7,511 nucleotides of DNA from Sporomusa sp. (GTDB lineage: Bacteria > Bacillota_C > Negativicutes > Sporomusales > Sporomusaceae), in NCBI GenBank assembly GCA_029256645.1, contig JAQSXM010000157.1:1-7511 (forward strand), in the 5' to 3' direction. This document shows, piece after piece, positions 1 through 7,511 of the stretch; position 1 is the first letter of the stretch; each line of letters starts with the position of its first letter. The position numbers were made by a program, and so were the translations under genes. The notes beneath the pieces were generated by a model. That model ran no database searches. It saw only the letters and a list, made by a program, of their open reading frames with translations, and had not been told where the DNA came from.

Positions 1-635
1 CCGGCTTGCTGGCAGTGTTCTGTCAGCATTTTTTCATATTTGCGATGAATCATTAGCGGTTTACCTGCCAGCTCAGCCAGGTTGACCTCCGGGGAGTTAC
101 CGCCAAGGGTGTTGCTATGCCCGGCTTTAAAGGTAATCACAAGCGGCTCGTGCGGTAGCTCTATGGATTCATAGACTTCAGTATCGAAAGGGACTCGTAC
201 CATGCCGATGTCAACAATGCCTTTGTCGAGCAGTTCAGTGATACGCCGGCTTTCTCCTTCGCGCAAGCGAAAGAGCACATGGGGGTAACGCTCTCGGAAT
301 ATACGGATAAGATCAGGTAAAAGTGTGACCCAGGAGGAGGTAACCGCGCCGATTGAGAGGGTGCCGCGCAGCCCTGTATCGAACTCCTTTAACTCCCGGA
401 TCGTGTTAGTCGTCAGTTCCAGTATCTGCTCAGCCCGGTGTCGCAGCAGATCACCGGCTTCAGTTAGTTTTACTCTGCGTCTGCCACGTTCAAATAGTTG
501 AACGCCAAGCTGTATTTCTAATTGCTTCATTTGCCTGCTAAGCGGTGGCTGGGCGATATGCAGGCGTTTGGCGGCAGCGGTTATACTTCCCTCTTCGACA
601 ATAGCTAGGAAGTACTGCATGTCTTGGATATTCAT
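1..635 (-). CDS. LysR-type transcriptional regulator (C-terminus cut by window edge)
   Basis: My translation of the minus strand from the ATG at 635-633 stays open to base 1, giving about 211 residues of a protein that is usually near 300. It begins MNIQDMQYFLAIVEEGSITA, followed by AKRLHIAQPPLSRQMKQLE, the classic LysR winged helix-turn-helix (residues about 1-60). A linker helix follows, and from about residue 92 (TLSIGAVTSSWVTLLPDLI) the periplasmic-binding-protein-like effector domain. The start is supported by GGAGGATG just upstream. The gene is divergent from the SSS1 symporter with a 131-bp gap, the usual layout for a LysR activator and its target, so it probably controls SSS1 and itself in response to an unknown small molecule. 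The C-terminal half of the effector domain lies outside the window, so the ligand class cannot be judged. The family call is secure; target and ligand are inference. Confidence 0.95.
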   Translation of the reverse strand, partial: MNIQDMQYFLAIVEEGSITAAAKRLHIAQPPLSRQMKQLEIQLGVQLFERGRRRVKLTEAGDLLRHRAEQILELTTNTIRELKEFDTGLRGTLSIGAVTSSWVTLLPDLIRIFRERYPHVLFRLREGESRRITELLDKGIVDIGMVRVPFDTEVYESIELPHEPLVITFKAGHSNTLGGNSPEVNLAELAGKPLMIHRKYEKMLTEHCQQA

Positions 636-670
636 GATCATCCTCCGGCATACCTAAAAAGTATGGTAAG

Positions 671-717
671 TGATTGTATTTAGTATTTTACGTATAGTAG
701 TAGACTTGTTACAATCA
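671..717. promoter_or_regulatory. Inverted repeat in the lysR/symporter gap, candidate LysR operator
   Basis: TGATTGTA (671-678) and TACAATCA (710-717) are perfect 8-bp complements separated by 31 bp. Their outer flanks also carry GTAT (661-664) and ATAC (717-720). The pair lies midway between two divergent genes and overlaps both candidate promoters, where LysR proteins normally bind. The LysR assignment is inference; the repeat is seen directly. Confidence 0.4.
685..714 (-). promoter_or_regulatory. Candidate sigma-A promoter for the lysR gene
   Basis: On the minus strand TTGTAA (709-714) and TAAAAT (685-690) are spaced by 18 bp and point toward the LysR start at 635. The -35 is weak (4 of 6), the -10 good (5 of 6). 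It shares its -35 bases with the divergent symporter promoter, so binding of polymerase or regulator at one would affect the other. Confidence 0.35.
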
Positions 718-734
718 TACGCAAGAACTATGCT
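706..734 (+). promoter_or_regulatory. Candidate sigma-A promoter for the SSS1 symporter gene
   Basis: TTGTTA (706-711) and TATGCT (729-734) are spaced by 17 bp and end about 32 bp before the SSS1 start. Both boxes match consensus at only 4 of 6 positions, as expected for an activator-dependent promoter. The -35 lies inside the right arm of the inverted repeat at 710-717, consistent with control by the divergent LysR protein. Confidence 0.4.
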
Positions 735-766
735 TTTAGTCAACGGTATTTTTCGGAGGGGTTTGC

Positions 767-2164
767 ATGAATTTTAGTACTGTACATCTGTTGGGGTTTT
801 TGGCCACAATAATGATAGTTTTTTCGATTGGCATCTATTCAGCTCGCCGGGTAAAATCAGCAGAATCGTTTAGTCTTGGCGGGCGTTCGGCAGGACCTGC
901 TATCGTATCGGGAACGATTGCCGGTACAATTATTGGCGGTGCCGCTACCATCGGTACGACACAACTGGCGTATTCAGCAGGTTTATCAGCATGGTGGTTT
1001 ACACTTGGGTCTGGTATTGGTTTTTTAGTGATGGGAATTTTCTATGCAAGCCCGTTGCGCAATACTGGCCTTGAAACTATTTCTCAGTATCTTGTTCTGA
1101 ATTATGGACGGCCAATGGGGCCTCTGACAAGCATTATTTCTTCTGTGGGGATCTTCTTCAGTATAGTGGCAAGTAGTTTGTCGGGGATTCATTTGCTAAC
1201 AACACTTTTTGGTTTTGCGTCATGGCAAGCGGCGGTTGTTACTGTCTTTTTAGTTGCGGCTTATGTTTTTTGGGGTGGGATGCAGGGAACCGGTATATCT
1301 GGTCTGATGAAAGTGGCGATCATCTATGTAACGCTATTTTCGGCAGGCTGGTTTGCCTTTCAGTCTTTGCAGCAATTGCCCAGTATCGAGGCGGCACTTC
1401 CCACGTCTACATGGTTTAGCCTGTTTGGGGCTGATGTGTGGGGCGGTATTGGGAATGTATTCTCGCTTGTTGTCGGTATCATTTGTACCCAGACATATAT
1501 CCAGGCAATATTTGCGGCGCGCGATTCGCAGACTGCCCTGATCGGTACGTGCACAGCGGCAATGATAACCATTCCGGTAGGATTGCCGTCTGTCGCGGTG
1601 GGTATGTTTATGCGGGTCAATTATCCTGATATACTGCCGATTGATGCATTGCCAATGTATATGTTAAATCATATGCCGGCCTGGCTTGGTGGCATTGGCC
1701 TTGCCGGTCTTTTAATCTCGGTTGTGGGTTCGATTGCCGGTCTTTTACTGGGAATTGCCACCATGGTTGCCCGTGATATCTTTCATGGGGTGGTTGGTGT
1801 TAGCGACAGCCGCAACCTACTGTGGATTACCCGTATTACCATTGTCGTGGTGGCGTTTTGTGCCATGCTGACAGCGCTGGCTAATCTGCAGTCATTTGTG
1901 CTGAGCTGGAACTACTTGTCGATGGCTTTGCGTGGTGCAGGCGTATTTTTACCATTAACGCTGGCTGTGTTTCTGCCAGGTGTTTTAAAGAAAAATTGGG
2001 CTATTTTTTCGATGGTGCTGAGTACGTTATTTGCGATTACTGGCTATGCACTACTATCGCTGTCTGTAAATCCGTTATACACCGGTATGGCGGCAAGCGT
2101 GCTGATTATTTTGTGTGGGAGTTGCTTTTCCTGGTTTACCCAGCGGAAGCATGTGCTTGAGTAG
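767..2164 (+). CDS. Sodium:solute symporter family protein (SSS1)
   Basis: The 465-residue protein is almost wholly hydrophobic with a dozen or so membrane spans, the length and pattern of the SSS/SSF family (LeuT fold; PutP, PanF, SGLT relatives). These proteins import organic solutes across the cytoplasmic membrane with Na+. Family hallmarks are YSARRVKSAESFSLGGR after TM1 (residues 24-40), GGAATIGTTQLAYSAGLSAWW in the next span (57-77) and an AARDSQTA loop (250-257). The TM8-like segment 316-338 ends ATMVARDIF. At the position of the PutP S340-T341 pair it reads G321-S322, so one Na2-site hydroxyl appears to be missing. The start is fixed by CGGAGGGG (754-761), 5-6 bases before the ATG. 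It lies divergent from a LysR gene, its likely regulator. The substrate cannot be read from sequence. A paralogue with different control sits 1.2 kb downstream. Confidence 0.9.
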   Translation: MNFSTVHLLGFLATIMIVFSIGIYSARRVKSAESFSLGGRSAGPAIVSGTIAGTIIGGAATIGTTQLAYSAGLSAWWFTLGSGIGFLVMGIFYASPLRNTGLETISQYLVLNYGRPMGPLTSIISSVGIFFSIVASSLSGIHLLTTLFGFASWQAAVVTVFLVAAYVFWGGMQGTGISGLMKVAIIYVTLFSAGWFAFQSLQQLPSIEAALPTSTWFSLFGADVWGGIGNVFSLVVGIICTQTYIQAIFAARDSQTALIGTCTAAMITIPVGLPSVAVGMFMRVNYPDILPIDALPMYMLNHMPAWLGGIGLAGLLISVVGSIAGLLLGIATMVARDIFHGVVGVSDSRNLLWITRITIVVVAFCAMLTALANLQSFVLSWNYLSMALRGAGVFLPLTLAVFLPGVLKKNWAIFSMVLSTLFAITGYALLSLSVNPLYTGMAASVLIILCGSCFSWFTQRKHVLE

Positions 2165-2185
2165 CCAAAGAAGCAATAAAATCAA

Positions 2186-2240
2186 GTTAACACATCGCCG
2201 GGGTAAGCCATTTCTCACGGTGATAAATTAACGGGTTTTT
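2186..2240 (+). terminator. Probable intrinsic terminator after SSS1
   Basis: GTTAA (2186-2190) pairs with TTAAC (2228-2232). Inside it ATCGCCG (2194-2200) pairs with CGGTGAT (2218-2224, one G-U). A GGG and five T (2236-2240) follow. It begins about 20 bp after the SSS1 stop. The stem is interrupted, so efficiency is uncertain. The right arm also encodes the last codons of the degraded lysR on the other strand. Confidence 0.5.
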
Positions 2241-2815
2241 ACATCAAATGCAGGCCCGGCCCATTCCAACTCGATTAGTTTCCCGCGTTCGATGAGCAAT
2301 TCTAGGTAAAATCGCAGCACCTAGGCCACAGATAGTACATTGTTTGATGGCACCAATGCTTGATAGTTCCATGAGTGCTCCAGGCTTAACGGTGTATTCT
2401 TTAAGCATGGTGAGAATTAAAGGGCGATAGCCGCAGCCTGGTAATGTGAGGATAAGGCAATGACTGGAAAAATCAGGGGGGCTAATTTTCTTTTGCTGGG
2501 CCAGAAGATGAAACGGGCTTGCTACCACTGTCATCTTTTCGTCGTGCAGTGTTGTACAATTATTTCCCGGGAATTAACTGTATCGGTCAGTACTAACGCA
2601 ATAAAACCGGAAATTGAAGTGTTTGATGCGGCAATGATTAATAACGCAGTTAATCTACAAAAGGCAGGTCTTTTAATAGGGCCGAAAGGGATCACTGCCG
2701 GCCACTGCCAAAAATCTATTCTTTCTGATAGATAGTTTACCGCATGATGCCGTATGGAGTGTTTAAGTATGGGCAGAGATCTGGCTGCACCGGCAGACGT
2801 CAAAAGAATTTGGGG
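2228..2815 (-). pseudogene. Degraded LysR-family gene (effector domain only, several frameshifts)
   Basis: Reading the minus strand, recognisable pieces of a LysR effector domain lie in order but in different frames. TSAGAARSLPILKH (near 2803-2760) is followed in another frame by GKLSIRKNRFLAV. A piece ending SGFIALVLTDTVNSREIIVQ (to about 2550) gives way after a frame change to HDEKMTVVASPFHLLAQQ (near 2540-2490). The longest open stretch, 2534-2244, contains LILTLPGCGYRPL and MELSSIGAIKQC, then LGAAILPRIA. After one more shift near 2290 the frame reads LIERGKLIELEWAGPAFDVK and stops at TAA (2230-2228), a normal LysR C-terminus. No DNA-binding domain is found upstream, where a promoter and leader for SSS2 now lie. 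The subtype differs from the intact LysR at 1-635, so it is not a simple copy of it. The exact 5' limit is uncertain. Confidence 0.8.
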
Positions 2816-2835
2816 GATTCCCTCCGCTAGTTTAG

Positions 2836-2871
2836 CTTGTTGCTAAGGATGCTTTTAGTCCTTCAAACAAG
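2836..2871. repeat. Stem-loop of unknown role upstream of the T-box promoter
   Basis: CTTGTT (2836-2841) pairs with AACAAG (2866-2871), and inside it AAGGA pairs with TCCTT around a nine-base loop. An alternative hairpin TTAGC/GCTAA overlaps its left side. It lies between the lysR remnant and the REP-like motif. There is no T tract, so it does not look like a terminator. Confidence 0.4.
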
Positions 2872-2904
2872 ACAGAACCACCGTCCCTTCGTCTGGTGGG
2901 GTCT
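2871..2904. repeat. REP-like hairpin (GACAGAACCACCGTCCC type)
   Basis: CCACC (2878-2882) pairs with GGTGG (2895-2899), and AGA (2874-2876) pairs with TCT (2902-2904). The loop region is GTCCCTTCGTCT. The wording resembles short repeats with GAACCGTCCC cores that I recall as scattered through Firmicute genomes and associated with REP-type elements. That resemblance is from memory. A count of copies across the host genome would settle it. Confidence 0.4.
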
Positions 2905-2967
2905 ATACAGGATTATTTTAAAAAATACGCAGTTTTTTAATTTTTGTCAATACAGGCAAAGATTATA

Positions 2968-2997
2968 TTGACAATCGTACACCGGGATGAGTATAAT
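2968..2997 (+). promoter_or_regulatory. Sigma-A promoter for the T-box leader and SSS2
   Basis: TTGACA (2968-2973) and TATAAT (2992-2997) both match consensus exactly, with an 18-bp spacer. Transcription should start near 3004, just upstream of T-box Stem I. A perfect promoter fits a gene controlled mainly by premature termination rather than by initiation. Confidence 0.85.
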
Positions 2998-3199
2998 CAT
3001 GTTAATAATAAAATACTAGATATAGTGATGACGGAAAAAAGTAATTTTGTACTTTCCATGCAGAGAGCTAGTGGTTGGTGTGAACTAGCTGGAAATACTC
3101 AATGAAGTTCCTTCCCGAACTGCAGGCTGAAGGTTATAGTAGGCTGCGCCGTTTTGTCTACGTTACAGACTTAAAGTAGATCTTATGATTTAAACAGGG

Positions 3200-3246
3200 T
3201 GGTACCGCGGCTTTTCGCCCCTTAGGTACTTCCTTTTTTATTTTTT
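3200..3246 (+). terminator. Terminator-like alternative fold of the first T-box module
   Basis: GGTACC with its upstream GGT (3198-3206) can pair with GGTACTTCC (3225-3233), giving about eight pairs including one G-U and one T-T mismatch. TTTTTTATTTTTT (3234-3246) follows directly. Forming it would consume the T-box bulge itself and exclude the antiterminator AGGG/CCCT. It is weaker than the second terminator, so it may be leaky. Confidence 0.5.
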
Positions 3247-3277
3247 AAGATCTAAATTGGGTGGTACCACGGTAACT

Positions 3278-3311
3278 ATCGTCCCTCTTCATAAGAGGGG
3301 CGATTTTTTTT
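3278..3311 (+). terminator. Terminator of the second T-box module
   Basis: ATCGTCCCTCTT (3278-3289) pairs with AAGAGGGGCGAT (3293-3304), 12 bp with one G-U and a CAT loop, followed by eight T (3304-3311). Its 5' arm contains CGTCCC, which otherwise pairs with the T-box at 3259-3271 to form the antiterminator: the canonical mutually exclusive arrangement. Confidence 0.9.
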
Positions 3312-3365
3312 CTATAGCCGGCATAGAAAAAAAGTAAAGATGCTTATATTTTTAGGAGGTTACTT

Positions 3366-4769
3366 ATGAATATTCCTTTTATTATTGTTTGCTTGTACAT
3401 TGTATTACTATTTATGATCAGCTATTATGCAAAACGGCGTTCAGCCGGCAGTGCAACAAACTATGTACTTGCCGGCAGACAGCTTACCACTCCGCTTATT
3501 ACTGTATCTATTGTGGGGCTTGCGGTTGGCGGGGCATCAACTATTGGTGTTGCCGAACAAGCCTACAAGGTCGGCCTTTCTGCAGGCTGGTATACAACCG
3601 CCTGGGGATTAGGGGCGATCGCCATGGGCTTGTTAGTTGCAAAAAAATACCGTGAGCTCAATATCACAACAATCCCCGAGTTGTTAGGGCGTTATTATGA
3701 TAAAAAAGGCATGATCGCTGGGATCGCCTGTCAAATATTAATTCAACTTGTGGTCATGTCGCTGCAATATATCGCAGGGGGCAGTATTCTCTGCGCTTTA
3801 ATGCCTGAAGTCTTTACCCTGACTACCGGCATGCTGACAAGTGCTATTGTCTTTATCGGTATTACCTCAATCGGCGGTATGTGGTCTGCCAGTTTATCCA
3901 ATCTGTTAAACGTCAGCCTGAAATATGTAGGCATCATCCTGGCCACCATTGTCGGGGTGACACATGCCGGCGGTATGGCTAATATTCAGGCCAATCTTCC
4001 TGCTAATGTACCTTATCTGGATATGATTGACGGTGTCGGCATACTCGGTATTATTAGCTGGATCGTGGTATTGGTAACAGTTAACCTTTCGCTGCAGAGT
4101 ATTATTCAGATATCGCTGGGGGCCAAAGATGTAAAAACCGCTCAACGCGGCTTTATTATCGGTGGATTGATGATGCTGCCGATTGGTTTTGTCAGTGCCC
4201 TGCTGGGGGTTATAGCCAAATCCATGTTCCCTAATGTTAGCCCGGCCCTGGCTCTCCCGATGACCATCATGTCTTTGGACCCGGTGCTCGCAGGAATTAC
4301 CCTGGCCGCTCTTTGGGCAGCCGATGTATCAACAGCCTGTAACCTGCTGCTTAGCTCGGCGACCTTATTCTCACAGGATATTTACAAAAAATTTATAAAC
4401 CCCAGCGTAAGCGAGAAAAACTTCCTCGTTACCACCAAAATAGCGGTGGTGGCTCTAGGTTTGCTTACCCTTACGCTGGCTATGACTATTAGCGGCATTA
4501 TCAGCACCCTGATGATTGGTCTTAGTCTTACAGCTGCCTTTAGCGTTATTGTATTGTTTACCCTTTTCGCTCCAGGTCTTTGCCGGAGAAATTCCGCTTT
4601 CTATACAATATTGACCGGGGTCATAGTATTGATTCTATGGCAAACAACCCCGGCTGTCCGGATATTCCCACATGTTATCTATCTTGAATGGCTTGCTTGC
4701 CTAGCTACGTTCTTCCTAATCTATTTGGTGGATTCGAAACCAATAGCTAGCACTGAATATGCGAACTAA
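3366..4769 (+). CDS. Sodium:solute symporter family protein (SSS2), T-box controlled
   Basis: The 467-residue membrane protein belongs to the same SSS/SSF family as SSS1 and shares its landmarks. These are YAKRRSAGSATNYVLAGR after TM1 (residues 21-38), GGASTIGVAEQAYKVGLSAGW (55-75) and a GAKDVKTA loop (252-259). The TM8-like segment ends SATLFSQDIY (331-340) and has S322-T323 at the position of the PutP Na2-site pair, so Na+ coupling looks intact. It should import an organic solute across the cytoplasmic membrane with Na+. The TAGGAGGT site (3353-3360) and the ATG five bases later fix the start. The gene stands alone between its own leader and a strong terminator. T-box control implies that expression rises when a particular tRNA is uncharged, so the substrate is probably the matching amino acid or a precursor or peptide of it (inference). 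The family is certain, the substrate is not. Confidence 0.92.
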   Translation: MNIPFIIVCLYIVLLFMISYYAKRRSAGSATNYVLAGRQLTTPLITVSIVGLAVGGASTIGVAEQAYKVGLSAGWYTTAWGLGAIAMGLLVAKKYRELNITTIPELLGRYYDKKGMIAGIACQILIQLVVMSLQYIAGGSILCALMPEVFTLTTGMLTSAIVFIGITSIGGMWSASLSNLLNVSLKYVGIILATIVGVTHAGGMANIQANLPANVPYLDMIDGVGILGIISWIVVLVTVNLSLQSIIQISLGAKDVKTAQRGFIIGGLMMLPIGFVSALLGVIAKSMFPNVSPALALPMTIMSLDPVLAGITLAALWAADVSTACNLLLSSATLFSQDIYKKFINPSVSEKNFLVTTKIAVVALGLLTLTLAMTISGIISTLMIGLSLTAAFSVIVLFTLFAPGLCRRNSAFYTILTGVIVLILWQTTPAVRIFPHVIYLEWLACLATFFLIYLVDSKPIASTEYAN

Positions 4770-4792
4770 CGGCAGTACGACCCCAAACACAA

Positions 4793-4832
4793 AAGAGAAA
4801 GACCTGAAATGTTCATTTCAGGTCTTTCTCTT
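4793..4832. terminator. Bidirectional intrinsic terminator between SSS2 and the 1-Cys peroxiredoxin gene
   Basis: A perfect 18-bp stem (4793-4810 with 4815-4832) closes a GTTC loop. The stem's own outer part supplies T-rich 3' ends in both directions: TTTCTCTTATAAT on the plus strand and TTTCTCTTTTGTGTTT on the minus strand. It lies 24 bp from each of the two convergent stop codons and should end both transcripts. Confidence 0.9.
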
Positions 4833-4856
4833 ATAATATACCAAGTTCAGGTGATG

Positions 4857-5315
4857 TTAACGCCTGATCTCGGCAAGCACCTCGTTAATATCCGGTAGTT
4901 CAGGAATTGGATACACCTTTACCCAGAGCACCTTCCCTGTCTCATCAATCAGGATATTAGCCCGTTCGGAAAAGCCTTCGCCTTCACGAAACAGCCCATA
5001 GGTCTGTGCGACCTGGCCGTGTGGCCAGAAGTCTGCTGGCAGCTTGGTCCGGGTAATCTCAAGTTCTTTAGCCCACGCATTTTTGCTTGGATAAGCGTCA
5101 ACACTTAGTCCTAAAGGTACGGTGTTGTATTTTTCCATTTCCTCATAATTAGCTTCCAGTGATTTCATCTGTTCGGCACAAACTTTAGTCCAGGCTAGCG
5201 GATGCCACGATAACAATACTTTTTTTCCCCGGTAGTCAGATAATTTCACGTCCTGTCCACGGTTGTCTTTCAGCACAAAGTCGGGAGCATAATCACCTAC
5301 AGTAATCTGTTTCAT
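4857..5315 (-). CDS. Peroxiredoxin, single-cysteine (AhpC/TSA fold)
   Basis: This 152-residue thioredoxin-fold protein reduces hydrogen peroxide or organic hydroperoxides in the cytoplasm. It opens with GDYAPDFVLKDNRGQ and YRGKKVLLSWHP. The active site reads P39-LAW-T43-KV-C46, the family P-x3-T-x2-C motif, and the supporting arginine is R118 in SERANILIDETGKV. C46 is the only cysteine, so there is no resolving cysteine within the chain, and it must be recycled by an external thiol or a partner protein. The usual FY before P39 is replaced by SWH, and the usual proline or threonine after the cysteine by alanine, so it belongs to a divergent branch. AGGAGGT lies 8 bases upstream of the ATG. It is divergent from a 2-Cys peroxiredoxin, which suggests a shared oxidative-stress role. 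The reducing partner is unknown. Confidence 0.9.
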   Translation of the reverse strand: MKQITVGDYAPDFVLKDNRGQDVKLSDYRGKKVLLSWHPLAWTKVCAEQMKSLEANYEEMEKYNTVPLGLSVDAYPSKNAWAKELEITRTKLPADFWPHGQVAQTYGLFREGEGFSERANILIDETGKVLWVKVYPIPELPDINEVLAEIRR

Positions 5316-5576
5316 AGTAGTTACCTCCTATGTATTAGTGAGTTTTCTTACTAAAGTTATACCGCTGCATAGTAGTATTTCCATAACGGTATCCAAAAAA
5401 AACTTTATCAAATTTAACTAGATTATGGATAATAATTCTATGATGATCTGAATTCTCCTGCGTAATTAACAGGCTTAAAAAAACTAGAATTATTTGATTA
5501 ATGCGCTTGACAGTCTACTCATGTTAAATGCGCGTATCTATCGTCACGATCCCGGTTAAAATATTTCCAGAAATAG
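5316..5576. other. Divergent intergenic region between two peroxiredoxin genes
   Basis: This AT-rich stretch has no plausible gene on either strand. It contains ATACCG/CGGTAT (5359-5364/5387-5392) and ATTAT/ATAAT (5422-5426/5432-5436). It also contains a perfect 10-bp inverted repeat AATAATTCTA/TAGAATTATT (5431-5440/5485-5494) with a 44-bp spacer, and a direct repeat ATGCGC at 5501 and 5528. Only weak promoter candidates for the minus-strand gene are visible (for example TTGGAT-16-TACTAT ending near 5370), so I do not call one. Confidence 0.5.
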
Positions 5577-5605
5577 TTGACAAAACAGGCAAATAATAAT
5601 ATTAT
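5577..5605 (+). promoter_or_regulatory. Sigma-A promoter of the ahpC-type gene
   Basis: TTGACA (5577-5582, perfect) and TATTAT (5600-5605, 5 of 6) have a 17-bp spacer. Transcription should start near 5612, about 33 bp before the ATG at 5645. The -10 lies within a perfect 12-bp AT palindrome, AATAATATTATT (5595-5606). Confidence 0.8.
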
Positions 5606-5610
5606 TTAAG

Positions 5611-5625
5611 TGATAAATATTATCA
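5611..5625. promoter_or_regulatory. Fur/PerR-type operator over the ahpC transcription start
   Basis: TGATAAATATTATCA is a 15-bp near-palindrome with arms TGATAA/TTATCA. It matches the 7-1-7 Fur box TGATAATNATTATCA at 13 of 14 defined positions and the PerR box TTATAATNATTATAA at 11 of 14. It covers the predicted +1, a position where a repressor would block initiation. The family is clear; whether Fur or PerR binds is open. Confidence 0.65.
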
Positions 5626-5644
5626 ATGAAAGGTGTGTGAATGT

Positions 5645-6184
5645 ATGTCTGTTAAAGTTGGTCAAAAAGCCCCCGATTTTGTTATGACGACTACCAGTAA
5701 TATGGAAACTCTGGAGCATGTTGCCAAGCTGGAGGATTTTCAGGGAAAATGGTTGGTGCTATTTTTTTATCCGCTTGACTTTACCTTTGTTTGTCCTACT
5801 GAGATTCTTGGCTTTAACACAAGGCTGGCTGAATTTGAAAGTCTGGGAGCCTCTTTACTTGGTGTCAGTACCGACAGTGTATATTCACACCGGGCCTGGA
5901 TCAAGTCTTCCAGAGGCGACGGTGGTCTGGGCGGTTATCTTAACTACCCCCTGGCTTCTGATATCACCAAACGGGTATCCCGGGATTACGGTGTTCTGAT
6001 TGAAGAGGAAGGGATTGCCCTCAGAGGTTTGTTTATCATCGATCCGGATGGCATACTCCGCTACCAGGTTGTCAGCGATTTGAATGTGGGACGCAGTGTA
6101 GAAGAAGTGGTGCGGGTCCTGAGTGCACTGCAAACCGGTGGCCTGTGCCCTATTGACTGGCACCCTGGCGATAAAACCCTCTAA
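5645..6184 (+). CDS. 2-Cys peroxiredoxin, AhpC/Prx1 type
   Basis: The 179-residue cytoplasmic enzyme reduces peroxides using a peroxidatic cysteine that forms a disulfide with the resolving cysteine of the partner subunit. The peroxidatic site is FYPLDFTFVCPTE, with P43, T47 and C50; the arginine is R127 in GIALRGLFIID. The resolving cysteine is C168 in GGLCPIDWHPGD. The GGLG motif (93-97) and this C-terminal tail are typical of the robust, overoxidation-prone members, but no YF motif follows. Length is normal. I start at ATG 5645 rather than the in-frame GTG at 5633, because AAAGGTG (5629-5635) is the ribosome binding site and includes that GTG. No ahpF follows; the gene stands alone, so reduction probably comes from a thioredoxin-like system elsewhere. 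A Fur/PerR-type operator implies control by peroxide or iron. Confidence 0.95.
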   Translation: MSVKVGQKAPDFVMTTTSNMETLEHVAKLEDFQGKWLVLFFYPLDFTFVCPTEILGFNTRLAEFESLGASLLGVSTDSVYSHRAWIKSSRGDGGLGGYLNYPLASDITKRVSRDYGVLIEEEGIALRGLFIIDPDGILRYQVVSDLNVGRSVEEVVRVLSALQTGGLCPIDWHPGDKTL

Positions 6185-6204
6185 TACATATAACATCGAT
6201 TAAT

Positions 6205-6247
6205 AACAGATCCTCTCATCGTCATCTGCGGTGAGAGGATCTGTTTT
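6205..6247. terminator. Terminator of ahpC overlapping the 3' end of the HD-GYP gene
   Basis: A perfect 14-bp stem (6205-6218 with 6232-6245) has a 13-base loop that can add three more pairs. On the plus strand TTTT (6244-6247) and a T-rich CATATTTCTTT follow. The HD-GYP stop codon (6222-6224) sits in the loop, and the arm at 6232-6245 is the last codons of that gene. Toward the minus strand the tail is poor in T. Confidence 0.85.
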
Positions 6248-7301
6248 CATATTTCTTTGTCAGAGCAAGCACTTCTTTTTCCGACATGACATGATTAATG
6301 AAACTTGTTAAGTTTTTTGCCAATTCAATTTCTACCCATTCAGCCTGGAAGATACCCTTTGCATCTGTGATTACCGTTATTGTCGGTCTTGCCTGCAATT
6401 TTGGCCTGGCTTCGGTGACAACGCCAATAAAACCGCTATCAAGGACAACAAACGTTCCCAGCGGGTAAAGGGGTGCTTTGGCTAAGAATATATCAGCAAT
6501 TTCTTTGTCCAGGTAGGTTCCGCTCATAGACATGATTGCTTCATAAGCCTGATGTGGCAAGAGAGCCTGACCTTTTGGGAAGTCGGATACGATGGTGTCA
6601 TAGGCGTCAGCCACTGCCGTAATTCGGGCATATTCATGCAGCTGCTCCCCGCTGATGCCGCGTGGGTAGCCGGTTCCGTCCACCTTCTCATGATGCTGGT
6701 ATATTACATGACTTGCAACGATGGAATAGTCACGGAGTTTCCGGGCGTATTCGAAGCCTTTGTGTGGATGATCCTCTTCGCGGACATTGCCATTGTCCAG
6801 AACCTTGCCGATATCGTGCAGTAAGGCGCCCATAACAAGTTCTTGCATCTTTGCCGAGTTATATTCCATATCACTGGCGATAACCGCGGCCAGTGCCGCC
6901 ACATTAATACAATGACTGTAAACATAATCGTCAGCAGTAACGGTAGTATCCAGCCGGATGAGCTGGTTGCTCTTTACGGTTTCAATAATTGTTTTGGCCA
7001 TGATATAAATGCTGTGTACATCGATGAGTTTCCCCTCTTTAGCATTGTCGAAAGAGGTTTTCAGGATTCTGATTGCTTCTGTTCTTTTATCTTCAGGCAG
7101 GGTTTCCTCATAGACTAACCCGATGCGTTCAATAATTGGGTTGGTTACAAATAAATTCAAAACACCAAGATTATGTATTTTTTTGATATAACTTGCGCTC
7201 AGGCGGATACGGCTGCCCAAGAGCACCCGGCCATCTGCGGTACACAGGCGTGTGTATGTAGTCATTCCTTCGGCTAAATTATTGATAGATACTTTTTGCA
7301 T
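6222..7301 (-). CDS. HD-GYP domain c-di-GMP phosphodiesterase
   Basis: The 359-residue protein has no membrane segment or signal peptide and should act in the cytoplasm, hydrolysing c-di-GMP to pGpG and GMP. The N-terminal 110 residues (MQKVSINNLAEGMTTYTRL...) form a short domain common in Firmicute HD-GYP proteins. The HD-GYP core follows, about residues 120-275. H130, then the HD pair H162-D163 in GALLHDIGK, D177-H178 and HHEKVDGTGYP (203-213) are all present, so the metal-binding and GYP residues look complete. A small C-terminal beta-rich segment (280-340) follows. GAGGCG lies about seven bases before the ATG. The gene is monocistronic as far as visible, convergent with ahpC. It is preceded by a c-di-GMP-I riboswitch and terminator, so its own substrate probably controls its transcription. 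It has no receiver domain, so the signal it integrates is unclear. Confidence 0.95.
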   Translation of the reverse strand: MQKVSINNLAEGMTTYTRLCTADGRVLLGSRIRLSASYIKKIHNLGVLNLFVTNPIIERIGLVYEETLPEDKRTEAIRILKTSFDNAKEGKLIDVHSIYIMAKTIIETVKSNQLIRLDTTVTADDYVYSHCINVAALAAVIASDMEYNSAKMQELVMGALLHDIGKVLDNGNVREEDHPHKGFEYARKLRDYSIVASHVIYQHHEKVDGTGYPRGISGEQLHEYARITAVADAYDTIVSDFPKGQALLPHQAYEAIMSMSGTYLDKEIADIFLAKAPLYPLGTFVVLDSGFIGVVTEARPKLQARPTITVITDAKGIFQAEWVEIELAKNLTSFINHVMSEKEVLALTKKYENRSSHRR

Positions 7302-7394
7302 TGGTTCGCCTCGCTTATTTATAAGTTATCTTAACGCTGGGAATCTTCTGGGCATATTTCTTCGTTTCTACCCGATTTTACGTTTGAAATTAAA

Positions 7395-7424
7395 TGGCAT
7401 CAATCTGCAGACAGATTGATGCCA
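7395..7424 (-). terminator. Expression-platform terminator of the c-di-GMP riboswitch
   Basis: A perfect 13-bp stem TGGCATCAATCTG/CAGATTGATGCCA with a four-base loop is followed on the minus strand by TTTAATTT. On the plus strand the flank is AAAACGAA, so only the minus-strand direction is a terminator. It sits 20 bases after the aptamer and about 93 bases before the HD-GYP start. Confidence 0.8.
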
Positions 7425-7444
7425 AAACGAATTACAATTAAATT

Positions 7445-7511
7445 GCAACCTGGCAGTCATAGACCATGTCCTTAGACCCATAGCTTTGCGTCCTTATCTT
7501 TCGGTAAGTTT
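7445..7511 (-). promoter_or_regulatory. c-di-GMP-I (GEMM) riboswitch aptamer, 5' end cut by window edge
   Basis: The minus strand reads AAACTTACCGAAAGATAAG, a P2 hairpin closed by a GAAA tetraloop. The conserved GGACGCAAAGC comes next. The P3 side, GGGTCTAAGG ... TATGACTGCCAGGTTGC, completes the pattern. These blocks, in this order, are the signature of the GEMM-I family that binds c-di-GMP. About 10-20 bases of the 5' P1 strand and the promoter lie beyond the window. A hairpin terminator and an HD-GYP phosphodiesterase gene follow directly. Confidence 0.9.

What the first reader, a model, noticed from the sequence alone, without database searches (positions are those of the whole stretch)
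3027..3311. T-box leader with one tRNA sensor and two antiterminator/terminator modules
A single Stem I is followed by two complete T-box sequences (3196-3210 and 3259-3272). Each has its own complementary partner (CGCCCCT and CGTCCC) and its own downstream hairpin with a T tract. Canonical T-box leaders have one module; known tandem T-boxes usually repeat the whole leader including Stem I. Here one bound tRNA could free only one bulge at a time, so the leader may act as a two-step lock, giving lower leak or a steeper response, or need two tRNAs. The alternative is that only one module still works.
Basis: partly seen in the sequence, partly recalled or inferred. Interest (0 to 1): 0.8.

Follow-up and report, generated by a model that had tools for sequence, protein, structure and literature searches.

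The report
Two-step tRNA switch sharing one sensor
A bacterial gene for a probable phenylalanine importer is preceded by an RNA switch in which one tRNA sensor appears to be checked twice in a row, with one RNA strand changing partners between the first and the second on/off module; such partly doubled switches are known to exist but how they work is an open question.

Summary
One Stem I/II (specifier UUC, Phe) precedes two complete antiterminator modules; with either one the leader matches RF00230 far above cut-off (128.6 and 130.9 bits). Duplicated terminator-antiterminator T-boxes are a described class (recalled; paper not held), so the arrangement is not new. Two features I found in no paper searched:

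(1) Stem III, which the aminoacylation sensor needs, has one 5' strand (3177-3185) and two alternative 3' partners, one before each T-box (3187-3192; 3246-3254). A candidate second partner occurs in 67 of 67 leaders (weak alone) and covaries (31 clusters: own 16.2, swapped 10.9, 0/5000). It usually also pairs with the local hairpin loop, as a toehold would.

(2) The first terminator uses T-box 1 itself as its 5' arm (65 of 67 leaders); the second is canonical.

Of 79 orthologues, 66 have a T-box leader, each with two modules. Best model: RNA polymerase passes two terminators; one tRNA is tested at module 1, then strand exchange moves the test to module 2. Architecture is well supported; tRNA hand-off and termination at both sites are inferred.

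The parts
2968..2997 (+). sigma-70-type promoter TTGACA-18-TATAAT
   Evidence: 12 of 12 consensus match; consensus match only
3025..3120 (+). Stem I (tRNA sensor)
   Evidence: RF00230 alignments; boundaries read from the alignment
3108..3110 (+). specifier codon UUC (Phe)
   Evidence: position in the RF00230 alignment (placing of the specifier recalled); UUC found by script in 58 of 67 leaders, 5 not found, 4 read as UGA. The base after it is C here, not the usual purine
3121..3165 (+). Stem II and IIA/B region
   Evidence: RF00230 alignments; approximate boundaries
3177..3185 (+). shared Stem III 5' strand S, UAGAUCUUA
   Evidence: pairs with both L and D
3187..3192 (+). local Stem III 3' strand L, GAUUUA (module 1); 6 bp with S, loop UUAU
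3196..3222 (+). T-box 1 and antiterminator 1 (AGGG/CCCU, bulge UGGUACC, GCG/CGC)
3198..3233 (+). terminator 1 hairpin, T-box 1 (3198-3206) paired with GGUACUUCC (3225-3233)
   Evidence: (-13.2 kcal/mol)
3234..3246 (+). U tract of terminator 1 (UUUUUUAUUUUUU)
   Evidence: sequence; T-rich stretch after module 1 in each of the 67 leaders, at least 7 T in 12 nt
3246..3254 (+). distal Stem III 3' strand D, UAAGAUCUA (module 2); 9 bp with S
3259..3285 (+). T-box 2 and antiterminator 2 (GGG/CCC, bulge UGGUACC, ACG/CGU)
3280..3311 (+). canonical terminator 2 (CGUCCCUCUU/AAGAGGGGCG, A, U8)
3366..4769 (+). regulated gene: Na+/solute symporter family (SSF) transporter, 467 aa, predicted Phe uptake
   Evidence: PF00474 E 1.5e-28; TIGR00813 below its cut-off; substrate inferred from the specifier

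Best explanation
This is a transcriptional T-box riboswitch with one tRNA sensor and two serial checkpoints that share half of the aminoacylation sensor. Shown by sequence: Stem I/II occurs once, and the Stem III 5' strand S (3177-3185) can pair either with L (3187-3192, in front of T-box 1) or with D (3246-3254, in front of T-box 2), leaving the same 5-nt spacing to each T-box core. Inferred: RNA polymerase makes Stem I, which captures tRNA-Phe. S-L forms, and an uncharged 3' end binds T-box 1 and holds antiterminator 1. Without it, T-box 1 is taken by the 3' arm GGUACUUCC and terminator 1 forms. If polymerase passes, D emerges, pairs first with the loop of the S-L hairpin (toehold), displaces L, and rebuilds the sensor around T-box 2. 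T-box 1 folds back onto its arm, releasing the tRNA end for a second test at T-box 2 against the canonical terminator 2. If T-box 1 is not released, its unused arm is free to pair with T-box 2 and terminator 2 wins. The gene is therefore read only if the tRNA tests uncharged twice, giving a low-leak, steep response for a transporter.
For: Both modules complete RF00230 with the same Stem I (128.6 and 130.9 bits). Covariation: own S-D score 16.16 vs swapped 10.92 (sd 0.62), 0/5000, 31 clusters of orthologous leaders; also in non-SSF leaders, canonical-T1 class 0/5000 in 32 clusters, T-box-arm class 27/5000 in 8 clusters. Window S-D: 1/200 shuffles reach it. Spacing of Stem III to the two T-boxes is within 1 nt in 37 of the 44 leaders with D of at least 6 bp and L of at least 4 bp. 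D pairs with at least 2 nt of the local loop in 20 of 23 cluster representatives scored (no separate shuffle control). In 29 close orthologues 92.9% of S-D cells pair, 25.7-50.0% when slid. T1 is T-box-arm in 65 of 67, but in none of 20 single-module leaders from five related genomes by eye (script: 12 of the 14 it parsed canonical). Folding, window: S-D+T1+T2 is the minimum (-55.2); S-D+T1+antiterminator 2 (-41.6) is far better than S-L+both antiterminators (-25.0); with antiterminator 1 held, the T1 arm pairs T-box 2 unprompted. Stem III is reported indispensable for tRNA 3'-end sensing (PMC7583486 passages). All 66 T-box-bearing orthologues keep both modules.
Against: No experiment. Terminator 1 has a long loop and moderate stability (-13.2 kcal/mol) and was not found by the simple terminator scan, which allows loops of 3-8 nt only. 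A 5-bp S-D helix somewhere in the zone searched is easy to get by chance (shuffled mean score 10.9), so '67 of 67' is weak alone; singly, 25 of 67 leaders beat their own shuffles at 10/200 or less, and in a few (L142, L148, L156, L158) the best helix used a strand away from the usual S. S-L is only 3 bp in 18 of the 63 leaders where it was found. In leaders with 3-4 modules the same S can usually pair with each D, but singly mostly not beyond shuffles, and L019 and module 2 of L104 do not fit well. S-D was not the more stable state in 6 of 44 folds. Within the 29 closest orthologues S hardly varies, so change there is mainly one-sided. Energies omit tRNA and tertiary contacts.
Confidence: 0.68

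Rival explanations
1. Two plain checkpoints in series without strand exchange: each antiterminator samples the tRNA end independently, leak multiplies, and the S-D pairing is incidental.
For: Two modules conserved in all 66 T-box-bearing orthologues; tandem riboswitches and double T-boxes are usually explained as independent or cooperative units giving a sharper response (PMC12452182, PMC9481103, PMC9413887 passages).
Against: S-D covaries across 31 clusters and extends into the hairpin loop; Stem III is reported necessary for tRNA-end binding and its 5' half exists once.
Confidence: 0.17
2. Module 1 does not terminate: T1 is a folding spacer or a pause that gives time for tRNA binding, and only terminator 2 controls the gene.
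For: T1 is long-looped and moderate (-13.2 kcal/mol) and differs in type from T2.
Against: A T-rich tract follows module 1 in each of the 67 leaders (at least 7 T in 12 nt, mean 9.7) and antiterminator 1 elements are largely invariant in the 29 closest, which a spacer would not need.
Confidence: 0.1
3. Relic of a duplication: only one module still works.
For: One orthologue (L174) has a changed T-box 1, GGTGGTCCCTCG.
Against: No loss of either module in 66 orthologous leaders down to about 59% protein identity; T-box cores invariant in both modules of the 29 closest.
Confidence: 0.03
4. Two tRNAs are needed, one per module.
For: Two UGGU bulges are present.
Against: One Stem I and one Stem III 5' strand; 62-nt spacing leaves no room for a second sensor.
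Confidence: 0.02

Closest known systems
Transcriptional T-box riboswitch (RF00230)
   Same: Stem I with specifier, Stem II, IIA/B, Stem III, antiterminator with UGGN bulge, terminator; matched at 128.6 and 130.9 bits
   Different: two discriminators share one Stem III 5' strand; first terminator uses the T-box as its own arm
T-boxes with duplicated terminator-antiterminator elements (Vitreschak 2008, recalled abstract, not held) / 'partially tandem T-boxes' (PMC7583486, passages)
   Same: one sensor, two modules; this leader belongs here
   Different: alternating Stem III, loop toehold and T-box-arm terminator were in none of the passages I saw; the 2008 paper itself could not be checked
Fully tandem T-boxes (thrS/thrZ, trpE; PMC12452182 and PMC2494555, passages)
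   Same: serial terminators, expected sharper response
   Different: described there as two or three units, each (PMC12452182) a complete sensor with its own platform, so one tRNA per unit
Pseudo-cooperative tandem riboswitches (PMC9481103, passages)
   Same: several expression platforms in series for one gene
   Different: there the tandem units are independently functioning riboswitches, each with its own aptamer

Membership tests
T-box riboswitch RF00230 | whole-family covariance match above gathering score | tested here: met
   130.9 bits with module 2, 128.6 bits with module 1, cut-off 93
T-box riboswitch RF00230 | specifier codon matching the regulated pathway | tested here: inconclusive
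   UUC (Phe) in 58 of 67 leaders by script; the transporter's substrate is not known
T-box riboswitch RF00230 | response to uncharged tRNA | not testable with these tools
   needs transcription assay
T-box with duplicated terminator-antiterminator | one Stem I followed by two complete antiterminators | tested here: met
   66 of 79 orthologues
T-box with duplicated terminator-antiterminator | each module is followed by its own terminator hairpin | tested here: met
   by sequence and folding only: T1 T-box-arm in 65 of 67 (2 unclear), T2 canonical in 64 of 67 by script, the 3 others cut at a T-run inside the hairpin. Termination itself not tested
Fully tandem T-box | a second Stem I | tested here: not met
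   T-box spacing 62 nt here, 58-87 nt in the 67 leaders
T-box discriminator (Stem III + antiterminator) | 5'-RRRxG-Stem III-AA-3' flanks | tested here: inconclusive
   AA in the 8 nt before T-box 1 in 57 of 67 and before T-box 2 in 60 of 67; RAG-x at the 5' edge of S in 55 of 67; the fifth-position G is not kept in the window

The most novel reading that the evidence does not exclude
Partly tandem T-boxes are relay switches: one 5' half-sensor is handed by toehold strand displacement from one antiterminator to the next (up to four in Lysinibacillus leaders), so the same tRNA is proofread repeatedly while polymerase advances. The T-box-arm terminator is a second kind of expression platform in which the tRNA 3' end competes directly with a terminator strand for the same bases, and whose freed arm can gate the next T-box.
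Probability: 0.5. Interest if true: 0.85.

Novelty: new variant of a known kind. Interest (0 to 1): 0.7.

Why it matters
[quoted passage not shown] The alternating Stem III gives a concrete, testable mode: three short strands (S, L, D) whose base changes and compensations make exact predictions about which terminator responds. It would be an RNA device that checks one ligand twice by strand exchange, and the pairing signal recurs in front of other genes and outside the window's own class (Paenibacillus, Alicyclobacillus, Chloroflexi and others).

Tried and rejected
Canonical terminator for module 1: looked for a strand complementary to CGCCCCT before the first T tract and found none; T-box-arm pairing found instead. 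T-box-arm terminators in single-module leaders: none in 20 from five related genomes by eye; the script parsed 14 and called 12 canonical, 1 '?' (L210) and 1 T-box-arm (L224, no T-run found, canonical by eye); 6 had variant cores it missed. Energy-based pairing test (pairs at most 80 nt apart): own -11.48 vs swapped -8.45, 0/2000, but the own partner ranked first in only 2 of 57; the position-restricted test was then used. Alignment A2 of 18 leaders (window plus 17 more distant ones) was misregistered at S and D and not used. A search of plasmids with the transporter gave 172 records, all under 60% identity, and was not followed. Dropped before counts: 8 of 117 loci, by eye, as repeats outside T-boxes (L005, L042, L053, L070, L073, L078, L079, L101; L079 has some T-box-like sequence); one pair of L109 without a T-run; duplicates L207 and L208 of L156 and L157. 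Four loci had no ORF after the leader. The T1 search asks for at least four T in a row, so the T-richness, rather than the presence of a run, is the informative part. Of ten paralogues at 51-54% identity, six were examined and had no T-box core; four on the other strand were not examined. L204 has only 116 nt upstream, so its 'no T-box' is weak. Not found in print: searches, 57 of an open-licence library; the two key T-box surveys and a 2018 review are not held, so novelty is provisional. Papers were seen as search listings or passages only; none was read whole.

Full report
What is there. The window carries a perfect sigma-70-like promoter match (2968-2997) followed by a T-box leader and, at 3366-4769, a Na+/solute symporter (PF00474; by sequence the nearest solved chains are a choline transporter SLC5A7 and a sodium/glucose cotransporter). 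Its closest orthologue found is 93% identical, in a genome of the same family as Sporomusa silvacetica (G013); no genome is held for the window itself. Rfam places one T-box element at 3019-3289 (130.9 bits). In that alignment the model's Stem III is formed by GAUCUUA and UAAGAUC, and 3186-3240, which holds module 1, is a 55-nt insert. When the search is stopped at 3245, the model matches 3019-3225 with 128.6 bits, now with a local Stem III and module 1 as antiterminator. The same sensor therefore serves two alternative, complete discriminators. The specifier reads UUC (3108-3110), Phe; both bulges read UGGU, which fits a tRNA with discriminator A (bacterial tRNA-Phe has A73: recalled).

Homologues. 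A pattern scan of GTDB genomes for two T-box cores 38-98 nt apart gave 117 stretches. After dropping 8 by eye and adding the window, 110 loci remained, with 111 first pairs after one pair of L109 was lost for want of a T-run. The downstream gene falls in one similarity cluster with the window's transporter in 54 of the 107 leaders for which an ORF was found; the others look like NSS-type transporters, ABC binding proteins, ilv, aroF-like and one ileS-like gene, with a few not named (named by eye from sequence, no family search). In the class of the nearest genome, 79 of 380 genomes have such a double and 0 have the reversed pattern. Separately, 79 of 380 have an orthologue of the transporter at E <= 1e-165. 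I examined the leaders of all 79. 66 have a T-box leader and each has two modules; 13 have none (Rfam found no T-box in these 13; one of them, L204, has only 116 nt upstream). None has a single module or a second Stem I. By contrast the five genomes searched with RF00230 hold 22-30 T-box matches each and one double each by the exact pattern.

Alternating Stem III. In the window S (UAGAUCUUA, 3177-3185) pairs with L (GAUUUA, 6 bp, loop UUAU) or with D (UAAGAUCUA, 9 bp); each leaves 5 nt before its T-box core. In all 67 leaders (66 plus the window) a gapless helix of at least 5 bp ends 4-8 nt before T-box 2, and a local partner of at least 3 bp was found in 63. That alone is weak, since shuffled D zones also score 10.9 on average against 15.9 observed. 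The strands themselves change: 30 different S strands among 31 cluster representatives (that table is fitted to the helix). The stronger test is the swap between leaders: own S-D score 16.16, swapped 10.92, sd 0.62, 0 of 5000 permutations. Single leaders are less decisive: 25 of 67 beat shuffles at 10/200 or less; the window does (1/200). Single-module leaders scored 10.1 at the same offsets and reached the doubles' median in 6.0% of leader-offset pairs (n = 14 leaders). The same signal holds for doubles in front of unrelated genes with canonical first terminators (0/5000, 32 clusters) and, more weakly, for other T-box-arm doubles (27/5000, 8 clusters). In nine of eleven arrays of 3-4 modules the same S segment can pair before every later T-box with a constant gap, though singly most do not beat shuffles; L104 fits only at module 3 and L019 does not fit. 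D does not look like a mere copy of L: the S-D helix runs on past the local strand, by 3.57 nt on average, and takes in at least 2 nt of the S-L loop in 20 of 23 representatives scored, which is what a toehold for strand displacement looks like. There was no shuffle control for that last count, and the helix was chosen as the best one.

First terminator. Across the 111 pairs two types appear: T-box-arm (62), canonical (41), unclear (8). Among pairs at most 82 nt apart the counts are 57, 8 and 5. In the transporter group 65 of 67 are T-box-arm and 2 unclear; terminator 2 is canonical in 64 of 67 by script, and in the other 3 the script cut at a T-run inside the hairpin. Twenty single-module leaders from five of the genomes are canonical by eye; the script parsed 14 of them and called 12 canonical. 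Because the two T-boxes are identical in their core, the T1 arm can pair with either.

Energetics. Up to 3234, T1 with S-L is -20.8 and antiterminator 1 with S-L -12.8 kcal/mol. Up to 3303, S-D+T1+T2 is -55.2 (the minimum), S-L+T1+T2 -45.5, S-D+T1+antiterminator 2 -41.6, S-L+antiterminator 1+T2 -43.2 (with the T1 arm on T-box 2, unprompted), S-L+both antiterminators -25.0. Over the 44 leaders scored the S-D state is more stable than the S-L state in 38. tRNA is not in these numbers.

Mechanism. [quoted passage not shown] Since the Stem III 5' strand exists once, antiterminator 2 should sense tRNA only after S has left L. The order of transcription then gives a relay: test at module 1, strand exchange, test at module 2. 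Strand architecture and conservation are shown; termination at both sites, hand-off of one tRNA and the gating by the freed T1 arm are inferred.

Known or new. A class with duplicated terminator-antiterminator elements was described in 2008 (recalled abstract; [quoted passage not shown] A 2022 survey of tandem riboswitches lists, in the table passage seen, no case that I can read as one aptamer with several platforms. A 2022 histidine study says double T-boxes might act cooperatively and sharpen the response (passage). I found no description of the alternating Stem III or of the T-box-arm terminator in the searches, but the central surveys could not be opened, so novelty is provisional.

Noticed in passing
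7441-7511 (-), gene 6222-7301 (-): c-di-GMP-I riboswitch (60.6 bits, cut by the window edge) upstream of an HD-domain (HD-GYP-like by inference) gene, i.e. a c-di-GMP sensor in front of a probable c-di-GMP phosphodiesterase; an inverted repeat at about 7396-7423 may be its terminator.
   Followed up: no
3-2164 and 2244-2534: A second SSF transporter divergent from a LysR-type regulator; downstream a 96-aa LysR substrate-domain fragment on the minus strand that looks like a decayed regulator gene.
   Followed up: no
3207/3218 and 3269/3282: The pair at the base of helix A2, described as a G-U wobble and steric sensor (PMC7583486 passages), would be G-C in module 1 and A-U in module 2 of the window; the two checkpoints may differ in stringency.
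   Followed up: no
L090, L097, L105 (Lysinibacillus): Leaders with four T-box cores after one sensor, before an NSS-like transporter; the terminators classified (all but the last of each array) are canonical.
   Followed up: partly
L174: Orthologous leader whose T-box 1 reads GGTGGTCCCTCG: a possibly degenerating or altered first checkpoint.
   Followed up: no
L187, L188, L190-L192, L196, L200, L201, L203, L206: Of the 13 orthologues without a T-box, these ten have an Rfam tRNA match within the upstream stretch, suggesting that the gene moved or the leader was lost.
   Followed up: no
4857-5315 (-) and 5633-6184 (+): Two divergent peroxiredoxin-like genes next to the transporter (best NCBIfam matches below their cut-offs).
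   Followed up: no
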